Shown here: piece by piece, positions 1 through 64,000 of the stretch
How positions within the stretch are numbered: the stretch's first letter is position 1
Layout of the letters: each line of letters begins with the position of its first letter
Source of the DNA: Sutcliffiella horikoshii
GTDB lineage: Bacteria > Bacillota > Bacilli > Bacillales > Bacillaceae_I
NCBI RefSeq assembly: GCF_002157855.1
Contig: NZ_CP020880.1
Coordinates: 2,728,001-2,792,000 of the forward strand
Direction of reading: 5' to 3'
DNA length: 64,000 nt
Made by a program: the position numbers and the translations under genes
Notes under the pieces: model-generated
The model's database searches: none
What the model was told of the DNA's origin: nothing
What the model saw: only the letters and a program-made list of their open reading frames with translations

Positions 1-1107
1 AATGATATCCTCAAAAGAATACTTGGCTTCAAGCGTTCTGATAATCTGCCTTGCACGGTCCAACTCAGTGGTAAGCGTTTGTATTTCAGAGACATCGTGG
101 ATAACACCCACACTCCCCTTTAACTTGCCGTCCACAATAATTGGCGCAACGTTTACAATGACTTCCTTCTTGGAAGGACCAACTTTCAAGTTCACACCGC
201 GTACAGCTCTCCTGGTTTCCAGCACTTTCATATGCATACTGTCACCTTCATAAATGTCCGCTGTAGCTGGCTTGCCAATGATTTGTTGTTCTTCCAGTCC
301 TGTCAGCCTTGAATATGCAGGATTTATCATCAACCCCCTACCAAATTCATCCACTACGGAAATGGCTTCATCGGAGGATTGAATGATTGCTTCAAGCATG
401 GTTTGTATACCTTTTAAGTTTGTTACTTCTTCTGCAAGGTTCATCACTTCTGTAATGTCTTTGAACACAGCGAAAGCTCCAATTACCTTCCCATCTTCAT
501 CTATAAGAGGAGATCTTGTGGTAATGATTTTTTTGCCATTTTCCAGGAGCATCTCTTTGTTCTTTTCTACTTTTTGCGTATGTATCACATCTTGCAGTCT
601 GCTTGTCGGCACATTTTCTAAGATATGTTGTCCAAGCATATGCGCTTTTTTTATTCCTACTATTTTTTCGGCACTTTTATTGTAGATAATTACCTTCCCG
701 TGTTGATCAACCACCATCAATCCATCATGCAAAAGATTGAAAATGAGGTCGCGTTTATGGGATTCGTATTTCATTTTTGCAATCAGTTCTTCTTTTTCTT
801 CTACCAAAGTTGCAGTAATGTGAGCTACCGTTCCTGGTACGAGAACCGTCTTAGGATTCTTCGCCTCACGAATTTCAAGAAACACCTCATCAGAACCAGT
901 CGCTTCAATAATGATGTCAACCTTCTCCGATAAGAAATCCTTCCAATCACGTCCAACTGGAATCCCCATTTCCTCAGCAAGTTCCAAGCCAGGTGCCGCC
1001 TGATTAACATCAACTACAGCAAGCAAATGGAACATTCCTGAATGCGTTAACATTTTTAAAATCGCAGAGCCACCTTTACCAGCACCAACTACTAATACAG
1101 TCTGCAT
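1..1107 (-). CDS. bkdR: BkdR-type sigma-54-dependent activator, N-terminal part (cut by window edge)
   Basis: Reading from the ATG at 1107, 369 codons are open to the window edge. Residues 4-17 form a glycine-rich nucleotide-binding-like turn (VVGAGKGG). Two PAS-like sensor regions follow, at about residues 120-215 and 235-345. The visible end (AKYSFEDII) is the usual entry into the sigma-54 AAA+ domain, which lies outside the window together with the DNA-binding helix-turn-helix. In Bacillus this family sits next to the branched-chain keto-acid genes (ptb-bcd-buk-bkd) and activates them with SigL. The downstream DUF2627 and GlpQ-like genes match the cereus-type neighbourhood. The name rests on domain order and context; the AAA+ part was not seen. 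Confidence 0.85.
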   Translation of the reverse strand, partial: MQTVLVVGAGKGGSAILKMLTHSGMFHLLAVVDVNQAAPGLELAEEMGIPVGRDWKDFLSEKVDIIIEATGSDEVFLEIREAKNPKTVLVPGTVAHITATLVEEKEELIAKMKYESHKRDLIFNLLHDGLMVVDQHGKVIIYNKSAEKIVGIKKAHMLGQHILENVPTSRLQDVIHTQKVEKNKEMLLENGKKIITTRSPLIDEDGKVIGAFAVFKDITEVMNLAEEVTNLKGIQTMLEAIIQSSDEAISVVDEFGRGLMINPAYSRLTGLEEQQIIGKPATADIYEGDSMHMKVLETRRAVRGVNLKVGPSKKEVIVNVAPIIVDGKLKGSVGVIHDVSEIQTLTTELDRARQIIRTLEAKYSFEDII

Positions 1108-1296
1108 AAAAAACTCCTCTACACCTGATACGTATATTTCTCTTACGATAGGTAAATTGAAAGAAAATTCACAGTCTTCTATAAAAGGTATGAAATTTCT
1201 TGCACACTTTTATCTTAAATCTTTTTTCTCTTCTATGCAAGGTTATTTCTGCTATAATGGAAACCGAAAGCTTTGAAAGTGAGGCCAACAATTGAT

Positions 1297-1539
1297 ATGC
1301 AACGTATAATCGCTTTAATTATTTTATTGATTCCTGGAATAATTGCTGTATATGGAATAAAATTGATGCGCGACATGGTTTTTAACATTGCGCACCCATT
1401 AATCCCTTCATTAACCTTACAATTCATCATCGGATTATTATTCTTCTTAATCGGTTTATGGTTTGTTGCCGGATTTATTTTTCACCGCGACCGCAAGCGG
1501 AACAATGTACAAAAAAGATTTCAAAAGAGAGAGAAATAA
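1297..1539 (+). CDS. yqzF: DUF2627 small membrane protein (YqzF-like)
   Basis: This 80-residue protein has two hydrophobic segments (about residues 4-22 and 35-58) and a basic tail (HRDRKRNNVQKRFQKREK). It matches my memory of the DUF2627 family, conserved between spo0A and the bkd region in bacilli. I chose the ATG at 1297, with GTGAGG about 12 bases upstream, rather than the TTG at 1273, because the family starts at MQRIIALIILL. Function is unknown. It is transcribed away from the activator, so the 1108-1296 gap is a divergent promoter region. Confidence 0.8.
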   Translation: MQRIIALIILLIPGIIAVYGIKLMRDMVFNIAHPLIPSLTLQFIIGLLFFLIGLWFVAGFIFHRDRKRNNVQKRFQKREK

Positions 1540-1567
1540 GAAAACCGGCTGTATATGGCAGCCGGTT

Positions 1568-2293
1568 TTAATTTTGATATTTTATTTGCACAGCTTTCTT
1601 CGGGTAGTCCGTGAAAAATCCTGCACATTCTTCTGCAAACAGTCTCTTCATCGTCTTCTCATCATTTACCGTGAAAGGCCTGACAGGTACTCCCGATTGT
1701 TGAGAACGGTGAATGATACTGGCAGTTGCTGCCTTGATATGGGGATGAATTCCGCTTCCGCCGACCCATTTTGTATAATCCCACGGTTTGTAAATCCCTT
1801 CCATATATAGAACTGCTTTTTCTATTTTCGGCGCTAATGTATTTAAACGAGCTATGCTGTAGTGGTTAAAGCTTGAAAAGATAATCAAATGAGCCATCTT
1901 ATGTTTGTCTACTAGCTCCAGCACTTTCTCTTCCATGCCTGCATAAGGAAGGATACTGTTCTTTAGTTCAATATTGACTATCGTCTGCTTTCTGGAAGCC
2001 CAATCCAACACTTCCTCTAATGTAGGTATTTCTGCATGTTTATATTGTTTTTTAAATTTATGTACAGCATTTAGTTGTTTTAATTCTCTTAAGGTTAAAT
2101 CTTGGACAAAGCCTTTACTGTCGGTTGTCCGATTCACTTTTTCATCATGTATGACAACAGGAATGCCGTCTTTACTTAACTGAACATCTAGCTCAATGCC
2201 ATCGGCTCCATCTTTGTATGCTTGCTCAAAGCTGATCATCGTATTTTCCGGATGAGTACCTGCCGATCCCCTGTGGCCGAAAATTTTCGTCAT
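1568..2293 (-). CDS. Glycerophosphodiester phosphodiesterase, GlpQ/UgpQ family (YqiK-like)
   Basis: The 241-residue protein carries the GDPD signature in order: FGHRGSAGTHPENT at the N-terminus (the HR..PENT metal-binding strand), DGIELDVQLSKDG near residue 45, and VVIHDEKVNRTT (second catalytic His). It should cleave glycerophosphodiesters to glycerol-3-phosphate plus alcohol. No signal peptide is visible, so it is probably cytoplasmic. I placed the start at ATG 2293 (AGAAAGGTGTG just upstream), not at 2338, because family members begin at the HRG strand. In bacilli this gene follows spo0A. The stop lies close to the convergent DUF2627 stop. Confidence 0.88.
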   Translation of the reverse strand: MTKIFGHRGSAGTHPENTMISFEQAYKDGADGIELDVQLSKDGIPVVIHDEKVNRTTDSKGFVQDLTLRELKQLNAVHKFKKQYKHAEIPTLEEVLDWASRKQTIVNIELKNSILPYAGMEEKVLELVDKHKMAHLIIFSSFNHYSIARLNTLAPKIEKAVLYMEGIYKPWDYTKWVGGSGIHPHIKAATASIIHRSQQSGVPVRPFTVNDEKTMKRLFAEECAGFFTDYPKKAVQIKYQN

Positions 2294-2385
2294 TTTTACA
2301 CACCTTTCTTTCTCTTTCTTGTCAGAAATAATTGTCAACGTACGTATTATTTAGTAAAATTTCTAGATAAAGCGAGGTGATCAGA

Positions 2386-2541
2386 ATGCGCCCATTACAA
2401 ATATCCGCTGAAACCGCCCAAAAACTTGCTGAGGCTTTAGATGTGCCTATCGAACAAGTCATGCATCTTCCTCAACATGTCCTTGTTCAAAAGCTTGTAG
2501 AATTGGAGCGAAACGAGTCAGGTAACAGCAATAATGAGTAA
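2386..2541 (+). CDS. YycC-like small protein
   Basis: This 51-residue ORF starts with ATG after a GCGAGGTGATC ribosome site. It opens MRPLQISAETAQKLAEALD and continues with IEQVMHLPQHVLVQKL, which resembles the short YycC-like family of bacilli (from memory; not searched). No membrane segment is visible and the function is unknown. It ends at a bidirectional terminator shared with the convergent spo0A. Confidence 0.75.
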   Translation: MRPLQISAETAQKLAEALDVPIEQVMHLPQHVLVQKLVELERNESGNSNNE

Positions 2542-2571
2542 TTCTAACATTTTAATATATGTAACATAAAC

Positions 2572-2605
2572 AAACCCAACATACAATAATGCATGTTGGG
2601 TTTTC
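2572..2605. terminator. Bidirectional terminator between yycC-like gene and spo0A
   Basis: An 11-bp perfect stem, AAACCCAACAT with ATGTTGGGTTT, has a 10-base loop. A-rich sequence lies on one side and T-rich on the other, so it can end both converging transcripts. Confidence 0.85.
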
Positions 2606-2636
2606 ATTTTGCTAGTAATTCTTATACCTTACCCTC

Positions 2637-3428
2637 TCAAGAAGCTCTGTGCTCTAGTCTTAATTTATCCGCGACCATCGCAATGAACTCACTATTTGTA
2701 GGTTTTGCTTTTGACATAGACACGGTATATCCGAACAGAGAAGAGATGCTGTCGATATTTCCGCGCGACCAAGCAACTTCAATCGCATGACGAATAGCAC
2801 GTTCTACACGGCTTGCAGTGGTATTGTACTTTTTAGCGATATCAGGATATAGAACCTTTGTAATGGACCCTAATAATTCGATATCATTGTACACCATTGA
2901 AATTGCTTCACGTAAGTATAGGTAACCCTTAATGTGGGCAGGCACTCCAATTTCATGAATGATGCTTGTAATATTGGCATCAAGGTTTCTACCTTTATTT
3001 TCTGGGCTGGAGGAACGAACAGATGATGAACTAGATCTCTTAAGGATAGGTGATGCTTTTCCGCTTACTTGACGGATGTTACCAACTAGGTTTTCCATAT
3101 CAAACGGTTTTAGGATGAAATAGGAAGCACCTAAGTCGACCGCTTTCTTTGTCACATCTTCCTGTCCAAAAGCAGTTAACATGATAACATTAGGAGATTT
3201 CTCAAGGTTTAAGCCGCGCATTTTTTCAAGTACACCTAAGCCGTCAAGATGAGGCATAATGATATCAAGTACTAAAACGTCCGGATTTTTATCTTGAAGC
3301 AACTGAAGACATTCTTGACCATTGTGAGCTACCCCTACAACTTCCATGTCCTCTTGCGCTGAAATATACTCTTCCAAAAGACCGACCAATTCGCGGTTAT
3401 CATCTACAACACATACTTTAATTTTCAT
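2637..3428 (-). CDS. spo0A: Spo0A, master response regulator of sporulation
   Basis: The 263-residue protein has a receiver domain at residues 1-120 with the acidic pocket D9/D10 and phospho-acceptor D55 (VLVLDIIMP), then a short serine-rich linker. The Spo0A C-terminal DNA-binding domain covers about residues 145-260, with [15 protein letters not shown] as part of the recognition region. Phosphorylated Spo0A binds TGTCGAA boxes and starts sporulation. It lies downstream of spoIVB, as in all bacilli. The upstream gap (3429-3701) carries its own TGTCGAA boxes. Full length and intact. Confidence 0.99.
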
Positions 3429-3501
3429 ATAAATAGTTTCCTCCTCAGTCCCTATACTTTCTATAAAGCATTAAGCCTTTAATTTTATTCTAAATATTAA
3501 A

Positions 3502-3637
3502 TTCGACAATGCAACCTCTTTTCCTTTAAAAAATTTGAAAAACCGTAAAATTTATATTAAATCTTTATTTTTCTCCAGAATCCTCTTAAATTCGACGTAA
3601 ACCGCATTATATTACATTTATTGGTATATATGTCGAA
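3502..3637 (-). promoter_or_regulatory. spo0A upstream region with three Spo0A-box-like sites
   Basis: Perfect TGTCGAA heptamers lie at 3502-3508 (minus strand) and 3631-3637 (plus strand). A one-mismatch copy, CGTCGAA, is at 3591-3597 (minus). In B. subtilis Spo0A controls its own SigA/SigH promoter switch through such boxes. On the minus strand AAGAGGATT near 3588-3580 could be a SigH -35 element, but I could not place a convincing -10. Which site is activating and which is repressing cannot be told from sequence. Confidence 0.65.
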
Positions 3638-3679
3638 TAATCTTTATACTCTTCATCTTAACGTAATCTTTCTCAAAAC

Positions 3680-3712
3680 AAAAGAAAAAAAGTGAGCTGT
3701 CTTAGCCCACTT
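3680..3712 (-). terminator. spoIVB terminator overlapping its stop codon
   Basis: On the minus strand AGTGGGCT, a 5-base loop and AGCTCACT are followed by a T-run (3685-3691). The stop codon of spoIVB (3702-3704) lies in the loop, so the stem overlaps the coding end. Confidence 0.75.
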
Positions 3713-4997
3713 TCTTCTCTTTGTCTTTTTGATAAATATCAATTCCCGCTTCATTCAGCATCCATTCGATATGAACGCCATAACCGCTTGTAGGATCATT
3801 AACAAAAACATGGGTTACGGCACCGATTACTTTCCCGTTCTGAATAATAGGGCTTCCACTCATCCCTTGTACGATTCCGCCTGTTTTCTCCAAAAGGGCG
3901 GGGTCCGTAATCTTAATGACCATCCCTTTGGTGGCAGGGAATTTCTGTGGAATGCTGCTTAATACTTCTACATCAAACTCTTCCACTTTATCACCTTCGA
4001 CCACTGTCAAGATCTTAGCTGGTCCTTCTTTCACCTCAGATGATAACGCGATTGGCAACGCTTTGTCCATGATGCCATTTTCAATATCTTTATGCAAGGT
4101 ACCAAATATCCCAAAAGGGCTGTTCCTTGAAATATCACCGATGGCTGAACGGTCGCTAGAGAATCGTGCAAGTTTCTCTCCAGGTACTCCATTACTTCCT
4201 TTATCAATGGAAGTTACCGTGGATCTTACGATTTGTCCATCTTGGACAATAATTGGTTTCTTTGTATCCATATCCGATATTACGTGTCCTAACGCTCCAT
4301 ACTTCATGGTAATGGGGTCATAAAAAGTCATTGTACCAATACCTGCTGCAGAATCACGAATATACAATCCAATTCTGAAGGAGCTTTCTTGCTTGTCTTT
4401 TAAAGGAATAAGTTTCGTTTCAATGGTTTCTTTTTCTCGTGTGATGACAACATCAAGGGGGTCTCCGGTTTTGCCGGATTCTTGTACGAATGGAGCAACG
4501 TCACTCATTTGTTCAATGGTTTTCCCATTAATCTTGGTGATGATATCGCCAACTTGAATGCCTGCTAATTCTCCAGGTGATTTTTTCCCATCTGCTGTGT
4601 CCACTTGGTGATGACCTACTACCAGTACACCTAAAGTATTTAACTTTACGCCGATCGATTGACCACCAGGATACACTTTATATTCAGGTATGACATCTAC
4701 ATTGACTTTCTTGACCGGGATACCTGCCAGTTGTAAAACAACCTGCCCTTCCCCAGCCTGTTTGCCTTGAAATGCTAACGTTTTATCGTTTGCCTCAATC
4801 CCGAGAGAGGAGGAAGAATCTTTATTCACCTTCGCAGTCACCGGAACAGATGACTGGAAATGTAACCCTTGCCCTTCAAACATCGTTATTTTATTTGGGA
4901 TTTGGACATACTCTTTAAATGGTTGACTTACACATAATACCATGACTGAAACAAGGAGAAATACACCAACAATTTTTCTAATTATATCTTCTCTCAA
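3702..4997 (-). CDS. spoIVB: SpoIVB sporulation serine peptidase (S55)
   Basis: The 431-residue protein has an N-terminal membrane/signal segment (about residues 9-24). A PDZ domain lies near residues 120-200 ([18 protein letters not shown]). The S55 peptidase domain ends with the catalytic-serine motif GMSGSPI, serine about residue 380. SpoIVB is secreted by the forespore into the intermembrane space, where it cleaves SpoIVFA and triggers pro-SigK processing. Located directly upstream of spo0A, the classical order. Intact. I could not place a SigG/SigF promoter with confidence. Confidence 0.98.
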
Positions 4998-5343
4998 ACA
5001 TTTTCACTCTCCTCGGTCCTATCCCACACCATTCATGGCTACATTATATAATTTTGCCTTGTCCGGCTACATTTATAACAACGATATTAATTTAAATGCT
5101 ACCCATTATGGATAGTTATGTAATATGGGGAGAATGAGGATATATATCGGGAGTAGGGATGGGGAATATTATGTAAATATAGGTCAGCTTTTGAAAGGCC
5201 GCTATTGCAGTTGAATGGTCTTCATAACGGCGATGAGGACATCTCTCCTCCTGACTTCTCGTCACCGATGTCTTCATCCCTACAATCAAGAATTACTCTT
5301 AAGATTATTCAAAATCCGATTTTTTGTAATTTCCTAAACAATC
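4998..5343. other. recN-spoIVB gap with an imperfect palindrome
   Basis: About 400 bases without a clear gene. The notable element is 5230-5279: GATGAGGACATC and GATGTCTTCATC form a 12-bp stem with one G-T pair around a 26-base loop. On the minus strand, a short reading frame from the ATG at 5278 runs through it for about 50 codons without a ribosome site. I favour a dispersed palindromic repeat or a small structured RNA over a gene. Confidence 0.4.
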
Positions 5344-5378
5344 AAAAAAACCGTCCACACCTCTAAATGCGAACGGCC
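5344..5378 (-). terminator. recN terminator
   Basis: On the minus strand CCGTTC, a 14-base loop and GGACGG are followed by TTTTTTT, about 25 bases beyond the recN stop. Confidence 0.65.
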
Positions 5379-5403
5379 TACTCTAAATGAAAAATCTAAT
5401 TCC

Positions 5404-7110
5404 TTACCCCTGCTTAATACTTCCCGCAATCTCCAACAACTCACGAGCATGCTCCTTCGTCAATGAAGTAATCTCCACGCCAGAAATCATCCTGCCGATT
5501 TCACGTACCTTTTCGTCCTGATTCAACCCACGCACCTTCGTTTTTGTGCGCTCACCGGATACTTCTTTGCTGATAAATAGATGGGTATCTGACATAGCCG
5601 CGACTTGCGGTAAGTGGGAGATGCAAAGGACCTGCGAATCAACCGAGACCTGATAAATCTTCTCGGCGATAGCCTGTGCCACCCTGCCGCTGACTCCTGT
5701 ATCGACTTCATCAAAAATAATGGATGTGATACCTTGGTGTCTAGAGAAGATGCTCTTCAAAGCAAGCATAATCCTCGAAAGCTCTCCGCCAGAGGCGACT
5801 TTTGCCATCGGCTTCAACGGTTCCCCTGGGTTTGTCGTAAGGTAAAACTCCACAATATCCACGCCATTTTTACCAAACACGACGTCCCCTGATGCCTTTT
5901 CTTTTTTCACGTCCATGTTCACATCAAAGATCGCTTTTTCCAAGTACAAGTCTTTGAGCTCTTTATGAATGCTCTTCATCAATTTCTCGGAAGCTTTTCT
6001 ACGTGCATCAGTTAGAGATTTCGCTTCAAGTGCAAGATCTTGTTTGAGCGACTCTAAGGACTCCTGCAGCTGGTGTATGTGCGAATCACGGTTTTGCAGG
6101 GTCTCTAACTCCTCTTCTATTTTCGAAGCATATTCCAAAACTTCCGCAACTGTAGTACCGTATTTTCGCTTTAGCTGCTTGATTTCATTTAATCTTCCTT
6201 CAATAAAATCAAGACGGTTTGGATCAAATTCAAGCTGATCAATTTCATCTCTGATACGATAAGAGAGTTCTTCTAATTGATAATAAGAGTTAGAAATGAT
6301 TTCGTGAACATCTTTAAGGTTTTTATCGATTTCTTCCAGGCCCTCGGATTCAGACATGGCTTGTCCTACCCAATCGAGTCCCTTTTGCTCTCCGTGCATT
6401 GCATGGTAACAGTTGTTGAGCGATTGATAAAGTCGTTCATAGTTACTGATTTTGTTCCGTTCGTCGAGCAGCTCATCCTCTTCATTCACGGTTAATTGCG
6501 CGTTGCTGATCTCTTCTGCTTGGAACTGAAGTAAATCAAGGCGATGTGCAACCTTTTGCTCATTTTCAGTGAGTTCTAACAACCTTTTTTCTACATCCTT
6601 ATAAGAAGTATAAATGTTTCTATATTCTTTAAGTTCCTTTTGTACAGCTACTCCGCCAAACTGATCTAAAAGCGAAAGGTGCAAATCCGGGTCCATTAGT
6701 TCTTGATGCTCATGTTGTCCATGAATGTCCACCAATGTCTGACCAACTTCCCTTAACAACGCAATGGTGACAAGCTTTCCATTAACACGGCAAACACTTT
6801 TACCTGTAGCATGGATTTCTCGTCTTAAGACAACCATTTCGTCTTCAATATCAATACCAAGCTCCTGGCAAACTTTATAGGCAGGATGCTTCTCCTCTTC
6901 AAGTAGGAACAATCCTTCTAATTCCGCTCTTTTTTCTCCAAATCGAACAAACTCATGGGATCCCCGTCCACCTGCCAGCAAGTGAATGGCATCAATGATA
7001 ATGGATTTACCCGCTCCAGTCTCCCCGGTTAAAACCGTTAACCCTTTGTCAAAAGAAACAGATAGGGATTCTATAATAGCAAAATTTTTAATCGTTAACT
7101 CAGCGATCAT
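5404..7110 (-). CDS. recN: RecN DNA repair ATPase
   Basis: The 568-residue SMC-like protein has Walker A GETGAGKS at residues 29-36. A long coiled-coil-rich middle covers about 150-370. The ABC signature (LSRIMLALKS) and Walker B IIFDEVDTGVSG lie in the C-terminal half. RecN gathers and holds ends at double-strand breaks. It follows argR with a 22-base gap, as in bacilli, so the two are probably co-transcribed. I did not find a clear LexA box in the short gap. Confidence 0.98.
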   Translation of the reverse strand: MIAELTIKNFAIIESLSVSFDKGLTVLTGETGAGKSIIIDAIHLLAGGRGSHEFVRFGEKRAELEGLFLLEEEKHPAYKVCQELGIDIEDEMVVLRREIHATGKSVCRVNGKLVTIALLREVGQTLVDIHGQHEHQELMDPDLHLSLLDQFGGVAVQKELKEYRNIYTSYKDVEKRLLELTENEQKVAHRLDLLQFQAEEISNAQLTVNEEDELLDERNKISNYERLYQSLNNCYHAMHGEQKGLDWVGQAMSESEGLEEIDKNLKDVHEIISNSYYQLEELSYRIRDEIDQLEFDPNRLDFIEGRLNEIKQLKRKYGTTVAEVLEYASKIEEELETLQNRDSHIHQLQESLESLKQDLALEAKSLTDARRKASEKLMKSIHKELKDLYLEKAIFDVNMDVKKEKASGDVVFGKNGVDIVEFYLTTNPGEPLKPMAKVASGGELSRIMLALKSIFSRHQGITSIIFDEVDTGVSGRVAQAIAEKIYQVSVDSQVLCISHLPQVAAMSDTHLFISKEVSGERTKTKVRGLNQDEKVREIGRMISGVEITSLTKEHARELLEIAGSIKQG

Positions 7111-7132
7111 ATCATCACATCCTCGCGTGATT

Positions 7133-7582
7133 TTATAGCATATTTATAAAGCGGTCGGATAACTCTTTTGCATCCTCCGGAGTGCGGCAAATGATTAAAC
7201 ATGTATCGTCACCACAAATAGTTCCTAGGATTTCCGACCAATCAAGATTATCAATTAAAACACCGATAGCATTTGCATTACCCGGCATTGTTTTCATCAC
7301 AATCATATGACCTGCTATATCAATTTTCACAAACGCATCCATTAAAGAACGTTTCAGTTTTTGAAGAGGATTAAAGCGTTGATCTGCTGGGAGGCTATAT
7401 TTATACCTGCCGTCTAATAGCGGAACTTTTACAAGATGAAGCTCTTTAATATCCCTTGATACGGTTGCTTGGGTCACATTAAACCCTAAACTTTTCAAAC
7501 GATCGACAAGCTCGTCCTGTGTTTCGATTTCGCTATTTGTAATCAATTCTCTAATCTTTATGTGTCTTTGGCCCTTTGTCAT
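7133..7582 (-). CDS. argR: Arginine repressor ArgR/AhrC
   Basis: The 149-residue protein has a winged helix-turn-helix at residues 1-70 ([13 protein letters not shown]). The C-terminal hexamerisation and arginine-binding core contains [14 protein letters not shown]. It represses arginine synthesis and activates arginine breakdown when arginine is bound. Position between the tlyA-like gene and recN is the standard Bacillus arrangement. Normal length. Confidence 0.97.
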
Positions 7583-7645
7583 GTTGGCACCCCTTAATAA
7601 TCTATATAACCTAGCTTTATGTTAATGGAAACCTTTCAATATGTA

Positions 7646-7688
7646 AAAGAAAAAAGGAACAACCATCGTAATAGTTATTCCCCTTTTT
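7646..7688 (-). terminator. Terminator at the end of the tlyA-like gene
   Basis: The minus-strand stem GGGAATAAC / GTTGTTCC is followed by TTTTTTC. It overlaps the 3' end of the methyltransferase gene and separates it from argR. Confidence 0.7.
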
Positions 7689-8511
7689 CGACCTTCAATT
7701 GTAGGTGCGCATCTGCAACTAGAGCGGATATGGAAGTATCGAGATTATTTTCTGCGTTTTCTTCTGTATGTCCATTCCATTGCAAATGAAGGAGGAATTC
7801 AATGTTTCCCTCTCCTCCCTTAATAGGTGAGTAAGAGGCATTCATTACGTCATACCCTTCCTTCAAGCTAAAACCAATGATCTTATCCATCACCGCTTCA
7901 TGTATCTTCGGTTCGCGGACAATACCTTTCTTTCCGACTTGCTCTCTTCCTGCCTCAAATTGGGGTTTAACAAGTGCCACCACGTTGCTGCCTGATACTA
8001 GCAGGGTCTTTAAGACAGGTAAAATTAATTTCAGTGAGATAAATGATACATCAATGCTCGCGAAATCCGGCATACCTTCATTTAAATCAACCGGCGTAAC
8101 GTATCTGAAGTTGGTTCGCTCCATCACGACAACCCGTTCATCTTGACGTAGTTTCCATGCAAGTTGATTGTATCCTACATCAAGCGCGTAGCTTAACTTT
8201 GCACCATTTTGCAGGGCACAATCCGTGAATCCGCCTGTAGAAGCGCCAATATCAAGCAATATCTTATCCTTCACATCTAAATCAAAGACCTTTAGCGCTT
8301 TCTCCAGTTTTAAACCGCCTCGACTTACATATGGCATTACATTGCCTTTAACAGTCAAAGGAGCATCCAATGCAACTTTTTCACCCGGCTTGTCCAGCCG
8401 TTGTTCATTTGAATATACAAGTCCTGCCATAATGGAGCGCTTTGCTTTTTCGCGTGTTTCCACAAGGCCACGCTCCACTAAAAGGACATCTACTCTTTCT
8501 TTTTTCGCCAT
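7675..8511 (-). CDS. yqxC: TlyA/YqxC-family rRNA methyltransferase (S4 plus FtsJ domains)
   Basis: The 278-residue protein has an S4 RNA-binding domain at residues 5-65 (RVDVLLVERGL). A Rossmann methyltransferase domain follows, with the SAM motif LLDIGASTGGFTDCAL near residue 90 and catalytic-type KPQFE near 183. TlyA relatives 2'-O-methylate ribosomal RNA; haemolysin names in databases are historical. It lies between dxs and argR and starts 6 bases after the dxs stop. The target base cannot be told from sequence. Confidence 0.93.
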   Translation of the reverse strand: MAKKERVDVLLVERGLVETREKAKRSIMAGLVYSNEQRLDKPGEKVALDAPLTVKGNVMPYVSRGGLKLEKALKVFDLDVKDKILLDIGASTGGFTDCALQNGAKLSYALDVGYNQLAWKLRQDERVVVMERTNFRYVTPVDLNEGMPDFASIDVSFISLKLILPVLKTLLVSGSNVVALVKPQFEAGREQVGKKGIVREPKIHEAVMDKIIGFSLKEGYDVMNASYSPIKGGEGNIEFLLHLQWNGHTEENAENNLDTSISALVADAHLQLKVEKGE

Positions 8512-8517
8512 ATATCC

Positions 8518-10410
8518 TTAAGCCCTTTTTTGTTTTCTTCTAGCTGCAATCAATTTAACATTTTCCACGACTTTTTCTTTTGTTAAATCTATTTCCTGTA
8601 GCAGCTCCTTCACACTTCCATGTTCAATGAAGCGATCCGGAATTCCCATTCTTACCACACGGTTCGTATATCCATTATCACTTGCAAATTCAACAACCGC
8701 ACTGCCGAATCCACCTTGAAGGACTGCTTCTTCAATCGTTACAAAAGGTATGCCTGATTTGAAGAGGTCATGTAATAATGCCTCATCCATCGGTTTGATG
8801 AATCTTGCATTCACCACTTTCACCGAGAGGTTTTCTTTTTTCAGATAATCAGCAGCTTCAAGTGCCATTCCAATTGTCGTTCCGAAAGTCAGGATGACAG
8901 CGTCTGTTCCTTCTTTCAGAACTTCCCATGATCCGATTGGAATTTCTTTTAATTCCTCATCCATTTTGACACCCAATCCATTACCGCGCGGATAGCGAAG
9001 TGCAATCGGACCGTCATCATACTTATTTGCCGTATATACCATATGTTGACCTTCGTTCTCGTCTTTTGGCATCATCAGAACCATGTTCGGTAGATGCCTT
9101 AAGAATGCAATGTCAAAAACACCTTGATGTGTTTCGCCATCTTCTCCAACCAACCCGGATCGGTCAATTCCAAAGAACACATTCAAGTTCTGACGGCAGA
9201 CATCATGCACGACTTGGTCGTACCCTCTTTGTAGGAAAGTAGAATAAATGGCCAAGAACGGTTTCATCCCTTGTGTCGCAAGCCCGGCTGCCATCGTGAC
9301 AGCATGTTGCTCAGCAATTCCAACATCAAACATTCTATCCGGGAATTCTTTTGCAAATCCTTCAAGCTTAGAGCCTACGGGCATTGCAGGTGTCAGGGCA
9401 ACAATGCGCTCGTCTTCACGTGCAAGTCTTCGGACTGTTTCGCTGACTACACTGCTCCATGCCGGCGGTCCGCCAACAGGCTTAAGGAAGTCACCTGTTT
9501 CAATTTTATACGGGCCCGTTCCATGCCACGTACCGATCGTGTCCAGTTCAGCCGGCTCATAGCCTTTTCCTTTTTTCGTCACCACATGAATCAAGACAGG
9601 TCCTTCTGTCTTCTTTGCATATTTAAGATTTTCAATGAGATCGTTGTAGTTATGTCCATCAATTGGTCCTAAGTAAGTAAAACCAAGTTCTTCGAAAAAC
9701 ATTCCGCTGACAACTAGGTACTTCAAACTGTCTTTGATGCGCTCAGCCGTTGACGCCAGTTTCCCGCCAACTGCAGGTATTTTCTTAAGAAGCACTTCCA
9801 GTTCGTCTTTTACCCAATTGTATTTACCTGCCGTGCGCATTCTTCCAAGCGCGCTGTGCAAGGCACCGACATTCGGCGCAATCGACATTTCATTATCATT
9901 CAAGATGACAATCATGTCTTTCTTTTCGTGTCCAATATGATTTAAGGCTTCCAAGGCCATTCCGCCAGTCAAAGCTCCATCCCCGATGATTGGAATAACA
10001 TACTCATCTGTTCCCATGATGTCTCTAGCGGCCGCCATACCCATCGCTCCGGAAAGAGAGGTGGAAGAATGTCCAGTCTCCCATGCGTCATGCTCGCTCT
10101 CATTCCTTTTCGGAAACCCACAGAGACCTTTATATTTACGCAACGTACCAAAATCACAGGCCCTACCTGTCAAGATTTTATGAACGTAGGCCTGGTGCCC
10201 AACATCCCATAAAAACTTGTCTTTAGGGCTGTCAAATACTTTGTGCAACGCAATAGTAAGTTCGACTACCCCAAGGTTTGGCCCGATATGGCCGCCTGAT
10301 GTGGAAAGCTGCTCAATCAGAAAACGCCTGATATCCTCGCTAAGGCTCTCCAATTCATCTATAGACATTTTCTTTAAAAATTGCGGATTTTTAATCTTTG
10401 TAAGATCCAA
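8518..10410 (-). CDS. dxs: 1-deoxy-D-xylulose-5-phosphate synthase
   Basis: Condenses pyruvate and glyceraldehyde-3-phosphate with thiamine diphosphate, the first step of the MEP isoprenoid pathway. Visible motifs are [17 protein letters not shown] and [13 protein letters not shown] (cofactor binding) and [17 protein letters not shown] (general-acid Glu). I chose TTG at 10410, giving 630 residues that begin [M][15 protein letters not shown], like known Dxs proteins. The frame stays open upstream to an ATG at 10527, which would add a 39-residue membrane-like extension with no good ribosome site. Next to ispA and xseAB as usual. Confidence 0.96.
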
Positions 10411-10684
10411 AAGGGACCACTCTCTTTCCTTGCTAATTTCGCTTATTTTATTAACATTTGAAAAAATAGCCGCTAACACGAGTGTGATAACGGCGATAGC
10501 TAAAATCAAATTGATGCATCTTCCCATCTATAAAACACAGTATAATTAACCTTATCCGGATTCCATATAAGAAAGTTTTTGTAGATATCTTACATTTTAT
10601 TATAAACTTTATATTTCTATCCACAATCTTTAGTATGTAATAGTGCTTTGCATATTGTCGCAGGACCACTCATTTGTACCATAC

Positions 10685-10713
10685 ACTATAACACAAAAAG
10701 AGGAAATGCTCAA
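10685..10713 (-). promoter_or_regulatory. Promoter for dxs
   Basis: On the minus strand, TTGAGC (10713-10708), a 17-bp spacer and TATAGT (10690-10685) lie in the 325-base gap between ispA and dxs. The leader would be about 270 bases. The rest of this gap shows no gene I can support. Confidence 0.65.
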
Positions 10714-10735
10714 TTTTGACTGCTACTTTTGTCGA

Positions 10736-11632
10736 TTAATGGTCCCTTTTGGCAATTAAATCGCAAAGTTGTCCTAAAAGATCCGACTCTAACGGGATTT
10801 CCTCTAAAATTCGCTTTGCCTCTTTAATATGATATTCCAACTTTTCTTTCGCGCCATTCATGGTTAATAGAGACGGATAGGTCACCTTTTCGTTTAAGGT
10901 ATCTGACCCTACCGGCTTGCCGATCTTAGCGGCATCCCCTTCAATATCCAAAATGTCATCCCTGATTTGGAAAGCAAGGCCGAGATGGTCCGCAAATTGC
11001 TCCAACTTCGAGATTTGCTCTTCTGTTGCATCCCCTAGTATCGCACCTGCGACAATGCTGTATCCGAGAAGCTTCCCTGTCTTGTTTCTATGTATATATT
11101 CAAGGTCTTGAAGCGAGAGTTGTGCGCCTTCTCCCTCCATGTCTGCAACCTGTCCTCCGACCATTCCTGTTGGTCCTGCAGCTTTAGCAAGCTCCTTCAT
11201 CAGAGTGACAACTTTTATTGGCTTGACGTCATAATTCAATAGATCTTCCATGACCTCAAAGCTATGCGTGAGCAAGGCATCACCAGCTAATATTGCCATC
11301 GCTTCCCCAAACACCTTATGATTGGTTGGCTTTCCACGTCTGAAGTCGTCATCATCCATACTCGGAAGATCATCGTGAACTAAGGAATACGTGTGTATCA
11401 TCTCTACGGCACAAGCTACCGGCATTCCCAATTCTTCCGATTTTCCAAAAGACTTTAACGTAGCAAGCACTAATAAAGGTCGAAGTCTTTTTCCGCCTGC
11501 CTTCAGGGAGTAATTCATGGATTCAAGTAAAACTTCCGGTGCTTTCACAGCATTCATATAAGAAAAAAGTGCGTCCTCCACCAACTTCTTTCTATCCTTC
11601 ATAAAAGTTTGTAAATCCATCACCTGTGACAA
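10736..11632 (-). CDS. ispA: Farnesyl diphosphate synthase
   Basis: The 298-residue all-helical prenyltransferase has both aspartate-rich motifs: DDLPSMDDDD (first, near residue 84) and DDILD (second, near residue 224). It condenses DMAPP/IPP to geranyl and then farnesyl diphosphate. The ATG follows xseB with no spacing, so the two are translationally linked in an xseA-xseB-ispA operon. Confidence 0.97.
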   Translation of the reverse strand: MSQVMDLQTFMKDRKKLVEDALFSYMNAVKAPEVLLESMNYSLKAGGKRLRPLLVLATLKSFGKSEELGMPVACAVEMIHTYSLVHDDLPSMDDDDFRRGKPTNHKVFGEAMAILAGDALLTHSFEVMEDLLNYDVKPIKVVTLMKELAKAAGPTGMVGGQVADMEGEGAQLSLQDLEYIHRNKTGKLLGYSIVAGAILGDATEEQISKLEQFADHLGLAFQIRDDILDIEGDAAKIGKPVGSDTLNEKVTYPSLLTMNGAKEKLEYHIKEAKRILEEIPLESDLLGQLCDLIAKRDH

Positions 11633-11869
11633 TTAAGCCTCATCCTCCTGTACTTGGAATGACTCCAATTCGCCATTTTCTTTTAGGATCTGTTCCATTT
11701 CTGCCTCAACATGAGAAAGCTTGTCATGACAAAGCTTGGACAACTTCATTCCTTCTTTGTAAAAAGAAATGGCTTCTTCTAATGGCACATCTCCTTCTTC
11801 AAGCTTTTCCACAATGTTTTCCAAATCTTTCATTGCTTCTTCAAATGTAACGTCCTTTTTTTCAGTCAT
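11633..11869 (-). CDS. xseB: Exodeoxyribonuclease VII small subunit
   Basis: The 78-residue acidic helical protein has the family pattern [27 protein letters not shown]. It forms the stalk of exonuclease VII with XseA, degrading single-stranded DNA. Its start overlaps the xseA stop by 8 bases. Confidence 0.96.
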
Positions 11870-13217
11870 TTCCTTTTCGCTCCTTTACATCTTGTACTTC
11901 ACATTCTAATCGACCATCTTGAAGATGAACCTGAATGGTATCCCCTTTTTCTGCTTGATCCACATTTTTTATAATGGTGCCATCTTCTTGGTAGGCAAGA
12001 CTATATCCTCTGTTCATGATTTTAAGCGGACTTAAAGCATCCATTTTGGATAATTTATGTTGGAATTCCCATTGTTTCTTTTGCAATGTCTGCTGCATTT
12101 GCTTGGTAAGTAATTTTGTCTGCTGGTCTAGTGTAAGTTTTTCTGCTTCCCATTGCTTTTTCGGATGGTTTCTTGCAAGTAATCCAGCGAGTTGCTCCCA
12201 TTTTACATGCTTACGTTCCACCATTCTTTTCATGGCCGCCTCAAGATCTTCCATGGTCCGATCAAGATCCTGTTGCTTTTGGGCATAAAGATTTTTAGGA
12301 AATCTGAATGCATACGATTTCTGCAGTGTAGTTAACCTGTCCTTGTAATGCTGCATCAATTTGTTGGAAGCTCTGTGCAAGCGAAATTTACGATCTGAAA
12401 GGCGCTCCATCAGTTCATTGATATGCGGTACAGCCAATTCTGCCGCAGCAGTAGGTGTCGGTGCGCGCATATCCGCTACAAAGTCCGCGATCGTAAAGTC
12501 TGTTTCATGCCCAACAGCTGAAATGATCGGAAGCTTTGAAGCAAAAATGGCTCTAGCCACTGTTTCTTCATTGAATGCCCATAACTCTTCAATGGATCCC
12601 CCACCACGGCCCGCGATAAGCACATCAAGATCAGGCATATTGTTAGCGGTTTGTATCGCCTTCACAATGGATGGTGCTGCATTCATCCCTTGAACTAGTG
12701 CGGGAATAACAATTATTTTCGTTAGTGGATATCTTCTTTTCAAAGTGGTGATGATATCCCTGACCGCAGCTCCTGTTGGAGAGGTGATTACCCCTACAGC
12801 ACGAGGGTATTTTGGCAGCGTTTTTTTGTATTCCGGTGAAAACAAACCTTCCTGGGAAAGTTTCTTCTTTAATTCCTCATAGGCTAAAAATAGACTGCCG
12901 ACACCATCAGGCTGCATTTCCTTTATGTACATCTGATAAGATCCGTTTGCTTCATAGACCGTAACTTCTCCACGAACAAGGACCTTCATTCCTTCTTGCG
13001 GTTTGAAGGCAAGGTTACGGTTTTGCCCTGCAAACATGACTACCTGGAGTCGTGCGTTTTGGTCTTTCAAGGTAAAGTACATATGCCCTCTGCTATGTTG
13101 CTTAAAATTGGATATTTCTCCTTTCAGCCACACATCTTGTAAATGAGGATCCACATCAAATTTTCTTTTTATGTATTTCGTTAGTGCAGTAACCGTTAAG
13201 TATCTGCGTTCACTCAT
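11862..13217 (-). CDS. xseA: Exodeoxyribonuclease VII large subunit
   Basis: The 451-residue protein has an N-terminal OB-fold (about residues 5-100), a central catalytic domain with [14 protein letters not shown] and [13 protein letters not shown], and a long charged coiled-coil C-terminus that binds XseB. First gene of the xseA-xseB-ispA run. A terminator-like hairpin lies upstream, at the folD end. Confidence 0.97.
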
Positions 13218-13251
13218 AATAGTTAACTCCTTTTTGAAGCATGGTCATACG

Positions 13252-13290
13252 AAAAAAAGACGGAAGAACATTAAGTCCCATCCATCTTCT
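13252..13290 (-). terminator. folD terminator
   Basis: The minus-strand stem GATGGA / TCCGTC (one G-T pair) is followed by TTTTTTT, just past the folD stop. Confidence 0.6.
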
Positions 13291-13301
13291 AAGATACCAT
13301 A

Positions 13302-14177
13302 TTAACTGGAAAACGTCTTGTTTTCACTTGCTTGGTTTTGTGCCGATTGAAGCGTATTGTGCAACAACATTGTAATTGTCATCGGACCGACCCCTCCAGG
13401 AACAGGTGTGATAAAGCTCGCTTTTTCTTTCACCGACTCAAAGTCCACATCTCCACACAACTTTCCTGTCTCAAGTCGGTTGACACCGACATCAATCACG
13501 ATTGCGCCATCTTTCACGTATTCAGGCCCAATTATTTTTGCACGCCCAACTGCAGCAATCAAAATATCGGCTTGTTTCGTAATGGAAGCCAAATCCTTCG
13601 TACGGGAATGACAATAGGTAACCGTAGCATCCTCTTTTAGCAGTAATTGCCCGACAGGCTTTCCTACTATATTACTTCTTCCGATTACCACCACATGCTT
13701 ACCGGAAATAGAAACATCAAGGGATTTAATCATTTCGACTATCCCATAAGGCGTACAAGGAAGAAATGATTTCTGATCAATCATCATTCTTCCGATGTTT
13801 ACAGGATGAAACCCGTCCACATCTTTATTAGGGGAAATATGTTCAATAACAGCCAGTTCATCAATATGATCAGGCAAAGGTAACTGCACCAAAATGCCGT
13901 GCACGGAAGCATCGTCATTAAAATGAGTGATTCTATTGAGCAATTCTTCTTGCGTAATAGAACTTGGATACTCTTCCAATATACTTTTAATTCCAGCTTC
14001 CTCGCATGCTTTCTGTTTCGCTCTAACATAGGATTGTGAAGCAGGATCTTGCCCAACTAAAATCACCGCCAAGCATGGTTGGATACTCTTTTCCATATGT
14101 AGCTCAGAAACCTTCTCTTTAATAAAAGCTCTTTTCTCCACTGCAAGATCTTTACCTGATACTATAACTGCTGACAT
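13302..14177 (-). CDS. folD: Methylenetetrahydrofolate dehydrogenase/cyclohydrolase
   Basis: The 291-residue bifunctional enzyme interconverts 5,10-methylene-, methenyl- and 10-formyl-tetrahydrofolate using NADP. Signatures are [15 protein letters not shown] with catalytic Lys, [29 protein letters not shown] (nucleotide binding) and [11 protein letters not shown]. It follows nusB by 27 bases, as in B. subtilis. Intact. Confidence 0.98.
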
Positions 14178-14204
14178 GAATAGCTCCCCCTTTTATGCTA
14201 CTAC

Positions 14205-14606
14205 TTACGCATTATTTTCGATGGTAGTTTTTACTTTAGAAAGGACTGCGTTAATAAATCCGCTTGATTTGTCATCACCAAATGTTTTAGCAAGTTCAAT
14301 TGCTTCATTCATGCTGACATTTACAGGAATCTCTTCGACAAACATCATTTCAAAAACAGTCATGCGAAGAATGGTACGGTCCACTGTTCCTAAACGATCA
14401 AGGGACCATTTTTCCAAGTGGGATTTCAACGTGGAATCGATTTCCTCCTGATGCTCTTTCGTACCAAACACGATGCTGCTTAGGAAATCATCCGGCTTTT
14501 CCCCTTCTTCTAATACATTTGTGATTGCTTCATCCGGCGCAATATCACTTAAATCCATTTGAAAAATGGCTTGAAGCGCCTTTTTTCTTGATTCACTACG
14601 TTTCAT
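14205..14606 (-). CDS. nusB: Transcription antitermination factor NusB
   Basis: The 133-residue all-helical protein opens RSESRKKALQAIFQMDL and ends with MNEAIELAKTFGDDKSSGFINAVLSK, both typical of NusB. With NusE/S10 it binds boxA of rRNA transcripts. Precedes folD in the same direction. Confidence 0.97.
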   Translation of the reverse strand: MKRSESRKKALQAIFQMDLSDIAPDEAITNVLEEGEKPDDFLSSIVFGTKEHQEEIDSTLKSHLEKWSLDRLGTVDRTILRMTVFEMMFVEEIPVNVSMNEAIELAKTFGDDKSSGFINAVLSKVKTTIENNA

Positions 14607-14934
14607 TGTTCGATCTCCTTATCGTGCCTATACTAGTATAAAAAGATAATAGCACATTTTTATCAAAAAACACATGTTTTTCATTCGTTTTTTAGCTAAA
14701 TTACATACAAAATGATTCTACTTTCATTAAATGTTCGGAATTAACCGTTTTCATTCTTTGCTCTGGGGGAGCTCAAAAGGTGTCATTCTTCTATTTAATT
14801 ATGTCAGTTTCATCTTTACCGAGATAATACCCTACTATACTTTTTGAAAAAGTCTAGTTAAAAGTAGCGACTAAAATTGTACCTAATTATGTGGGGGAAC
14901 ACAAGGGAAACTTAGGTTTGAACCTTTCTTAAGC
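14607..14934. other. Gap upstream of nusB
   Basis: About 330 bases with no ORF I can support. It is AT-rich and presumably holds the nusB promoter, but I found no pair of -35/-10 hexamers good enough to call. Confidence 0.4.
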
Positions 14935-14975
14935 AAAAAAATTGTAGACACCCTTCTAATGAGAGTGCCTACAAG
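14935..14975 (-). terminator. Terminator of accB-accC-asp23-like operon
   Basis: The 10-bp minus-strand stem TTGTAGGCAC / GTGTCTACAA is followed by TTTTTTT (14941-14935). Confidence 0.88.
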
Positions 14976-14986
14976 GTGACGTCTTA

Positions 14987-15391
14987 TTAAATTTCTTGTT
15001 CTACTTCTACTTCATTTTTTTGTGCTTCAAATTGTACTCCGACAACATGGATATTCACTTCTGTAATTTCCAGTGCTGTCATATTCAACAGTGCTTGACG
15101 GATATTGTCTTGTACTTTTTGTGCAACTGTCGGAATGGAAATACCGAACTGCATCACACAAAATACATCCACTTTAATGCCTTCTTCGGAAAGATCGACT
15201 TTTACACCTTTGCCGTGATTCTTTTTCCCAAGTCTCTCTACCACACCAGCAGCAAAGTTACCGCGCATTGACATAACGCCTTCCACTTCGGAAGCAGCAA
15301 TACCGGCGATTACTTCAATGACTTCAGGAGCAATTTCGACTTTGCCAAGTGAATTGTTGTTTTCCATTTCTAATAAGTTTCTTTCGCTCAT
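14987..15391 (-). CDS. yqhY: Asp23/Gls24 envelope stress family protein (YqhY-like)
   Basis: The 134-residue protein has the DUF322 core: EVIEVIAGIAASEVEGV, then GVKVDLSEEGIKVDVFC, then VPTVAQKVQDNIRQAL-like sequence. In B. subtilis this gene lies downstream of accBC and is tied to acetyl-CoA carboxylase control. The same order is seen here. It starts 21 bases after the accC stop. Confidence 0.93.
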   Translation of the reverse strand: MSERNLLEMENNNSLGKVEIAPEVIEVIAGIAASEVEGVMSMRGNFAAGVVERLGKKNHGKGVKVDLSEEGIKVDVFCVMQFGISIPTVAQKVQDNIRQALLNMTALEITEVNIHVVGVQFEAQKNEVEVEQEI

Positions 15392-15412
15392 AATTAACCC
15401 TCCTAAATATAG

Positions 15413-16765
15413 TTAAGAATTCATGACATCATATTTCTCAAGAAATTTCGTATTAAAGTCCCCATCTTTGAACTTTTCGTGATCCATTAGTTTCAGATGG
15501 AAAGGAATCGTAGTATGAACGCCTTCAATAATAAATTCGCTTAACGCACGTTTCATTCGTGAGACAGCTTCTTCACGTGTTGCTCCATAAGTGATTAGCT
15601 TTGCCACCATGGAATCGTAATATGGTGGTATGCTGTAACCAGGGTAAACAGCGGAATCCACTCGAACCCCTAGACCACCTGGTGGAAGGTACATTTCAAT
15701 CTTCCCAGGGGAAGGCATAAAGTTCTTTTCTGGATTTTCTGCATTGATACGGCACTCAATCGACCAGCCGTTGAAAACGACATCTTCTTGCTTAAGAGAT
15801 AACGTTTCCCCAGAAGCAACCCGAATCATTTCCTTGATTAGATCTACCCCTGTCACCATTTCCGTAACAGGATGCTCTACTTGGATACGGGTGTTCATTT
15901 CCATGAAGTAGAATTTTCTATTCTGATAGTCATAAATAAATTCTATCGTACCTGCACCCATATAGTCCACTGCTTCAGCAGCTTTTACTGCCGCTTCCCC
16001 CATTTGCGCACGAATTTCTTCATCCAAAACAGGTGAAGGCGTTTCTTCCACAAGCTTCTGCAGACGGCGCTGAATGGAACAATCACGCTCTCCAAGGTGG
16101 ATCGTATTACCATGACCATCTGCCATTACTTGAATTTCAACGTGACGGAAGTCTTCAATGAATTTTTCAAGATACACGCCAGGATTACCGAAAGCAGTTG
16201 CCGCTTCCTGTTGCGTAATGGAAATACCCTTTTTCAGTTCCTCTTCGTTTCTTGCCACACGGATACCTTTTCCGCCTCCGCCTGCCGTTGCTTTAATGAT
16301 AACAGGATAACCGATGTCATTAGCGATGGAGATACCGTCATTAATGTTTTCGATGATTCCTTGAGAACCAGGAACAATTGGCACACCAGCTTTACGCATC
16401 GTTTCACGCGCCACATCTTTCGTCCCCATCTTGCTAATCGCTTCAGGACTTGGCCCTACAAATGTAATGTTACACTCTCTGCAAAGCTCGGCAAAATCCG
16501 AGTTCTCCGCAAGGAATCCGTAGCCAGGATGAATAGCATCTGACGCCGTAAGTTTTGCCACGCTGATGATGTTAGTAAAGTTAAGGTAGCTGTCTTTTGA
16601 CGTTTTTGGTCCTACACAATATGCTTCATCCGCTAACTGTACATGAAGGGATTCTTTATCCGCTTCCGAATACACAGCCACAGTTTCTATATCCATTTCT
16701 TTACATGCACGAATAATTCGTACTGCTATTTCTCCTCTATTGGCAATCAATAATTTTTTTATCAT
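15413..16765 (-). CDS. accC: Acetyl-CoA carboxylase, biotin carboxylase subunit
   Basis: The 450-residue ATP-grasp enzyme carboxylates biotin on AccB in the first step of fatty acid synthesis. Motifs seen: [19 protein letters not shown] at the N-terminus, [13 protein letters not shown] (ATP binding) and [19 protein letters not shown] (catalytic region). Directly follows accB by 16 bases. Confidence 0.98.
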
Positions 16766-16781
16766 GAGTGTCGCCCCCTCC

Positions 16782-17285
16782 TTATACTGTTTTTACAAGG
16801 AATAAAGGTTGACCATATTCTACTAATTGGCCATTATCAACCAGAACCTCGACAATTTCGCCTTTGACTTCTGCTTCAATCTCATTGAACAATTTCATTG
16901 CTTCTACGATACAAACGACAGAATTTTCTCCAACTTTATCGCCTTCTTGAACATATGCCGCTTGATCCGGTGATGGAGAAGCATAGAACGTCCCAACCAT
17001 CGGAGATGTGATTTTATGTAAGTTCGCGTCTTCCTGTTTAGGTGCCGCTGTTTCTTGTTTAGTTTCTGCAGCTGCTGTTGGCTGTTGATTCGGTTGTGCC
17101 GGTGGTGCTTGTTGTTGCGGTACTGCTTGTGGTGCTGGTGCAGCTACTTGTTGCGTGCTCACAACAGTTTGTGCCGCATGCTTCTTCATTTTAATTTTGG
17201 AACCTTCATTTTCATACGTGAATTCATCTATATTGGATTGGTCAATCAACTTAATAATTTCTCTGATTTCTTGGATCTTTAACAT
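16782..17285 (-). CDS. accB: Biotin carboxyl carrier protein of acetyl-CoA carboxylase
   Basis: The 167-residue protein has an N-terminal domain (residues 1-40), a Pro/Gln/Ala-rich flexible linker (about 44-90) and a biotinyl domain with [10 protein letters not shown], biotinylated Lys131. First gene of accB-accC-asp23-like. In B. subtilis spoIIIAH lies directly upstream; here 2.1 kb with a NERD gene and repeats intervene. Confidence 0.97.
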
Positions 17286-17654
17286 ATTTCGTTCACTCCT
17301 CGGTCCTTTTGATGATTAGTTGCTGCGTTGATGATGCTGTGCGGCTGCCTGAATGTTGCTATGTACATTTTAACAAAATAGTTCATATTCATCATACGAT
17401 ACAAGCTTCCGAAATTCAACTAAAAATAGTAATAGATATTATTACCTAGTGCTAAGTTTAGGTGGTTGCGTGAATTCAGGGTGCTAGTAGCGTTAATGAA
17501 ATGATGAAAACGCTTTAGTTATTATTATAGGGGATTTTGGGTGTGGTGGATAGGGGGAGTGTTGGGGATTGGGGATAGTGGAGGAAGGTTTTGCATTGGT
17601 TGTTGCGGATGTGCAGGGGAAATTGCTTGCGTCATTGGTGACTTTTACAGAGTG

Positions 17655-17861
17655 TCCGAAGTTTTGTGGATTTTGACCGAAGTTTGGGGAAAGTTGACCG
17701 AAGAATTTGCATAGTTGACCGAAGTTTGGGGAAAGTTGGCCGAACCGATTTTTCAAGTGACCGAACACCGTGAATTTTTGTCCGAACGATTAGGCTTATT
17801 TGTCCGAACCCCCTTATAATATAGGACTAAAATGTCCGAAGTCACATGTAATTTGTCCGAA
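17655..17861. repeat. 21-bp periodic repeat block A (10 units)
   Basis: Ten copies of a (T/A/G)CCGAA core, each preceded by G, begin at 17655, 17676, 17697, 17718, 17739, 17760, 17781, 17803, 17835 and 17856. Spacing is six 21s, then 22, 32 and 21. The 14-base spacers are partly related (GTTTGGGGAAAGTT occurs twice). A short minus-strand frame across it gives FGQLSPN-like heptads. I read this as DNA phased at two helical turns rather than a gene. Confidence 0.9.
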
Positions 17862-17870
17862 CCATTTTTA

Positions 17871-17886
17871 ACTCGCTAAAAACGAG
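17871..17886. other. Small hairpin after block A
   Basis: CTCG, a 7-base A/T-rich loop and CGAG follow the last unit of block A. There is no equivalent hairpin after block B. Confidence 0.3.
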
Positions 17887-17977
17887 CTATTTTCTTATGT
17901 CTTGTACATATTTCAAACTGATCTCCCATGAAAATTCAGCAGCCCTCCGTCAAACAATTTGTTCTTTTTGCTAATTG

Positions 17978-18184
17978 TCCGAAGTTTTCCTAAAAGTGAC
18001 CGAAGTTTTTGAAAAGTTGTCCAAAGATTTCGCAAAGTTGACCGAAGCTTCGCAAAAGTTGACTGAACCAATTTTTCAAGTGACCGAACGTCCCCAATTC
18101 TTGTCCAAACAACCATACCAAATTGTCCGAACCCTCATCCAAATCAGTGCTAAAATGTCCGAAGTCACATGTAATTTGTCCGAA
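17978..18184. repeat. 21-bp periodic repeat block B (10 units)
   Basis: Cores begin at 17978, 17999, 18020, 18041, 18062, 18083, 18104, 18126, 18158 and 18179. Each is exactly 323 bases from its partner in block A, with the same irregular 22- and 32-base steps. Unit 9 (TCCGAAGTCACATGTAATTT) is identical in both blocks, while other spacers have diverged. This is an old duplication of a whole array, with core and phase kept. Confidence 0.9.
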
Positions 18185-18400
18185 CCATTTTAAACACCTC
18201 CAAAACAGCCTGATTTTAAGAGTTTTTCCTCAAATTCAACACAACTTCCCATCAAAAGGCCAAAAGATTAATTTGCTAAAACCTTTCCATTAAACCCCTT
18301 CCCCCAAACAAAAAGAATTTCAAAAAATTTGTCAGATCTTGCAGGAAAAACCTTCCTCCATGTCAAAACTAGTAACATTAACTAAAGGAGTTGTTTGCCT

Positions 18401-19381
18401 ATGATCATTCTGAAAGAACGTGAAATGTCTTTAAAAATCAAAGTATTAGAAGCCTTAAGTCGGCGCCTTCCTGCCTCCCACCACATGTTACCGAGGATAA
18501 ATTCAGATTTAGGGAAAAACATAGCTGGTTTTAAAGGAGAAGAGTCGCTTAATTACTACTTGGAATTGTTACCCGACGAAGAGGGAGAGTTTTATGTTTT
18601 GCAAGATATAAGGCTACCTTTTAAAGAACATCACTTTCAAATTGACACACTTCTGATCTTCCCTACTTTTTTCCTCATATTAGATGCTAAATATATGAAA
18701 GGCACTCTCGAGTTTGACCCGGCCTTCCAACAACTCATTCAAAAATTCACCGAAAATGAAGTAGATAAAACTATCACCTATTCAGATCCGATAATTCAAG
18801 TGCAGAATCAACTCACTAAATTCAAAAGTTGGTTAAAAGACTATAAAATTCAGCCTGGTCCTTGTGAAAGTCTAGTAGTCATTGCGAACTCAAGGGCAGA
18901 GATTAAATGTATTTCGCACCCCAACCTCGTTAAGAACATGGTAGTTCGCAATTCAGGGGTTGAAGCAAAAGTTACAGACTTCACCAAAAAACATACTAAA
19001 GAAACCTGGGACGCAAAAAATGTACGTAAACTAAGCTCGCTTATAATTAAAAAGAACGAGCCTGTCACCTTTATAGACTTGGAGAAAGATTATGGGGTAA
19101 CTTCAGATTGTATACTAAAAGGTGTGCAGTGCCAGAAATGTCATCATATTGGTTGTGAGAAAGCCTTTGGGACTTGGCTTTGTCAAAAATGCCACCATAC
19201 TTGTAAGGAGGCACATCTCCATCTACTAAAAGATAATAAGTTGTTAATTGGCCCTACAATCACTGTTTCCGAGTTTCAGAAAATAACTGGTATTAAAAAT
19301 GAGCGAACAGCACGCCGTCTGTTGCTTTCATCAGGTTTATCCTACTCAGGCAACACCAGTAAAAGGGTCTATTTTCTATAA
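18401..19381 (+). CDS. NERD-domain protein with C-terminal Cys-rich zinc-finger-like part
   Basis: The 326-residue protein starts at ATG 18401 (AAAGGAG 10 bases upstream; the TTG at 18395 is too close). Residues about 40-150 match the nuclease-related NERD domain: GFKGEESLNYYLELL, then FQIDTLLIF and LILDAKYMKG. The C-terminal third has Cys pairs (CQKCHHIGC and CQKCHHTC) likely to bind zinc, followed by a helix-turn-helix-like tail. Substrate is unknown. It is plus-strand within a minus-strand core, next to the repeat blocks, and looks like an insertion between accB and spoIIIAH. Confidence 0.85.
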   Translation: MIILKEREMSLKIKVLEALSRRLPASHHMLPRINSDLGKNIAGFKGEESLNYYLELLPDEEGEFYVLQDIRLPFKEHHFQIDTLLIFPTFFLILDAKYMKGTLEFDPAFQQLIQKFTENEVDKTITYSDPIIQVQNQLTKFKSWLKDYKIQPGPCESLVVIANSRAEIKCISHPNLVKNMVVRNSGVEAKVTDFTKKHTKETWDAKNVRKLSSLIIKKNEPVTFIDLEKDYGVTSDCILKGVQCQKCHHIGCEKAFGTWLCQKCHHTCKEAHLHLLKDNKLLIGPTITVSEFQKITGIKNERTARRLLLSSGLSYSGNTSKRVYFL

Positions 19382-19385
19382 AACC

Positions 19386-19420
19386 AAAAAACCGAAGCCC
19401 CTGTATTCCCAGGGCTTCGG
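19386..19420. terminator. Bidirectional terminator, NERD gene / spoIIIAH
   Basis: A perfect 9-bp stem, CCGAAGCCC with GGGCTTCGG, has an 11-base loop. TTTTTT lies on the minus-strand side after spoIIIAH. Confidence 0.9.
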
Positions 19421-19438
19421 CACTTTGACTAACTTATA

Positions 19439-20098
19439 TTATTCGCCTTCTTCTGTTGCTGGTGGGAAGTCGAATGCGATGTCTTCGTTACGTACGTCTT
19501 TGAATTCTTGGCGAACCATGTGGTAGATGTCGTTTGCCATTTGTGGTGAGTGTGCTGCTGTTTTGACTGTGATTCTGATTTTGCCGTCTGTTACGCGAAC
19601 TAGTGCATCATCTACGTCCTTGTGGGAACGGATCGTGGATTCTAGGATTAGTTCTTTTTCCGAGATTTGTGCCAGTTCGTTGTATTGGTCAACCGCTTTG
19701 GAGATTTCTTCAGCTGGTAGATCTGTGCTTGCCATCATTTCTTTTAGCTCTGCACGGTGTACACTGCGAAGGTTTTCTAGTTCATAGCGCATTTCTGCTA
19801 ATGTCTCGTCTGAAGAGATGTATTTTACGACAGCACTGCCGTCTTCCTCTGTAGCTTCTTCCCCTTCAACTGCTTCCTCACCTTCAGTTCCTTCTGTTCC
19901 TTCTTCGCCATCAGTTCCAGCTGCTTCGCCTTCTTCACCGCCGTGGTTTTCAGCGGTTTCGGTTGCTGCAGGTTGTTCTGTGGCGTCATTTGCCAGTTGT
20001 TCGCCGGCTTGTTGATCACCGATAAAGTAGTAAGCGGATAGGACAAAAACGAGACTTAACATAGTTAGTAACCAAACGGTTTGTTTTTTTAATAACAT
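19439..20098 (-). CDS. spoIIIAH: SpoIIIAH, mother-cell side of the sporulation feeding channel
   Basis: The 219-residue protein has one membrane segment (about residues 9-27), a Glu/Gly/Thr-rich acidic linker (30-90) and a C-terminal YscJ/FliF-like ring domain. It pairs with SpoIIQ across the intermembrane space. The linker is long and low in complexity. Last gene of the spoIIIA operon, with a strong terminator behind it. Confidence 0.97.
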   Translation of the reverse strand: MLLKKQTVWLLTMLSLVFVLSAYYFIGDQQAGEQLANDATEQPAATETAENHGGEEGEAAGTDGEEGTEGTEGEEAVEGEEATEEDGSAVVKYISSDETLAEMRYELENLRSVHRAELKEMMASTDLPAEEISKAVDQYNELAQISEKELILESTIRSHKDVDDALVRVTDGKIRITVKTAAHSPQMANDIYHMVRQEFKDVRNEDIAFDFPPATEEGE

Positions 20099-20101
20099 GG
20101 A

Positions 20102-20770
20102 TTATTCCCCCTCAGATTTTTTTGGAAGGACTGCTACTTTGTGCTGTGGTACGTCTAGCACTCTGGTAACAGCATCCAAAATCATTTGTTTTACATGTAT
20201 ATTTTCAGCGCCCTTTGCTACAATCAGAACTCCGCGTATGACCGGTTTTTTGGTTTCGGTTACGACCGGAATTTCTTGTTCATTTTTCCTGATGACGAGG
20301 ACTTGTTCTTCTTCTGAGGTATCAGTGACATCGCGTTTCCCACCTTGCTGGTCAGTTTCGACGGTTGTTTGCTGTGAGGTGGTTTTGTTTGTCTGAAAGA
20401 CTTTCTTTTCGGAGGCATCGATATTTACGACGACAGATACGTCATTGACTCCGGTGATTGCTTCCAGTGCATCTTTCAACTGATTCTCAAAGCTTGCCTC
20501 GTAATCAGAGATAGTAGAAGGTGCGTTGGCATCGTCACTTTGTCCAAATACCGGTTCATCTTCCGGTTCTTGCTGCTTCATGGTTGGCAGGACACCGCCA
20601 CCTGGAGAGCTTGCGCTGTCTTCACCAAAGAACAGATTTCCGAATAAGATGAATCCTACACCAAGGACGAGTATGACCGTCATGTATTGGTATTTTGCTT
20701 TTTTATCTTTTGACTGATTGGTTAGCAGAGATTTTAGCCATGGAATGAATGCTTGGTTTTTCTTTTCCAC
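20102..20770 (-). CDS. spoIIIAG: SpoIIIAG
   Basis: The 222-residue protein has a transmembrane helix near residues 28-47 and a ring-building domain (about 85-215) with LKDALEAITGVNDVSVVVNI. It forms a large ring in the mother-cell membrane of the SpoIIIA-SpoIIQ complex. Gap to spoIIIAH is 3 bases. Confidence 0.97.
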   Translation of the reverse strand: MEKKNQAFIPWLKSLLTNQSKDKKAKYQYMTVILVLGVGFILFGNLFFGEDSASSPGGGVLPTMKQQEPEDEPVFGQSDDANAPSTISDYEASFENQLKDALEAITGVNDVSVVVNIDASEKKVFQTNKTTSQQTTVETDQQGGKRDVTDTSEEEQVLVIRKNEQEIPVVTETKKPVIRGVLIVAKGAENIHVKQMILDAVTRVLDVPQHKVAVLPKKSEGE

Positions 20771-20776
20771 CTTGTA

Positions 20777-21397
20777 CTAATCCCCCCCTTCGACTGCTAC
20801 TGAAATATTGGTTGGTTGTAGTTGCCATCGATCTGCTAGGAAAGTTGCTATTTTCCCTTCTTCTCTCGAGGAAGGAGCTGGTTCCTTTTGTCTGGAGGTG
20901 TCAATTTGAACAGGTTTTACAACTTGAATGGCTGTCTCCTCTGCTTGCTCGAGTAGAATCACAACGGACTCTATATTTTCTTCTATTGGTATTTCCGTAA
21001 GCTGGTCCTCATTTTTCACAACAATCTTTAAGTCTTTCACTGTTACACCATAGCTTTCTCTCAACTCCTCCTCCACATCTTCTTTCATTAGGACAGCCGC
21101 TTTATTTAAAATGTATGCAGCATGGGAGGCTTGTATTTCTTTTTTCTTCATTTCTATTAAATTTTCTGTATTTTCTTTTGATGCGTAGGATGAATGCGTG
21201 GTCATTTTAGCAAAAAGTTCATCCATATCTGTGGAAAGCAACTTTAAGATGGGGGTTAGGATGACGACAATCAGCAGAAGGCCAATCACTAGTTTTGTGT
21301 ATTTTTGCATCGAAGAACTTGGTAGCAACATTTCGACTACCGTTGCTAAAAGAATAAATAGGATGATACTGGTGATCCATTCTGTTAAGTAACTCAT
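20777..21397 (-). CDS. spoIIIAF: SpoIIIAF
   Basis: The 206-residue protein has two N-terminal transmembrane helices (about 8-27 and 35-54) and a soluble ring-type domain. Opens MSYLTEWITSIILFILLATV, typical of the family. Tightly packed between spoIIIAE and spoIIIAG. Confidence 0.97.
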   Translation of the reverse strand: MSYLTEWITSIILFILLATVVEMLLPSSSMQKYTKLVIGLLLIVVILTPILKLLSTDMDELFAKMTTHSSYASKENTENLIEMKKKEIQASHAAYILNKAAVLMKEDVEEELRESYGVTVKDLKIVVKNEDQLTEIPIEENIESVVILLEQAEETAIQVVKPVQIDTSRQKEPAPSSREEGKIATFLADRWQLQPTNISVAVEGGD

Positions 21398-21409
21398 TTG
21401 CTCTCCCCC

Positions 21410-22582
21410 TTACCTGACCATCACGGTTATATTTCCTGCTGCAATGATGACCGTGATGCTTAAAAAGAACATGAAGGAGACAATTGCCAAGGCAGCAAAA
21501 ATATAAATGATGCTTTTGCTGATAATATCGAGACATTTTATGACAGTACCGCCTCCTAAAGGTTGAAGGAGTGCAGCGGCAAGTTTATAGATAATTGCAA
21601 TGGATAAAATTTTCACTGCCGGGAATGCAGCTAGTAAAATCAATGTGGCCACACCTAGGATCCCGACTGTATTTTTTAATAACACAGATGCTGTAATCAC
21701 GGTATCTGTTGCATCTGTAAACATTCTGCCGATAACAGGGATAAAGTTTCCTGTTACAAACTTGGCGGTGCGAATGGCGATTCCATCTGTCACCGCTGCG
21801 GTTGCACCTTGTACGGAGATGACACCAAGGAATACTGTTAAATAGATTCCAAGAATTCCGATGCTTACATTTCGAAGTAATGCCGCCAGTTGAGTTACCT
21901 TGTAATGTTCACTTAATGTGCTGACAATGCTCAAGATTGCTGAAAGAAACAAGAGTGGAAGTACGACATATTGAATAAGCAGACCGCTTGTGTTCATTAA
22001 AAATAGGATAATGGGGTGGAAAAATGCTGCTGAAACTAATCCGCCTGATGAAGCAATGAGCGCGATGAGCAGTGGAACTAATGCAATAATGAACCCTGTC
22101 ATGGCAGTTATTGCTTCGAGCGTGTAAGAGATAACGATATGGAAACTGTTGAGCGCGATGATGATTAGGACCATGAATACGACACTATAGGCCACTTTAC
22201 TGACCGTTTTCTGTTCAAAGGCATTTTGAAGCGTTTGTAAGAACATGCTGAAGATGGTGAGTAAGATTAGACTTCCGAGCAGTTTTCCGTTTGCAAGGAG
22301 TTCATGAAATAAGTATTTCAGGAACCCTTTTGACCATTCTTCCAAGGAGAAGGACTTGTCCCCTTTTACAAATTCCATGAACGTGCCTTTTTGGCTTTCC
22401 GGCAAAAAGCCGTCATACTCTTCCATTACTTCTTCCCAGTACACCTTGATTTCTTCTACATCTATTCCTTCAATTTGATCTGTTACTAATTCTGATGGCG
22501 AAGAGGGTGAGGCTTGTACTATTTCAAATGGAAGGAACAGTAGGATTAACAAGGCTGCAATGATTGCAAGAATAAATTTCAT
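21410..22582 (-). CDS. spoIIIAE: SpoIIIAE polytopic membrane protein
   Basis: The 390-residue protein has a cleavable-looking signal segment, an exposed stretch (about 25-100), then seven or so membrane helices. SpoIIIAE is the probable channel/permease part of the SpoIIIA complex. Intact. Confidence 0.97.
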   Translation of the reverse strand: MKFILAIIAALLILLFLPFEIVQASPSSPSELVTDQIEGIDVEEIKVYWEEVMEEYDGFLPESQKGTFMEFVKGDKSFSLEEWSKGFLKYLFHELLANGKLLGSLILLTIFSMFLQTLQNAFEQKTVSKVAYSVVFMVLIIIALNSFHIVISYTLEAITAMTGFIIALVPLLIALIASSGGLVSAAFFHPIILFLMNTSGLLIQYVVLPLLFLSAILSIVSTLSEHYKVTQLAALLRNVSIGILGIYLTVFLGVISVQGATAAVTDGIAIRTAKFVTGNFIPVIGRMFTDATDTVITASVLLKNTVGILGVATLILLAAFPAVKILSIAIIYKLAAALLQPLGGGTVIKCLDIISKSIIYIFAALAIVSFMFFLSITVIIAAGNITVMVR

Positions 22583-22609
22583 AGGATTGCTCCCCTCTGC
22601 TTTTTCATT

Positions 22610-22999
22610 TTAAGAAGGAATGAGATTAATGATGGTTTCAATGATAACGGTCAAGATGGGAATGGCCATCGCAAGTATTAATATTTTTCCGGCCAATTCA
22701 ATTTTGGATGCAATCGCTCCTTGGCCAGCGTCTTTGGTAATTTGTGCTCCGAATTCTGCGATATAAGCGATTCCGACAATTTTGAGAATGGTTTCTACAT
22801 AGATTAAATTCACATTGGCGTTAATGGCGATCCTCTCTAGCATTCTGATGACATCAAATATTTGCTCTACTAAAAATAAGAAAATAGCACAACCGACAAA
22901 TACGACTAACATGAAGGCAAATGTCGGCTTTTGCTCTTTAACTACTAATGCAAGAAAGGTGGCGATTAAGCCAAGACCTACTATTTGGAGAATCTCGAT
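22610..22999 (-). CDS. spoIIIAD: SpoIIIAD, apparently without a standard start codon
   Basis: The first ATG in frame (22912) gives only 100 residues. Upstream codons continue the family N-terminus (IEILQIVGLGLIATFLALVV, then KEQKPTFAF) back to ATC at 22999, after which TGA CCT closes the frame. ATC has AAGGGGTG (23014-23007) 7 bases before it and would give 129 residues, the normal length. Alternatively, one extra T after TTG ACC (23006-23001) has shifted the frame; without it the N-terminus MTIEILQIVG aligns with B. subtilis MQIDIVQIVG as I remember it. Starting at 22912 would lose the first membrane helix. Confidence 0.85.
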   Translation of the reverse strand: MEILQIVGLGLIATFLALVVKEQKPTFAFMLVVFVGCAIFLFLVEQIFDVIRMLERIAINANVNLIYVETILKIVGIAYIAEFGAQITKDAGQGAIASKIELAGKILILAMAIPILTVIIETIINLIPS

Positions 23000-23015
23000 A
23001 GGTCAACACCCCTTA

Positions 23016-23219
23016 TCATTGGAACAGGAATACCGATTTGATTCTTTTGAATAGATCGTCGACGATGCTTGCTACCATAAAAAGAATGTAGATGAATCCG
23101 AGTAGGGTTACCCAGTGTGCGTATTCTTCTTTGCCGAGTTGTTTTAGTACGGTGTGCAGGAAGGCTACGACGATGCCGATGCCGGCGATTTTAAATATTA
23201 CGTCTACTTCAATGCCCAT
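23016..23219 (-). CDS. spoIIIAC: SpoIIIAC
   Basis: The 67-residue protein has two transmembrane helices (about 8-27 and 37-55) and opens MGIEVDVIFKIAGIGIVVAF, typical of SpoIIIAC. It is unusually far (220 bases) from the spoIIIAB stop because a repeat lies between them. Confidence 0.96.
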   Translation of the reverse strand: MGIEVDVIFKIAGIGIVVAFLHTVLKQLGKEEYAHWVTLLGFIYILFMVASIVDDLFKRIKSVFLFQ

Positions 23220-23275
23220 GGACGCTCCTCCTATTTTTTCCGGTTTGCTTTTTGGGATCTCTTTTTAAGTTTAGC

Positions 23276-23402
23276 CGTTGATTTCCGTTGCAGCGGCTCG
23301 CTTTCCACGGGCGGTCCGGAAGCCTCCTCGGCATTCGCCTGCGGGGTCTTCCCTGTCCCTTCCTCCCATAGGAGTCTCGCCGCTTCCACTACAATCAACT
23401 TG
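23276..23402. repeat. GC-rich dispersed Bacillaceae repeat inside the spoIIIA operon
   Basis: A 127-base GC-rich segment is bounded by CGTTGATTTCCGTTGCAG and ACAATCAACTTG and contains CCTGCGGGGTCTTCCC and GGAGTCTCGCC. I recall near-identical sequences scattered between genes in many Bacillus and related genomes. Single copy in this window, with no coding frame. It sits between spoIIIAB and spoIIIAC, which are normally adjacent. Confidence 0.75.
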
Positions 23403-23439
23403 TTCTTTCACCCTTGCTAAATGTAGCCACACCATTAAT

Positions 23440-23955
23440 CTAAATCAGTAAAATCACAAGGAGTAATCCTGATAGGACTCCGAGGCTTTTTACCATTCGT
23501 TCGTAACGGTTTTGTTTGTCGCGGGCATCTAGTTCTTCGCGTTCTAGGTGGGTTAGTGCCAGTTGAATGTGCTTTTGTTGGGTGTAGCGGTCATGCTGGC
23601 CAAGTGTTTCGCCGAATTGTTTCATGATTTCAAGTTCTGCCGTTTTATATGCGGTGTTTTTCCAGACATCATCCAAACTTTCTTGCCAGGCTTCTTTTAC
23701 TGTCAGGCTCGCTTTTTCCAATTTATTTGCAAAGCTTTCGAAAAACCAGGAGAGTGGTTTTTCCAATTGCTTGGAGATGTTTTTGGTGGCATCTGCTAGA
23801 GGAGTATGACCATACATAATTTCAGCTTCAAGAGATTGCAAGGCTACCTTTAATTGTCTTAATTGTCTTGGTCTTTCTGTCAGGTGCCTTGCCGCTTCAA
23901 AACCTGCCCAGGAAGTTGCCACTAGTATTAAGACTGCACCTATTAGTTTGATCAT
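23440..23955 (-). CDS. spoIIIAB: SpoIIIAB
   Basis: The 171-residue protein has an N-terminal hydrophobic segment, a helical middle (HLTERPRQLRQLKVALQSLE) and a C-terminal membrane helix (LGVLSGLLLVILLI). Similar in fold to type II secretion GspF-like proteins. Start overlaps the spoIIIAA stop by 4 bases (ATGA). Confidence 0.96.
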   Translation of the reverse strand: MIKLIGAVLILVATSWAGFEAARHLTERPRQLRQLKVALQSLEAEIMYGHTPLADATKNISKQLEKPLSWFFESFANKLEKASLTVKEAWQESLDDVWKNTAYKTAELEIMKQFGETLGQHDRYTQQKHIQLALTHLEREELDARDKQNRYERMVKSLGVLSGLLLVILLI

Positions 23956-24884
23956 CTTCCCACACCCTCTTCCCGGTAGATCTCCTCTCCCATTTCATTT
24001 ACGATTCTTTTGATAGAGCCCGGCCCATTCGATCTTGTCAGTTCAACGAACCGTTTTACTGCCCGGTATGATAAGATTTCTCGAAGACTTGGTCTGCTTT
24101 TTAGTTCATCAAACGAAAAAGCATGTACCGACATGAGAAGCCCTACTCCTGCATTGACGGCTTCCATCACTGCCTCGCTGTCTTCCAATCTTCCAATCTC
24201 ATCCACAACGATGACATCCGGGCTCATGGAACGAATCATCATCATCATGCCTTCCGCCTTTGGACAGCTGTCGAGCACATCTACCCTTTGTCCCAAATCG
24301 TGCTGAGGTATACCGTGTACACAACCAGCGATTTCAGAGCGTTCATCCACAATCCCTACCTTGCATGAGGCAACTCGCTTTTCTTCACACCCTGAGCTCA
24401 TTATCCTTGCCAGGTCCCTAAGTAGCGTTGTCTTTCCCGTTTGTGGCGGTCCAATTACCATCGTGCTGAGCCATCTTCCTTTTTCATAAAGATAGGGCAT
24501 TAACGGTGTAGCAACTCCGATTTTCTGTTTGGCAACACGAATGTTAAAGGAGGAGACGTCGCGAATTGCCTTCACTTTCCCTTGTTCTGTGATTACTTTT
24601 CCAGCAAGTCCAACTCGATGTCCACCAGTGATGGTTATATATCCACGTTTGAGTTCCTCTTCTAGTGCATAGATGGAATGCTTGCTTATTTTGTTTAAAA
24701 TATGAATTGCATCCGAAGCCGTTACCATATAGGCCGGAAAATATGGATTCCCATCTATTATTAATTCTAAGGGGCGATTTACCCGAACTCGTATTTCTTC
24801 CATCCTCTCCAGTAAAGGTGGTGAAAGTGTATCAATAACTCCGGTTATGTCCGGCGGCAAAACAGTACTAATACTCGCAAGCAT
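23952..24884 (-). CDS. spoIIIAA: SpoIIIAA secretion-type ATPase
   Basis: The 310-residue protein has Walker A IGPPQTGKTTLLRDL near residue 142, Walker B VIVVDEIGRLED near 217, and the R-protein-like N-terminus (EEIRVRVNRPLELII). Powers the SpoIIIA channel from the mother-cell side. First gene of the operon. Confidence 0.97.
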   Translation of the reverse strand: MLASISTVLPPDITGVIDTLSPPLLERMEEIRVRVNRPLELIIDGNPYFPAYMVTASDAIHILNKISKHSIYALEEELKRGYITITGGHRVGLAGKVITEQGKVKAIRDVSSFNIRVAKQKIGVATPLMPYLYEKGRWLSTMVIGPPQTGKTTLLRDLARIMSSGCEEKRVASCKVGIVDERSEIAGCVHGIPQHDLGQRVDVLDSCPKAEGMMMMIRSMSPDVIVVDEIGRLEDSEAVMEAVNAGVGLLMSVHAFSFDELKSRPSLREILSYRAVKRFVELTRSNGPGSIKRIVNEMGEEIYREEGVGR

Positions 24885-24961
24885 ACAAATCCCCTTCTTG
24901 TCCTATTATTACTTACAATGTATGCGCGCTCGGACAATATATAACAACGGAATACATTTTC

Positions 24962-25243
24962 TCACTTATAGATGCCAAATAAGATAAAGCCTAATCCAAT
25001 GGCAATATATATCATTTTCGAAAAGGAGATTTCGTCTGCCATACTAATCAAGCCAATCATCATGGTGGAAATGAAGATCAAAGGCCCCACCACCGCTAAC
25101 ATCGAGTTCACCACAACCGCTTTTTTCACATCATTTAAGCTGAGCATGATGATGGCAGCAGTAATTTCTAGTAACCCGGAAAAAATTCGAATTCCTGCCA
25201 TTGACAGAACGGCGTGATCGAAGTGACCTAATAATTTTTTCAT
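24962..25243 (-). CDS. yqhV: YqhV-like membrane protein (DUF2619)
   Basis: The 93-residue protein has three membrane segments and a conserved middle (NDVKKAVVVNSMLAVVGPLIF) that matches YqhV, the gene directly upstream of spoIIIAA in bacilli. ATG at 25243 chosen because AGGGAGGA precedes it by 8 bases; the ORF could also open at 25273. The next gene in B. subtilis would be efp; here synteny stops. Confidence 0.88.
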   Translation of the reverse strand: MKKLLGHFDHAVLSMAGIRIFSGLLEITAAIIMLSLNDVKKAVVVNSMLAVVGPLIFISTMMIGLISMADEISFSKMIYIAIGLGFILFGIYK

Positions 25244-25397
25244 TAGAATTTGTCCTCCCTCTTGCAGCTGCACAATTAGAGCATCTTGTACAGCCTATGC
25301 GGAGGAGAATGAAAGAAGAAGTAAATTTAGTTTGAAAGGAATGTAGTAATTTAGGGAATGCTAGCGGAAGGATTAAATTGGGAAAGGCGTGAATGTT

Positions 25398-26903
25398 ATG
25401 AAAGGTATCGGTAAGGTTTTTTGGATTTCCGTGATCATTGCTGCTTTGTTTGTATTGATCGGGGTTATTTTTCCCGAGCCGTTTAGTGAAGGAATGAATC
25501 AGGCAAATTCCTTCATTCTAAATGCTTTTGGCTGGTTTTATCAATTGGCGGCTACTTTCTTCCTTTTATTTGCTCTATTCCTCATCTTTAGTAAATACGG
25601 CAAAATAAAACTTGGTAAAGACAAAGATCTTCCGGATTACTCTACCTTGACTTGGTTTGCGATGCTCTTCAGTGCTGGGATGGGGATTGGACTGGTTTTC
25701 TACGGAGTCGCAGAGCCTATCTCCCACTTCACTACACCACCACTTGGAGAAGGTGGAACTTCCGCTTCTGCAAAATTAGGTCTTCGTTACACCTTTTTAC
25801 ACTGGGGATTTCATGCATGGGCCATTTATGCAACCATTGCGCTTTCCATCGCATATTTTAAATTTAGAAAAGATGCCCCTGGATTGATGAGCGCAACTTT
25901 GTATCCTATATTGGGGGAGAAAACAAACGGAGCTTTCGGAAAAACGGTGGATATTGTTGCTGTTTTCGCCACTGTTTTCGGGGTTTGTGCATCACTTGGT
26001 TTAGGTGCACAACAAATTAACGGTGGACTCAACTATTTGTTCGGCATTCCGAATAACTTCACTATACAGCTTATCATTATGGCAATTGTGACCGTCCTAT
26101 TCATCGTTTCCGCAGGGACGGGCCTCTCTAAAGGGATAAAATACTTAAGCAACACGAACATGATTCTTGCTACACTTCTATTATTTGCGGTCCTGTTTAT
26201 AGGACCAACAACCTTCTTATTGAATTTATTTACCACAACACTTGGAGATTATATTCAAAACCTCCCAAGCATGGGGCTCCGCCTTGCTCCATTCAATAAC
26301 GAAAATGCAGAATGGATTGAAGGTTGGACAATTTTCTATTGGGCTTGGTGGATTTCCTGGTCACCTTTTGTCGGGACGTTCATCGCAAGGGTATCTAAAG
26401 GACGGACAGTAAGAGAGTTTGTCATTGCGGTGTTATTGGTTCCGACACTTGTGTGTGCATTTTGGTTCAGTGTCTTTGGGGGGACCGGGATTCATATGGA
26501 ATTATTTGAAGGAGCTCAAGTTTCTGCTCAAAGCTTTGAAACGGGACTCTTTTATGTTTATAAACTTCTGCCATTTGGGACCGTTTTATCTATTATCACG
26601 ATATTGTTGATTGCTACCTTCTTTATCACAAGTGCTGATTCAGCTACGTTTGTGTTAGGCATGCAGACAACAAATGGAGATATTAATCCTCCATTTTTCG
26701 TGAAACTAACATGGGGATTAATTCTATCAGCTTCTGCCGTTGTGTTGATGTATACGGGTGGTCTGGAAGGTCTGCAGACAGCCATTATTGTGAGTGCCTT
26801 TCCTTTGACCTTTGTTTTGTTGATGATGGCATTCGCGATTGTTAAAGCCTTTCGACTGGAGGTCAAGGGGAAGGTCCCTTTGAAAAAAACGAAGGAGAAT
26901 TAA
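25398..26903 (+). CDS. BCCT-family betaine/choline/carnitine transporter (OpuD-like)
   Basis: A protein of 501 residues from ATG 25398 (AAAGG 10 bases upstream; GTG 25389 is too close to it). Twelve or so membrane helices. The BCCT glycine stretch FSAGMGIGLVFYGVAEP and the Trp-rich signature FYWAWWISWSPFVGTFIAR are present. Expected to import glycine betaine or a relative with sodium for osmotic protection. The substrate cannot be fixed. It marks the start of the accessory region. Confidence 0.95.
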   Translation: MKGIGKVFWISVIIAALFVLIGVIFPEPFSEGMNQANSFILNAFGWFYQLAATFFLLFALFLIFSKYGKIKLGKDKDLPDYSTLTWFAMLFSAGMGIGLVFYGVAEPISHFTTPPLGEGGTSASAKLGLRYTFLHWGFHAWAIYATIALSIAYFKFRKDAPGLMSATLYPILGEKTNGAFGKTVDIVAVFATVFGVCASLGLGAQQINGGLNYLFGIPNNFTIQLIIMAIVTVLFIVSAGTGLSKGIKYLSNTNMILATLLLFAVLFIGPTTFLLNLFTTTLGDYIQNLPSMGLRLAPFNNENAEWIEGWTIFYWAWWISWSPFVGTFIARVSKGRTVREFVIAVLLVPTLVCAFWFSVFGGTGIHMELFEGAQVSAQSFETGLFYVYKLLPFGTVLSIITILLIATFFITSADSATFVLGMQTTNGDINPPFFVKLTWGLILSASAVVLMYTGGLEGLQTAIIVSAFPLTFVLLMMAFAIVKAFRLEVKGKVPLKKTKEN

Positions 26904-26944
26904 GCCGTCAAAAATAACTACTTTAATGAAAGGGACGATTAACT

Positions 26945-27118
26945 ATGAACTTTAAAAGTGAATTACAAGAAGCGCAAGATATTATTCATAAAGCACACCA
27001 TCACTTGAAACAAGTTAGTTCAAACACTGCAGAATCGGAAGCTTGCTATTTTGCAATAGGAGAACTGGAGAAGGCTCAACAGAAAATCCAACAGGTACAA
27101 CAACAAATCAATGAATAA
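26945..27118 (+). CDS. Small helical hypothetical protein
   Basis: The 57-residue ORF has AAAGGGA 10 bases upstream. It is Gln/Glu-rich and predicted helical, reminiscent of short Bacillus proteins of the DUF2564 kind, though I am not sure. It follows the BCCT gene by 41 bases and ends at a strong terminator, so it is probably co-transcribed with it. Confidence 0.7.
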   Translation: MNFKSELQEAQDIIHKAHHHLKQVSSNTAESEACYFAIGELEKAQQKIQQVQQQINE

Positions 27119-27123
27119 AAAAG

Positions 27124-27167
27124 AAAAAGAGTGCGCATTTTCAAGGAATTTGCGCACTCTTTTTTTA
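27124..27167. terminator. Bidirectional terminator, small protein / nitroreductase
   Basis: A 14-bp perfect stem (AAAAAGAGTGCGCA with TGCGCACTCTTTTT) is flanked by A- and T-runs, between converging genes. Confidence 0.93.
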
Positions 27168-27881
27168 TTAGTATCTATCCCAGTTTACAACCTCATCAAG
27201 CGGAAGACGAGTTTTCTCAAATCCTGCTTTAGAGCCTTTGCCAAGAGAAATCAACATAATAGCCTCATAGTTTTCCGGAACATTAAATGCTTTTACAAAT
27301 TGCGCTTCATCGTAACCACCCATTGGAACAGTATCATAGCCTTTAGCTTTTGCTGCCAGCATTAATTGCATTGCAACAAGTCCACCGTCAATGTGAGCAA
27401 TTTTCGCTAAGCGTTCTTTAGAAAAGTTCCCGTAACCATCAAGAATGCTGTTTACATACATGTTTTTCACGTCTTCTGGCATTCTTCCCTTTTCAGCGAT
27501 TGCACTATAGATGCGGTCTGCATTTTTGTATGCTTCGCGGTCTCCAAGTACAGCAATAACAACGGAAGCATCCACAATTTGTTGCTGATTATTAGCGATC
27601 GGCAACAAACGCTCTTTTTCCTTTTGATCTTCAATAACTAAAAATCTCCAAGGTTGAAGGTTGCTAGATGACGGTGCTAAAATAGCTGTTTCTAAAATCT
27701 CCATGATTTCACTTTTATCCATTTTGAATTCAGGATCATATTGTCTTACTGAACGGCGTTCTTTTGCGACTGTCAGAAAGTCTGTATCTTCCAACTGCTT
27801 TGGCGCTTCTTTGGTTGTATCAATTTCTTTTACTTTATTTAAATATTCTTCTTTACTCATAGTGTTTTTGTTTTTAGACAT
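27168..27881 (-). CDS. Nitroreductase-family flavoprotein (YdgI/YodC type)
   Basis: A protein of 237 residues from ATG 27881 (AAAGGGG 8 bases upstream). Family features: the FMN-phosphate site ERRSVRQYDP, then APSSSNLQPWRFLV, and a C-terminal GKGSKAGFEKTRLPLDEVV. Probable NAD(P)H-dependent reductase of nitro/quinone compounds. It lies downstream of an Rrf2 regulator and has its own promoter with a dyad. Confidence 0.9.
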   Translation of the reverse strand: MSKNKNTMSKEEYLNKVKEIDTTKEAPKQLEDTDFLTVAKERRSVRQYDPEFKMDKSEIMEILETAILAPSSSNLQPWRFLVIEDQKEKERLLPIANNQQQIVDASVVIAVLGDREAYKNADRIYSAIAEKGRMPEDVKNMYVNSILDGYGNFSKERLAKIAHIDGGLVAMQLMLAAKAKGYDTVPMGGYDEAQFVKAFNVPENYEAIMLISLGKGSKAGFEKTRLPLDEVVNWDRY

Positions 27882-27913
27882 ATTCAATTCCCCTTTAACT
27901 GTATTTTCTACAA

Positions 27914-27947
27914 GAACAGTATAGTTCGTTAACTGTTCCTTTGTCAA
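27914..27947 (-). promoter_or_regulatory. Nitroreductase promoter overlapped by a 7-bp dyad
   Basis: Minus strand: TTGACA (27947-27942), 18-bp spacer, TATACT (27923-27918). Arms GAACAGT and ACTGTTC (27914-27920 and 27932-27938) flank and overlap the -10, so a protein bound there would block RNA polymerase. The neighbouring Rrf2 regulator is the natural candidate. Confidence 0.75.
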
Positions 27948-27967
27948 CTACAGTTTATCGAGGCAAA

Positions 27968-27999
27968 ATAAAAAAGCGAAACAGCTTTGTTTCACTTTT
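27968..27999 (-). terminator. Terminator of the Rrf2 gene
   Basis: The minus-strand stem AAGTGAAACA / TGTTTCGCTT (one wobble pair) is followed by TTTTTT. Confidence 0.8.
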
Positions 28000-28405
28000 T
28001 CATTAAATCAGCTATGGTCTTTTGTTCTAAACCGGCTACGACCCATCCTTCCATTTCATCACGCAGTGTACAGAGGGACTCGCGTGTAGTAGAAGCAAAA
28101 CATTCTTTACTTTCCACATTAAAGAACCCCTTAGGAAACGTCTCTGCTTTCATGGCATCATACACTTCGGATAATTTGATTTCGCTTGGATCTTTTACAA
28201 GAAAATAGCCACCGTCCCGGCCCTCTTTCGCCTCGATTAATTCGGTTTTAACCAGATGCCTTAATATTTTTCTTAAAAAAACAGACTTAGAATTAAGTTT
28301 CTCAGCTAATTCCCCGCTCGGACATCGGCCTTCATTATTAGCAAGCACCACGAGTGCCTGAATGGCCACACTGAACCACTTTGTACTCGTTACCTTTTCA
28401 GTCAT
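27992..28405 (-). CDS. Rrf2-family transcriptional regulator
   Basis: The 137-residue protein has a winged helix at residues 10-75 (LVVLANNEGRCPSGELAEKL). A single Cys at about residue 101 (KECFA) is present rather than the three-Cys cluster of iron-sulfur Rrf2 members. Related to YwnA/Rrf2 sensors. It probably controls the adjacent nitroreductase. Confidence 0.88.
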   Translation of the reverse strand: MTEKVTSTKWFSVAIQALVVLANNEGRCPSGELAEKLNSKSVFLRKILRHLVKTELIEAKEGRDGGYFLVKDPSEIKLSEVYDAMKAETFPKGFFNVESKECFASTTRESLCTLRDEMEGWVVAGLEQKTIADLMKK

Positions 28406-28550
28406 TGTTTCACCTCTTCATCTACACTTTATTCTGAAACATCTCCCATAAAAAGTCAAAGTGTTTAGGAAGTTGGTAGGTGACAGGGGACACGAAATCC
28501 TTTGGAATTGCTATACGGTTTAATTATTCCGTTCTTCAGTTGCAGCGCCA

Positions 28551-28712
28551 TTAGGTTATCAACGCAGTTATATAGACTGTTGCCCAATAAATACTACTCA
28601 TAGTTAGAAACACAGATGCAAATACAGTAAGCGCTTTTGGAATTTTTCCATACCAATAAATAATTGCTAACCCTATAACAATGTGAACGATAATAAAAAG
28701 AAAAATACTCAT
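28551..28712 (-). CDS. Small membrane protein, 53 residues
   Basis: ATG at 28712 follows GGGGTGG by 6 bases. Two hydrophobic segments are separated by a short YWYGKIPK turn. No family recognised. Confidence 0.65.
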   Translation of the reverse strand: MSIFLFIIVHIVIGLAIIYWYGKIPKALTVFASVFLTMSSIYWATVYITALIT

Positions 28713-28885
28713 TTATTCCACCCCAACCAAATAATAAAGTTTAATCTTGTCGTGAACATTCCAAAAATAATAACTTGTCATAGAAGTCTTTCCTTAGCTA
28801 GATGAGTGATTTCATTTTCACCTTACATAAAAATTTTGCGTTTGGGCAAAATTTTAGAAACAAATTTAATTGGAGAACAACATTT

Positions 28886-29230
28886 ATGATTATACTTTCT
28901 CTTTTCTTAATGGTAAGCGGGTTATTGATTATTAATACTATTTACGCATACCAAACTAAGCATATTGACTCTAATTTTTTTCATACTTTGTGGTACTATA
29001 TTAAACTTATTCCTTTTTTCCTGTCTGCGAGTATGATGATTGGATACGGTGTCAAACATTTAACAAAAGTTGTAGGTAACTTAACCTTTTCACTTATTGT
29101 GTCTAAAGGAATGGAAATCCTAGTTTGTGTTGTAATTGGGTACATGTTTTTTAAAGAATTTCCTAATTGGCGCACTGCGATTGGAATTATCGTTATATTA
29201 ATTGGTTTCTGGATATTAAAGGGAAAATAA
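28886..29230 (+). CDS. Small four-helix membrane protein, SMR/EamA-like
   Basis: A protein of 114 residues from ATG 28886, which has GGAG 10 bases upstream; the ATG at 28802 lacks a ribosome site. Four membrane helices. The C-terminal part (SKGMEILVCVVIGYMFFKEF, then IGIIVILIGFWIL) resembles the last helices of small multidrug resistance or EamA transporters. Substrate unknown. Confidence 0.65.
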   Translation: MIILSLFLMVSGLLIINTIYAYQTKHIDSNFFHTLWYYIKLIPFFLSASMMIGYGVKHLTKVVGNLTFSLIVSKGMEILVCVVIGYMFFKEFPNWRTAIGIIVILIGFWILKGK

Positions 29231-29379
29231 AAAAAACTGTAAAGTTACAAAATTTATTTTATAACATGAAACAAATACAATTACTATTCTTCTCACGACT
29301 GAGCAATATGAAATATAACTTCATGTTCCAATCTCCTTAAACTTTTAACTATCCTGCCAATTTATAAGATAAATTCTAC

Positions 29380-29844
29380 TTATTTTATATACTCAACGTC
29401 AAAGCTACTAGTTGGTTTGTTTGAATATGCAATCCAATAGTTAATTGCCTTGGAATGTTTAATTTGTTTCGCATATTCACCAGAAACTTTTACGTAATTA
29501 ATATCGGGATCAAATGGAATGATAACATTTACTATCAGTGGATCTGAAATATATACATGACCACCAGTTAATTCTGGTCCACCTATACCAATCTCCCATT
29601 CCAATTTACCTTTATTATTCGTGATGAATCCAATATTCAACTGCTCATCTGATTTTCTTGTATAAACTACGACTATATAATCACCTTTTATGTCGTAGTC
29701 AATAACTGTCCCATAATTCCTATCTTCACTTTCCTCCAAAAGCTCCACAATTTTATCTTCAAGTGACACTTCCTGAGAACATCCTAACAATAATATTAAT
29801 AGGACTAATGGATACGCAAAATATGCACTTGTTATCCTACTCAC
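29380..29844 (-). CDS. Putative lipoprotein
   Basis: A protein of 154 residues from GTG 29844 (GGGAGGGG just upstream). Lipobox LLLGC with Cys22, then an acidic exported domain of about 130 residues. No family recognised. An ATG at 29880 is possible but would put 12 charged residues before the signal peptide. Confidence 0.7.
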   Translation of the reverse strand: MSRITSAYFAYPLVLLILLLGCSQEVSLEDKIVELLEESEDRNYGTVIDYDIKGDYIVVVYTRKSDEQLNIGFITNNKGKLEWEIGIGGPELTGGHVYISDPLIVNVIIPFDPDINYVKVSGEYAKQIKHSKAINYWIAYSNKPTSSFDVEYIK

Positions 29845-29999
29845 AGTTCCCCTCCCACCTTCTTCAAAAAACCCGCCCATTATTTATGTAAGACACGAGC
29901 CGTTTTGTAGCAAACGCTCCCATTTGTTGAAAATGAAGTTATTTTATAAGCTTCATCTTAATGATTAGCTAAATGATTTATACATTCTTTTACTGATGA

Positions 30000-30563
30000 T
30001 TAATTCATATAGTATTCATAAATAAAGAAACCTGAATATTCAACATAAAATCCATCTTTTATTAAATTATAATTCTCTGAACTAATTGCAAATCCAAATG
30101 ATGAATTTGGTCCTTGACCAGTTTGATCTACACTAATTTTTTCTCCATCTTTATTATACAAATAATAATCCTTATAGGACCCATTTGTCGTAAATGTCCC
30201 ATCCTCATTAAAGATACCATTGTACATAAAGCTTCCCTTGTCGTATTTCAAATTGTATGTGGTGTTAAAATTGAAATAAATATCATTTCCCCTATTCCAA
30301 ACCTTATCAAGTAAAATGTTAGTGCTATCTTTATTTATAAGTTCTATGCCAAACTGTGTTTCTTTCTTACTATTAAGTGGTATCCATTCAGGCTTTACAA
30401 AGAACTCAACAGTCTCATCGTTTTTAATTAAATTAAGATCATACCCATCCCGTTGAGTTACATTTTCTAATATCCCGTTGTTTGAATATGTTTCATTATA
30501 AAATAAAATTCCCCAAAAAACGCAGCACCCGATAATAATGAAATAAAGTACACTCTTTTTGAT
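30000..30563 (-). CDS. Secreted or membrane-anchored protein with an apparent ATC (or ATA) start
   Basis: No ATG, GTG or TTG exists in frame before TTG 30251, yet the frame is open back to 30581 and reads as a normal N-terminus from ATC 30563: Lys-Lys-Ser, then hydrophobic VLYFIIIGCCVFWGILF. AAAGGGGTG (30579-30571) ends 7 bases before ATC. The full 187 residues are coherent, with YNGIFNEDGTFTTNGSYKDY reminiscent of cell-surface repeats. The promoter motif at 30606 lies upstream. Alternatives are an ATA start one codon earlier or a damaged start. Confidence 0.65.
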   Translation of the reverse strand: MKKSVLYFIIIGCCVFWGILFYNETYSNNGILENVTQRDGYDLNLIKNDETVEFFVKPEWIPLNSKKETQFGIELINKDSTNILLDKVWNRGNDIYFNFNTTYNLKYDKGSFMYNGIFNEDGTFTTNGSYKDYYLYNKDGEKISVDQTGQGPNSSFGFAISSENYNLIKDGFYVEYSGFFIYEYYMN

Positions 30564-30605
30564 TATTTTGCACCCCTTTCACTTCAACCACCTTACTTAA
30601 TACCA

Positions 30606-30634
30606 ATTATTTCATAATCTGAAAAGACCTACAA
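30606..30634 (-). promoter_or_regulatory. Conserved promoter-like motif, copy 1
   Basis: Minus strand: TTGTAG (30634-30629), 17 bp, AATAAT (30611-30606) within TGAAATAATTGGTAT. Four further copies occur in the window, each in front of a minus-strand gene. This copy is 43 bases before the proposed ATC start. Confidence 0.75.
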
Positions 30635-30654
30635 TATGTAATTTTTTTCTAAAC

Positions 30655-30690
30655 AAAAAATGAGCGCTGATCCTTGTAGGGATTGCGCTC
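30655..30690 (-). terminator. Terminator-like hairpin GAGCGC/GCGCTC
   Basis: Minus strand: GAGCGC and GCGCTC with inner ATCC/GGAT pairing, followed by ATTTTTTG. It stands directly upstream of promoter motif copy 1 and insulates it from the methyltransferase transcript. Confidence 0.75.
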
Positions 30691-30872
30691 GAAATATTAA
30701 TGATAATTATCCAAGGAAAATACTAGATAGTGAAGGAAGATTGGAAAGTAACCTGAGGAGTCGTTCATAAAAACTAAATATAGCACAATAGATTACAACG
30801 GAACGTACATTTCTATGACGAAACACTCTATATTAAGTATCCGTGTCACTAAAATTAAGATGAACTATCGGA

Positions 30873-30992
30873 TATCCATTGTAAAAAAATTATATCCATT
30901 GTAAAGACACTTTTATCAATTGTAAAATCAATTTATCCATCATAAAAAAGAGTTATCCATGTTTACATCAGCTTTATCCATTGTAGCTATAT
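30873..30992. repeat. 20/21-bp periodic repeat (six units of TATCCATTGTAAA type)
   Basis: TATCCA or TATCAA cores begin at 30873, 30893, 30914, 30934, 30954 and 30975 (steps 20, 21, 20, 20, 21). Four are followed by TTGTA or a close variant. Mixed 20 and 21 steps rule out a coding heptad. It lies just past the methyltransferase stop. Confidence 0.8.
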
Positions 30993-31011
30993 TTCAGACT
31001 TGTGTTCCACC

Positions 31012-31743
31012 TTATTTCCCACAACCAAACGCCAAAACCACTGGTATCCGTTGCCTCCTCAAAAATTCTTCTTCACTTCTAAAATGTTTTCGTACGGGCG
31101 TGCCTTCGCGTAAATCTTGTATGGTAAAACCAGCTTCCCTTAGTGCTGTGAAATATTGTTCGATGGTGCGGTGATATTTAACAACCACTTGGTTAATCCA
31201 AGGTTCTTTCCTTTCACCATCAAGAAAGTAATCATCTACAATCCAATTCCCGCGCTTATCTCCAGATTCTTTACTTGCAAAAGATGAAGTTGTAAGGGGA
31301 TGTTGAATGCTGAATACAAACCTTCCATCCTCTTTTAGGGATTGATAAATATTTCGAAACAGGCGGTCAATGTCTGAAACATAATGAATGGCAAAACGCG
31401 AGGTTACGAGATCGTATGACGCACTCGGATAATTAAACGATCCCATTGTTTCATTATGTATAGTTGCGTCAAGTTCAAGTAAGTTAGAGCGCGCGGCTTT
31501 TACCATTTGTTCAGAACCTTCGACACCTGTGTAATGCTTTGCCCCTAAATGTAGCAGTTCTTTACCAAACGAGGCATCTCCACACCCTAAATCTAAGATG
31601 GTCTTATTTTGAATGTTCCCGACTAGCTCGGACATAATTGGGCCTTCGATGGCATTATTGGGACTGTCTTTTCTATTTCTTCTATTCATGTAATTTGTAA
31701 AAAAATCCGATTGATCGTAAACTCTAGATCCTCTGAATTCCAT
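31012..31743 (-). CDS. SAM-dependent methyltransferase
   Basis: The 243-residue class I methyltransferase has motif I ILDLGCGDASFGKELL near residue 55, then YTGVEGSEQMVKAA and FVFSIQHPL. It resembles small-molecule methyltransferases of the UbiE/Methyltransf_11 type. Substrate unknown. Confidence 0.87.
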   Translation of the reverse strand: MEFRGSRVYDQSDFFTNYMNRRNRKDSPNNAIEGPIMSELVGNIQNKTILDLGCGDASFGKELLHLGAKHYTGVEGSEQMVKAARSNLLELDATIHNETMGSFNYPSASYDLVTSRFAIHYVSDIDRLFRNIYQSLKEDGRFVFSIQHPLTTSSFASKESGDKRGNWIVDDYFLDGERKEPWINQVVVKYHRTIEQYFTALREAGFTIQDLREGTPVRKHFRSEEEFLRRQRIPVVLAFGCGK

Positions 31744-31773
31744 TGAAACATCTCCCTATTTTCAAAATAAGCT

Positions 31774-32229
31774 CTACCTATGCCCGTCTTTCCTCGCTTG
31801 AATATATCCGTAATACGCACAAGTTCCATTCTGGGTTAAGTCTTTTACCTCAAAACCGCACTTCTCATAGAAACTGAAGTTATTAGCGGAGGTATGTGCA
31901 AACCAATCACCATGAGGAAGTTTTTGAACACACAGTTCTACGATTTTCTTCCCGATTCCTTTACCGCGATATTCGGATAAAATAACTAAATCCATTATGT
32001 TTGCAACCATTATTTGATCTGAGATTACTCGAACCATCCCAATCATCTTGTTTTGATCCCAAACTGTAAATGCCCACGTTGAGTTTTTGAACATAAGCGA
32101 GAACTTCTCCTTTTGCCAAGCGGGGGTATTCTTTGCCCATCCTGCATCTTCAAAAAGAGCTTCCACATATTCAGCAGGAACCCCTTCTTTACCCTCCCTG
32201 ATTACAAAGCCATTGAAATATTGGTACAT
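31774..32229 (-). CDS. GNAT-family N-acetyltransferase
   Basis: The 151-residue protein has the acetyl-CoA loop in LSEYRGKGIGKKIVE near residue 94 and a terminal FYEKCGFEV. It starts 31 bases before the methyltransferase and probably forms an operon with it. Confidence 0.88.
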   Translation of the reverse strand: MYQYFNGFVIREGKEGVPAEYVEALFEDAGWAKNTPAWQKEKFSLMFKNSTWAFTVWDQNKMIGMVRVISDQIMVANIMDLVILSEYRGKGIGKKIVELCVQKLPHGDWFAHTSANNFSFYEKCGFEVKDLTQNGTCAYYGYIQARKDGHR

Positions 32230-32270
32230 ATGTATCCCCCCCTACAAAACTCTATATAACTTACACTCTT

Positions 32271-32738
32271 TTATTTTCTTTGCAACCTTAACAGTTGGAG
32301 TCCGTCAGAAGGATGACCATAATATGGTCCCATCCAACGAGGATACGTTATTGGAATAACTGTCCAAACAACCATACCCAGATTAAAAGTGGATGCTCCC
32401 CAAAAGAATGATTTTAAATCACTTTGGGGTAACGAAATTGCTATTCCTGCTAATATAAACACAAGTAATAAAGACATAATCGGTCCACCTGCCAAAGCTG
32501 CAATCCTCTGTCGTTTGTTTAAATCCCCTTTCCAATCAACGAAGCCTACATAAGACCAATGAATGTGGAAACGAAACCTTCCTATTCGAAAATTTTCTTT
32601 GTTTTCCTGACTTCTTTTTCCTAAATATATATGTGCATCAAGTTTTGAAAGAGAAACAACTCCTACACCATGCCCAATTTCGTGCATGAGGACACAAACA
32701 GGGATAACAAGAATATAAAAGAGAAAAAATAACAGCAT
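32271..32738 (-). CDS. Membrane HExxH protein, M50 peptidase-like
   Basis: The 155-residue protein has HEIGHG at residues 20-25 in the first hydrophobic segment, a later LAGGPIMSLLLVF segment and a further helix. This layout resembles site-2/M50 zinc peptidases or the related non-enzymatic zincin membrane proteins. No NPDG-type motif was found, so activity is uncertain. Confidence 0.7.
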   Translation of the reverse strand: MLLFFLFYILVIPVCVLMHEIGHGVGVVSLSKLDAHIYLGKRSQENKENFRIGRFRFHIHWSYVGFVDWKGDLNKRQRIAALAGGPIMSLLLVFILAGIAISLPQSDLKSFFWGASTFNLGMVVWTVIPITYPRWMGPYYGHPSDGLQLLRLQRK

Positions 32739-32762
32739 GGATTGCTCCTTTACTAATATTTT

Positions 32763-32984
32763 TTAAATTCGCTTTCCGCATTTAATAACTTTTAATGACA
32801 AACTCGACAGAACAAAAGCCAATATTATTAGCAATGGCCCAACCACAAATAATCCTATTAAATCCGTTGTAAGATTCCACGGTACGAAAGCATTCCAGAA
32901 TACCCCCATCGCCTTCCATACCAGAACAAATATAAACAAAGTAAATCCCAAATATATTATCTTCTCTAATCCTTTTTTCAACAT
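32763..32984 (-). CDS. Small membrane protein, 73 residues
   Basis: Two hydrophobic segments (about 10-28 and 38-60) with a basic tail. Between two other membrane genes on the same strand, 24 bases before the M50-like gene. Family not recognised. Confidence 0.6.
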   Translation of the reverse strand: MLKKGLEKIIYLGFTLFIFVLVWKAMGVFWNAFVPWNLTTDLIGLFVVGPLLIILAFVLSSLSLKVIKCGKRI

Positions 32985-33028
32985 AGGCGATCCCTTTTCC
33001 TTTTTTTACCGTCTATTAATCAACGTAT

Positions 33029-33316
33029 TTAAGGTCCATATACAATCATAAAGATCATTAAACAAAGGTTAAATACAATCAGTATCTTTCCAAAGATATT
33101 TTTAAAAGCAAGAATAGAAAAAACCAAAGAAATTATAAATGAAGGTATGGCAACTTTTGAGGGGAAATAGGTAAAATCTAAAATTCCTACCATGGGAAAT
33201 AGTAAAATAAGGATGCATATTGTTGTAAATATGCATGAGAAAAGAAATGCAAGAGTGAGATAACTAAATGTGACCATACTTCTTATGTGTTGTTTTTCAG
33301 AAATATTATTAGACAT
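33029..33316 (-). CDS. Membrane protein, 95 residues
   Basis: Three hydrophobic segments. First of a probable three-gene run with the 73-residue protein and the M50-like protein. Promoter motif copy 2 lies 71 bases upstream, AGGAGAAATG-like spacing at the start. Not recognised. Confidence 0.65.
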   Translation of the reverse strand: MSNNISEKQHIRSMVTFSYLTLAFLFSCIFTTICILILLFPMVGILDFTYFPSKVAIPSFIISLVFSILAFKNIFGKILIVFNLCLMIFMIVYGP

Positions 33317-33386
33317 TCATTTCTCCTTTTTTATAAATTTTTATCAAATTTTGCATGGTGGGTACCTTCTATATTGTATGATACCA

Positions 33387-33415
33387 ATTATTTCAAATTT
33401 CAAATATTTATACAA
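33387..33415 (-). promoter_or_regulatory. Conserved promoter-like motif, copy 2
   Basis: Minus strand: TTGTAT (33415-33410), 17 bp, AATAAT (33392-33387) within TGAAATAATTGGTAT. Located between the lysS terminator and the 95-residue membrane gene. Confidence 0.75.
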
Positions 33416-33426
33416 TATAAATTTTC

Positions 33427-33461
33427 AAAAAAAGGAGCTTACCATTAACAGATAAGCTCCC
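33427..33461 (-). terminator. Terminator of the lysyl-tRNA synthetase gene
   Basis: The minus-strand stem GGGAGCTTATC / GGTAAGCTCC (one wobble pair) is followed by TTTTTTT. Confidence 0.9.
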
Positions 33462-33472
33462 ATAGTAATAAT

Positions 33473-34939
33473 TTATTTTCGATTTAACGGAAACAAAACA
33501 CAGTCTTTAATCGTATCACAATCCGTTAATACCATGAGTAATCGTTCAATCCCAAATCCCCAGCCGGAAATTGGAGGCATCCCATATTCCATGGCCAATA
33601 AGTAATCTTCATCCATTTCCATGGCTTCTGTATCACCGCCACTTTTCAACACGGCTTGAGTTTCTAATCTTTTTCTCTGTTCCACAGGGTCAACTAATTC
33701 TGAATAGGCATTGATGATTTCAGCACCATTTACTACTAATTGAAAACGATCTGTTAACGATGAATTGTCATCATTCGCTCTGGCTAAAGGTGATAAGTCT
33801 ATCGGGTGGTTAATTAGAAATGTTGGTTCTATTAGATTTGGTCGACACACTTTCTTGTATAGTTGGTCAATGAAGTTCCCTCTCCCTAATGTCTGGATAT
33901 CCTCGCCTTCTAAATAAATATTTCTTTGTTTTGTTTCTTCGTATAAGGATTTTACATCTGGATACAAATCAATATCTATGCCTGTATCCTTTAAAATTAA
34001 TTCTCTAAATGACACTACATTCCACTCTAATGAAAAATCAATGGATTGTCCTTTTATACTTATAACTGTTGAGTCAAATGTTTGTTTAAGGACATAGACA
34101 ATCATTTCACGCATGAGCTGCATCGTATCTTCATAATTCCAATAGGCCGCATACCCTTCCACCATTGTGAACTCTTGAAGATGTTGAGGGCTGATTCCTT
34201 CATTTCTAAAGCATTTTGCAAATTCAAATACCTTTGTAAATCCCCCTACAATTAACCTTTTCAAGTAAGTCTCTGGAGCAATACGTAAATTTAGTTCCAT
34301 ATCCAGCGAGTTATGATACGTTTTAAACGGGCGGGCTAAAGCACCGGAGGAAGTATGTTGCAGTACAGGCGTTTCCACCTCCAAGAAGTCTTTTTCTTCT
34401 AAAAATCTTCGAACAGCACGCACTAATTTTGTTCGCATTAACATGCGGTTTTTTGTTTCTTTTGTCATCATCAAATCAATATATCGTTGTCTATAACGTG
34501 TATCTATATTACTTAATCCTTGCCATTTATCCGGGAGTGTGTGTAACGCTTTCCCAAGCAGCACATAGTTTTCAATCCGAAGCGTTTTTTCATTTGTCTT
34601 CGTAGAATACATTTTCCCTTCTACACCGATAAAATCACCTATATCAAAATAATCGAGGAAATCACTCATAGCCCGCTTTCCAACCTCGTCTTTTTTCAGA
34701 AGAAGTTGCAACTTACCTTGTATGTTTGAAATGGTGATGAAACTGAATTTACTAAAATGGCGAATCCCCATAATTCTTCCTGCAACACGTACCCCCGATG
34801 TTCCATCCTGAAGTGAACACGCTTCGTATAGTTCGTAATTTGTCTGGAACCTGTCAGGATAAACTTGGATTCCCTGTGATCTTAAAGCCTCTAATTTCTC
34901 CATTCTAATGGCTGTTTGTTCTTGACTCATTGTTATCAC
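33473..34939 (-). CDS. Class II lysyl-tRNA synthetase (second-copy type, T-box controlled)
   Basis: The 488-residue enzyme has an N-terminal OB anticodon-binding domain (about 45-150, VRVAGRIMGIRHFSKFSFI). Catalytic motif 2 is CFRNEGISPQHLQEFTMVE and motif 3 GWGFGIERLLM; SPLARANDD and NGAEIINAYSEL are LysRS-specific. Charges tRNA-Lys. The housekeeping Bacillus lysS sits in the folK-dus-lysS region without a T-box. This copy is alone, diverged and behind a T-box, so I infer a second, lysine-starvation-induced synthetase. Start could be at 34939 or the nearby ATG (34930). Confidence 0.92.
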   Translation of the reverse strand: MITMSQEQTAIRMEKLEALRSQGIQVYPDRFQTNYELYEACSLQDGTSGVRVAGRIMGIRHFSKFSFITISNIQGKLQLLLKKDEVGKRAMSDFLDYFDIGDFIGVEGKMYSTKTNEKTLRIENYVLLGKALHTLPDKWQGLSNIDTRYRQRYIDLMMTKETKNRMLMRTKLVRAVRRFLEEKDFLEVETPVLQHTSSGALARPFKTYHNSLDMELNLRIAPETYLKRLIVGGFTKVFEFAKCFRNEGISPQHLQEFTMVEGYAAYWNYEDTMQLMREMIVYVLKQTFDSTVISIKGQSIDFSLEWNVVSFRELILKDTGIDIDLYPDVKSLYEETKQRNIYLEGEDIQTLGRGNFIDQLYKKVCRPNLIEPTFLINHPIDLSPLARANDDNSSLTDRFQLVVNGAEIINAYSELVDPVEQRKRLETQAVLKSGGDTEAMEMDEDYLLAMEYGMPPISGWGFGIERLLMVLTDCDTIKDCVLFPLNRK

Positions 34940-34983
34940 TCCAATTTTAATTTATCTATTTACCAGTTGTCATACTATTTATA

Positions 34984-35300
34984 AAAACAAAAAAACTCTC
35001 ACCCCCAAGATTATTCATCTTGAGGACGAGAGTTGTTAACTTCGTGGTACCACCCCAGTTTGTTGACATGTTACCATATCAACCTCTTCGGGTACTTTTG
35101 TTTTTTAACAAACAATTATACCCTATCTCTATAACGGGAGATCCCGTCGCAGTATCACTAAGAAACCTTAGATCCGTGCAAAGGCTCAGAGGCTTTTTTC
35201 ATTAAGGTCATTATTGCTTCTTCTCACCTACCGAAGCTCTCTGGAAATAATGCATCTTAATTACTCTTCTCTTCACAGCCGTATGTTCCGTATGTTTTTT
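34984..35300 (-). promoter_or_regulatory. T-box leader upstream of lysyl-tRNA synthetase
   Basis: Minus strand: the T-box core GGGGTGGTACCACG (35056-35043) is followed by a terminator with stem AACTCTCGTCC.../...GGTGAGAGTT and TTTTTTT near 34990. Upstream is a Stem I with AGAGAGCTTCGGTAGGTGAGAA (about 35245-35225) and a lysine codon AAA in ATGAAAAAAGCC near 35200, the likely specifier. Uncharged tRNA-Lys would stabilise the antiterminator and let lysS be read. Confidence 0.92.
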
Positions 35301-35303
35301 AGA

Positions 35304-35332
35304 ATATTAGCACAAATGGATGTTTTAGGCAA
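35304..35332 (-). promoter_or_regulatory. Promoter of T-box/lysS transcript
   Basis: Minus strand: TTGCCT (35332-35327), 17 bp, TAATAT (35309-35304), about 20 bases before the T-box Stem I. A 13-bp perfect inverted repeat (GTATGTTCCGTAT near 35281 and ATACGGAACATAC near 35353) brackets it. Confidence 0.65.
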
Positions 35333-35346
35333 TAACGTTTTTATTT

Positions 35347-36495
35347 TTAATAATACGGAACATACCCCGACTTTTCTACAAGCAATTGGCCTTCTTCCGA
35401 TTTAATCCATTCTAAAAATGATTCAAGATTAGGATTTGTTGCAGTGGAGAGATGCACGGCATAAAACGGACTGACAAACGGATAGGTGTCCTTTTGAATA
35501 GATTCAATGGAAGGTGCAACTCCCTCCACCTTTAAGTGCTTAATTTTGTTGTTTTGAACCATCGTTTCCGAGAAGAAGCGGAACGAGAAACCAATTGCGT
35601 TTTTCCTATTTTCATAGTCTAAGGTTTCTTCAATGATTCCTCCCATACCTGAAACCCGCTGGTCACTTGGTGGGTCCATTAAACGTTTGGTTCCCATCAC
35701 TTTTCGAAGCATCTGCTGACTTCCGCTGTCTTCTGGTCTTTGGAACGCCAGGATAGGCTCATCGTTTCCTCCAAACTCCTTCCAATTTGTAATCTCACCT
35801 GAATAAATTTTTTGTATATCCTCCATTGTAAGATTAGCAACAGGATTGTCTTTATGTACAAAGAAAACAAAGGCTTCTTTTCCAACTGGCGTTAGCACAA
35901 GTTCCACGTCTTTTGCCTTTGCTTGAGACTGGATAGAACTTGGAGGTTCTGGAACAAAAATCAGTTCTCTTTCTTCTTTGAGGAGACCTGCCCAAGCTCC
36001 TGAGGTCTGTGTGGATTGCACTTCACTCATAGAAGAATCATACGTATCTTCTGGATAAACAGCCTGAGCGAAGGAGGCAAACACAGGATATAATGCAGTT
36101 GAACCATCTAGCTTTAATAGAGGGTTCTCTAGCTTGATGGCTGCTTCTTTGCCCAATTCAGCTACACGATCATTATTTTCAAATGGCTCATATTGGGTTA
36201 GATCAACATCCTGGGTGCTCATAATTTTCAGAGAATGTTGATACCAAGCTTTCCCGCCTTCCACTATGACAAAAAGAACAAACAAACTAATTAAACAGAT
36301 AAACGTGTACTTCACGGTATTCTTAGCAAACTGTCCCCACACCCCTAAATTTGCAAAAATGAGTAGAGTGAGTACAAATGCTGCTGAAGCAAGACCGTAC
36401 AGATCCTTGCCGGTAGAAATTGTTAAGATAATTGTTCCATAAAACCCAAAATATAAAATAACAATGGAAATGATAATAGATCCAATAACTCTCAT
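35347..36495 (-). CDS. PstS-like phosphate-type substrate-binding protein with N-terminal membrane helices
   Basis: A protein of 382 residues from ATG 36495 (AAAGGGG 6 bases upstream). Three or four membrane helices occupy about residues 1-85. A periplasmic-binding-type domain follows: LDGSTALYPVFASFAQAVYP (phosphate-site loop), VPVGKEAFVFFVHKDNP-like strand and EDSGSQQMLRKVMG. It has a membrane anchor instead of a lipobox, and no pst permease genes follow. It may sense rather than transport. Its 3' end overlaps the lysS promoter region. Confidence 0.85.
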   Translation of the reverse strand: MRVIGSIIISIVILYFGFYGTIILTISTGKDLYGLASAAFVLTLLIFANLGVWGQFAKNTVKYTFICLISLFVLFVIVEGGKAWYQHSLKIMSTQDVDLTQYEPFENNDRVAELGKEAAIKLENPLLKLDGSTALYPVFASFAQAVYPEDTYDSSMSEVQSTQTSGAWAGLLKEERELIFVPEPPSSIQSQAKAKDVELVLTPVGKEAFVFFVHKDNPVANLTMEDIQKIYSGEITNWKEFGGNDEPILAFQRPEDSGSQQMLRKVMGTKRLMDPPSDQRVSGMGGIIEETLDYENRKNAIGFSFRFFSETMVQNNKIKHLKVEGVAPSIESIQKDTYPFVSPFYAVHLSTATNPNLESFLEWIKSEEGQLLVEKSGYVPYY

Positions 36496-36751
36496 GTTTT
36501 CCCCTTTATTAATTGTGTATTTATTAAAATCCACTTCATAAAATACTCCCCTACTCCACCCTCACAAATATGAAAATCAATACCAGGTTGTAAGTTGTTT
36601 ATGTAAATTGTTCTGATGTATCAATAATGGGTATAAATTTTGACGGAGGACTCGAACCTCTTGGATCACCCCGAAACCCGTACCATTAATGGCAACTTTG
36701 ACCTGTTGCAAGGTTCGGTATTCGCCTTTTCATTTTCGCTACCAACTTATC

Positions 36752-37213
36752 TTATGAAGAATGTAAATCAGTTTTCCAATTAAGCTCCTGAATCTTCACG
36801 TCATATAAACGATATTTCTGTGACAGTTCATTAACATGCTTTTGCATTTCTTTCACACTGATGGTTGTGATGTATTTGATTTCTGCACGCGAATAACGCT
36901 CAAGTTTCATGGATGCTTGGTCAAGAAGTTCGCTATAAATCTTGCGTTCCTGGCCAATGACGTCTCTAGATGCCAATGCATCCGCAAGCGACTCTACCTT
37001 ATCAAATTTCGTATATAAGTTGGTCTTGTTTATTTGCTGAATCAGACGTCTAAGCTTCTCCAACAGTTCCGTTAATTCCTTCAACAACAGCTTCGGATCT
37101 TCATTCGGTTCGTCCCCTTCCTGTACCCTGACATTTTGCAGCAACCTATTTTTCAATTGCTCCACGCGCTTTTGATAATCCGCCCGTAGTATTAACGCCT
37201 CTGCTAATTTCAT
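36752..37213 (-). CDS. DIP1984-family (septicolysin-like) protein
   Basis: The 153-residue, largely coiled-coil protein opens MKLAEALILRADYQKRVEQLKNRLLQN-like and has the family pattern of the DIP1984 group. Function is not established despite the septicolysin name. Single gene. The 36535-36751 gap upstream of its stop shows no gene I can support. Confidence 0.85.
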   Translation of the reverse strand: MKLAEALILRADYQKRVEQLKNRLLQNVRVQEGDEPNEDPKLLLKELTELLEKLRRLIQQINKTNLYTKFDKVESLADALASRDVIGQERKIYSELLDQASMKLERYSRAEIKYITTISVKEMQKHVNELSQKYRLYDVKIQELNWKTDLHSS

Positions 37214-37245
37214 TAAAATCTCCTCCTATTCTACGAAAATATTGA

Positions 37246-37722
37246 TTAATGCCAATAAGGCTGTTTCATCTCAATCACTTCACCAGTGCGAGGATTTACT
37301 AAAAAGAACCTATTGTCTGCCTCATAATGATAATCCCGGTTATTAATGAAAAAACGTATTTCTTCCGTATATATTGGCACCGTATTTCGATAGCTCTCTT
37401 CTTTGTACTCCACAATAGTAGATATATCATGGCTTTCATATACCAATTGCTTCGCTTGTTCGAACGTATAGGTTGGCTTTCCTATTAAAAACAAAATAAT
37501 AGGTACGCTAAAAAACAAGCCTATAGCCTTCTTCTCCCACTGTTTCTTTAACTTTCCCTTCGTGTAGTTATAGACAACTACCATTCGAATGGTCATTACA
37601 GGGATTATCATACCTAAATCGAATACTCCCTTGTAAAAGTGTGAGTTAAGCCAAACTATAATACCAAGTTCTAAGAGGGTTGCAACTAGGGTGAAGAGGA
37701 AAAACTTATTCGACTTGGTCAT
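37246..37722 (-). CDS. Membrane protein of unknown function
   Basis: The 158-residue protein has three hydrophobic segments (about 8-26, 32-50, 68-84) and a soluble C-terminus with NRDYHYEADNRFFLVNPRTG, possibly a PepSY-like fold. Not recognised. It follows the 130-residue gene by 16 bases. Confidence 0.7.
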   Translation of the reverse strand: MTKSNKFFLFTLVATLLELGIIVWLNSHFYKGVFDLGMIIPVMTIRMVVVYNYTKGKLKKQWEKKAIGLFFSVPIILFLIGKPTYTFEQAKQLVYESHDISTIVEYKEESYRNTVPIYTEEIRFFINNRDYHYEADNRFFLVNPRTGEVIEMKQPYWH

Positions 37723-37738
37723 TTATTTTCTCCTTAAA

Positions 37739-38131
37739 TCAATCTTCCTTGTTTAAAAGCATCTCTGCATGGGATTTTATCATTGCTATGTAGTGCCCTT
37801 TATTAAAGGGTTTTGTTATATGACATATACCTCGCAGACTGCCTTTAACCAATGTTTTATTCAACTTTATATCAACAATCACTGTGAGATAGATCTTATC
37901 ATTATGTTTTACAATACCAGTAACTTGTTTATTCTCTAAATCTATATTTGTATACTCGGGTGCAATTTTCAATGGGGCGAAGCTTGTATACCCTTTGCTT
38001 GACTTGTTATTTAAACGGAGTAATATATGTCTAACAAACTCTTTTGTTTTGGTAAACACACTACTTCTCCCTTTCCCTTCATCCTTTTCAAAGCACCTTA
38101 CTACTTGAAGGAATTCTTCATCCAAAATCAT
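37739..38131 (-). CDS. Hypothetical protein, 130 residues
   Basis: Soluble, basic, no signal or membrane segment. The start overlaps the oxidoreductase stop by 4 bases (ATGA), so the two genes are translationally coupled. Not recognised. Confidence 0.65.
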   Translation of the reverse strand: MILDEEFLQVVRCFEKDEGKGRSSVFTKTKEFVRHILLRLNNKSSKGYTSFAPLKIAPEYTNIDLENKQVTGIVKHNDKIYLTVIVDIKLNKTLVKGSLRGICHITKPFNKGHYIAMIKSHAEMLLNKED

Positions 38132-39093
38132 AACTTAATCAAAATCTTCCCTTCATAGTTGCGGCTCTCTATTAGTTTATGTGCTTGTGCAACCTCACTT
38201 AAATCAAACACCCTGGCAATAGGGAGCACAATCTTTTCTGAAGCAAAAAGTTCTAAGACTTTCTCTGCTACACCAGCTAATCTTGCAGGATCATGTTTTC
38301 TCGTTGTACCTAAGCTAAACCCTTTGATATTTCTACAACTGCTGTGAACATCACTTGTTTTAAAGGTTCCTAGTTTGCCACTGCTATTACCAAATTGAAC
38401 AAGAGTGCCATATAAGGCCAAACACTCTAAGCTTTTACTTGTAACCTCTCCAGCAACGGAGTCAAATATAACATTAGCACCTGAATTATTGGTTAACTTT
38501 AAAACATCCTCTACAAATGTTTCATAGGTACACACAACATCTGCACCTAGATTTTTCACATAACCTTCTTTACTAATATTTCCAACTGTTCCGATAATTT
38601 TCTTCACACCAGCTAACTTGGCGAGTTGCACTAACATGGACCCTACCCCACCTGCTGCACTGTGTATTACAATGGTATCTGTTTTTTTCACTTGGCCAAT
38701 TTCATGGATTAGTATATAAGCTAAAATAGATACGGTTGGTGCAGTTGCAGCTTGTTTAAAAGAGAGACCATCTGGAATTTTAAAAACCAATTGTTCATTT
38801 GCAACTACATACTCTGCATATGAACCCGCTTTCGGAAAAGCTATTACCCGGTCACCCTTTGAGAATGATGAATCATCAGAAACTTCTTCAATTGTCCCAG
38901 CAACATCCAAGCCAAGTGTTAATGGTAATTCACCTTTCCCTTTATTCCCCATACGTTTTTTTATATCTGCATAATTTACACTCGTATATTCTGTTTTTAT
39001 TAAAACTTCATTTTCACGAATCTTTGGGAATTCAACATCCGTATATAAGAGCACATCTGAATCACCAAATTCATTTTGAATGACCGCTTTCAT
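38128..39093 (-). CDS. Quinone-oxidoreductase-type MDR dehydrogenase
   Basis: The 321-residue protein has the GroES-like N-terminal half (TLGLDVAGTIEEV) and a Rossmann half with AAGGVGSMLVQLAKLAG (NADPH motif). No Cys ligands for catalytic zinc were seen, fitting the zeta-crystallin/quinone reductase branch. Coupled to the 130-residue gene downstream. Confidence 0.9.
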   Translation of the reverse strand: MKAVIQNEFGDSDVLLYTDVEFPKIRENEVLIKTEYTSVNYADIKKRMGNKGKGELPLTLGLDVAGTIEEVSDDSSFSKGDRVIAFPKAGSYAEYVVANEQLVFKIPDGLSFKQAATAPTVSILAYILIHEIGQVKKTDTIVIHSAAGGVGSMLVQLAKLAGVKKIIGTVGNISKEGYVKNLGADVVCTYETFVEDVLKLTNNSGANVIFDSVAGEVTSKSLECLALYGTLVQFGNSSGKLGTFKTSDVHSSCRNIKGFSLGTTRKHDPARLAGVAEKVLELFASEKIVLPIARVFDLSEVAQAHKLIESRNYEGKILIKL

Positions 39094-39119
39094 CTATTAC
39101 TCTCCCTTTCAAATTTAAT

Positions 39120-39842
39120 TTACTTATGTAGCCGATCCAACTCCACTAAAAAATCAGTGACAGTTTTAATGAATCTATTATAATCAGTTATCCATAATTC
39201 GTGACCTGAATCAGAGAACTCAACCACCTTCACATTACTCAAATTCCCCTTATATTTTTCAGTAGCACTCTCCTTTAATAGAGAGTGGTTTGTCCCACCT
39301 TTTATAATAAGAACTGGACACTTTATCCGCTGTAAATCCTCCTATAATTCAACCTCTTCTGAGTCTCTTTGAATCCCTCTGACTACGTGTTGACGATCTT
39401 CCTTAATATATCCCTTCGAAAAAACCGTATCAACCCATGACTCCGGAATAGAGGGAAACTTAGCTGGATAGTCTAATAAAATCATTCCTTTTATGTACTC
39501 AGGGTTATTAGAGGCATATTGAATGGCGTACGGTACTCCCATAGAGTACGCCATTAAACAATAGTCTTTAAGACGACTTTCTTTTATCGCTGCTTCGATA
39601 TCTGAAACGTGATCTTCCAAAGTATAGCCTTTAAGCGGAGCATCGCTTTTCCCATTTCCCCTGAGACTGAGTGACACACAATGTCTCGGTGATAAAATTT
39701 TCATTTCATCCTCAAAATGTTCTGCAAAACCTAAAGCTCCAGGAACATAAACTAATGGCGTCAGGTTATGAGAATAATCAGTTGTTTCAAGATAGTGAAT
39801 GGATATATCTTTGTTTTTGGAATAACGATCCCTCACAGGCAT
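39120..39842 (-). pseudogene. Alpha/beta hydrolase interrupted by an in-frame TAG
   Basis: From ATG 39842 (GGGAGAG upstream) a hydrolase reads with LSLRGNGKSD and the nucleophile elbow AYSMGV (Ser), but TAG at 39344-39342 stops it after 166 residues. The same frame then continues without a shift: EDLQRIKCPVLIIKGGTNHS, to SGHELW with the catalytic His, and a natural stop at 39120. Total about 240 codons. One substitution would restore the whole enzyme. Without the second part the His is missing, so it is presumably inactive unless the TAG is read through. Confidence 0.85.
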
Positions 39843-39929
39843 AGTATCTCTCCCTTGTTATTTAAAAGTACTTCTATGTAGCTCAAGTTTCAGCAAAAAG
39901 TTTTATTCCTGAAAATTGTAACCAATTAA

Positions 39930-40142
39930 TCAATTAGATAGTAAGCGCCAAAACCATTGGTAACCCCAATACAGTAAAATAGATAATGTTAAACCCCCAC
40001 CTATTGAAGAGGAAATTAGCACTAAGAACTTGTTAAAATTAATTTCTTCTTTTTTGTAGGCATTTGTAAAAAGTCTACACATATAGAAAACTGTCATTAA
40101 AATAATTATTGTGGCACTAATACTTACAAATACTACTTCCAT
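39930..40142 (-). CDS. Small membrane protein, 70 residues
   Basis: Two hydrophobic segments (about 3-20 and 38-60) with an ionic stretch between (TNAYKKEEINF). Not recognised. Confidence 0.55.
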   Translation of the reverse strand: MEVVFVSISATIIILMTVFYMCRLFTNAYKKEEINFNKFLVLISSSIGGGLTLSILLYWGYQWFWRLLSN

Positions 40143-40177
40143 TATAATTCCCTACCTAACTACTTATTGTATAAGCT

Positions 40178-40648
40178 TTAAATATACTCTAATACCCTAA
40201 TATCCACTTCATCTATGTAACCTATTTCTTCTTTTAAGTCCCAAAGCCTTATTTCAGAGGTTTCTTGATTATCTATAAAGGGTTGAAGCCATTCCACTTC
40301 TGCAAAATAAACTGGATTGTAACCAACTTCTCCACTATTTACTTTTTGGAATTTCAATAACCCCTTGAAATCTAAATCACTCACCATTTGACCTGTTTCC
40401 TCAAACAACTCTCTAATTGCACATTCCTTCGGAGATTCATCACCTTCTCTACGTCCAGCTGGTAATTCCCATTGTTCACGCCATACGTTGAAACATAAAA
40501 GATATTTAACCTCACATTTAATAACAGCAAAGGAACCGAATAAAGGCAGATAATTAAACATATCTTCTTCAGACATACTTATGAAATCTAAATATACTTT
40601 TCCATTATTTTTAGTTAGATTCAAAAAAAGATTCCTCCATAAACTCAC
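40178..40648 (-). CDS. NUDIX hydrolase
   Basis: The 156-residue protein has a near-complete Nudix box (GRREGDESPKECAIRELFEE followed by TGQ). Likely an ADP-ribose or related nucleoside-diphosphate hydrolase. Substrate unknown. Separated by 9 bases from the upstream lipoprotein gene. Confidence 0.9.
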   Translation of the reverse strand: MSLWRNLFLNLTKNNGKVYLDFISMSEEDMFNYLPLFGSFAVIKCEVKYLLCFNVWREQWELPAGRREGDESPKECAIRELFEETGQMVSDLDFKGLLKFQKVNSGEVGYNPVYFAEVEWLQPFIDNQETSEIRLWDLKEEIGYIDEVDIRVLEYI

Positions 40649-40657
40649 TCCAGAAAT

Positions 40658-41089
40658 TTAATCTTCGTCCTTCACTTCAATCACAAACAAATAATTCCTT
40701 GCAACCCTAGAATTCCATTTTGTAGCTATTTTATAGACATATACCCCGTCGCTTTTAGGCGTAGTAAGTTCAAAATCATTCAAAACTACGTTCTCTTCTT
40801 GAGGCAATTCATCCTTCCAATACGATAAATAAACCTTCTTTGGCATGTCTTGATAATTAATTTTGATTAATTCATTGGGCTTTACAACCATCCGCTCTAT
40901 ATCTTTATAATCTTGTGGAGGCTTATTGGAGTCTATCTCTTCTATTGGTATACCAGAAACCCCGATGTAATCTATAATTTCACCATCAATAATTATATCC
41001 GAACTTACATTAATATCCGAATTACATCCTATTAAGTTGATTAAAAAAACAAGTAATAATAAAATGGGAAGAATAGAAGATATTCTCAT
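40658..41089 (-). CDS. Putative lipoprotein
   Basis: The 143-residue protein has signal peptide and lipobox NLIGC (Cys22), then an exported beta-rich domain. Not recognised. Possibly in one unit with the NUDIX gene. Confidence 0.7.
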   Translation of the reverse strand: MRISSILPILLLLVFLINLIGCNSDINVSSDIIIDGEIIDYIGVSGIPIEEIDSNKPPQDYKDIERMVVKPNELIKINYQDMPKKVYLSYWKDELPQEENVVLNDFELTTPKSDGVYVYKIATKWNSRVARNYLFVIEVKDED

Positions 41090-41159
41090 TTACTTACCTC
41101 ACTTTGTATAGAGTTTACTTTCCGGTAGTTAAACGGACCCTTCATTTTATAGAAAGCCT

Positions 41160-41690
41160 TTACTCCACCCTCACATACCCTCTGCAAAAAAGCGCGTTCT
41201 TTGGTTTAAGTGCAATGAGAAATGAATTGATGATATCTGAGGCAGAAATCAGTGTGTTGAACCAACTAATAAATAATAAATTCAATTTTAGATCTCCTGA
41301 AACATAGAACGATAGAACAAAAGGCACAATTGATAAAACAATAAAAGGCAAACTCATAAATACCCAAAATCTAGGTTTAGAGAGGATGGCATTTGTATTG
41401 ATCCAAAAAAATATGCCACTAAAAGTTATGCTTATATCGCCTTTATTGTTTATGACCAATATGTGGAGACATTCATGAAGAATAAATACTAAGAAGCCTG
41501 TTAATATGAGTGCAAAAGTATGTATATGAGAGAATTGTGTACTGAAAATAGTTGGTATGAATAATAAGACTACCTGAAGCAAGTATACAAATTTCATATA
41601 ATGCTCTCGGTACCAGTTGTTTTGAATAAAAGGAGCCCAAACTGTTGGATCCAAACTCACTTTTGGTAGGGGTCTAAACCATAGCATCAT
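41160..41690 (-). CDS. DUF3267-type membrane zincin
   Basis: The 176-residue protein has HECLH at about residues 88-92 just after a hydrophobic stretch and four to five membrane helices in all. This matches the DUF3267 putative zinc metallopeptidase family, as I recall it. The second HExxH membrane protein in this accessory region. Confidence 0.75.
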   Translation of the reverse strand: MMLWFRPLPKVSLDPTVWAPFIQNNWYREHYMKFVYLLQVVLLFIPTIFSTQFSHIHTFALILTGFLVFILHECLHILVINNKGDISITFSGIFFWINTNAILSKPRFWVFMSLPFIVLSIVPFVLSFYVSGDLKLNLLFISWFNTLISASDIINSFLIALKPKNALFCRGYVRVE

Positions 41691-41740
41691 AGGTCTTTAC
41701 TCCCTCGTCGCTTTATTAATGAAATATTCTTAAACATCGT

Positions 41741-41917
41741 TTACCCTTGATTGTTCTTTTCTTTATTCTGAATATAGATTTGCTGTAAGGTTTGGTGGAT
41801 ATCATTCAAAATGAAAAAGATAAACAACAACATAACAAAAGTTATTATCTCACCCGTAAAAAAAGACACTGCACCAATAATTATAAAGAAAACTCTGTAC
41901 ATCCAATTAATTTCCAT
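41741..41917 (-). CDS. Small membrane protein, 58 residues
   Basis: ATG 41917 is chosen because AAGGGG lies 7 bases upstream; an earlier ATG at 41953 has no ribosome site. One or two hydrophobic segments and a polar tail. Not recognised. Confidence 0.55.
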   Translation of the reverse strand: MEINWMYRVFFIIIGAVSFFTGEIITFVMLLFIFFILNDIHQTLQQIYIQNKEKNNQG

Positions 41918-41949
41918 ATCCAATCCCCTTTTTAACAAAAAGTAACTAG

Positions 41950-42420
41950 TCATTCATTATTTTTCTGTTCTTCTTGATTTTGCTTCTTTAATTCTAGCTC
42001 CTTCTTATTCTCTTCTTCTATTTCTTCTTTTGTCTTAGGAGTAGCAGTAGTAAGTGGAACATTTGGTAAAGTGATGTCGACAATGTATCTAATACTGTTT
42101 TCATAATCCATAAAATGAGATTCATCTTCCGTTTGATCAAAACCTAGTACCAATACTGTATCTTCTTTGTTTGTGAGATGGACTTTATACGGCAACATTG
42201 CAATATCTGCCGTGTCGGATATCTTTTCCCCGTTAGCCTTATTTAACTTAGTAACCAGGCCTTCAATGAAGCTAGCATCCTCAATAGTATGGATAAGGTC
42301 TTTATTCTCCCAATCATAAATCTCAATTCTGGTTGCACCCTCAAGATCCAGGTTATTGTTTCCGCATCCCATTGTCACAAACGTTATTAAAAGTAACACC
42401 GAAATCATTTTCATTCTCAT
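41950..42420 (-). CDS. Putative lipoprotein
   Basis: A protein of 156 residues from ATG 42420 (AGGAGG 7 bases upstream). Lipobox VTMGC (Cys19), a soluble domain and a Glu/Lys/Gln-rich tail. Not recognised. Confidence 0.7.
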   Translation of the reverse strand: MRMKMISVLLLITFVTMGCGNNNLDLEGATRIEIYDWENKDLIHTIEDASFIEGLVTKLNKANGEKISDTADIAMLPYKVHLTNKEDTVLVLGFDQTEDESHFMDYENSIRYIVDITLPNVPLTTATPKTKEEIEEENKKELELKKQNQEEQKNNE

Positions 42421-42469
42421 TATCACCCCTCCTACCTTAACAGTCGGTCCGTTGAAACTATAATTACAG

Positions 42470-43075
42470 TCACTTCATAAAATCCTTGACTAACTCATAA
42501 CATCTTTTTTCTGTAAGGTTTGCCAACACAACCACGTATTCCAAGTGTTCCTGAGTACCACCTTTAAATTTGAGTGATGCTTCCAACGCACTATCATCTC
42601 TAAATTTTATCCAGTTCCGTTGTTCTTCTCTTAATTGACTCATCTCTTCTGCAGGCAGTTGCTCCTCTAATACACCATAAATCTCATTTAACAATTCATC
42701 CCAAAGTTCCCATCTGTCATTTTCCACCTTTTTCAATGCATATGTAGAAGAATCTGTTGCTTCCAATTCTTCTGCTTCTTTTTTTGTATCATCTAATTGT
42801 TGGAGATACTTTTCTTTTAAACTGGTAGTCGCTTCTTCTTCTACTTCCGCTGGTTCACTTGTTGATGTATCCTCTTTTTCGTTTGGTTCATTATTGTCTT
42901 GAATGTCTGTCTCAACTCTGTCATTATTATTTTCCTCTTCGGTTGTTACTTCATTTGAAGAATTGATATTTGAGTTTTGAATAGCACCTGCCTCATCAGA
43001 TGAGCTTCCGCAAGCAGTCATTAAAAGCATCCCAACTGTCATTATTGCTGTACATAATTGTTTGTTTTTTTGCAA
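42470..43075 (-). CDS. Lipoprotein with LprI/DUF1311-type domain
   Basis: The 201-residue protein has lipobox MTAC (Cys22), an acidic low-complexity linker (about 25-75) and a C-terminal domain with LREEQRNWIKFRDDSALE, typical of the DUF1311/lysozyme-inhibitor LprI N-terminal family. Exported. Actual inhibition of lysozyme in this protein is not shown by sequence. Confidence 0.8.
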   Translation of the reverse strand: MQKNKQLCTAIMTVGMLLMTACGSSSDEAGAIQNSNINSSNEVTTEEENNNDRVETDIQDNNEPNEKEDTSTSEPAEVEEEATTSLKEKYLQQLDDTKKEAEELEATDSSTYALKKVENDRWELWDELLNEIYGVLEEQLPAEEMSQLREEQRNWIKFRDDSALEASLKFKGGTQEHLEYVVVLANLTEKRCYELVKDFMK

Positions 43076-43115
43076 TTTTAAAGCCTCCTATATTTATTAT
43101 GAACTCTCTAATCAG

Positions 43116-43676
43116 CTAATCCTTATTTTCAATCAACTTTCCATTCCTATCGTAGTATTTATAAGAGTATGTAAGATGCTTCTCTTCCTTGGGCATCTCT
43201 GTCCAAGTTGCAGAGTTTTTGTTTAAAACAAACTCTTCAAGGAATACGTGTTGATTGACACCCAACTCCATTTTGGGTATCTCGTTATCAATAGTTGCAA
43301 TGGTGAGAAATAATAGATTGTGATAATCCTCTTCCAGACCATTACTCAAGGAGATTAAAAAGTGAGAAAGGGGCTCTTCTTTTTTTTCGGCAGAACTCCA
43401 CTTATAATTACCAAATTTATCTTTATTAAAATGAATGTATGCTGGAAGGTTATTACTTAAAAATGCAACTAATCTCTCCTCACCTATATCTTTAATTTCT
43501 ACAATTTCTATTGAAGAGTCTTCAAACAGATTTAAAGATTGGATTGTTTGGATAATGGATTCCTCATCATTTCCATTTATGTAAAAGGAACTATTGATGA
43601 AGTTAAAAACTACAAAGAAAACTACAATCACCAATGCCACAAACCATAAAAATAGCTTTCTATTTTTTATTTGCAT
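43116..43676 (-). CDS. Membrane-anchored exported protein
   Basis: The 186-residue protein has a single N-terminal anchor (about residues 8-30) and an exported acidic domain. Between two lipoprotein genes on the same strand. Not recognised. Confidence 0.65.
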   Translation of the reverse strand: MQIKNRKLFLWFVALVIVVFFVVFNFINSSFYINGNDEESIIQTIQSLNLFEDSSIEIVEIKDIGEERLVAFLSNNLPAYIHFNKDKFGNYKWSSAEKKEEPLSHFLISLSNGLEEDYHNLLFLTIATIDNEIPKMELGVNQHVFLEEFVLNKNSATWTEMPKEEKHLTYSYKYYDRNGKLIENKD

Positions 43677-43706
43677 TTTGCATTTTGCTCCCCCTAAAAC
43701 CTTAAA

Positions 43707-44243
43707 TTAGCCATTAATCTTCTCGATTGATAAAAAAATTCTTGAATACATTTCTTTAAGATGCTCATCATTCTTTATGTCATTATGCAGACCAAATCCC
43801 CAATGTTTCAATATATCTTCTTCTTGTGAGGTAAGAACACCAACCGCATAACTCATACCAGCTGTCCATTCTGATGTATGGTCGTACTCCAAATCTTTTT
43901 CCGTAAAAGGGACAAAATTATCCGTTCCAATAAAGTAAAATGGGATGGTGGAAGCTGAGTAAACATCTGCGAATTTGTCTTCAGCCGCCTTTGAAAGATT
44001 ATTCTCTCTAATAACAACCGCATCATAAGAAATCAGTTTTTCAGGTGTCATTTCATCAAAAGAAATTTCTGTGAATATTACTTGATCTTCTTTTACTTCT
44101 GGTGGTTCTCCAACCACTGCTATGTCTAAAGGTTTCCCTTCGTACAATCTAAAGTCAGTTTTTTGAATACATGCTGTAAGTGAGAATACTAGAATTAGCA
44201 AAATAAAACTATGGGTTTTTATCTTATGTTTACTCACACGCAA
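43707..44243 (-). CDS. Putative lipoprotein
   Basis: The 178-residue protein has a long basic start, signal and lipobox SLTAC (Cys25). The exported domain has PLDIAVVGEPPE. Third of four adjacent exported proteins. Not recognised. Confidence 0.7.
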   Translation of the reverse strand: MRVSKHKIKTHSFILLILVFSLTACIQKTDFRLYEGKPLDIAVVGEPPEVKEDQVIFTEISFDEMTPEKLISYDAVVIRENNLSKAAEDKFADVYSASTIPFYFIGTDNFVPFTEKDLEYDHTSEWTAGMSYAVGVLTSQEEDILKHWGFGLHNDIKNDEHLKEMYSRIFLSIEKING

Positions 44244-44337
44244 TCTCCTTTGTTATATGTTTTATCCAATAACCATGTATCAATCATCTCAAATTCCCAG
44301 TATTTCCACAATAAGTAATTAATTAAATGACCTAAAA

Positions 44338-44376
44338 ATAAAAAGAGCACTCATCCAGGTTAAAGGATTGTGCCCA
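44338..44376 (-). terminator. Terminator of the NTF2-like gene
   Basis: Minus strand: GGGCACAATCC / GGATGAGTGCTC (with mismatches) followed by TTTTTATTTTT. Confidence 0.7.
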
Positions 44377-44450
44377 TTATTATTTAACTTACTTCCATAG
44401 TAAATTTAGATTGTGTGAATAGGAGAATAGTCTAAGGGTGATGGATGAAA

Positions 44451-44855
44451 CTAATTAATTTGTTCTTCTGTTTCCCTTATTACCATCCATTTCCCGTTAA
44501 TTAATTTCCAATTTTCAATGGTAAATAATCGAGCTAATACATTCTCATCTTGTACAATCAATTGTTCATAAAATACTACTGCATTTTCGTTATCCCTTAG
44601 TCTTATGACTCTATTTGCAAACCGCTTGTTAGCCCTATAGAAATGCTTAACAGATTGTTCCATACCTTCTATGGCTTCTTGTCTCGTGAAAAAAAAGGGT
44701 TTTTCATTATCATTATTAAAAAATGTTACATAATAATCATCTGACATTCTTTGTACTGAGGATGTGTCACCTGAACTCATAGCAAGCTCCCAATCTCGAA
44801 TAAATTCATCATGCGTTTCGGTAAATTCATTTAAGCGATTTTGTATATCAAGCAT
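44451..44855 (-). CDS. NTF2-like / DUF4440-type protein
   Basis: The 134-residue alpha+beta protein has RDWELAMSSGDTSSVQRMSD at the N-terminus and a C-terminal IENWKLINGKWMVIRE strand pair, the SnoaL/DUF4440 pattern. Small-molecule binding or catalysis is possible but not assignable. Promoter motif copy 3 lies 60 bases upstream. Confidence 0.75.
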   Translation of the reverse strand: MLDIQNRLNEFTETHDEFIRDWELAMSSGDTSSVQRMSDDYYVTFFNNDNEKPFFFTRQEAIEGMEQSVKHFYRANKRFANRVIRLRDNENAVVFYEQLIVQDENVLARLFTIENWKLINGKWMVIRETEEQIN

Positions 44856-44914
44856 ATAAACCCTCCATTAAAAGATCTTTAATCAAATTATCAGCTGATC
44901 CATTCATAATACCA

Positions 44915-44943
44915 ATTATTTCATAACAAGAAAATTCAAACAA
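44915..44943 (-). promoter_or_regulatory. Conserved promoter-like motif, copy 3
   Basis: Minus strand: TTGTTT (44943-44938), 17 bp, AATAAT (44920-44915) within TGAAATAATTGGTAT. Confidence 0.75.
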
Positions 44944-44962
44944 TATTCTATTCACCTTTGGG

Positions 44963-45000
44963 AAAACAAAACGAGCGCAGACCCCAATTTAATGGCGCAC
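44963..45000 (-). terminator. Terminator-like hairpin after GNAT gene
   Basis: Minus strand: GTGCGC and GCGCTC (one mismatch) followed by GTTTTGTTTTC. Directly upstream of motif copy 3, the same arrangement as copies 1 and 4. Confidence 0.6.
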
Positions 45001-45009
45001 AAATTATCA

Positions 45010-45438
45010 TTAAAGTGACATCTGAAAATGATGACAAGAAATATCTAATCCAGCTTTTAGGTAAAACCTGTGTGCATCATGTCTGTGAACACCTGAATCT
45101 AGATGCAACTGTTCACAACCTTCTAATTTTGCTTGCGTCACCAACCAATCCCATATGACGGATGCATACCCCTGACGGCGACTTGATTCATTTGTTATTA
45201 GATCATCTACATAAAAATATTTGCCCCTGGCCAAAGATTCCGTAATTCTATATCCTGCAACTGCTTTGACTTCGTTATTCTCTAGTACTGCAACTAAATG
45301 AAATCCATTATTTTTTTCAAGTCGATTAATTTTTTCTAGAAAATCTTCTTCAGTTAAATGTGGACGTAACTGTTTAAACGTATTAAAAGTAGACATAATT
45401 TCTAAATCAGAGCGCATTTTTTTGACGATTGGCTTCAT
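45010..45438 (-). CDS. GNAT-family N-acetyltransferase
   Basis: A protein of 142 residues from ATG 45438 (AAGGGG 9 bases upstream; the ATG at 45447 sits on the ribosome site). Acetyl-CoA loop NESSRRQGYASVIWDWL, terminal FYLKAGLD. Starts inside the 3' end of the next GNAT gene (32-base overlap), so coupled. Confidence 0.88.
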   Translation of the reverse strand: MKPIVKKMRSDLEIMSTFNTFKQLRPHLTEEDFLEKINRLEKNNGFHLVAVLENNEVKAVAGYRITESLARGKYFYVDDLITNESSRRQGYASVIWDWLVTQAKLEGCEQLHLDSGVHRHDAHRFYLKAGLDISCHHFQMSL

Positions 45439-46036
45439 TACTCCCATCCCCTTTACATGTTATCGACTGAAGTAATTTTCCCTCTAAATTCTTCTTAACC
45501 ACTTCCCAATCTTCTTTTACAATACTATATAGGACGGTATGACGGATGGTCCCTTCTTTTCGGATCATATGGTTACGAAGGACACCCTCTTTTACAGCTC
45601 CAATCCTTTCTATGGCTTTTTGTGAACGATAGTTTTCATGGTCCGTTTTAATTTGAACTCGGTTTAGTTGTAATTCTTCTAAGCAATACTTAAGTAATAG
45701 ATATTTACAGTTTGTATTAATGTTTGACCGCCAATAAACAGGATTTATCCAGGTAGATCCGATCTCTAATCGTTTGTGATTCTTAGAAATATCAAGAAAC
45801 CAAGTAGACCCGATGATTTTTCCAGTTTGCTTATTGATTATTACAAATGCTTCATCAGTGCCAATCCTGCGTTTTTGCACAGCATCTTTTACATATTCCA
45901 GCACATGACTTTTTTCAGTTAAATTCACGGTCATATGCTCCCATATTCGATTATCTTGAGCAGCTTCATAGATCCCTTCGACATGTTCCCACTCCATTGG
46001 GATCAATTGAACCACTTCGTTTTCTATTTTTCGCAT
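45407..46036 (-). CDS. RimJ/RimL-type GNAT acetyltransferase
   Basis: A protein of 209 residues from ATG 46036 (AAAGGGAG 8 bases upstream). Motifs: INKQTGKIIGSTWFLDI, EIGSTWINPVYWRSNINT and NYRSQKAIERIGAVKEGVLR, the RimJ/L subfamily pattern for acetylation of protein N-termini or small amines. Divergent from the MocR regulator, which may control it. Confidence 0.9.
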   Translation of the reverse strand: MRKIENEVVQLIPMEWEHVEGIYEAAQDNRIWEHMTVNLTEKSHVLEYVKDAVQKRRIGTDEAFVIINKQTGKIIGSTWFLDISKNHKRLEIGSTWINPVYWRSNINTNCKYLLLKYCLEELQLNRVQIKTDHENYRSQKAIERIGAVKEGVLRNHMIRKEGTIRHTVLYSIVKEDWEVVKKNLEGKLLQSITCKGDGSNEANRQKNAL

Positions 46037-46085
46037 TTTCTTCACTCCCTTTCATCCATTAAACCTCTTTTCTGGTATCATAAAA

Positions 46086-46117
46086 ATAACCAAAAACATA
46101 ATTTTTTTTATAACCAA
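46086..46117 (+). promoter_or_regulatory. Direct repeats ATAACCAA in the MocR/GNAT divergent region
   Basis: Two identical octamers ATAACCAA at 46086-46093 and 46110-46117, 24 bases apart, lie between divergent start codons. MocR/GabR-type regulators bind spaced direct repeats, so this is a candidate operator. Confidence 0.55.
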
Positions 46118-46128
46118 GGAATGATGAA

Positions 46129-47499
46129 ATGGAAATACAGATCTTGTTATCAGATAATAAAACTAAGTACAGTCAAATTTATGAACAACTAAAGCAAGCC
46201 ATTTTAGAAAGAAAGCTTGCAGCACACACTAAGCTTCCCTCTAAACGCCGATTGGCTGACATGTTAAATATAAGTGTGATAACCGTTCAATTTGCTTATG
46301 AACAGCTACAGAGTGAAGGGTATTGTTACACGATTGAACGGCAGGGATATTTTGTTTCTGAAATAGAAGAGGAGTGGACTTATCAGGTAAACGAGAAAAT
46401 TATCCCGCTGAAGGACACCCCTAAACCTGAGCAAGTTATAAATTTTAAAAATGGTCAGGTGGATGCAGCTGGCTTCCCTTATAAAATCTGGAACCGTTTA
46501 TATCGAAGAGAGCTTATGGAAACAAATGTAAACCGCACGACGTGGCAAGGGGAATATATATTACGAGAGCAAATTGCGGCTTACTTACAACAAGCTAGAG
46601 GATTAACGTGCGTCCCTGAACAGGTATATATCTTTAGTGGTTTTCAGCAACAGTTAATGAACGTATGTCTATTTCTCAACCGGTGTACTGTTGGAATGGA
46701 AGATCCCGGATTTATTCGAGCAAGATCTGTTTTAGAGCAGTTACACATCCCCTATCATGCAATCCCTTTGGATGAGGAAGGCTGCACCGTGCCCAGCACT
46801 CAAATGAAGTTGCTATATACTACACCAGCACATCAATATCCAACCGGAACCATTATGTCCGTTTCTAGAAGAGTTGAGTTAATACAATGGGCAATTAAGC
46901 AGGATACTTATATCATTGAGGATGACTATGATTCTGAGTTCCGTTACAAAGGGGCCCCGATTGCTACCATGTCCAACCTAGATTCATCTGACAGAGTTAT
47001 TTACTTTGGTACATTTTCCAAGACCTTGTTACCATCACTCCGGATGAGCTATGTTGTTATCCCAAAATCTTTACAATCAGATTTTGAAAGATTCAACACC
47101 CTTCATAAGTCAACCGTTTCTAAAATCGACCAGTTAGTAGTGGCTAAATTTATCCAAGAAGGACACTATAGTTCGCACATAGCAAAAATGAGGACACTTT
47201 ATCGAAGCAAAAGACTCTGTTTAATGGAAAGTATAAACAACTATTTGGGAGAAGAATATGAGGTAATTGGGGATGCAGCAGGCTTACATGTCATCGTTCA
47301 ATTACCAAAACGATTAGATGAATCTACTGCAATAAAATTGGCAAGAGCAAACGGAATTGAAATAGATGCCATCTCCCCTATGTATCAGCTTCACAAACCA
47401 AGTCACCAAGTCATTCTTGGGTATGGGGAACCAAGTATAGGAGAAATTCAGAGAGGCATAAGCTTATTAGCTTCTGTTTGGAATGTAAATAAAGTATAA
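46129..47499 (+). CDS. MocR-family (GntR helix-turn-helix plus aminotransferase domain) regulator
   Basis: The 456-residue protein has a GntR winged helix at residues 8-75 (LPSKRRLADMLNISVITVQF), a linker, then a fold-type I aminotransferase domain. PLP site Lys is in FGTFSKTLLPSLRMSYVV, and DDYDSEFRYKG holds the PLP-nitrogen Asp. Such proteins sense PLP or amino compounds, as PdxR and GabR do. Ligand not assignable. Divergent from RimJ/L GNAT. Confidence 0.93.
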   Translation: MEIQILLSDNKTKYSQIYEQLKQAILERKLAAHTKLPSKRRLADMLNISVITVQFAYEQLQSEGYCYTIERQGYFVSEIEEEWTYQVNEKIIPLKDTPKPEQVINFKNGQVDAAGFPYKIWNRLYRRELMETNVNRTTWQGEYILREQIAAYLQQARGLTCVPEQVYIFSGFQQQLMNVCLFLNRCTVGMEDPGFIRARSVLEQLHIPYHAIPLDEEGCTVPSTQMKLLYTTPAHQYPTGTIMSVSRRVELIQWAIKQDTYIIEDDYDSEFRYKGAPIATMSNLDSSDRVIYFGTFSKTLLPSLRMSYVVIPKSLQSDFERFNTLHKSTVSKIDQLVVAKFIQEGHYSSHIAKMRTLYRSKRLCLMESINNYLGEEYEVIGDAAGLHVIVQLPKRLDESTAIKLARANGIEIDAISPMYQLHKPSHQVILGYGEPSIGEIQRGISLLASVWNVNKV

Positions 47500-47522
47500 A
47501 GATAATGGATCATCATTTTCTG

Positions 47523-47882
47523 TTAAAATAATGATCCTATCTTTGCTTTTAATAAATTCACTAGGTTCTGTTGAAGAATTAAGAAAACAAACCAGCCACT
47601 AACGCCAATAAAAATAGAAGCGTATAGGTTGATAGATTGTTTTAATGAAAGATACACGATGAGTAGTAACACAGCAGTAGCCGGAAATCCCCACAAAACA
47701 CCTAGAGCAAACTTACTCAAACTCTCACTTGATTCTCCTTGAACATATAACCAAATAATACTTAACAAACTGACTAGAGGTAGTGCGGCTACAACTCCTC
47801 CATATGTAGGAAAACGCCGAGCAATCTCTGTTACAATACCAATGATAACTGCTGATACGAGAATCTTAGTCAACAGGTACAT
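47523..47882 (-). CDS. DUF3147-family membrane protein
   Basis: A protein of 119 residues from ATG 47882 (GGGAG 11 bases upstream). Four membrane helices, with the family segment YGGVVAALPLVSLLSIIWLY. Overlaps the MarR stop by 17 bases, so co-expressed with it. Confidence 0.82.
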   Translation of the reverse strand: MYLLTKILVSAVIIGIVTEIARRFPTYGGVVAALPLVSLLSIIWLYVQGESSESLSKFALGVLWGFPATAVLLLIVYLSLKQSINLYASIFIGVSGWFVFLILQQNLVNLLKAKIGSLF

Positions 47883-48288
47883 TCTTTGCACGCTCCCTCA
47901 AAATTTTAAAGGCAGACTCTACTAACGACCTTTCATCCGAAGACATACTCTCCCATATATCAGTCAATTTGTTCTCATCTAAACTTGTGTTTCTTTGTAA
48001 TACCTCTCTTCCTATATCACTTAATTTTAAGATTACCTTCCTTTCATCTGAAGGATCTCTTTCTTTCATTAAATAGTTTCGTTCAATAATGCGTTTAACA
48101 TTTTCAGATGCCGTATTGTGAGACACATCTAAATAGCATGCAACTTCATTAATTCCAATGTTCGGTTTTTTCTCAACAAGCTGCAGAATCCTAATAACCT
48201 GGTGTGTAATCTTTTCTTTATGCGGATAGTGCAAATGAAAATAAATATCTGTCCAATACTTATTTAACTCCTTGACGTTAAAACTCAA
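47866..48288 (-). CDS. MarR-family regulator
   Basis: The 140-residue winged-helix protein has DVSHNTASENVKRIIERNYL as recognition region and DPSDERKVILKLSDIG as wing, a standard MarR layout. Probably represses itself and the DUF3147 gene through the upstream dyads. Confidence 0.88.
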   Translation of the reverse strand: MSFNVKELNKYWTDIYFHLHYPHKEKITHQVIRILQLVEKKPNIGINEVACYLDVSHNTASENVKRIIERNYLMKERDPSDERKVILKLSDIGREVLQRNTSLDENKLTDIWESMSSDERSLVESAFKILRERAKNVPVD

Positions 48289-48305
48289 CTTGAACCCACC
48301 TTTTT

Positions 48306-48352
48306 ATATCGTACATATAGATTGTATCTTATGATACGATATAAAACAAATA
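48306..48352 (-). promoter_or_regulatory. MarR operator/promoter
   Basis: Dyad GTATC-ATAA-GATAC plus an outer pair ATATCGTA / TACGATAT (48307-48314 and 48335-48342). On the minus strand TTGTTT, 17 bp and TACAAT could be the promoter, with the dyad in its spacer. Confidence 0.6.
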
Positions 48353-48391
48353 ATTTTGACGCCTTATATGGAAAGGCGCCTTTAACATCCT

Positions 48392-48889
48392 TTAAGTCCA
48401 ATCAACGCCATCCCAAGAGGATTGCAACTTTCGCAATAATACAATTTGCCCGATATGGTACGTATCGTGCATCATGATATTACTGAGTAAACGCTCAGTA
48501 GAATAGCTGTTAGCTGCATAGGGAGCTTTTAACTTTTCGTCGTTAAGGTCCTCAATGACCCTTTTTAATTTATTCATGACTTCACTGAGGCGCTGCACTG
48601 TCTTGGCCCACCCACTTTCGTCTTCTGGATCTCCTTGACTCCCAAAGGTTGCTTCATTGTCTTCTGCCTTATGCGGATTATCTGTGCCCTTTATTCGATG
48701 GATCACGTCTTCATTCCAAAAGATCAAGTGATTGACAATCTGCCAAATAGAATTGCTGATTCCAGAACTTGTCCAAGATGCCTCTGCTGCAGTGACTCCT
48801 TGTAGAGCCTGATCCATGGATGCAAACCACTCATTCTCATGGCAATGAATATCGAGTTGTTCTAAAAACATTTTGGTTACAACTTGCAT
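48392..48889 (-). CDS. DinB-family four-helix protein
   Basis: The 165-residue protein has three metal-ligand His positions in the DinB pattern (IWQIVNHLIFWNEDV and MHDTYHIGQIVLL). Possibly a metal-dependent thiol (bacillithiol) transferase. Good ribosome site GGGGGATTGG. Confidence 0.88.
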   Translation of the reverse strand: MQVVTKMFLEQLDIHCHENEWFASMDQALQGVTAAEASWTSSGISNSIWQIVNHLIFWNEDVIHRIKGTDNPHKAEDNEATFGSQGDPEDESGWAKTVQRLSEVMNKLKRVIEDLNDEKLKAPYAANSYSTERLLSNIMMHDTYHIGQIVLLRKLQSSWDGVDWT

Positions 48890-48919
48890 ACAACCAATCC
48901 CCCCACTATTTAATAAACG

Positions 48920-49417
48920 CTACAATAATTTTGACATATAATACTCATCATAAGATCTATCGTTTATAATAAGTGATTTTCTTTTCGTTCCTTCTATATC
49001 AAAGCCACTTTTTTTATAGAGTGCTACACCAGACTCGTTTTCGGTAACAACTGTTAATTCCAATCGTGAAATGTTATGTTTAGAAACCCAATTTGTTACA
49101 TGATCAAACAGCTTTGTACCTACTCCTTTCCCTCTATATTCTTCTAAGATCCCTATTACAAGATACGCGGTGTGCTTTGTTCTTTTAACGCTTCCGCCCA
49201 TAACGAATAAGTATCCAATTAATTTGCCATTTTCTTCTGCTACAAAAATTGTTGAATTTTTTTGCTTGTCCAATAATTCTATTCGTTTTTGCTGTTGCTC
49301 AAGCGTCGTTTCTCGTTCACCAGGCTCCATAAGCATAAAAGTAGATGTACTCTCAACTTCCTTTATTAGAACTAGTGAATTTTCTGCATCTTCCATTCTA
49401 ATCTCTCTAATTAGCAT
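48920..49417 (-). CDS. GNAT-family N-acetyltransferase
   Basis: A protein of 165 residues from ATG 49417 (GAGGAG 7 bases upstream). Acetyl-CoA loop LEEYRGKGVGTKLFDHV and terminal LYKKSGFDIEGTKRKS, PhnO/RimI-like. Confidence 0.9.
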   Translation of the reverse strand: MLIREIRMEDAENSLVLIKEVESTSTFMLMEPGERETTLEQQQKRIELLDKQKNSTIFVAEENGKLIGYLFVMGGSVKRTKHTAYLVIGILEEYRGKGVGTKLFDHVTNWVSKHNISRLELTVVTENESGVALYKKSGFDIEGTKRKSLIINDRSYDEYYMSKLL

Positions 49418-49541
49418 TCTAAATCTCCTCTTTCCCTTTTCCATCCCTAAGAAGCTATCTATTGTGTTGCAATCGCTCCAATTATATAATGCACATGCGT
49501 TATTCGTTTGATAGGCTACTTAAATCAATGTATTATTTTAT

Positions 49542-49757
49542 TCACTTCATTGAAATATATAGGCTATATAAAGCAGGTATTAATAAAGCTAGAGCAAGGC
49601 AATATACTGCTGCTAATTTAGACTGTTTTATAAGACGTTCATCGCCTAATTTTATATATTGAAAAAAGGTAAGACTGAAATAAAAGCAAAATGTGATTAG
49701 TATCATAGAAAGAAGCCCTAACCAGTTTTCTGTTCCTATGAAAGTTAGATTTGACAT
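49542..49757 (-). CDS. Small membrane protein, 71 residues
   Basis: Two hydrophobic segments (about 12-32 and 47-68) joined by a KLGDERLIKQSK loop. Not recognised. The 49758-49980 gap beyond it holds a hydrophobic out-of-frame stretch without a start, perhaps a remnant. Confidence 0.55.
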   Translation of the reverse strand: MSNLTFIGTENWLGLLSMILITFCFYFSLTFFQYIKLGDERLIKQSKLAAVYCLALALLIPALYSLYISMK

Positions 49758-49980
49758 TCAAACACCCCTAAAATAAGAAATTACTATTAGACAATCATGC
49801 CTTATTTTTTGGCAAGGAGCCACCCATTTTGCTCCATTAGCTCCAGTTGATTAAAGGGAGTGATTAGGCTATTCTTGCCTGTTTTTTGGGGTAAAAAGTG
49901 AAACCAATCAATAAAGCTATAAGTACCGTAGCAACCAAGTTGAAAATCCGATTTCATATTCATTAGTTAATGAAACGGAA

Positions 49981-50835
49981 TTATTCTTTTTTATCAAAGC
50001 CAAGATGAACAGAGTCTGCAATCTTTTCATAGCCAATTTCTTTATAAATCTTATTTGATGTCGGATTCATCATATCTGTGTACAGAACGCAAAAGTTGAA
50101 GTTTTTAAGTAGTTCACTTGATATTGCTTTAACAAGAGTCCGAGCATATCCTTTTTTACGTTCTTCCTTAGGAGTAAAAACCAAACCCACAGTAACACCG
50201 TTTTTTGTAGGACGTGACTTCTTCATCATAGATACGATTTTTCCTTTATTCTCCCAAATAAAAATCTCTTGTTCGTTTATAAACATTGCAACACGTTTTT
50301 TTACTTGTTCGATGGGCGAAATTGGCAGACCGGCATCATTTTCGAATAAATTGAACCACTTCTCGATAATTGCAGAATCACTTTCTTCCGCATAACGCCA
50401 AGATCCGGGACTATTTACAAGCATTTCATTAACCTTATTCAAACGGTATAATCCCTGATCCATGAGCAGCTGATGAGATTTACCCGTTTTAACTTCCCAC
50501 TTTTTCGCGACTTGGTATGCCCAATCTTTCAGACTGATGATTGAACTAAATTCAATTCCCAATTCGACCATATTTCTTATGAAGAAATCTATTATTTCTT
50601 CTAAACGGTTTTCATCGACAAAAACAATATTTAACGGATGCGGTGGTGTCATTTGGAAAAAGGCTAACACATTTCCATCTTCCTCAATTACCGCCATAAA
50701 GGGATTCTCATAATTACCAGCTTTAATTGCTTGCAAAACACCATAAAAAAGACTGAACACATCTTCCTTTTCCAATAAAAACGACCCAATTTTATTCTCA
50801 AAATCATAAGCATTTTCATAAACTTTATATCTCAT
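49981..50835 (-). CDS. GNAT-family N-acetyltransferase, two-domain
   Basis: A protein of 284 residues from ATG 50835 (AAAGGGTG 6 bases upstream; the ORF continues to 50877). The C-terminal GNAT domain has VTVGLVFTPKEERKKGYART; the N-terminal half (about 1-140) is a degenerate GNAT-like domain. Confidence 0.88.
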   Translation of the reverse strand: MRYKVYENAYDFENKIGSFLLEKEDVFSLFYGVLQAIKAGNYENPFMAVIEEDGNVLAFFQMTPPHPLNIVFVDENRLEEIIDFFIRNMVELGIEFSSIISLKDWAYQVAKKWEVKTGKSHQLLMDQGLYRLNKVNEMLVNSPGSWRYAEESDSAIIEKWFNLFENDAGLPISPIEQVKKRVAMFINEQEIFIWENKGKIVSMMKKSRPTKNGVTVGLVFTPKEERKKGYARTLVKAISSELLKNFNFCVLYTDMMNPTSNKIYKEIGYEKIADSVHLGFDKKE

Positions 50836-50973
50836 TTTTAACACCCTTTGAATTATTTCTATATCTTCAGGATACATATATCGTTATATCCTGTTTCTTC
50901 TTTCACAGCTTGATTTGGCAAAGACACTGGTTTCCCCACTTGCTCAAAATATCTATCTTTTTTCAATTTATGT

Positions 50974-51258
50974 CTATTTCTTACCTTTTAATTCTAAAAG
51001 TATCGGTGCTATATTTAATAAGATAGAAACAATGGTCAAAAACCATAATGCCCTCTCCATACCAGGTACGACATCCATTAAAGCTGCCCAATCTTCCACT
51101 TCTACCCAGTCTGATACAAGACTGTATTCTGCACAAAGTGTTAAAGCTGTAAATGACAATCCCAACGCCATAGCAAGCTTATAATCCTTACCGGCTGCAT
51201 ACAAATAAAGATTTATAAAAGTTACTACTATAGCAATAACCCCTAATATTACCCACAT
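50974..51258 (-). CDS. Membrane protein, 94 residues
   Basis: ATG 51258 lies 9 bases after GGGGG; 51273 is the alternative. Three hydrophobic segments. Promoter motif copy 4 lies 69 bases upstream. Not recognised. Confidence 0.65.
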   Translation of the reverse strand: MWVILGVIAIVVTFINLYLYAAGKDYKLAMALGLSFTALTLCAEYSLVSDWVEVEDWAALMDVVPGMERALWFLTIVSILLNIAPILLELKGKK

Positions 51259-51326
51259 AACTATTTCCCCCATATATATTCAGATTAGTATCTTTTTTTA
51301 CAAATCTATTCTAATTCTTAATTCCA

Positions 51327-51355
51327 ATTATTTCATAACCTGAAAATTCCTACAA
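51327..51355 (-). promoter_or_regulatory. Conserved promoter-like motif, copy 4
   Basis: Minus strand: TTGTAG (51355-51350), 17 bp, AATAAT (51332-51327) within TGAAATAATTGGAAT. The spacer GAATTTTCAGGTTATGA is nearly that of copy 1. Confidence 0.75.
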
Positions 51356-51381
51356 TATGTATTTTTTTATCTTGTCTAAAA

Positions 51382-51419
51382 TAAAAATGAGCGCTAATCC
51401 TTATTATAAGGTTCGCGCC
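51382..51419 (-). terminator. Terminator-like hairpin upstream of motif copy 4
   Basis: Minus strand: GGCGCGAACC / GGATTAGCGCTC followed by ATTTTTATTTT, downstream of the 311-residue gene. Same GCGC-type hairpin as at 30655 and 44963. Confidence 0.65.
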
Positions 51420-51484
51420 ATTTACATTTAATGAATGTCTTTTTTGTCCTTAGTTTAAAAGTTTGAGTTTCCTTTACATTACGC

Positions 51485-52420
51485 TTAGTTTTTAAGACAC
51501 TCGGAAGGATCAATTCTGATGGATTCCCAGTTCCCCTTAAAATTCTTCTTGTATTGTGAAACTAATACATCTGTATCGTTTGTTAATTGATAAAAGATAA
51601 AACGATAATCTGCTTCATCCGTCCCAATAAAATTTATGGTTTTGACGTAACCGTCTTGTTTTGCAGGCAACTGTTTTTTTATTAATTTGCACCATTCTCC
51701 ATACATAATAGCAACCACGGCTTCTGCATCATGCTGCCAGAGATGATAGGCTGCACATAGGAAGTCCTCTCCATATAACTTTATCTGGTCAATTTTATAC
51801 AAGTTCTGCTCTTTTTTTAATTGGACATAGCCATAATAATAAGCAAAATAGGTGACACCTTTAGATGAACCTTCAATGCTTTCGAGCTCAATGAAATAAG
51901 GAACCCTATCGTTTTCATCTGGAAGTCTGTTCATTTTAATAAGATTTAAATGTCCAATTCCAGTAAAAGATTGAAGATATTCATTATAAGAAACACTTTT
52001 TTGATAGTCTTTAGTAAAAAAGTTATAAGCAATTGGAAAAGGCAATTTTGCCATCCCTACAGTTCCGCACCCACCCAACTGGTTTGGAGTGAGGTTTTCA
52101 GCTTCTCTTAAAATACTAAAGTAGTTTAAAATAGTTTTGTCAGGAGTCCGGGTTAAAGTAGCAGGCAGTTTTATTTCTTTGTAGTTTAATTCATAATAGG
52201 GATCAAAAAATTGGGTGTTCTTAAAAAGGGTATTTTTTATAGGAAGGCTGGAAGGGCGGAAGTATTTTTCGGTATCACTCTTAATTATTAAAGAACTTTG
52301 GTTTCGTTCAACTGGCTGTCCAAATGTTTGCGGTTCGTATTGGGCTCCCATAACGAGTGTCATTTCTTTCCTTAAATCATGTTTAAATGCCCGATTTATC
52401 CATTTTATCAGGTGTTTCAA
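51485..52420 (-). CDS. Hypothetical protein, 311 residues
   Basis: A soluble protein without signal or membrane segment; several Trp/Tyr-rich stretches (FAYYYGYVQLKKEQ). Not recognised. Single gene with its own terminator. Confidence 0.65.
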   Translation of the reverse strand: MKHLIKWINRAFKHDLRKEMTLVMGAQYEPQTFGQPVERNQSSLIIKSDTEKYFRPSSLPIKNTLFKNTQFFDPYYELNYKEIKLPATLTRTPDKTILNYFSILREAENLTPNQLGGCGTVGMAKLPFPIAYNFFTKDYQKSVSYNEYLQSFTGIGHLNLIKMNRLPDENDRVPYFIELESIEGSSKGVTYFAYYYGYVQLKKEQNLYKIDQIKLYGEDFLCAAYHLWQHDAEAVVAIMYGEWCKLIKKQLPAKQDGYVKTINFIGTDEADYRFIFYQLTNDTDVLVSQYKKNFKGNWESIRIDPSECLKN

Positions 52421-52537
52421 TTAGTCTCCCCCTACAAGAATATGCTGTTCTACATTATTCACTTTCTTGGAGGATTATTAATATTTATGATGTTTGTCAA
52501 TTAGATACTGAAGTATAATCGGGCACATTACTTGAAC

Positions 52538-52822
52538 CTAACAATTCGATTCCTCGGCTTTGAGCAATTCACCATTTTGGTCATCTACTTGGATATTACC
52601 AAACTCACAAGACTCGTCTATTTCCCATTCAACAATGTACTTCCCAAAACTTTTGCTCACCGATTTTATTCTAATTTGATCTTTGTCCTTGTTGCGGTCT
52701 TTAATTAGATGTTGCAATACAATAGACTCAGCTTCCACTTGAGTAATTTTAAGGTCGGAATTTCCACAAGCAGCCAGGACTAAAAGTAGTAAAACAAGTA
52801 ACATGGAGACTATCTTTTGCAT
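52538..52822 (-). CDS. Small lipoprotein
   Basis: The 94-residue protein has signal and lipobox VLAAC (Cys18 or 19) and a short exported domain with a C-terminal Cys pair candidate (CEFG...SNC), similar in layout to PepSY-type lipoproteins. Not assigned. Confidence 0.65.
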   Translation of the reverse strand: MQKIVSMLLVLLLLVLAACGNSDLKITQVEAESIVLQHLIKDRNKDKDQIRIKSVSKSFGKYIVEWEIDESCEFGNIQVDDQNGELLKAEESNC

Positions 52823-52905
52823 ATTCCCTCACCTTTTTATACTTAGATTTTTTTATGTAAACTACTGATAAACTATTAAACAGAAGCTCCCATTCAATAA
52901 AAACC

Positions 52906-53280
52906 TTACTCTGTTGGGATATATCCTATAACTTCTTTTTCATGAAGGTCAACAAAAATCTGAGGTAACTCATTGGTAAGGTTTTCTTTCGATTCAAAAG
53001 TAACCATTAACACTTCATCTTTGTGAGATTTGCCCTCCAGCATATGTCCAAAACTAGTGTCTGTAATCTTCACTGAAGCATTTCTCCAATCCCCTTTAGC
53101 TAACTGATCCCATCCTTCTTTCTTAACGAATTCCCATGCAACCTTTTTTACAATTTGGTATTCATCATTTTCAACAATTTCTTCTTCAAGCTCCGCACTT
53201 TCTTCAACTTGAGGTGAACAAGCGATTAACCCAAAACATAAAGTAGTTATAACTACATTAATAATTGTTATTCTTTTAAT
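52906..53280 (-). CDS. Lipoprotein with apparent ATT start
   Basis: No ATG, GTG or TTG opens this frame before an internal ATG about 70 residues in. From ATT 53280 it reads Lys-Arg, then a hydrophobic stretch ending in lipobox GLIAC (Cys21), an acidic linker and a coherent domain to TAA at 52906 (124 residues). GGGAGG (53294-53289) lies 8 bases before ATT. AUU initiation is known for infC; here it is an inference. A mutated start is the alternative. Confidence 0.65.
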   Translation of the reverse strand: MKRITIINVVITTLCFGLIACSPQVEESAELEEEIVENDEYQIVKKVAWEFVKKEGWDQLAKGDWRNASVKITDTSFGHMLEGKSHKDEVLMVTFESKENLTNELPQIFVDLHEKEVIGYIPTE

Positions 53281-53425
53281 ACTAAGAGCCTCCCAATAAA
53301 TATATTTGAAGATTAGACGTATTATTTCCAGTCAAGTTTCACTTCTATTTATTAAGGCTGATGGCACTCCTGCTATTACAATAAACTGTCTAGCTTTAAA
53401 GGAAATATAATGTATTTTACAGTAA

Positions 53426-54298
53426 TTAGAAATTCAACTCGGAAGTTTTACCAGTTATTACATTTCTATAAATCTTTGCTCCTTGATTTGTCTGTATTAT
53501 TTCAAAGATCCCGTATCCTCGCCCCATGACTGTATAGATTTCATCTTCAGTTTGTTGTTTCGCTAGGATTACCACATATTCCTTGCCTGGCTGCATTTTG
53601 TAATCGTATTCAGATGTGTATGAAATAAACTTGGTTTCTTGTTCTTCTCTGGAAAGTTTGGTTAAGTCCATTTTTTCTAATCCTACATATTCACTTCCTA
53701 CCCATGAATCCAACAGGTTGGAAATCCTGATGTCTCCCCCTCCGCTGTAAATCGTCTTTTTACCGGATAAATCATTTCCATATATAGTATCAAGGATTTC
53801 AACTTCTAATGGTGTATATGGCATATAGGTATAAAAGTTTTCATATTTAGGAAGTACTTAGGCCTCTTTAATGTCAAGAACTTTTAAGTGTACAATAGAT
53901 GTCCCTTCAAAAAGTAAATTCCTAGGTTCTCTAGGATCCACCGCCCAGCTATTTTGGCTTTGAGAAACCGAATAAATATCCGCAGGACTAATTTCTTCCT
54001 GAATGCTTACATTCTGTTTGTTCTCTATGATTATTACCTTATCACTATGAATTCCAGCAAGGTTTTGAATGTCATTTTGTTGTCCACCAATGCTCCAAAT
54101 GAGGATTGCTGCCATAGTCAAAGTTAGCAATGTGGTAGCGACTACCTTTCTATTCTTAGGTATTCCTTTTCGGACTTTAGTCTGGCTCATTGCCAGTTCC
54201 TTGTTTATACGGTTAGAGATACTTTTTAGGTTTTGTTCTTTTAACCTATGATTCTTAGGAAATGATTGAAGATCATCGTGGAGTCTAGAATTTTTCAT
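53426..54298 (-). pseudogene. Anti-sigma-like membrane protein broken by in-frame TAA
   Basis: From ATG 54298 a cytoplasmic segment, one membrane helix (about residues 51-70) and an exported part run to TAA at 53860-53858. The same frame continues with 11 codons (VLPKYENFYTY) into the 132-residue remainder starting ATG 53824, with its natural stop at 53426. The start overlaps the sigma factor stop by 4 bases. The layout and coupling suggest an anti-sigma factor or regulon member. Confidence 0.75.
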
Positions 54299-54803
54299 AT
54301 TTCTCGGGCTCCCATCTTTTTCTCCAGCGTTTTCAAAGCCCTATGGTAGCTGAGATTCACTTTACTCTCGGTCCAATTCAGCGCTTGGGCAGTCTCTGGA
54401 ACTGACAGCTCGTTGATTCCTCTTAACATTAGTACGTCATAATAGCTTTGCTTTAACATTCTAATTTCCATATAGAGTTCCAGCTTCGTTTCACTTAAAC
54501 CCACAATTTCCTCAGGTGTATCCGAACCCTTAGCTGTCAAGCTGAATTGAAAATATCTATTTCTTTTTATCTCTTCTTTCCTTCTCTTTCTGCTTTCGTC
54601 AATCGTTACATTCCTGCCAATACTTATCAGCCATGTTCGAGGGTTTGATTCACCTTTAAACTTATGTATGTTTCTTACGGCCTTCAAAAAAGTCTCTTGA
54701 AAAAATCCTCGACATCCATACTGCCCGTATAGTAGATTAGAAAATTGTAAATGTCATTATGATATTCTTGAAACCAATCCGTTATCTCTATTTCGTTTCT
54801 CAT
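54295..54803 (-). pseudogene. ECF sigma factor with a -1 frameshift in region 2
   Basis: ATG 54803 (GGGGAG upstream) opens WFQEYHNDIYNFLIYYTGSM, then DVED, and runs into TGA. A plus-one frame continues QETFLKAVRNIHKFKGESNP into sigma region 2 and region 4 (ALNWTESKVNLSYHRALKTL) to the stop at 54295. The break is at a run of six T (minus strand, 54705-54700); seven would restore EDFFQETF. Either a real slippage mutation or an undercalled homopolymer. Confidence 0.85.
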
Positions 54804-54910
54804 TCATTCTCCCCTGTGAAACCATATACTAATTAGACGTTAGTTTTCATTTATACTTTCACCTTAATTCCTATATTTTTGGTCAGTAACTAAAATATAT
54901 AGCCTTAATA

Positions 54911-54942
54911 AACAAAAAGACACGTTCTTTTTCAACGTGCCA
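54911..54942 (-). terminator. Terminator after the M3 peptidase gene
   Basis: Minus-strand stem GGCACGTT / AACGTGTC followed by TTTTTG. Confidence 0.8.
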
Positions 54943-54979
54943 AGTGAATCCACTTTTACCCAATAGGATACCTTCTAAC

Positions 54980-56775
54980 TTAAGAAGTTAGGGTAATAAA
55001 TTCTTCAACATCTCTAACACATAATTCAATGCCTTTTTCCCAAAACGCTTCAGATGTAATATCTTCCCCTAAATGTTTTATCACTAAATCCTCTGTGGAC
55101 ATACTTCCTGAATCCCGAAGCAAGGCTAAATAATCTTTTTCAAATTCTTTTCCCTTTTCCTTTGCTTTAGCATAAATACATAATGAAAATATATATCCAA
55201 ATGTATACGGAAAATTATAAAATGGAGATTTAGTAATATAATAGTGTGGTGTCCAAGCCCATGAATGGATCGAAGGATTATCAAAAGAACCGACATATCC
55301 TTCATTTATTGCTTCGTGCATAATTTCATTTAACCGTGAAGATGAAACAATCCCAGCTTTACGTTCCTCATAAAATCTCTCTTCAAACAGGAACCTAGAA
55401 TGAATATTCATGAAATTCATGACACTACGCTTTAATTTTTCATCTAGTAAAAACAACTTTTCTTCACCGGATTCTGCTTTTTCCATTGATGCATCCAATA
55501 TGATCATTTCGGAAAATGTAGAGGCAGTTTCAGCAATACACATTGGGTATTGTCTATTTATACCGTTAATAGATTTCATTGCATGGTTATGAAACGCGTG
55601 ACCTAGTTCATGTGCCAAAGTTAATACATTAGTGATTCTATTACCATAGGTCATAAATATTCTTGATTCACCAGAAATCGGGAAACTTGCACAAAATGCT
55701 GCCATTGATTTATTCGGGCGGTCTTCTGCCTCAATCCACTCAATATTAAATACCTGGCGGGAGAAATTTTCTAATTCAGTCCCAAACTGGCTAAAGTGCT
55801 CCAAAATAAAATTTACAGCTTCTTCATACTTTATTTTTTGGTTAGTGTTCTTTATGGGAGCCCAAAAGTTATACGACTTCATTTTTGTATGGCCATACAT
55901 GTTGGCTTTTCGGTTTAAATATTTAATAAAAGGTTGTTTATTTTTACTTACCACTTTCCACATTGCACTCAGGGTTTCTTCATTTATACGATTTTCCATT
56001 AACGGCTCTTCAAGGATATTCTCCAATTTTCGTTTTTTGTACACCTGTAACCGGAAGCCTGCAATATGGTTTAGTATTTTTGCAAATTGTTCTTTTTTCT
56101 CTTCCCAAATCTCTTCTAAAGCATAATAAGATTCTTTACGAACCTCTTCATTGAGGTGTGAGCGTAGATTTATCGCTTGAGGCACAGATAATTCATTTCT
56201 TTCTCCGTCGACCTGAATATTTACTTTTATGCTACCAATAAGTGAATGATAGAACTGGCCCCAGGCATGATACCCATCAACCATTAGATCAGACACTAAA
56301 CTTTCTTCATCGTCTGTTAGATGCATGTCAGCTTTTTTACGCCATTCATTAAGGATAAATTTATAGGGATTTAAATCTGCAGTATCTAGCATATCTTCCC
56401 ACAGATTATGGTCAGTTTTTACAAGTATCTTCTGTAGTTTTTTAAACCTGCATCAAAACGAGCACTAATAGAAGATGTCTTCCCTTTAAGTGTTGGAGCA
56501 TTTTGATCTTGAGGATTCTGAGCAAGGAGACATGTTATATAGGAGTTTGCTTGTGATAGATTAATTCGTATGCATCCTATGTTGTCGATTAAATCCGCAA
56601 CTTTAGATGAATGATTAATTTCTTTTGGTGTATTAAAAAAATTCAATCCTTCTTCTAAACTAAACACTTTGGATTCTATGTGACTTATATGGTCAAGAAA
56701 TTGAGTTGACGCACTTCCATCTGGATAAAGCTTATCTAAATTCCATACTTGGCTGTACTTAGTTTCTTCTTTCAT
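54980..56775 (-). pseudogene. M3 oligoendopeptidase F-like, split by a -1 frameshift
   Basis: The N-terminal 118 residues (56775-56419) run SQVWNLDKLYPDG to DAGLKN and stop. The remaining frame resumes KLQKILVKTDHNLWEDM and carries the M3 zinc site HELGHAFHN with the downstream Glu (CIAETASTFSE). The junction is a run of six A (minus strand near 56444-56439); seven would join GLKKLQK. Full size would be about 600 residues, normal for PepF. The catalytic part could only be made from an internal ATG (56392) with poor context. Confidence 0.85.
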
Positions 56776-56786
56776 CTATATCCCCC

Positions 56787-57107
56787 TTATAGTGAGGCAG
56801 CCTTTACATTTTGCTCAATGTAATTTTCTTCGCTTATCTCCTCTCCACTTACTATAAGTGACTGGAACTCAGCATATAGTCTTATTATTTCTTCCTCTTC
56901 ATTGATTAAAGTAATAGTTTTATTATACTCCACCTCATTCCTATAAGTTGATATTTCCATCCATTTCGTATTGTCGTCCTTACTCTGAAGATACACCGTA
57001 TTAACATTCAAATGCTTTCTGTATATATCTGACGCTTTTTTTTGAATACTTAAATACTTAGACACTTTATCCGTTTGAATGTGATATTGATAAACCTTTA
57101 CAAACAT
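56787..57107 (-). CDS. Hypothetical protein, 106 residues
   Basis: ATG 57107 lies 8 bases after GGAG. A small soluble protein, possibly an antibiotic-biosynthesis-monooxygenase-like ferredoxin fold (VKVYQYHIQTDKVSKYLSIQ). It ends 11 bases before the M3 peptidase start, so probably in one unit. Confidence 0.65.
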   Translation of the reverse strand: MFVKVYQYHIQTDKVSKYLSIQKKASDIYRKHLNVNTVYLQSKDDNTKWMEISTYRNEVEYNKTITLINEEEEIIRLYAEFQSLIVSGEEISEENYIEQNVKAASL

Positions 57108-57158
57108 AATGATCACTCCAATAAAAAAATATTTCGCCCTATTACTTAATAAGATATT

Positions 57159-57323
57159 TTATAATCCTACTAAACTAACAGTAACTAATACTGAAAATGA
57201 AGCCCAAATAATAAAAAGTATAGCTACGAGATGGTGAGATACTTCATCCTTCATAGCTTTTAATAATGACAGGATAAAGATATAGCCAAATAATAAAAAT
57301 AAAATAGCATATAAGGAAAACAC
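57159..57323 (-). CDS. Small membrane protein, 54 residues
   Basis: GTG 57323 follows AAAGGAAG by 6 bases. Two hydrophobic segments joined by a KAMKDEVSHH loop. Promoter motif copy 5 lies 72 bases upstream. Not recognised. Confidence 0.65.
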   Translation of the reverse strand: MFSLYAILFLLFGYIFILSLLKAMKDEVSHHLVAILFIIWASFSVLVTVSLVGL

Positions 57324-57394
57324 ATAAAACTTCCTTTCTATTTGATTAGAAATTAATCATATTCAATTATTGGACGAACTAGCCGCTCATACCA

Positions 57395-57423
57395 ATTATT
57401 TCAAATCATGAACATTTCCTCAA
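57395..57423 (-). promoter_or_regulatory. Conserved promoter-like motif, copy 5
   Basis: Minus strand: TTGAGG (57423-57418), 17 bp, AATAAT (57400-57395) within TGAAATAATTGGTAT. The most diverged -35 and spacer, with the -10 block intact. Confidence 0.7.
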
Positions 57424-57486
57424 GGTATATCATAAAAAATTGCCTTTTGTTAAAGTTAACTTTCTGGTTGATATTATGGAAATATA

Positions 57487-57520
57487 CAAAATGACCCCGG
57501 TCCAAGATACCGAGGTCATT
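57487..57520 (-). terminator. Terminator after the dockerin pseudogene
   Basis: Minus strand: ATGACCTCGG / CCGGGGTCAT (one wobble pair) followed by TTTTG. Confidence 0.85.
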
Positions 57521-57562
57521 TACTAGCTGGATATGATTTTTTTAATTAAGAAGAGTTAAAGG

Positions 57563-58917
57563 TCAATGACTGTGTCCATGCCCTTCTTCTTCTAGCAAGT
57601 GAGACAGTCCTAATTCTTCTAAGATGGTTAATAGATTTACACCATCTACATCTTCTTTTGGTTCAGGAGCATTTTTCAGCATAGTATTTTGCTCTAAAAA
57701 GTTTCTTACGATAAACCTCATGTCGTTTTACCCAACCGTACCGTCGTGGTCAAGGTCGGCTGCACGTTCACTTGTACCATAATGGTTTTTCATTTCTATA
57801 GCATCGAGGACGTCAATGACTCCATCTTGATTTACATCTCCAGCATGTGTCATGGCATAAAAAATGTAAGTCATTTTACCTACGTCTATTCCGTTGAACT
57901 CATCTCTAAGGTGGCTGACTTCTACTACTCGCTCAAAGTGACCTGGTAGTTTAATCGAAAGTGTATATGGTTCATCTGTCGTTGGAAGTCCTTTAAAGAT
58001 ATATCTTGCCGCACTATTTATAGTACCTTCATACACGGTTCCATCTTTGGAGGTCAGAGTAGCTGTAATTCCGGCGCTAAGAATGTCTTTTGTATAATCT
58101 AACCATACTCCGTTCGTTAATGCTTCCGGTAGAATTCCACCTTCTAATTGCGATACTGTGTTGGGAGAATGTTAAATCCTTGCCCAAACCTTTGCACATC
58201 GTGAGACCCGTCTTCATTCTGGACGGTTGCTTTAGTTATATTGATATTATGGATCCACTTGGCATAAGTAGTGTGATTTTCCTTCACACTATACGAAAGG
58301 TCGAGTAACGGCATTTCGTGACTACCTTCTATTTGACCGCTCAATTCTAATTGAATTCCCAGGACTACATTGTTTCCAATGGTAGAAATACTTGTACTAA
58401 TCTTCCCTTCTAGTCCTTGATTATCTAATAATTGTTGTAATTCACTGCTAACCTTCACATCTTCAAGCGTAAAAATATTTTGTGGGAAACGTAATTCAAC
58501 ATTCGCTTTTTGCATTTTTTCTATATGTTGTGAAGATAACTTAACAGATACACCTTCTCCATATTTTACATCAATATTTTCAGAAGCAAGCTTTACGTAA
58601 GGAACGCCTGCTTTAATTAAATGGTACGTAGAGTGAGGGTGTTCTTGCATCCTGTTCATCGCTAAGTCTAATGTTCTTAGTGTAAATCTTGTAGTATCTG
58701 TACCTTCATTCAATTTCAGATTCGCAGTGAAATTTCCGTCAGCGGCTACCTCTAAATTTTTCGCGTTATATCGTGTAAGATTTAAAAGGGTTACTCCGTT
58801 AGAACCCTGAGATGTTTCCAAACCATATTGATAACTATAGTTAATTAGACTGATACTTGTTATGAATAATGTAAATGGGATTAAGTATCTCAAGGTATTA
58901 ACTACTGTAAATGACAC
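57563..58917 (-). pseudogene. Secreted dockerin-containing protein with frameshift and in-frame TAA
   Basis: A hydrophobic N-terminus from GTG 58917 (no ribosome site) leads a cohesin-like/beta-rich region that ends by frameshift at about 58158 (CTCCCAACACAG needs one extra base). The next frame runs TVSQLEGGILPEALTNGVWL to a dockerin repeat (GDVNQDGVIDVLDAIEM) and meets TAA at 57730-57728 in the second repeat. The same frame then continues NDMRFIVRNFLEQN to a final TGA with a His-rich tail at 57563. Three lesions including a doubtful start mark it as decayed. The parent may have been a secreted protease or S-layer-type protein; I cannot say which. Confidence 0.75.
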
Positions 58918-59036
58918 ATATTAAGGTTTATTAAGAAAAACATATATTAATCGATACTTTAAGGAATTTGATAATGTGTCGGTTTTTCATGGGAACTAAG
59001 GCGTTTCTAATCTTATTAATAAGTGGGGCATAAAAA

Positions 59037-59528
59037 ATGACACAGCGCTTTGAAAAGTTTACTCTTAGATTTTTATTGGTGCTTGGACTAATTATGTTTA
59101 TAAATTTAATCAAGAAGCCTCCTACTAAAGATTGGTTATTAATATTCTTGTTTAAAGGGTTTATCTCATCTATACTTGACAAAATTATTGTCACAAAAAA
59201 TAAAATAGTGTACCCTGTAAAGTTATTTAAATCGTTTGATATTAGTTTTATTTTTGATTATTTACTGTTTCCGGTTGTGTGTGTTTACTATAACCAGGTT
59301 ACTAAGACATCCAGTTTTTTCTGGATTGTCATTAAGATATTTTATTTCAGTGTACCAATGACTTTACTTGAATACTTTTTTGAGAAGCGTACCAATCTCA
59401 TTAAATTTAAAAGGGGGTGGAATATTTATCACAGTTTTATAACTGTAAATGTTACTTTCCTCATTTCCCGAGCATTTATTGCAGTAGTTAGAAATGCTGA
59501 TAATACGAAAGTAGGATCAAATGGTTAG
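59037..59528 (+). CDS. CBO0543-like membrane protein
   Basis: The 163-residue protein has four to five hydrophobic segments and the pattern DKIIVTKNKIVYPVKLFK, then SFIFDYLLFPVVCVYYNQ, as in the CBO0543 family of bacilli and clostridia (from memory). Plus strand, alone between minus-strand units. Confidence 0.75.
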   Translation: MTQRFEKFTLRFLLVLGLIMFINLIKKPPTKDWLLIFLFKGFISSILDKIIVTKNKIVYPVKLFKSFDISFIFDYLLFPVVCVYYNQVTKTSSFFWIVIKIFYFSVPMTLLEYFFEKRTNLIKFKRGWNIYHSFITVNVTFLISRAFIAVVRNADNTKVGSNG

Positions 59529-59571
59529 GGTGTTTTTTTTAAAATTGAGAGATATTTATTGTTGTATTGGT

Positions 59572-60063
59572 TCACTTCTCACTGACAGAAGTTTGATAAT
59601 CGTAGATATCATTATTAACAATATATCCATGCACTTTTACTGAGTTTGGAATTAAGGGGTGCTTTATTATGAACTCTATATTATTTTGAATGATACTCTC
59701 TATATTGCTTGACCCACTTAGCCATTTCATCACATCATTTCCTCCGACGGCTTTTATATAATTGAGAGTTTGAATTACCTCTACATTTATCCCCTCTTCT
59801 TCCATTTGGGCATATAGATGTTCTGGATTAATAGAGAACCCTTTGTCGTATTTGTCCACAACAATATAAATTTCTTCTATTTTTTCCAGATAAACAGCCA
59901 ATATTATATTCCTCATAAGAGAACTATAGCCTTGTAATATTTCTGCTCCATAGCTATTGATAATAACTAAGTCCTCTGATTTTCTTTTTGTAATGTCTGT
60001 AAAAAACCTTTCTATTTTTCTATCTAAACCTGTTATTACTAATGCTTTTTTGATATTCCCCAT
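59572..60063 (-). CDS. Degenerate beta-carbonic-anhydrase-like protein
   Basis: The 163-residue protein keeps the beta-CA core order: DLVIINSYGAEI (the strand and Asp-Arg-like region, with the usual Cys/Asp ligands not obvious), then MRNIILAVYLEKIEEIYIVV and KYDKGFS where enzymes have HTDCGM. The zinc His/Cys are missing, so catalysis is doubtful. It follows sbtA by 11 bases. It may be a regulatory partner of SbtA, a role played in cyanobacteria by the PII-like SbtB. Confidence 0.7.
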   Translation of the reverse strand: MGNIKKALVITGLDRKIERFFTDITKRKSEDLVIINSYGAEILQGYSSLMRNIILAVYLEKIEEIYIVVDKYDKGFSINPEHLYAQMEEEGINVEVIQTLNYIKAVGGNDVMKWLSGSSNIESIIQNNIEFIIKHPLIPNSVKVHGYIVNNDIYDYQTSVSEK

Positions 60064-60074
60064 GTTTATACCTC

Positions 60075-61082
60075 CTAATTAAGCAATTTTGCTATTTCAT
60101 AATATAATGGGATTCCAATAATTAAATTTAATGGGAATGTTACACCTAGCGATAATCCCAAATAAATAGAAGGATTCGCTTCTGGTACAGATGTTTTTAA
60201 TGCGGCTGGTGCAGCAATATAAGAAGCGCTGCCTGCTAAGACTCCCATCAATGTAGCTCCACCTAGTGATAAACCTGTAAAGCTTCCAATATAAACTCCT
60301 AATGTTCCCAAAAACAAAGGGGTACTTAAACCAAATATTAAAAGCTTTACTCCGTGCTGCCTAACTTCTGGTAATCGTTGTCCGGCTATTAGTCCCATAT
60401 TTAATAAGAATAGAATGAGAACACTATAATATAAATCCATGAACAGGGGTTTCACCATTGGAATAATCTCTTCACCAAGAGCCAAGCCGATCAATAAGCT
60501 ACCAAGTAAAAGCAAGATACTTTTACCAAAAAGGCTTTCTCTGATTACTTTTTTATCAAATAATTTGATGGATGCTGGTACAAACCCTATGCTATGAGTC
60601 GGCACATTTAATGTAGTTTTGTTTTTTTCTATTATTTTCATTAAAAAGATAGAAACCAAAATTGCTGGGCTTTCCATCAACACAACCATTGCATTCATAA
60701 ATCCTTCATAATCTGTACCATTGCTATCGAGAAAAGAAATGGCAGCCCCATACGTAACAATACTTATAGATCCATAGGTAGCTGCAAGACCAATGGAGTT
60801 TTTAAAATCCATCTTCATCAAACGCATAATAAAAAGGATGATAAAGGGGATTATCGCCCCTATTAGCAGAGTGGCTATAATGGGTCTAATAACAGAATGA
60901 AGAGAGTATTGAGAAAGTTCGATTCCGCCTTTAAGCCCTATGGCAATTAGAAGATAGATGCTCAAACCTTCACTTAGCCCATTCGGAAACTTTAAATCGG
61001 ATTTAAACATTGCTGCTAGAAGTCCTAAAACAAAGAACAGGACTACAGGTGATAATAAGTTTTGTATAATAATTTCTGACAT
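60075..61082 (-). CDS. sbtA: SbtA-family sodium-dependent bicarbonate transporter
   Basis: The 335-residue protein has ten or so membrane helices. The family pattern includes LAATYGSISIVTYGAAISFL, NAMVVLMESPAILVSIFLMK and ATLMGVLAGSASYIAAPAAL, two inverted halves typical of SbtA (PF05982). Expected to import bicarbonate with sodium. It lies between DUF2294/MpsC and the carbonic-anhydrase-like gene. Confidence 0.93.
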   Translation of the reverse strand: MSEIIIQNLLSPVVLFFVLGLLAAMFKSDLKFPNGLSEGLSIYLLIAIGLKGGIELSQYSLHSVIRPIIATLLIGAIIPFIILFIMRLMKMDFKNSIGLAATYGSISIVTYGAAISFLDSNGTDYEGFMNAMVVLMESPAILVSIFLMKIIEKNKTTLNVPTHSIGFVPASIKLFDKKVIRESLFGKSILLLLGSLLIGLALGEEIIPMVKPLFMDLYYSVLILFLLNMGLIAGQRLPEVRQHGVKLLIFGLSTPLFLGTLGVYIGSFTGLSLGGATLMGVLAGSASYIAAPAALKTSVPEANPSIYLGLSLGVTFPLNLIIGIPLYYEIAKLLN

Positions 61083-61114
61083 TGCAGTCTTCCCTCCTAC
61101 GTATTATTCAATAA

Positions 61115-61197
61115 AAAAAACCGACAAATCCAGAAAAAATAGCCGTTTAAGCCATTTTTCCATCATTGTCGGTTTACTTCCAATTGTTATATAAACC
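61115..61197 (-). promoter_or_regulatory. Attenuator-like hairpin upstream of sbtA
   Basis: RNA from the minus strand: AAACCGACAA pairs TTGTCGGTTT around an inner stem (GGAAAAAT.../...ATTTTTTC), followed by TTTTTTTT. The T-run ends 18-20 bases before the sbtA ribosome site (GTAGGAGGG). Upstream GGTTTA (61197-61192) can pair TAAACC in the 5' arm (61176-61171), a competing antiterminator stem. Confidence 0.7.
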
Positions 61198-61221
61198 TTT
61201 GGAAAGTCTCCCTGCTTATCT

Positions 61222-61590
61222 TTATTTTTTTCCAACTATCTCCTCGAAGTTATTATAGAGTTTAAAGACCATGACCCTCTCTCCTGTCACAGTACTAATA
61301 TCTGTATAAAAGCTTTTCGTATCTTCCCCAGTAATATTTTTAATGATTTCTTTGAGCCCTTCAATCCCAGACTCGACTAAATCGGAACGAGTTCTTTTAA
61401 TTGATATCATTCCTTCTTTCGTACCACATATAGCCAACTCTGCAGGTGATAAAATCCCTTTTAGGTTCACAATGATCATGTCACGCAATATATCTGTTTT
61501 TACTGACACAGAACCACGACCCAAATAGTCTTTTTCCCATTGTGTCATCGCTTTACTAATTTCAGATTCAATCAAACCTTTTGATTTCAC
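61222..61590 (-). CDS. DUF2294 / MpsC-like protein
   Basis: A protein of 122 residues from GTG 61590 (GAGGAGG 7 bases upstream). Family pattern: SEISKAMTQWEKDYLGRGSV, then DILRDMIIVNLKGILSPAE and SDLVESGIEGLKEIIKNITG. DUF2294 proteins are annotated MpsC and accompany the MpsAB dissolved-inorganic-carbon / sodium system. Here it precedes SbtA in one direction. Confidence 0.85.
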   Translation of the reverse strand: MKSKGLIESEISKAMTQWEKDYLGRGSVSVKTDILRDMIIVNLKGILSPAELAICGTKEGMISIKRTRSDLVESGIEGLKEIIKNITGEDTKSFYTDISTVTGERVMVFKLYNNFEEIVGKK

Positions 61591-61619
61591 AGTTATTCCT
61601 CCTCTTACATAACCAATAA

Positions 61620-61676
61620 AAAAATCGGCATATCTCTTAACATCATTCTACTGTTAAGAAATATACCGATTTATCG
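61620..61676 (-). promoter_or_regulatory. Attenuator-like terminator upstream of DUF2294
   Basis: RNA from the minus strand: AAATCGGTATATTTCTTAAC and GTTAAGAGATATGCCGATTT form a long stem (few mismatches) followed by TTTTTTTATTG, 15-20 bases before the ribosome site. An upstream ACTGTTAA (61739-61732) is perfectly complementary to TTAACAGT in the 5' arm (61657-61650), so the two structures exclude each other. Confidence 0.7.
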
Positions 61677-61846
61677 TAATCTCGTCCAAAAATTGTGCCA
61701 GAAAAGACTTTTTCACCCTGCCAATCAAATATTAACAGTGCGCTAAAGCATTCTAAGTACTCAGAAAGAATCCTGATCTGTCGGTTATTAATTTAAATAA
61801 TACTTTACCTATAAAATTAAAGGATGTCAATCACTATATTAGAGAA
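61677..61846 (-). promoter_or_regulatory. Promoter and leader RNA of the DUF2294-sbtA unit
   Basis: Minus strand: TTGACA, 17 bp, TAAAGT (about 61830-61802) gives a leader of roughly 200 bases before DUF2294. It holds an inner hairpin (ATTCT / AGAAT around 61775-61750), the antiterminator strand and a GGCAGGGTGAAAAAGTC stretch. I do not recognise any known riboswitch class in it. Confidence 0.55.
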
Positions 61847-62057
61847 ACAATGCAAGGATCTCTAAGTTTGTTGGAGTAACATTAATGCTATTACCATTAA
61901 AAGGGAGATGCATAACAGTGGATGCACAACGAGCACATGAAATCGCTTCTTCTCCAACTATGGCTAATGTATTATATAATGGCGAAGGAACATTAATTAT
62001 TTTGATTTCTAAGTGATTCTCTATTAATGGATTGAGGAGGTTTTTCAAACCATCCAT
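61839..62057 (-). CDS. Possible short ORF at the DUF3231 3' end
   Basis: The 72-codon frame overlaps the DUF3231 stop by 65 bases and contains ISCARCASTV and a C-terminal INVTPTNLEILAL that could be a real small (spore-associated) protein. No ribosome site is visible at the ATG. Kept at low confidence. Confidence 0.3.
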   Translation of the reverse strand: MDGLKNLLNPLIENHLEIKIINVPSPLYNTLAIVGEEAISCARCASTVMHLPFNGNSINVTPTNLEILALFL

Positions 62058-63000
62058 AATTAATTAAGAGTTTTGCACCTTCTTCAGCATAAGCCCCTAC
62101 TCTAATAAGATAACTTTCATAGTTAGCTATTAAATCCTTTCTTAATGATGCTGCAATGGCAAGTCCAAAATCTCCAATACCGATGGCACTTTGCATATTT
62201 GTATGAAATAACATTAATTTATCAGAAAATGGTGGGTCAGTGCTATTTGTAATAGTAGAATCCCATGTAGAGGGATAAGAATTGTCGTCTTCTTTTAGCT
62301 TTATCATAAAATTTTCAACCATTTTCTTTCCCAAGTCATAACCTTCTTTAAAATAATCACTTATTTTTTTGGACTGAGCAACTTGGCTAAACCCTAAAAG
62401 CATGGTTTTCGCGACATTTGCCACTTCGATATTAACACCTAAATGGGCCATTTCTATTCCGAGGAGTGGTCGGCGATGACCTACTAGACCACCAAGGAAT
62501 TTTTTCTCCGTTACATATTCTACTTTATCAGGATACGATATATATGGAGCTCGTATAAAAATACCTTTTTCCTGCATTAGTTCCACATTACTGTCATACA
62601 ACGTTTCTGTTTGGTTTAAAAACTGTTTAAATAATTTACGGACATCACTACGGGCTGATACTGACTTAGCCAAACTGTATGAGTTCAATCCTGTTCTACC
62701 CATATGATGCAGGTAACGCATATATGTTACATCTGAAAAGAGTTTCTTTGCTTGCAAGTTCACATCCTGATCACCAAACCCATTAGGAAGTGGAATACCT
62801 TCTTTTGTAAATAAATCCGATATTTGAGCTACATGTTCTAAAGAATAACTAAGAGCTAGTTCAATAATAGGTATAACATCTTGTTCTTCACAAGTTTGTA
62901 AGAAATGTTTTAATACGCAAATAGACATGGTGTCACCAATATAGGTGCTCCATAACATGGAAATTTCAGCAGAAGTTATTTTGGGTGAGTGTTCAACCAT
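61993..63000 (-). CDS. DUF3231-family protein
   Basis: The 335-residue, largely helical protein has the family's two related halves, each a four-helix bundle (opening TSAEISMLWSTYIGDTMSIC and FLGGLVGHRRPLLGIEMAHL). Function unknown; family members are frequent in spore-formers. Upstream of the DUF2294 unit but probably a separate transcript. Confidence 0.85.
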   Translation of the reverse strand: MVEHSPKITSAEISMLWSTYIGDTMSICVLKHFLQTCEEQDVIPIIELALSYSLEHVAQISDLFTKEGIPLPNGFGDQDVNLQAKKLFSDVTYMRYLHHMGRTGLNSYSLAKSVSARSDVRKLFKQFLNQTETLYDSNVELMQEKGIFIRAPYISYPDKVEYVTEKKFLGGLVGHRRPLLGIEMAHLGVNIEVANVAKTMLLGFSQVAQSKKISDYFKEGYDLGKKMVENFMIKLKEDDNSYPSTWDSTITNSTDPPFSDKLMLFHTNMQSAIGIGDFGLAIAASLRKDLIANYESYLIRVGAYAEEGAKLLINYGWFEKPPQSINRESLRNQNN

Positions 63001-63268
63001 AAATTTTCAACCCCTTACACATTTTTTTTTATTATTTCCATAAATCTGGCGGGGAATGTATAAGAAAAGAGAAAAGCAGTTGCCAAATAATAATCGATTC
63101 CATTACCTATCGTAAAACTAGAATTTACACAGTGCAATTGCACTCCTACTTACACCGTGTATATAAAAAATCCAGTTTATAGAGGAACTGGACCAACACT
63201 TTTGTATAAATTTTAATATTCATTTTATAACAAAGAATTCAATATTGTGACTTAAGAAGGTTCATTTG

Positions 63269-64000
63269 CTACAAGACAGTATGAGCTTTAAGGAACCTAA
63301 TAAGTATTTCATCTGTCTCTTTTGATGATTTACCTAGCCAAATAAGATGTCCCCATGTGTCAAGGAGGCATAATTCAGATGTAGGTACTTTTTTATGAGC
63401 AAGATAAGGGTGTTCTAATGGTACAGAACCATCATGTTTACTGTGCATAATTAGAGTTGGACAACTTATGTCCTGTAAATTTTCAATTGTTAATTCATTT
63501 ATCTGTGCTAAGTCGATAAAAAACCCATCTCCTGATCGCTGGCGATTATTCATTTTTCTTATTTCTTCAACATCCTCCTTACCTAACATCTCCTTTGCTT
63601 GATCTTGAGATAATTTACTAAAGGTAGGAAACATTTGATTGAAGATAAATCGCGGAAATAGATTATTCATTATTGAGATTAACTTCCAAGTGTACTTTTC
63701 TGTTTTGGGACGGAATAATACCTTTGCAGCTTTTAATTCTTTATCCTTAGTAGTAAGCCATTCTTTTGTAACAGCTGATTGTAAAATAAGCGAGCAAACC
63801 AATTCGGGATATTTAGAAGCAAAATATATACCACTAGGACCACCTGCGGAAATTGCCAAAAGGTGGACTTTTTTTATATTCAAATGATTTAGTAACTTCA
63901 TATAATAGTCGCACGCAGCAGATAGACTTTTTCCTATTTCTTTGGAGGTATCTCCATATCCTGCTCTTGATGGGGTAATTATTGAAAAGCCATTTTCTAA
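63269..64000 (-). CDS. Alpha/beta hydrolase, partial (cut by window edge)
   Basis: The frame is open to the edge for 243 codons before the stop. Visible: TPSRAGYGDTS (oxyanion-side loop), nucleophile elbow AISAGGPSG (Ser), SKHDGSVP (Asp) and GHLIWLG (His), all in order, so the catalytic triad is intact. The ATG at 63901 is internal. Substrate unknown. Confidence 0.87.
   Translation of the reverse strand, partial: LENGFSIITPSRAGYGDTSKEIGKSLSAACDYYMKLLNHLNIKKVHLLAISAGGPSGIYFASKYPELVCSLILQSAVTKEWLTTKDKELKAAKVLFRPKTEKYTWKLISIMNNLFPRFIFNQMFPTFSKLSQDQAKEMLGKEDVEEIRKMNNRQRSGDGFFIDLAQINELTIENLQDISCPTLIMHSKHDGSVPLEHPYLAHKKVPTSELCLLDTWGHLIWLGKSSKETDEILIRFLKAHTVL

Follow-up and report, generated by a model that had tools for sequence, protein, structure and literature searches.

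The question raised by this locus is what an sbtA gene does in a Bacillaceae genome between a gene of the MpsC family and one for a protein with a carbonic anhydrase fold, and how such a unit might be controlled. To our knowledge, the way in which carboxysome-free bacteria sense and regulate their supply of CO2 or bicarbonate is largely open. The locus lies in a stretch of 64,000 nucleotides of Sutcliffiella horikoshii (the window: contig NZ_CP020880.1, positions 2,728,001 to 2,792,000). Its three genes are all on the minus strand, as the first-pass annotation had claimed, and Pfam confirms the MpsC and Sbt_1 families (Table 1). The leader, below that annotation's upper bound of 61846, is made up of a promoter-like site, two structured RNA elements (R1 and R2) and two terminator-like hairpins; the unit thus reads promoter-like site, R1, terminator, mpsC, R2, terminator, sbtA and CAL, the carbonic-anhydrase-like gene. 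The promoter-like site is one of the two best among 15 scan matches (shuffles give 12.0), and such a consensus match alone is not evidence of function. All three genes are under purifying selection when compared with two close relatives (dN/dS about 0.3 for CAL, 0.11-0.12 for sbtA and, lowest of the three, 0.04-0.05 for the highly conserved mpsC). These genes, their conserved order, the loss of a zinc site and two covarying RNAs with predicted terminators characterize the locus, and it is probably an inorganic-carbon uptake operon in which SbtA imports HCO3-, CAL is an accessory and R1 and R2 are candidate tandem attenuators. The earlier reading of an inorganic-carbon operon is supported to that extent.

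Table 1. Features of the sbtA unit in window coordinates; the R1 and R2 sequences of the window are members of the training sets of the models that score them
Feature	Position	Strand	Evidence
Promoter-like site TTGACA-17-TAAAGT	61802-61830	-	Consensus scan, 10/12 positions
R1, candidate attenuator: stem-loop CUUU-AG-CRNNC ... GNNYG-AA-AAAG and a weaker outer helix	61695-61760	-	cmsearch 58.1 bits, E 5.2e-10; covariation
Terminator-like hairpin 1 and T run, just 5' of mpsC	61622-61672	-	Leader fold z -4.6; dedicated terminator search
mpsC (DUF2294/MpsC family), 122 aa	61222-61590	-	Pfam PF10057, E 1.2e-36
R2, candidate attenuator: GGNAG, two-part helix, terminator arm AAACCGAC	61115-61212	-	cmsearch 68.7 bits, E 1.7e-14; covariation
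Terminator-like hairpin 2 and T run (3' part of R2), 5' of sbtA	61118-61175	-	Fold z -5.2; some pairs covary
sbtA, class A Sbt_1 family transporter, 335 aa	60075-61082	-	Pfam PF05982, E 2.3e-112; PDB 7cye, E 5e-29
CAL, beta-carbonic-anhydrase-fold protein without zinc site, 163 aa	59572-60063	-	Sequence and predicted fold

The conservation of this gene order was studied in 299 genomes of the order, in which 83 full-length SbtA loci were split into four classes (A to D) by HMM score, after inspection of the data. The mpsC gene lies 5' of sbtA at all 59 class A loci, directly so, and at all 4 class B loci, and CAL follows sbtA at 32 of the 59 class A loci and was not found at the other 27; these neighbourhood counts omit three loci from outside the sample (L032, L036 and L039) and two broken sbtA copies (G119 and G297). 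In one of the gene-order comparisons, the 22 loci were picked for a close match or a short frame and are not a random draw. The conserved three-gene order predicted by the first-pass annotation is therefore borne out, most completely for mpsC, and the free variation of neighbours that would have spoken against it was looked for among these relatives and not seen. Chance clustering of mpsC, sbtA and CAL is ruled out by the same conservation. The presence of CAL has changed repeatedly, as well-supported branches of the SbtA tree force at least seven gains or losses. The two accessory genes also accompany DabAB/MpsAB (DAC), an unrelated transporter: among 32 dabA loci, mpsC is present at 26 and CAL at 13 within the fetched stretch. 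The S. horikoshii genome has no match to DabA (PF10070), so that its unit is not itself of the DabAB/MpsAB type.

CAL matches the beta-carbonic anhydrase of PDB 6y04 in sequence (E 2.7e-8), and its AlphaFold2 model (pLDDT 81.8) matches the same structure in Foldseek (E 3.1e-12, TM 0.80), with no Pfam match at E<=1 and no NCBIfam match below 0.045. A placement outside the beta-carbonic anhydrase superfamily, which would have undone the earlier interpretation, was searched for and is ruled out by these two matches. The zinc ligands of these enzymes, a Cys and a His-x-x-Cys at positions 38, 96 and 99 in S. carnosus (PMC8552792), are replaced by Gly12, Asp70 and Asp73 (positions counted by hand), so that the carbonic anhydrase fold without a metal site that had been proposed was indeed recovered, as a predicted fold. 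CAL resembles the beta-carbonic anhydrases TvaCA1 (6y04) and Cab (1g5c) in fold and sequence and differs from them by the missing ligands, by a shorter N-terminus and by the lack of an Asp/Arg dyad, Asp14 being kept and Lys replacing Arg in a motif that the family does not retain. The zinc site is intact in none of the 48 carbonic-anhydrase-fold frames on a transporter's strand. Since the frames were sorted by the motif itself (21 canonical, 48 not), the informative part of this split is their placement: all 48 non-canonical frames are on the transporter's strand, and the intact ones in sbtA stretches (L038, L058 and L091) are on the opposite strand. Retention of the fold under purifying selection could be explained by a working carbonic anhydrase, metal-free or with another metal site. 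Nevertheless, the loss of the Cys, the His-x-x-Cys and the dyad across the family, together with a canonical beta-carbonic anhydrase encoded elsewhere in the S. horikoshii genome, makes this highly improbable. The proposal of a subunit role for CAL in SbtA is not supported as it was put, as its absence from many units indicates an accessory rather than an obligate subunit and its occurrence beside DabAB indicates a partner role that is not specific to SbtA. CAL is probably a pseudo-carbonic-anhydrase, retained as an accessory, probably regulatory protein able to serve SbtA or DabAB. According to PMC8552792, a gene adjoining mpsAB in Bacillus putatively encodes a carbonic anhydrase; in our sample, all 13 CAL relatives linked to Dab lack the metal site, a comparison with those genes made by description only. 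Eight plasmid records match CAL, all below 60% identity. No description of CAL with SbtA was found in the literature searched, among the matches listed.

The strongest evidence at the locus concerns R1 and R2, which were missing from the first-pass account. In the training sets, the covariation of R1 is 0.267 versus 0.153 in shuffled alignments (reached by 0 of 500) and that of R2 is 0.317 versus 0.153; at other loci the values are 0.343 versus 0.185 and 0.420 versus 0.163, respectively, the test sets (A7 and A8) being free of training sequences but containing close relatives, with rows aligned to the model and one of the 32 rows of A7 an antisense match (L198). The outer helix of R1 pairs in just 53-57% of cells, and for two of the five pair measures in the R1 training set, 7 and 8 of 500 shuffles did as well as the real alignment. 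As the R1 seeds were picked by a motif pattern and the R2 seeds by a pattern including the terminator arms, the invariance of these parts is partly selected. Plain terminators were rejected as an account of both elements, since helices 5' of the terminator covary. R1 and R2 share with transcription-attenuating riboswitches and leader RNAs a conserved, covarying structure in the leaders of functionally coherent genes and a predicted terminator on the 3' side; this putative expression platform consists of predicted hairpins with T runs, and a terminator scan restricted to loops of 3-8 found none. They differ from known elements in being two distinct structures arranged in tandem, often with a gene in between, and in having no match in Rfam 15 at gathering score for the window and seven loci; at E<=5, window positions 61000-62000 gave microRNA and snoRNA families only, far below their cut-offs. 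No earlier description of either RNA was found in the literature searched, among the matches listed.

The genomic distribution of the two RNAs is centred on inorganic-carbon transporters. R1 has 59 matches genome-wide, 49 of them at class A/B sbtA or dabBA, and 79 of the 90 strong R2 matches (E<=2.9e-6, a threshold set after inspection) precede class A/B sbtA, dabBA or the sbtA-sbtB pair of class D. Of the remaining 11, one is located farther 5' of sbtA-sbtB and the rest occur at genes for isocitrate dehydrogenase, DUF6671, MpsC or CAL. Four weak R2 matches (L243-L246) resemble plain terminators by eye. R2 follows R1 within 1 kb in 57 of 59 cases, at 8-117 nt in 24 and at 427-607 nt in 33. As an internal control, neither element was found at any of the 16 loci of class C sbtA paralogues. 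Under stricter filters, R1 was not found at 35 and R2 not at 19 of the 65 class A/B sbtA places, which include the two broken copies; these absences are soft, since genome-wide scoring was limited to the 13-17 best candidates of each genome. Searching 53 loci again gave eight further R1 matches at E<=1, most of them weak and some already among the genome-wide ones. In a phylum-wide search beyond the order, R2 occurred in 3 of 299 genomes, one being that of S. horikoshii and the other two, with weaker matches, having it after an mpsC end placed by eye. One or both RNAs also lie 5' of NADP-isocitrate-dehydrogenase-like genes (R2 alone in G159; G165, G189 and G214) and of DUF6671-like genes (G035, G081 and G142, followed in the latter two by the same dehydrogenase), the family searches for these genes having covered L200 and L204 only. 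The icd-II motif, described from a betaproteobacterium (PMC8632094), is another RNA with an NADP-isocitrate dehydrogenase gene on its 3' side, a likeness by description.

The substrate of the class A transporters has to be considered in the light of SbtA diversity. Four of the 83 loci encode the cyanobacterial type (class D), with a frame of 107-109 aa located 18-19 nt downstream, of which the one tested is P-II, and with neither mpsC nor CAL beside sbtA. Class A shares with the cyanobacterial SbtA-SbtB system the Pfam family, the conserved Gly and Ser of the Na+ site and a small gene after sbtA, and differs from it in lacking SbtB: none was found beside the sbtA of the window, where CAL occupies that place. 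The small SbtB partner evoked by the first-pass annotation is thus replaced, and not supplemented, in class A, which has mpsC and often CAL instead. Of the published HCO3- contacts (Ser114, Tyr140, Ser324 and Ser327, docked in SbtA; Y140 and S327 are among those listed in PMC8352866), all four are kept in 4/4 class D proteins and two in 62/62 aligned class A proteins, the positions having been placed by hand from the 7cye alignment. The class A changes are Y140 to V, D325 to Y, S327 to A and G328 to A or V. One possibility is therefore that class A SbtA moves another anion, with CAL and MpsC as part of that transport. Yet R2 is also located 5' of every one of the four sbtA genes of class D (directly so in three cases), whose products keep the published contacts, and this links class A with bicarbonate transport of a known kind; the presence of R2 at dabBA as well, and of CAL and MpsC with both class A and dabBA, also makes another anion improbable.

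Several signals could act on R1 and R2, the candidates being inorganic carbon, a metabolite, Na+ or a protein. The elements might sense a metabolite of the TCA cycle or anaplerosis (citrate, isocitrate, 2-oxoglutarate or similar) or Na+, with inorganic-carbon uptake as one output. Their position before dehydrogenase and DUF6671 genes agrees with this, as do the Na+ symport carried out by SbtA (PMC8352866) and, according to the accessible part of PMC6689103, the complementation of a Na+/H+ antiporter mutant by mpsABC. Nevertheless, the dehydrogenase sites are a minority beside the transporter-linked R2 matches, and this reading is less likely than not. A different possibility, rather unlikely in our view, is that R1 and R2 are bound by an RNA-binding protein, which might be MpsC, and do not act as direct riboswitches. 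The conservation of MpsC, the location of mpsC between the two elements at class A loci and the presence of an MpsC-family gene in all 12 RNA-bearing genomes tested would fit this idea. Yet 18 of the 30 RNA-free genomes tested carry the family too, with many long paralogues. No PDB structure matches the MpsC model (pLDDT 89.7) at E<=0.001, which means that no RNA-binding fold is shown; its weaker matches include many ribosomal proteins. We know of no role for MpsC, no description of it with SbtA was found in the literature searched, among the matches listed, and nothing related was found there for DUF2294 or ybcF/ybcC/ybcI. In S. aureus, the accessible part of PMC6689103 reports that deletion of mpsC had no effect on growth and that mpsA was down-regulated at 5% CO2. 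It is also unlikely that R1, R2 or both are riboswitches sensing CO2 or HCO3- directly, as master attenuators of carbon uptake in Bacillales that switch class A SbtA, SbtA-SbtB and DabAB along with isocitrate dehydrogenase, with CAL, a pseudo-carbonic anhydrase, reporting carbon status to the transporter at hand. A metabolite signal would account for the isocitrate dehydrogenase genes among the targets no less well than CO2 would.

Whatever the signal, R1 and R2 are likely to act in tandem to attenuate transcription in an inorganic-carbon regulon, and their recurrence before different carbon-import genes in related bacteria suggests that the supply of inorganic carbon is switched by RNA. When inorganic carbon is short, a signal would let RNA polymerase pass the two terminators, and SbtA made on read-through would import HCO3-, probably with Na+; CAL would act as an accessory, probably regulatory protein serving SbtA or DabAB. 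Because it is shared by several inorganic-carbon systems of one order that are otherwise unrelated, such a leader RNA offers a direct handle on the regulation of carbon supply. R1 and R2 predict a regulon and tie the uncharacterised CAL, MpsC and DUF6671 proteins to carbon supply, and they make it possible to test with small constructs whether an RNA senses inorganic carbon or carbon status.

The gene set described in the first-pass annotation, in which a gene of the DUF2294/MpsC family (mpsC) and sbtA are accompanied by a carbonic-anhydrase-like protein (CAL) devoid of a metal site, is confirmed by the open reading frames, by Pfam and by the absence of the zinc ligands from the window CAL. 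No family was assigned to CAL by Pfam or NCBIfam profiles at E<=0.01. Its sequence matches the beta-carbonic anhydrase 6y04 in a PDB search (E 2.7e-8), and the same structure is the best Foldseek match (TM 0.80) of its AlphaFold2 model (mean pLDDT 81.8, alignment of 16 sequences), so the proposed beta-carbonic anhydrase (CA) homology of this protein holds by both approaches. Elsewhere, the genome encodes a canonical beta-CA, which carries the motifs CMDTR and HHDCG. Purifying selection is weaker on CAL than on sbtA or mpsC (dN/dS = 0.28-0.31, 0.11-0.12 and 0.04-0.05, respectively, in two comparisons).

Features of the unit and its surroundings, in window positions
Feature	Position	Strand	Description
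T-box leader	35019-35285	-	Rfam RF00230, 108.4 bits
M3-family oligoendopeptidase gene	54980-56392	-	TIGR02290; only profile positions 120-587 matched
118-aa frame	56419-56775	-	directly upstream of the oligoendopeptidase gene
CAL	59572-60063	-	163 aa; PDB sequence match to beta-carbonic anhydrases
sbtA	60075-61082	-	335 aa; Pfam Sbt_1
R2	61115-61212	-	candidate leader RNA upstream of sbtA
mpsC	61222-61590	-	122 aa; Pfam MpsC
R1	61695-61760	-	candidate leader RNA upstream of mpsC
TTGACA-17-TAAAGT	61830-61802	-	promoter-like site
DUF3231 gene	61993-63000	-	upstream of mpsC

The oligoendopeptidase gene may be broken, given its partial profile match and the separate frame upstream. A DUF3231 gene 32% identical to that of the window also lies beyond mpsC at a Dab unit (L043, 2409-3428, - strand).

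Gene order was studied in an order sample of 299 evenly drawn genomes, where Sbt_1 scored above the cut-off in 68 and DabA, from an unrelated inorganic-carbon system, in 32; the loci inspected were 83 with a full-length sbtA and every one of the 32 with dabA. The mpsC-sbtA-CAL order noted in the window recurs in relatives: it is found at 32 of the 59 loci of class A, the HMM-score class of the window sbtA, and it contains 20 of 22 CA-like frames picked by choice, as short or close ones, among matches in 150 relatives, the other two belonging to a DabB-DabA-CAL-mpsC unit. All 59 class A loci have mpsC upstream, as do the four of class B, where CAL is absent (0/4). The 16 class C loci lack both genes, and so do the four of the cyanobacterial-type class D, in which a frame of 107-109 aa follows 18-19 nt downstream (P-II in the single case tested). 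At dabA loci, mpsC is present in 26/32 and CAL in 13/32.

Among CA-fold frames on the transporter strand, the second His and Cys are absent in 48/48 and the first Cys in 44/48. The three intact CAs in sbtA stretches (L038, L058, L091) all lie on the opposite strand. In the CA tree, a single branch (94/99) sets the canonical CAs apart, and the Dab-linked CALs group together (100/98). It is possible, although not proven, that the zinc site was lost once and that CAL then spread to two transporter types, several branches of this tree being long. The earlier suggestion that CAL may be a subunit of SbtA is not supported in its strict sense: mapped onto a quick-method tree of class A SbtA, CAL presence requires 13 changes, at least seven of them forced by well-supported branches. 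CAL also occurs in an mpsC-R2-CAL arrangement with neither sbtA nor dabA directly adjoining (L242), and an R1 leader precedes an apparent remnant that begins like mpsC and ends like CAL (L207). In S. sciuri, B. anthracis and B. subtilis, the gene that immediately follows MpsAB is reported to encode a putative CA (PMC8552792); cyanobacterial SbtC is a different small SbtA-associated protein (PMC13360264).

Synechocystis SbtA contacts HCO3- through Ser114, Tyr140, Ser324 and Ser327 (PMC8352866). All four residues are retained in class D (4/4 proteins). In class A, Ser114 and Ser324 are retained while Tyr140 and Ser327 are replaced in 62/62 aligned proteins; "SbtA" is thus correct as a family name, but class A is linked to bicarbonate transport by association.

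Most class A loci have terminator-like hairpins both ahead of mpsC and in the gap that separates it from sbtA, and conserved stretches precede these hairpins. In the element R1 (69 positions), a 2x2 internal loop separates a CUUU/AAAG helix from a second helix, which ends in a loop; the element R2 (100 positions) has a GGNAG start and a two-part helix, and extends into the terminator AAACCGAC...GUCGGUUU. In the training alignments, 83.1% (R1) and 94.4% (R2) of cells are paired, and covariation (0.267 and 0.317, each vs 0.153 shuffled) was equalled in 0/500 shuffles, although for R1 seven and eight of 500 shuffles reached the observed value of two other measures. At other loci, 85.0% and 96.1% of cells are paired, and covariation is 0.343 vs 0.185 and 0.420 vs 0.163. 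The outermost R1 helix, 53-57% paired, is weak. Both RNAs of the window have folds far more stable than those of shuffled sequences (z -4.6 and -5.2). Neither RNA matched Rfam 15 at gathering score in the window and seven other loci, and no description of either RNA, or of CAL together with SbtA, was found among the papers listed by literature searches.

In the order sample, R1 has 59 matches in 55 genomes and R2 has 90 strong matches (E<=2.9e-6) in 79. Both precede class A/B sbtA (R1 30, R2 46) and dabBA (19 and 30), R2 also preceding class D sbtA-sbtB (3), and neither occurs at any of the 16 class C genes, which serve as an internal negative control. R2 lies within 1 kb downstream of 57/59 R1 matches, in two spacing modes: 24 pairs are 8-117 nt apart, and 33 are 427-607 nt apart, as expected for pairs with mpsC in between. 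The minority targets, several identified by eye, include NADP-isocitrate-dehydrogenase-like genes (G165, G189, G214 and G159, the last with two R2 copies), DUF6671-like genes (G035, G081, G142), mpsC near the end of a contig with an apparent beginning of dabB behind it (G213), mpsC followed by CAL (G231), a lone mpsC (G147) and a remnant (G188). In G086 (L199), a distance of 4 kb separates both RNAs from a class D sbtA-sbtB downstream, and two identical short frames in between suggest a duplicated or inserted segment. Across 18 named genome contigs, two of them canonical-CA loci without the unit, 14 gave an R1 match at E<=0.01 and 15 an R2 match at E<=1e-4, carriers including Sutcliffiella horikoshii, Rossellomorea marisflavi, Jeotgalibacillus soli, Domibacillus antri and Mesobacillus subterraneus. 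In a phylum-wide sample (n=299), R2 was found in the genome of the window, and two further genomes gave weaker matches.

At individual loci, NADP-isocitrate-dehydrogenase-like genes lie behind R1 and/or R2 at L200, L202, L206, L203, L204 and L241, the last with two tandem R2 copies and an mpsC-like gene after the dehydrogenase. DUF6671-like proteins, with a cysteine-rich C-terminal stretch (Pfam PF20376 tested on L204 only), recur in this regulon, downstream of R1-R2 (L203, L204, L201) and, once, directly after sbtA (L070). Elsewhere in the phylum, weaker R2 matches lie immediately behind an apparent mpsC end (L248, L249), with an apparent MFS transporter gene, identified by eye, after that of L248.

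These RNAs may bind either a ligand or a protein. With isocitrate dehydrogenase among the members of the regulon, a metabolite remains a plausible signal. If R1 and R2 bind a protein, MpsC is the obvious candidate; yet its family is also present in genomes without either RNA (18/30 tested), and its predicted model has no informative structural match. The homologous S. aureus mpsA is reported to be down-regulated at 5% CO2 (PMC6689103), which agrees in direction and is silent on RNA. Since one RNA pair stands before different transporter types, is absent from the class C control and is accompanied by predicted terminators, the simplest account is that R1 and R2 form an attenuation system common to these inorganic-carbon supply units.
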